Source: an uncultured Pseudomonas sp. (GTDB lineage Bacteria; Pseudomonadota; Gammaproteobacteria; Pseudomonadales; Pseudomonadaceae). Taken from it: a stretch of 5,965 bases of DNA. The position numbers and the translations under genes were made by a program. The stretch is taken from contig NZ_CAMPHN010000240.1 in assembly GCF_946885885.1 (NCBI RefSeq), positions 1 through 5,965 of the forward strand, written 5' to 3'. The notes beneath the pieces were generated by a model that saw only the letters and a list, made by a program, of their open reading frames with translations, ran no database searches and was not told the origin of the DNA. Below, piece by piece: positions 1 through 5,965 of this stretch (position 1 is its first letter; each line of letters opens with the position of its first letter).

Positions 1-749
1 CCGGAGCGGGAGAAGATCGCCGTGTTGATGCCGACCAGATCGCCATGGGCATCGACCAGGGCGCCGCCCGAGTTGCCGGGGTTGATCGCCGCGTCGGTCT
101 GGATGAAGTCTTCGTAAGTATTGAGGCCCAACTGATTGCGCCCGGTGGCGCTGATGATGCCCATGGTCACGGTTTGGCCGACGCCGAAGGGGTTGCCGAT
201 GGCCAGGGTGACGTCGCCGATCTTGATGTTGTCCGAGCGGCCGAGAGTGATCGCCGGCAGGTCTGCGAGGTCGATCTTCAGTACCGCCAGATCGGTTTCC
301 GGGTCGCTGCCTATCACCCTCGCCAGGGTTTCGCGGCCGTCCTTGAGCGCCACGACTATCTGATCGGCGCCGCTGACCACATGGTTGTTGGTCAGCAGGT
401 AACCTTCCGAGCTCATGATCACCGCCGAGCCCAGGCTGGATTCCATGCGCCGTTGCTTGGGCAGGTTGTCGCCGAAGAACTTGCGGAACTGCGGGTCCTC
501 GAACAACGGATGGGTGGGCTTGTTGGCGAACTTGGTGCTGTAGAGGTTGGCGACCGCGGGGGAGGCCGTATCCACGGCGCGGGCGTAGGACACCGGACCG
601 TCCTGGCTGCGGTCATAGATCGGCGCCTGGCGCAGTTGCACGTCATGGGCCGGCAGGCCGACCCATTGCGGGTAATACTGGATAACCAATAACGCCAGCA
701 ATACGCCTACCAGCAGGGGCCAGCCGAGAAAACGCAGAGCCTTGAGCAT
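1..749 (-). CDS. algW: AlgW, DegS-like periplasmic serine protease (partial, 3' end off window)
   Basis: Membrane-anchored HtrA/DegS-family serine protease. In Pseudomonas, AlgW makes the first cut in anti-sigma factor MucA, releasing AlgU for the envelope stress and alginate response (established knowledge). The reverse strand from ATG 747-749 reads 249 codons to the window edge. Residues 5-25 (LRFLGWPLLVGVLLALLVIQ) form one hydrophobic N-terminal segment, expected to anchor the protease in the inner membrane facing the periplasm. The chymotrypsin-fold triad is complete: His123 in TNNHVV, Asp153 in TDLAVL and Ser227 in GNSGGAL. Ser227 matches the numbering I recall for P. aeruginosa AlgW. 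The family is about 390 residues, so the missing part is the end of the protease domain and the single PDZ domain that senses misfolded outer-membrane protein tails. AGGA (minus strand, 758-761) lies 8 nt before the ATG and supports the start. The gene is divergent from the NIF3-like gene. Identity is very secure at family level. Confidence 0.95.
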   Translation of the reverse strand, partial: MLKALRFLGWPLLVGVLLALLVIQYYPQWVGLPAHDVQLRQAPIYDRSQDGPVSYARAVDTASPAVANLYSTKFANKPTHPLFEDPQFRKFFGDNLPKQRRMESSLGSAVIMSSEGYLLTNNHVVSGADQIVVALKDGRETLARVIGSDPETDLAVLKIDLADLPAITLGRSDNIKIGDVTLAIGNPFGVGQTVTMGIISATGRNQLGLNTYEDFIQTDAAINPGNSGGALVDAHGDLVGINTAIFSRS

Positions 750-801
750 CAATCGAATCCTGAGGGTTGCGGGGGCTAAGTGAGGCCCTTTAAGGTGCGC
801 C

Positions 802-807
802 ATTATA
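802..807 (-). promoter_or_regulatory. Candidate algW -10 box
   Basis: The minus strand carries a perfect TATAAT at 802-807 in the 111-bp divergent spacer. This would give an algW leader of roughly 45 nt. No good -35 hexamer lies 16-18 bp upstream, so the promoter would be weak or activator-dependent. On the plus strand the overlapping TATAGA (804-809) could serve the NIF3-like gene, but it also lacks a convincing -35. This is pattern matching only. Confidence 0.4.
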
Positions 808-860
808 GAAGGCCGGGTCGCAATAAAGCAGCGGCTTCAACCAACGTTTGAGGAATAACC

Positions 861-1619
861 ATGGCCATTGCCCTCACAACTTTGCAGGAAGAAGCCGACC
901 GCTACTTGAATAGCGGGCGTATCAACGACTACTGCCCCAATGGCTTGCAGGTGGAAGGCCGGCCCCAGGTGCGCCGGATCGTCAGCGGGGTGACCGCCAG
1001 CCAGGCGTTGATCGATGCCGCGGTGGAAGCCGAGGCCGATGTGCTGCTGGTGCACCATGGTTACTTCTGGAAGGGTGAAAACCCCTGTGTCGTCGGCATG
1101 AAACAGCGCCGCCTGAAAACCTTGCTGGCCAACGATATCAGCTTGTTGGCCTACCATCTGCCCCTGGATCTGCACCCGGAGGTGGGTAACAACGTGCAGT
1201 TGGCCGCGCACTTGGGTATTACCGTCGAGGGCCCGCTGGAGCCGGACAATCCGCGTACCGTCGGTCTGCTCGGCTCCCTCGGCGAAGCCATGAGCGCGCG
1301 CGATTTCGCCCGGCGGGTGCAAGAGACGCTGGGCCGCGAGCCCTTGCTGGTCGACAGCGGCCAGACGATCCGGCGTATCGGCTGGTGCACCGGCGGCGGC
1401 CAGGGCTATATCGACCAGGCCATCGCCGCCGGGGTCGATCTGTATCTGACCGGCGAGGCTTCCGAACAGACCTTCCACTGCGCCAGGGAAAACGGCATCA
1501 GCTTTATCGCCGCGGGTCATCACGCCACCGAGCGCTATGGCGTGCAGGCATTCGGCGGCTATCTGGCTCGACACTTCGCCCTCGAGCACGTGTTTATCGA
1601 CTGCCCGAATCCGATCTAG
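861..1619 (+). CDS. NIF3/YbgI-family dinuclear metal-centre protein
   Basis: 252-residue protein of the NIF3/YbgI (DUF34) family: cytosolic toroidal hexamers with a two-metal site per subunit. Its cellular role is still poorly defined; GTP cyclohydrolase I-like and cell-wall or DNA-damage links have been suggested for relatives. Length matches E. coli YbgI (about 247). The family hallmarks are present in order: the NDYCPNGLQVEG opening (22-33), metal ligands His65-His66 in VHHGYFWKG, Asp103 in PLDLHPEVGNN, and His220/Glu224 in AAGHHATE, which correspond to the two-metal ligands of YbgI. GEASEQTFHCARENG precedes the last ligand pair, as usual. GAGGAA (850-855) sits 5 nt before the ATG. The next gene, cysD, starts 136 bp downstream after its own apparent promoter, so the NIF3-like gene is probably transcribed separately. 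In P. aeruginosa a homologue (PA4445, from memory) also lies beside algW. Confidence 0.92.
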   Translation: MAIALTTLQEEADRYLNSGRINDYCPNGLQVEGRPQVRRIVSGVTASQALIDAAVEAEADVLLVHHGYFWKGENPCVVGMKQRRLKTLLANDISLLAYHLPLDLHPEVGNNVQLAAHLGITVEGPLEPDNPRTVGLLGSLGEAMSARDFARRVQETLGREPLLVDSGQTIRRIGWCTGGGQGYIDQAIAAGVDLYLTGEASEQTFHCARENGISFIAAGHHATERYGVQAFGGYLARHFALEHVFIDCPNPI

Positions 1620-1646
1620 GGGGCGCGCTATTCGGCCGGTATAAAG

Positions 1647-1665
1647 CTAGATCGTTTCGGTCTAG
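1647..1665. promoter_or_regulatory. Small dyad in the NIF3-cysD spacer
   Basis: CTAGATC (1647-1653) and GGTCTAG (1659-1665) can pair as a 7-bp stem with one G-U around the 5-nt loop GTTTC. No T-tract follows, so it does not look like an intrinsic terminator for the NIF3-like gene. It lies just upstream of the proposed cysD promoter and could be a protein-binding dyad or chance. The rest of 1620-1755 shows nothing else I can name apart from the promoter below. Confidence 0.3.
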
Positions 1666-1673
1666 ATAGCCTC

Positions 1674-1702
1674 CTGAATAGAAGTGGGCGCTGTGCTAGA
1701 GT
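1674..1702 (+). promoter_or_regulatory. Candidate cysD promoter with extended -10
   Basis: TGCTAGAGT (1694-1702) fits an extended -10 (TG-n-TAnnnT). A partial -35, CTGAAT (1674-1679, 3 of 6 to TTGACA), lies 17 bp upstream. The expected start near 1709 gives a leader of about 47 nt before the cysD ATG. A weak -35 with an extended -10 suits an activator-dependent promoter; cys genes are commonly CysB-activated, but I cannot point to a specific CysB site. Confidence 0.4.
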
Positions 1703-1755
1703 GCGCGCTCGTCCACGGCCCGCCGGCCCAATTACACAGCAATCCGTGAGTAGCC

Positions 1756-2673
1756 ATGCTCGATAAACTGACCCACCTGAAACAGCTGGAGGCGGAAAGT
1801 ATCCACATCATTCGTGAAGTGGCCGCCGAATTCGACAACCCGGTAATGCTTTATTCCATCGGTAAAGACTCCGCCGTGATGCTGCATCTGGCGCGCAAGG
1901 CGTTCTTTCCTGGCAAGCTGCCGTTCCCGGTGATGCACGTCGACACCCGTTGGAAGTTTCAGGAGATGTACCGCTTCCGCGAGAAAATGGTCAACGAGTA
2001 CGGCCTGGACCTGATCACCCACATCAACCCCGATGGTGTGGCGCAGGACATGAACCCCTTCACCTACGGTAGCGCCAAGCACACCGACGTGATGAAAACC
2101 GAAGGCTTGAAGCAAGCCTTGGATAAATACGGTTTCGACGCGGCTTTCGGCGGCGCCCGCCGCGACGAGGAAAAGTCCCGGGCCAAGGAGCGCGTCTACT
2201 CCTTCCGCGACAGCAAGCACCGCTGGGACCCGAAGAATCAGCGTCCCGAGCTGTGGAACGTCTACAACGGCAAGGTCAAGAAGGGCGAGTCGATCCGCGT
2301 GTTCCCATTGTCGAACTGGACCGAGCTGGATATCTGGCAATACATCTATCTGGAGCAGATCCCGATCGTGCCGCTGTACTTCGCCGCCGAGCGCGAAGTG
2401 ATCGAGAAGAACGGCACTCTGATCATGATCGACGACGAACGCATCCTCGAGCATCTGTCGGACGAAGAAAAAGCGCGCATCACCAAGAAGATGGTGCGTT
2501 TCCGTACGCTCGGCTGCTACCCGCTGACCGGTGCGGTGGAGTCCACGGCCACCAGCCTGACCGACATCATTCAGGAAATGCTCCTGACTCGAACGTCCGA
2601 GCGTCAGGGCCGTGTCATCGACCACGATGCTGCCGGTTCGATGGAAGAGAAAAAACGTCAGGGGTATTTCTAA
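1756..2673 (+). CDS. cysD: Sulfate adenylyltransferase subunit 2 (ATP sulfurylase small subunit)
   Basis: CysD, 305 residues (E. coli about 302). With CysN it catalyses ATP + sulfate to APS + PPi, driven by GTP hydrolysis on CysN: the first step of assimilatory sulfate activation in the cytosol. It belongs to the adenine-nucleotide alpha-hydrolase / PAPS-reductase-like superfamily. The PP-loop SIGKDS is at 34-39, followed by HVDTRWKF (61-68). The [27 protein letters not shown] stretch and the [15 protein letters not shown] and [11 protein letters not shown] blocks near the C-terminus are typical of the family, and the protein ends in KKRQGYF. The ATG at 1756 gives the usual N-terminus ([21 protein letters not shown]); its ribosome binding site is weak (GTGAG, 1747-1751). 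cysNC follows in the same direction, but 441 bp away, because a foreign cassette lies between them. Confidence 0.97.
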
Positions 2674-2676
2674 GCC

Positions 2677-2705
2677 ACAAGCTGCAAGCGACAAGCTTCA
2701 AGAGG
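2677..2705 (+). repeat. Left heptamer array / left arm of inverted repeat
   Basis: Just after the cysD stop there are four tandem 7-bp units of form nCAAGCn: ACAAGCT, GCAAGCG, ACAAGCT, and the degenerate TCAAGAG (2677-2704). Positions 2680-2705 are the reverse complement of 3082-3107 at 23 of 26 positions, with an uninterrupted 11-bp core CAAGCTTCAAG (2692-2702). It bounds the cassette holding the four-helix-bundle gene. The period and repeated unit are read directly from the sequence; the role is inferred. Confidence 0.85.
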
Positions 2706-2721
2706 AATGGAGCTAGGGGAT

Positions 2722-3063
2722 ATGGATTTCGAAAGGCTTGACGTCTGGCAGAGAGCCAGGCTGTTAGCGGTTCAGGTTTTCCGGATATTGCGTGATTGCC
2801 GTGATTACGGTTTTCGGGATCAGATAGGGCGTTCGGCCTTATCTATTCCCAGCAATATCGCCGAGGGAATGGAGCGAGGTAGTGACAGGGAAAAGTGTCA
2901 TTACCTGCGCATTGCCAAGGGCTCATGCGCGGAACTGCGTACGCAACTGCTGATAGGCAGTGACATCGGCTATATCCCGGAGCCGCTTGCAACTCAGTGG
3001 ATACAGGAGACTCGTGAGCTTTCCAGAATGCTCAGCGGGTTGATCAACAGAATTTCAGGCTAG
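2722..3063 (+). CDS. Four-helix-bundle protein, 23S-rRNA intervening-sequence (S23/IVP, Avd-like) family
   Basis: 113-residue all-helical protein of the S23/IVP family, whose members are encoded in intervening sequences of 23S rRNA and as stand-alone genes. The Avd accessory protein of diversity-generating retroelements has the same fold. Biochemical role is unknown; a basic, nucleic-acid-binding bundle is expected. Visible signature: FERLDVWQRARLLAVQVF (helix 1, 3-20), FRDQIGRSALSIPSNIAEGMERGS (31-54), then YLRIAKGSCAELRTQLLIGSDIGYI (61-85), where the AKGSxAELxTQL block is most diagnostic, and a final helix (about 92-110). I chose ATG 2722 because family proteins begin close to this xxFexLxVWQ motif and GGAG (2709-2712) lies 9 nt upstream. 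ATG 2707 is an alternative adding 5 residues. Codons such as TTA, ATA, AGA and AGG contrast with the GC-ending codons of cysD and cysNC, suggesting transfer. No reverse transcriptase or rRNA lies nearby. Confidence 0.88.
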   Translation: MDFERLDVWQRARLLAVQVFRILRDCRDYGFRDQIGRSALSIPSNIAEGMERGSDREKCHYLRIAKGSCAELRTQLLIGSDIGYIPEPLATQWIQETRELSRMLSGLINRISG

Positions 3064-3075
3064 CCACATTGCTTT

Positions 3076-3110
3076 GGCTTGCCGCTTGAAGCTTGCCGCT
3101 TGGAGCTACG
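3076..3110 (-). repeat. Right heptamer array / right arm of inverted repeat
   Basis: Tandem 7-bp units in the opposite sense to the left array: GGCTTGC, CGCTTGA, AGCTTGC, CGCTTGG (3076-3103), then a degenerate AGCTACG (3104-3110). Positions 3082-3107 pair with 2680-2705 with 3 mismatches. The last unit overlaps the GGAG ribosome binding site of cysNC, so the array reaches right up to the translation signal of that gene. Confidence 0.85.
3102..3105 (+). promoter_or_regulatory. cysNC ribosome binding site inside the inverted-repeat arm
   Basis: GGAG lies 9 nt before ATG 3115 and decides the cysNC start. Bases 3104-3107 (AGCT) can pair with 2680-2683 in the long-range stem, so the site may be partly masked when the two arrays pair. 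Confidence 0.7.
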
Positions 3111-3114
3111 AAGA

Positions 3115-5016
3115 ATGAGTCACCAGTCCGATTTGATCAGCGAGGACATCCTCGCTTACCTGGCCCAGCACGAGCGCAAAGAGCTGTTGCGCTTTCTCAC
3201 CTGTGGCAACGTCGACGACGGCAAGAGCACGCTGATCGGCCGTTTGCTCCATGATTCCAAGATGATCTACGAAGATCATATGGAAGCCATCACCCGCGAC
3301 TCGAAGAAGTCCGGCACCACCGGTGAGGACGTCGACTTGGCGCTGCTGGTCGATGGCTTGCAGGCCGAGCGCGAGCAGGGCATCACCATCGACGTGGCCT
3401 ACCGCTACTTCAGCACTGCCAAGCGCAAGTTCATCATCGCCGACACCCCCGGTCATGAACAGTACACCCGCAACATGGCGACCGGCGCCTCGACCTGCGA
3501 CTTGGCGATCATTCTGATCGACGCCCGTTACGGCGTGCAGACCCAGACCAAGCGCCACAGCTTTATCGCCAGCCTGCTGGGCATCAAGCACATAGTCGTG
3601 GCCATCAACAAGATGGACCTGAAGGACTTCGATCAGGGCGTGTTCGAGCAGATCAAGGCCGATTATTTGAAGTTCGCCGAAGGCATCGCGCTCAAACCGA
3701 GCTCGTTGCATTTCGTGCCGATGTCGGCGCTCAAGGGCGACAACGTGGTCAACAAGAGCGAGCGTTCGCCTTGGTACGACGGCCAGTCGCTGATGGAAAT
3801 CCTCGAAACCGTGGAGGTGGCCGGCGATCGCAATTTCACCGATCTGCGCTTCCCGGTGCAGTACGTCAACCGTCCCAACCTGAACTTCCGCGGTTTCGCC
3901 GGCACCCTGGCCAGCGGCATCGTGCGCAAGGGCGACGAAGTGGTTGCCCTGCCGTCGGGCAAGGGCAGCAAGATCAAGTCCATCGTCACCTTCGAGGGCG
4001 AGTTGGAACACGCCGGCCCGGGCCAGGCCGTGACCCTGACCCTGGAAGACGAGATCGACGTGTCCCGCGGCGACATGCTGGTGCACGCCGATAGCCGCCC
4101 ACAGATCAGCGACAGCTTCGACGCCATGTTGGTATGGATGGCCGAAGAGCCGATGCTGCCGGGCAAGAAGTACGACATCAAGCGTGCTACCAGCTATGTG
4201 CCGGGCTCGATCGCCAGCATCGCCCATCGGGTCGATGTGAACACCCTGGAACATGGTCCGGCGAGCAGCTTGCAGCTCAACGAAATCGGTCAGGTTCGGG
4301 TCGCCCTGGATGCGCCCATCGCGCTCGACGGCTACGCCCATAACCGCACCACCGGCGCCTTTATCGTCATCGACCGGCTGACCAACGGCACCGTCGGTGC
4401 CGGCATGATCATCGCCGATCCGGTCGGCGCGCAGCGTAGCGAGGGCCACCACGGCAAGCTCGCCCATGTGTCCACCGAAGAGCGCGCCGCGCGCTTCGGC
4501 CAGCAGCCGGCCACCGTGCTGTTCAGCGGCTTATCCGGCGCTGGCAAAAGCACCTTGGCCTACGCCGTGGAGCGCAAGCTGTTCGATATGGGTCGTGCGG
4601 TCTACGTGCTGGACGGCCAGAATCTGCGGCATGACTTGAATAAAGGTCTGCCCCAGGACCGTGTCGGGCGTACCAAGAACTGGCGTCGCGCCGCCCATGT
4701 CGCGCGTCAGTTCAATGAGGCCGGTCTGTTGACCCTGGCCGCGTTCGTCGCCCCGGATGCCGAGGGCCGCGAACAGGCCAAGGCGCTGATCGGTGCCGAA
4801 CGCCTGCTCACCGTCTACGTGCAAGCCTCGCCACAGGTCTGCGCCGAGCGCGATCCGCAGGGGTTATATGCCGCCGGTGGCGACAATATCCCGGGCGAGT
4901 CCTTCCCTTACGATGTGCCGTTGGATGCCGATCTGGTGATCGACACCCATAGCGTCTCGGTGGAAGAGGGCGTCAAGCTGGTGCTGGCGCTGCTGCGCGA
5001 GCGCGGCGCGATCTAA
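3115..5016 (+). CDS. cysNC: Bifunctional CysNC: sulfate adenylyltransferase subunit 1 / APS kinase
   Basis: 633-residue fusion. The N-terminal CysN half (about 1-450) is an EF-Tu-like GTPase that powers APS synthesis with CysD. The C-terminal half (about 460-633) is APS kinase, phosphorylating APS to PAPS. GTPase motifs: G1 GNVDDGKST (31-39), G3 DTPGH (110-114), G4 NKMD (165-168), G5 SALKG (204-208), followed by beta-barrel domains 2 and 3. APS kinase: P-loop GLSGAGKST (472-480), then VLDGQNLRH (498-506), [11 protein letters not shown] (515-525) and DPQGLY (580-585). The canonical DGDN and ENIRR segments appear here as DGQN and KNWRR; I recall a similar DGQN in other Pseudomonas CysNC proteins, so this is probably lineage variation. 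ATG 3115 has GGAG 9 nt upstream and gives [16 protein letters not shown] at 3079 in frame lies inside the heptamer array and was not used. cysD and cysNC would be co-transcribed through the cassette unless it is processed. Confidence 0.96.
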
Positions 5017-5029
5017 GCCGCTGCGCGCA

Positions 5030-5054
5030 CAACAAAAAGCCCCGCTGATCAGCG
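5030..5054 (+). terminator. Left half of a terminator split by the IS
   Basis: CAACAAAAAGCCC (5030-5042), 13 nt after the cysNC stop, is complementary to GGGCTTTTTTTGTTG at 5707-5721 apart from two extra Ts. These would be the A-tract/GC arm and GC arm/T-tract of a bidirectional intrinsic terminator for cysNC and the convergent downstream gene. The arm is followed by a perfect 12-bp palindrome, CGCTGATCAGCG (5043-5054), the expected top of such a hairpin. The IS remnant now separates the halves by about 650 bp. Confidence 0.65.
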
Positions 5055-5072
5055 CAATGCTGTTCACTTAAG
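5053..5072 (+). repeat. Left terminal inverted repeat of the IS
   Basis: CGCAATGCTGTTCACTTAAG is the exact reverse complement of 5678-5697. The outermost C/G pair may belong to the target rather than the element, so the true repeat is 19 or 20 bp. Confidence 0.92.
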
Positions 5073-5077
5073 GATTG

Positions 5078-5105
5078 TTGACTAATCCTTGTTCAGCAGG
5101 AGAAT
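5078..5105 (+). promoter_or_regulatory. Candidate transposase promoter
   Basis: TTGACT (5078-5083, 5 of 6 to the -35 consensus) is followed after 16 bp by GAGAAT (5100-5105, 4 of 6 to TATAAT). Transcription would begin near 5112, at the end of the left arm of the hairpin at 5103-5131. A short dyad AAGGATT/AATCCTT (5070-5076 and 5084-5090) overlaps the -35 box. This is pattern evidence only. Confidence 0.4.
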
Positions 5106-5135
5106 CCGGAACCCTTATCAGGTTCCGGATTTTTT
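5103..5135 (+). terminator. Strong intrinsic terminator just before the transposase start
   Basis: AATCCGGAACC (5103-5113) pairs perfectly with GGTTCCGGATT (5121-5131): an 11-bp stem around the 7-nt loop CTTATCA, running into a T-tract (5130-5135). The transposase ATG is at 5136. It would stop transcripts entering from cysNC, and so may replace the terminator that the insertion split. In the reverse direction there is no T-tract, so it works one way only. Confidence 0.8.
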
Positions 5136-5686
5136 ATGTCTATTGCGCAGGACTTGAGTGACGTACTGGAAGCAGCCGTGCAGCCTTTGGCGCGGCTGGA
5201 CACCTTGGCCCAGCATATTCCGCAGGAATGGATTGAAGCCGCCGCACTGTTGGCCGACCAGGCGTCTATTCGCCGACGGCGCTTACCGGCGGATATGGTT
5301 TTGTGGTTGGTGGTCGGTATGGCGCTTTTTCGCAGCGAACCGATTACCGAGGTTGCCCGTCGCCTTAATATCTGTGCCGAAGGCCTGGCCAATGATGTTC
5401 TGCTGGCCACAACGTGGTGCGTAGAGAGGCCAGTCAGGCTGCGGTGGCCCACCAGCGGGCCCCGAGCGAGATCAGTTTCAAGTTCGCCTGCCAGTTCATT
5501 GCCGCTCAACTGGTCGTCATGGCAGGCGCGTTGTCACCCGGAAATACACCCCGACGGCTGGCGGATCTACGCGGCAGTATCAGCCTGCTATTCATTAAAA
5601 ACCGCCCCAGGCCATCGACGCCCAGGACGGTGAAAATGTCTAAGAGCCGCTACCCGGTTGACCGCAAAGCTGCTCCGCTTAAGTGA
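5136..5686 (+). pseudogene. IS4-family transposase, core deleted and frameshifted
   Basis: Codons from ATG 5136 to about 5408 encode 91 residues typical of the IS4 transposase N-terminal domain (MSIAQDLSDVLEAAV, then RRRRLPADMVLWLVVGMALFR and ITEVARRLNICAEG). The frame then becomes meaningless. From about 5411 a different frame (shifted by -1) gives the C-terminal end: VVRREASQAAVAHQRAPSEISFKFACQFIAAQL through SLLFIKNRPRP to KSRYPVDRKAAPLK, with a TGA (5684-5686) inside the right terminal repeat. The two pieces meet at CTGCTGGCC (5400-5408). The middle, with the DDE catalytic residues, is gone, so no active transposase can be made. The start lies right after the T-tract of the terminator and has no good ribosome binding site, which fits an element that keeps transposase expression low. 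Confidence 0.85.
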
Positions 5687-5697
5687 ACAGCATTGCG
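5678..5697 (-). repeat. Right terminal inverted repeat of the IS
   Basis: CTTAAGTGAACAGCATTGCG, the exact reverse complement of 5053-5072. It contains the stop codon of the transposase remnant (5684-5686). Confidence 0.92.
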
Positions 5698-5721
5698 GAC
5701 ATGTTCGGGCTTTTTTTGTTG
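5698..5721 (-). terminator. Right half of the terminator split by the IS
   Basis: GGGCTTTTTTTGTTG (5707-5721) matches the arm at 5030-5042. On the minus strand it begins 8 nt beyond the stop of the convergent gene. The segment between the IS and this arm (GGACATGTTC, 5697-5706) is itself nearly palindromic around ACATGT but differs from the palindrome on the left side. With the IS present, the downstream gene lacks its opposing arm. Confidence 0.6.
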
Positions 5722-5729
5722 CGGCGGGC

Positions 5730-5965
5730 TTACTGCGGCGAGGTTTCCAGCGGTTCAGGGGTCGGCACCGGTACGGTTTCGACGCTGTCCACTTCGCGCT
5801 GGATCTGTTCCAGCAGAGAGCCGGGGGCGGCCGGTTTTTCTTCCGTTTTCGGCGGCTGGGCGGGGGTGGTGATCACGCTGTCGCCCGACTCGCCGAGGAT
5901 CGCCTGGTCACGGCTGACGCCTGGCATGAAGTCGCCCGACAGGCCGACGAGCTGATCGCCCTCGT
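5730..5965 (-). CDS. C-terminal end of an unidentified gene convergent with cysNC
   Basis: The minus strand is open from the window edge for 77 residues and ends at TAA 5730-5732. The gene begins outside the window, so ATG 5927 is internal rather than a start. The visible part reads EGDQLVGLSGDFMPGVSRDQ, then AILGESGDSVITTPAQPPKTEEKPAAPG, a short probable helix SLLEQIQREVDSVE, and a proline-rich tail TVPVPTPEPLETSPQ. The low-complexity Pro/Glu/Thr tail suggests a disordered C-terminus. GC-rich third positions and the split terminator at its end support a real gene. I do not recognise the family and see no catalytic motif. Confidence 0.65.
   Translation of the reverse strand, partial: EGDQLVGLSGDFMPGVSRDQAILGESGDSVITTPAQPPKTEEKPAAPGSLLEQIQREVDSVETVPVPTPEPLETSPQ

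Follow-up and report, generated by a model that had tools for sequence, protein, structure and literature searches.

The stretch of DNA analysed here (the window) comprises 5,965 nucleotides from an uncultured Pseudomonas sp. (assembly GCF_946885885.1, contig NZ_CAMPHN010000240.1). A small gene of the S23/IVP family lies in it between cysD and cysNC, bracketed by two arrays of a seven-nucleotide repeat in opposite orientations. The features of this region are as follows.

1756..2673, + strand: cysD, the 5′ flank of the insertion site (TIGR02039, E = 2.9e-155)
2672..2702, no strand assigned: left array, (CAAGCNN)n on the + strand, beginning at the cysD stop codon (Tandem Repeats Finder)
2680..2705, no strand assigned: left arm, 26 nt, of an inverted repeat, pairing with the right arm in the RNA fold
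2707..3063, + strand: S23/IVP four-helix-bundle gene (PF05635, TIGR02436)
3077..3107, no strand assigned: right array, (GCTTGNN)n on the + strand (Tandem Repeats Finder)
3082..3107, no strand assigned: right arm of the inverted repeat (inverted-repeat search, shuffles and RNA fold)
3115..5016, + strand: cysNC, the 3′ flank (PRK05506, E = 1.8e-303)

The open reading frame at 2707-3063 matches Pfam family PF05635 with an E-value of 5.7e-33, and also matches the NCBIfam models NF008912 and TIGR02436. The encoded protein is not a RAYT tyrosine transposase, PF05635 being its sole Pfam match at E 0.001. Because most aligned homologues begin with MDFE, the ATG at 2722 is probably the true start. An AlphaFold2 model has four helices (mean pLDDT 95.4), and structure comparison places it in the S23/Avd fold, shared with the Avd protein of diversity-generating retroelements (PDB 4dwl, 8ub7); matches to other structures were judged to be common helical bundles. 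Thus, the initial annotation, made from the sequence alone, was right in placing a four-helix-bundle gene between cysD and cysNC and in naming Avd as a structural relative. It had also called the codon use foreign, which holds as to GC3, the one measure compared: 0.59 for the S23 gene versus 0.80 for cysD, 0.84 for cysNC and 0.81 for nif3. No reverse transcriptase was found when the five open reading frames of the window were scanned against Pfam. An IS4-family element remnant occupies 5054-5696, with an open reading frame (5136-5633) that matches the transposase N-terminus alone (PF13006) and, by eye, a perfect 19-bp inverted repeat at its ends (5054-5072 and 5678-5696).

Tandem Repeats Finder resolves the left array into 4.4 units of 7 nucleotides, and the array on each side into 2.2 units of 14, equal to 4.4 heptamers. 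The opposed arrays yield the 26-nt inverted repeat that had been described initially (2680-2705 with 3082-3107; 23 matches, 88%). Neither 3000 shuffles of both spacers nor 652 other places in the window with equal spacing reach this number, the maxima being 19 and 18 matches, respectively. In the predicted RNA fold of 2672-3110 the arms pair to form the closing structure, with a minimum free energy of -189.6 kcal/mol (z = -6.4) that none of 100 shuffles equals. Rfam at its gathering threshold finds no family in the whole window. The last unit of the right array contains GGAG at 3102-3105, nine bases upstream of the cysNC start, which is likely the Shine-Dalgarno sequence of cysNC.

An S23 gene between terminal inverted repeats that pair into a stem is the anatomy of a 23S rRNA intervening sequence (IVS), as the annotation had proposed. 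In the part of PMC4990558 considered here, the IVS of Coxiella burnetii 23S rRNA is ~430 nt long and has a 28-bp terminal stem, with tandem GACAGAT heptamers, variable in number among strains, ahead of the S23p open reading frame; RNase III cuts it at the first repeat. Neither the function of S23/IVP proteins nor the origin of 23S rRNA IVSs is clear, according to the same source. The window element resembles this IVS in its S23 family protein, terminal inverted repeat and tandem heptamers. However, it lies between protein-coding genes rather than inside 23S rRNA, has arrays on both sides, and has dispersed gene-less counterparts in related genomes. The same part of that paper treats the heptamers as strain variation and not as a family trait. 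We found no paper in the open-access literature that links PF05635 genes with such arrays generally, and PMC4990558 comes nearest.

Loci of relatives were collected by a scan of genome contigs, from which the best 80 of 152 confirmed loci were compared; those outside Pseudomonas are the best-scoring family matches rather than a random draw. In 67 of these best 80 loci the gene is flanked by cysD and cysN, and in one more by cysD alone, where the contig ends. The hosts of the cysD-IVP-cysN arrangement among the 80 are Pseudomonas, Stutzerimonas, Halopseudomonas, Marinobacterium, Franzmannia, Endobugula and Deltaproteobacteria. Both arrays are kept in 61 of the 62 Pseudomonadaceae loci of this type in the set, in agreement with the link between heptamer arrays and gene that had been expected, and 61 of 62 also have a GGAG no more than 25 nt from the cysN start. 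The motif is missing from L018 of P. mandelii alone, which has neither array (around 3894-4396) and carries an array-less junction of cysD end and cysN start copied on each side of the gene. Such an arrangement could be the trace of an insertion into an empty-type allele, or of recombination with one.

Among 119 Pseudomonas genomes, PF05635 is present in 19 and always adjoins cysD. We fetched 60 junctions, two with broken genes and 58 from PF05635-negative genomes; the latter represent all 22 array-rich genomes (see below) and 36 of 78 array-poor ones. In 56 of the 58 gene-less junctions just 4-18 bp separate the cysD stop from cysN, and the other two retain remnants with an array. Relatives whose cysN DNA is ~89-91% identical read ...TTTTAAG|ATG... 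or ...TAAGGATTCCGCACC|ATG... where the window carries the whole element. Empty sites in related genomes, which the annotation had proposed to look for, are thus present. At a given junction the gene and its own inverted arrays form a unit that is there as a whole or not at all, and in Pseudomonas this unit is a patchy, single-copy resident of an otherwise clean cysD-cysN junction.

A cysN tree of 77 genomes requires no fewer than 16 changes between presence and absence of the gene. The S23 protein tree (77 of 81 rows, omitting the broken genes L042, L056 and L074 and rows shorter than 90 residues) broadly tracks Pseudomonas taxonomy; outside Pseudomonas, cys-located genes are intermixed with others. 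There, the best protein tree implies four location changes, of which well supported branches force one, and we do not adopt repeated independent insertion at cysD-cysN as an explanation. For this sample we reject recent movement of the gene-bearing element from locus to locus in Pseudomonas, because the gene lies beside cysD in all 19 positive genomes. A plasmid search with window positions 2600-3200 gave, among the best 20 of 26 matches, cysD matches exclusively and none with at least 80% query coverage. The gene in Pseudomonas seems to have settled in the cys operon, with its last repeat unit serving as the cysNC ribosome-binding site. The initial interpretation thus stands as regards IVS-like anatomy, fold, empty sites and the link to arrays, and fails as regards cassettes at unrelated Pseudomonas loci, of which none was found in the 119 genomes. 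The annotation had named a single shared position lacking both further copies and arrays as the outcome opposed to its reading; half of this is seen, in that there is one site and there are no copies elsewhere, yet the arrays are present.

What is dispersed in Pseudomonas is pairs of arrays without a gene, which the annotation had not foreseen. Three exact GCTTGNN units occur in 96 of 119 genomes with up to 255 matches per genome (a count that contains overlapping sub-matches), versus 0-3 for the reversed pattern. The 19 gene-positive genomes hold 13-255 matches (median 51), whereas the 100 gene-less genomes have a median of 2.5, with 22 of them reaching at least 13. With relatedness left in, this difference gives a Mann-Whitney p of 1e-8 and an AUC of 0.90. 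Independent pairs on the cysN tree (77 genomes) agree in direction in 4.1 cases and disagree in 0.0, with no difference in 5.9, and the phylogeny-controlled sign test of gene against array richness on these genomes is not significant (median p = 0.125).

The order of the paired arrays is nearly invariant. CAAGC followed 10-70 nt later by GCTTG accounts for 1570 matches (overlapping sub-matches again included), found in every one of 38 gene-positive or array-rich genomes, whereas the opposite order yields 5 matches from three places in 3 of the 38. The dominant polarity is that of the arrays beside the S23 gene. Arrays occurring everywhere regardless of the gene had been named as a second contrary outcome; arrays do occur elsewhere, but in the same polarity and more commonly in gene-positive genomes.

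As dispersed inverted-repeat doublets that form hairpins, these sequences in related Pseudomonas genomes resemble REPINs, which are defined in PMC3116915. From the portion of that literature considered, the REPIN/RAYT system is alike in combining a low-copy gene with many dispersed inverted-repeat hairpins that form in single-stranded DNA or mRNA. The differences are that RAYT is a tyrosine transposase while the window protein is an S23/Avd four-helix bundle, and that REPINs end in REPs where heptamer arrays form the ends here. MITE-like repeat families of P. fluorescens are listed in PMC2718517, as far as that paper was considered. The median length of 80 distinct Pseudomonas hairpins is 68.5 nt. 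A subterminal A[AG]AGC is present at 41 of their 160 inner ends, versus a shuffled mean of 1.2, and also follows the right array of two gene-bearing elements (L001 and L005). The hairpin cores are too diverse for the hairpins to be mere deletion derivatives of the gene-bearing element.

Close species differ in which hairpins they carry. By eye, ~19 hairpins are common to P. donghuensis (G027) and P. wadenswilerensis (G138). Another 17 seemed private to P. donghuensis: 7 are missing from P. wadenswilerensis despite flanks that match closely, at 6 sites a different repeat is present there, 2 hairpins occur in both species with a changed core, and for 2 no judgement was possible. A hairpin between nif3 and cysD is present at two loci (L027, L032) and missing at two others (L047, L048). 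Gene-less array pairs that have the heptamer and polarity of the gene-bearing element are thus dispersed, and their presence varies between close species. At six sites (L279, L281, L286, L290, L293 and L294) a hairpin in one Pseudomonas corresponds to a REP-like repeat in the gap of a relative, as if intergenic repeats replace each other. At a junction that we name hisA-hisF (L278 versus L300), the hairpin sits at the stop codon, and the upstream gene ends in different codons in the two species.

The same bracket is found in other phyla. In 30 non-Pseudomonas locus entries (two loci being entered twice, L066 with L102 and L075 with L106), 30 of 60 flanks carry an array of period 7 or 14 at a score of at least 10, as compared with period 7 in 10 of 308 random segments of the same loci. 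One Desulfobacteraceae locus (L103) has flanking arrays of period 8/16; the other copies in that genome have period 7. PF05635 is present in 102 of 199 genomes of Planctomycetota, the phylum of Candidatus Scalindua, often in several copies. At 30 loci from this phylum, period 7/14 occurs in 39 of 60 flanks, period 8/16 in 9 and period 9 in 3; among 156 control segments, periods 7, 8 and 9 occur in 4, 3 and 8. A further 40 regions were fetched, with several genes per genome. Left and right arrays are reverse complements of each other (for example, GTACCAA with TTGGTAC and AGGACTG with CAGTCCT), and paralogues within one genome have different units. The match between a gene's own two flanks has a median score of 22, versus 9 for mismatched flanks; 54 of 67 genes exceed the 95th percentile of mismatches, and in 47 of 67 the own pair is the best of all. 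A score of at least 9 is reached by 113 of 136 arms, with period 7 in 79, 8 in 25, 9 in 8 and 6 in 1, and none with period 5, 10 or 11 (one gene is counted twice). Periods are concordant between arms in 45 of 47 genes, and the median is 4.7 copies per arm.

Similar results are obtained for Desulfobacterota, the phylum of the Desulfobacteraceae genome. At 30 loci, arrays occupy 44 of 60 arms rather than 45 once the right arm of L425, a run of N, is removed; with this run included, 36 of 45 arms have period 7 and arm periods are concordant in 16 of 18 genes. Own arms match above the 95th percentile in 21 of 30 cases (p = 2e-13). In both phyla, then, most of the PF05635 genes examined lie between reverse-complementary arrays of 7-, 8- or 9-mers, and left and right arrays match gene by gene.

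The units themselves are labile. They are common to close proteins and no longer so at middling similarity: nine protein pairs with a normalised score of at least 0.6 (one pair being the same gene twice) have a mean unit similarity of 0.62, and over all pairs the Mantel rho is 0.009 (p = 0.44), giving no support to a fixed protein-to-unit specificity. Because units differ at middling protein similarity and show no correlation over all pairs, we conclude that they change fast while both arms remain complementary. In Planctomycetota the two arms even agree in how their variable units follow one another, outscoring unit-shuffled arms in 26 of 45 cases (p = 3e-4). No such match was detected in Pseudomonas IVP elements (p = 0.92, n = 14), and gene-less Pseudomonas hairpins gave p = 0.058 (n = 15). 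Copy number differs between arms and between loci. Two further regularities were considered and dropped. Period is a poor clade trait, with 14 changes over 61 labelled rows, 17 of which have a minority period, and little clustering. Similarly, a general five-nucleotide core plus spacer is not indicated, since 7-mer contiguity is barely above the null (4.667 versus 4.648 ± 0.012). The same is true of 8-mers (4.634 versus 4.565 ± 0.029), and 9-mers are not above it; such a core is plain in the Pseudomonas unit CAAGC-NN alone.

Gene-less elements also occur outside Pseudomonas. Hairpins of CAGTTNN units are found in 11 of 198 Desulfobacterota and 3 of 199 Planctomycetota genomes, and all 14 have a PF05635 match (two weak), versus about half expected. 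One gene-less family in Desulfobacterota, here called family A, has 12 copies in five genomes that are 95% identical over ~105 nt, inverted arrays included. Their flanks are of at least seven kinds: two pairs of copies are orthologous, four copies have a common left flank, and the remaining flanks are unrelated. Family A therefore has the conserved core and ends at unrelated sites that characterise MITE-like elements. No target duplication was established for it, the best 7-mer agreement being 4 to 7 for own flanks and 4 to 7 for mismatched ones. One genome (G500) has at least four copies and a PF05635 match that is weak only. In a second family, a CAGTT-type hairpin is nested inside inverted 8-mers of the unit GGCACAAA, which also occurs beside two PF05635 genes (L417 and L430).

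Our preferred explanation, to which we assign a probability of roughly 55%, is that the window feature belongs to a widespread group of small IVS-like selfish elements, in which the S23 protein acts on its own arrays and the hairpins are non-autonomous partners. Each element would consist of one S23/IVP gene of Avd fold with an array of a 7- to 9-nt unit on either side, the two arrays being inverted. Avd and S23 proteins are pentameric. An S23 ring resembling that of Avd could bind its own arrays in the element transcript or in single-stranded DNA, perhaps with one subunit per repeat unit, a guess prompted by a five-chain S23 structure entry and by arms that hold a median of 4.7 units. Stem formation by the arms would release the element from the operon message, much as rRNA IVSs are released by RNase III. 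The complex of protein and arrays could then enable the element, and in trans the gene-less hairpins, to be copied elsewhere, the chemistry being left to a host polymerase or nuclease. The gene-specific, self-complementary arrays of other phyla make action of the protein on its repeats more likely; that it moves anything we infer. Several results speak against the selfish-element reading: of the 100 Pseudomonas genomes that have no gene, 22 reach 13 array matches; the phylogeny-controlled sign test is not significant; the Pseudomonas hairpins have diverse cores and the unit order of the Pseudomonas arms is not matched; family A showed no target duplication; units do not track protein similarity overall; and G500 carries family A copies with a PF05635 match that is weak. 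In addition, the S23/Avd fold is not known to have any catalytic activity.

Alternatively, the arrays might be sites of RNA processing or translational control, with S23 a host regulator, the hairpins its regulon and no protein-driven movement. Stable single-locus inheritance along Pseudomonas taxonomy, the GGAG that the last unit supplies to cysNC in 61 of 62 loci, and hairpins that abut stop codons inside operons such as hisA-hisF are what a regulator would lead one to expect, and regulation is what the authors of PMC4679880 and PMC2700814 proposed for heptamer repeats in the portions considered. We nonetheless regard this as unlikely, given a gene that is missing from 100 of 119 Pseudomonas genomes and changes at least 16 times on the 77-genome tree, hairpins that turn over in presence and absence, paralogues of one genome with different units, and family A copies at unrelated sites.

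Less probable still is that another agent (such as RAYT, an insertion-sequence transposase, or slippage and template switching) moves the hairpins and that the S23 gene is a passenger. The array-rich state of 22 of 100 gene-less genomes and the REP-like repeats that replace hairpins at 6 of 17 compared sites fit such a mover. To our knowledge, moreover, no nuclease has the S23 fold. However, PF05635 genes of several phyla are bracketed by arrays whose unit differs from case to case, which would not be expected of a passenger; every one of the 19 gene-positive Pseudomonas genomes is rich in arrays; and the polarity of the hairpins is fixed, which random template switching would not produce. Finally, that the arrays are ordinary unstable microsatellites into or beside which the gene inserted or grew is very improbable, since, although copy number varies among arms and loci, 56 of 58 empty junctions have no array, arms match their own partner rather than other arms, and the two arms of a gene agree in period (45 of 47 and 16 of 18 genes).

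A bolder generalization may also be considered, which we put at somewhat below even odds. S23/IVP proteins might constitute a new, phylum-crossing class of mobile elements, with a unit-reading ring protein, element-specific array ends and large non-autonomous hairpin populations. The IVSs of 23S rRNA would then be a branch settled in rRNA, and orphan heptamers like TAACTGA would be footprints. Dispersed TAACTGA and other heptamer repeats of Beggiatoaceae, Cyanobacteria and Bacteroidetes are described in PMC4679880, which speculates on a mobile repeat-binding protein, and 49 elements of four tandem heptanucleotides in Geobacter in PMC2700814. As far as these two papers were considered, their repeats are likewise dispersed, intergenic tandem heptamers and are linked to no gene, and the terms 'four helix' and 'S23' are absent.

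Linking S23/IVP proteins to dispersed heptamer repeats offers a common, testable explanation for both. It also suggests a rule for annotation, namely to check the flanks of PF05635 genes for inverted arrays of 7-9 nt. The role of the Avd fold in element biology may exceed diversity-generating retroelements, and the gene-less brackets of many genomes point to an overlooked class of tiny mobile elements.

A longer heptamer array was also observed at one occupied junction. In a deltaproteobacterium (L029), ~20 units of the TGAAAAT/TGAAAAC type lie upstream of the gene in its cysD-IVP-cysN locus.
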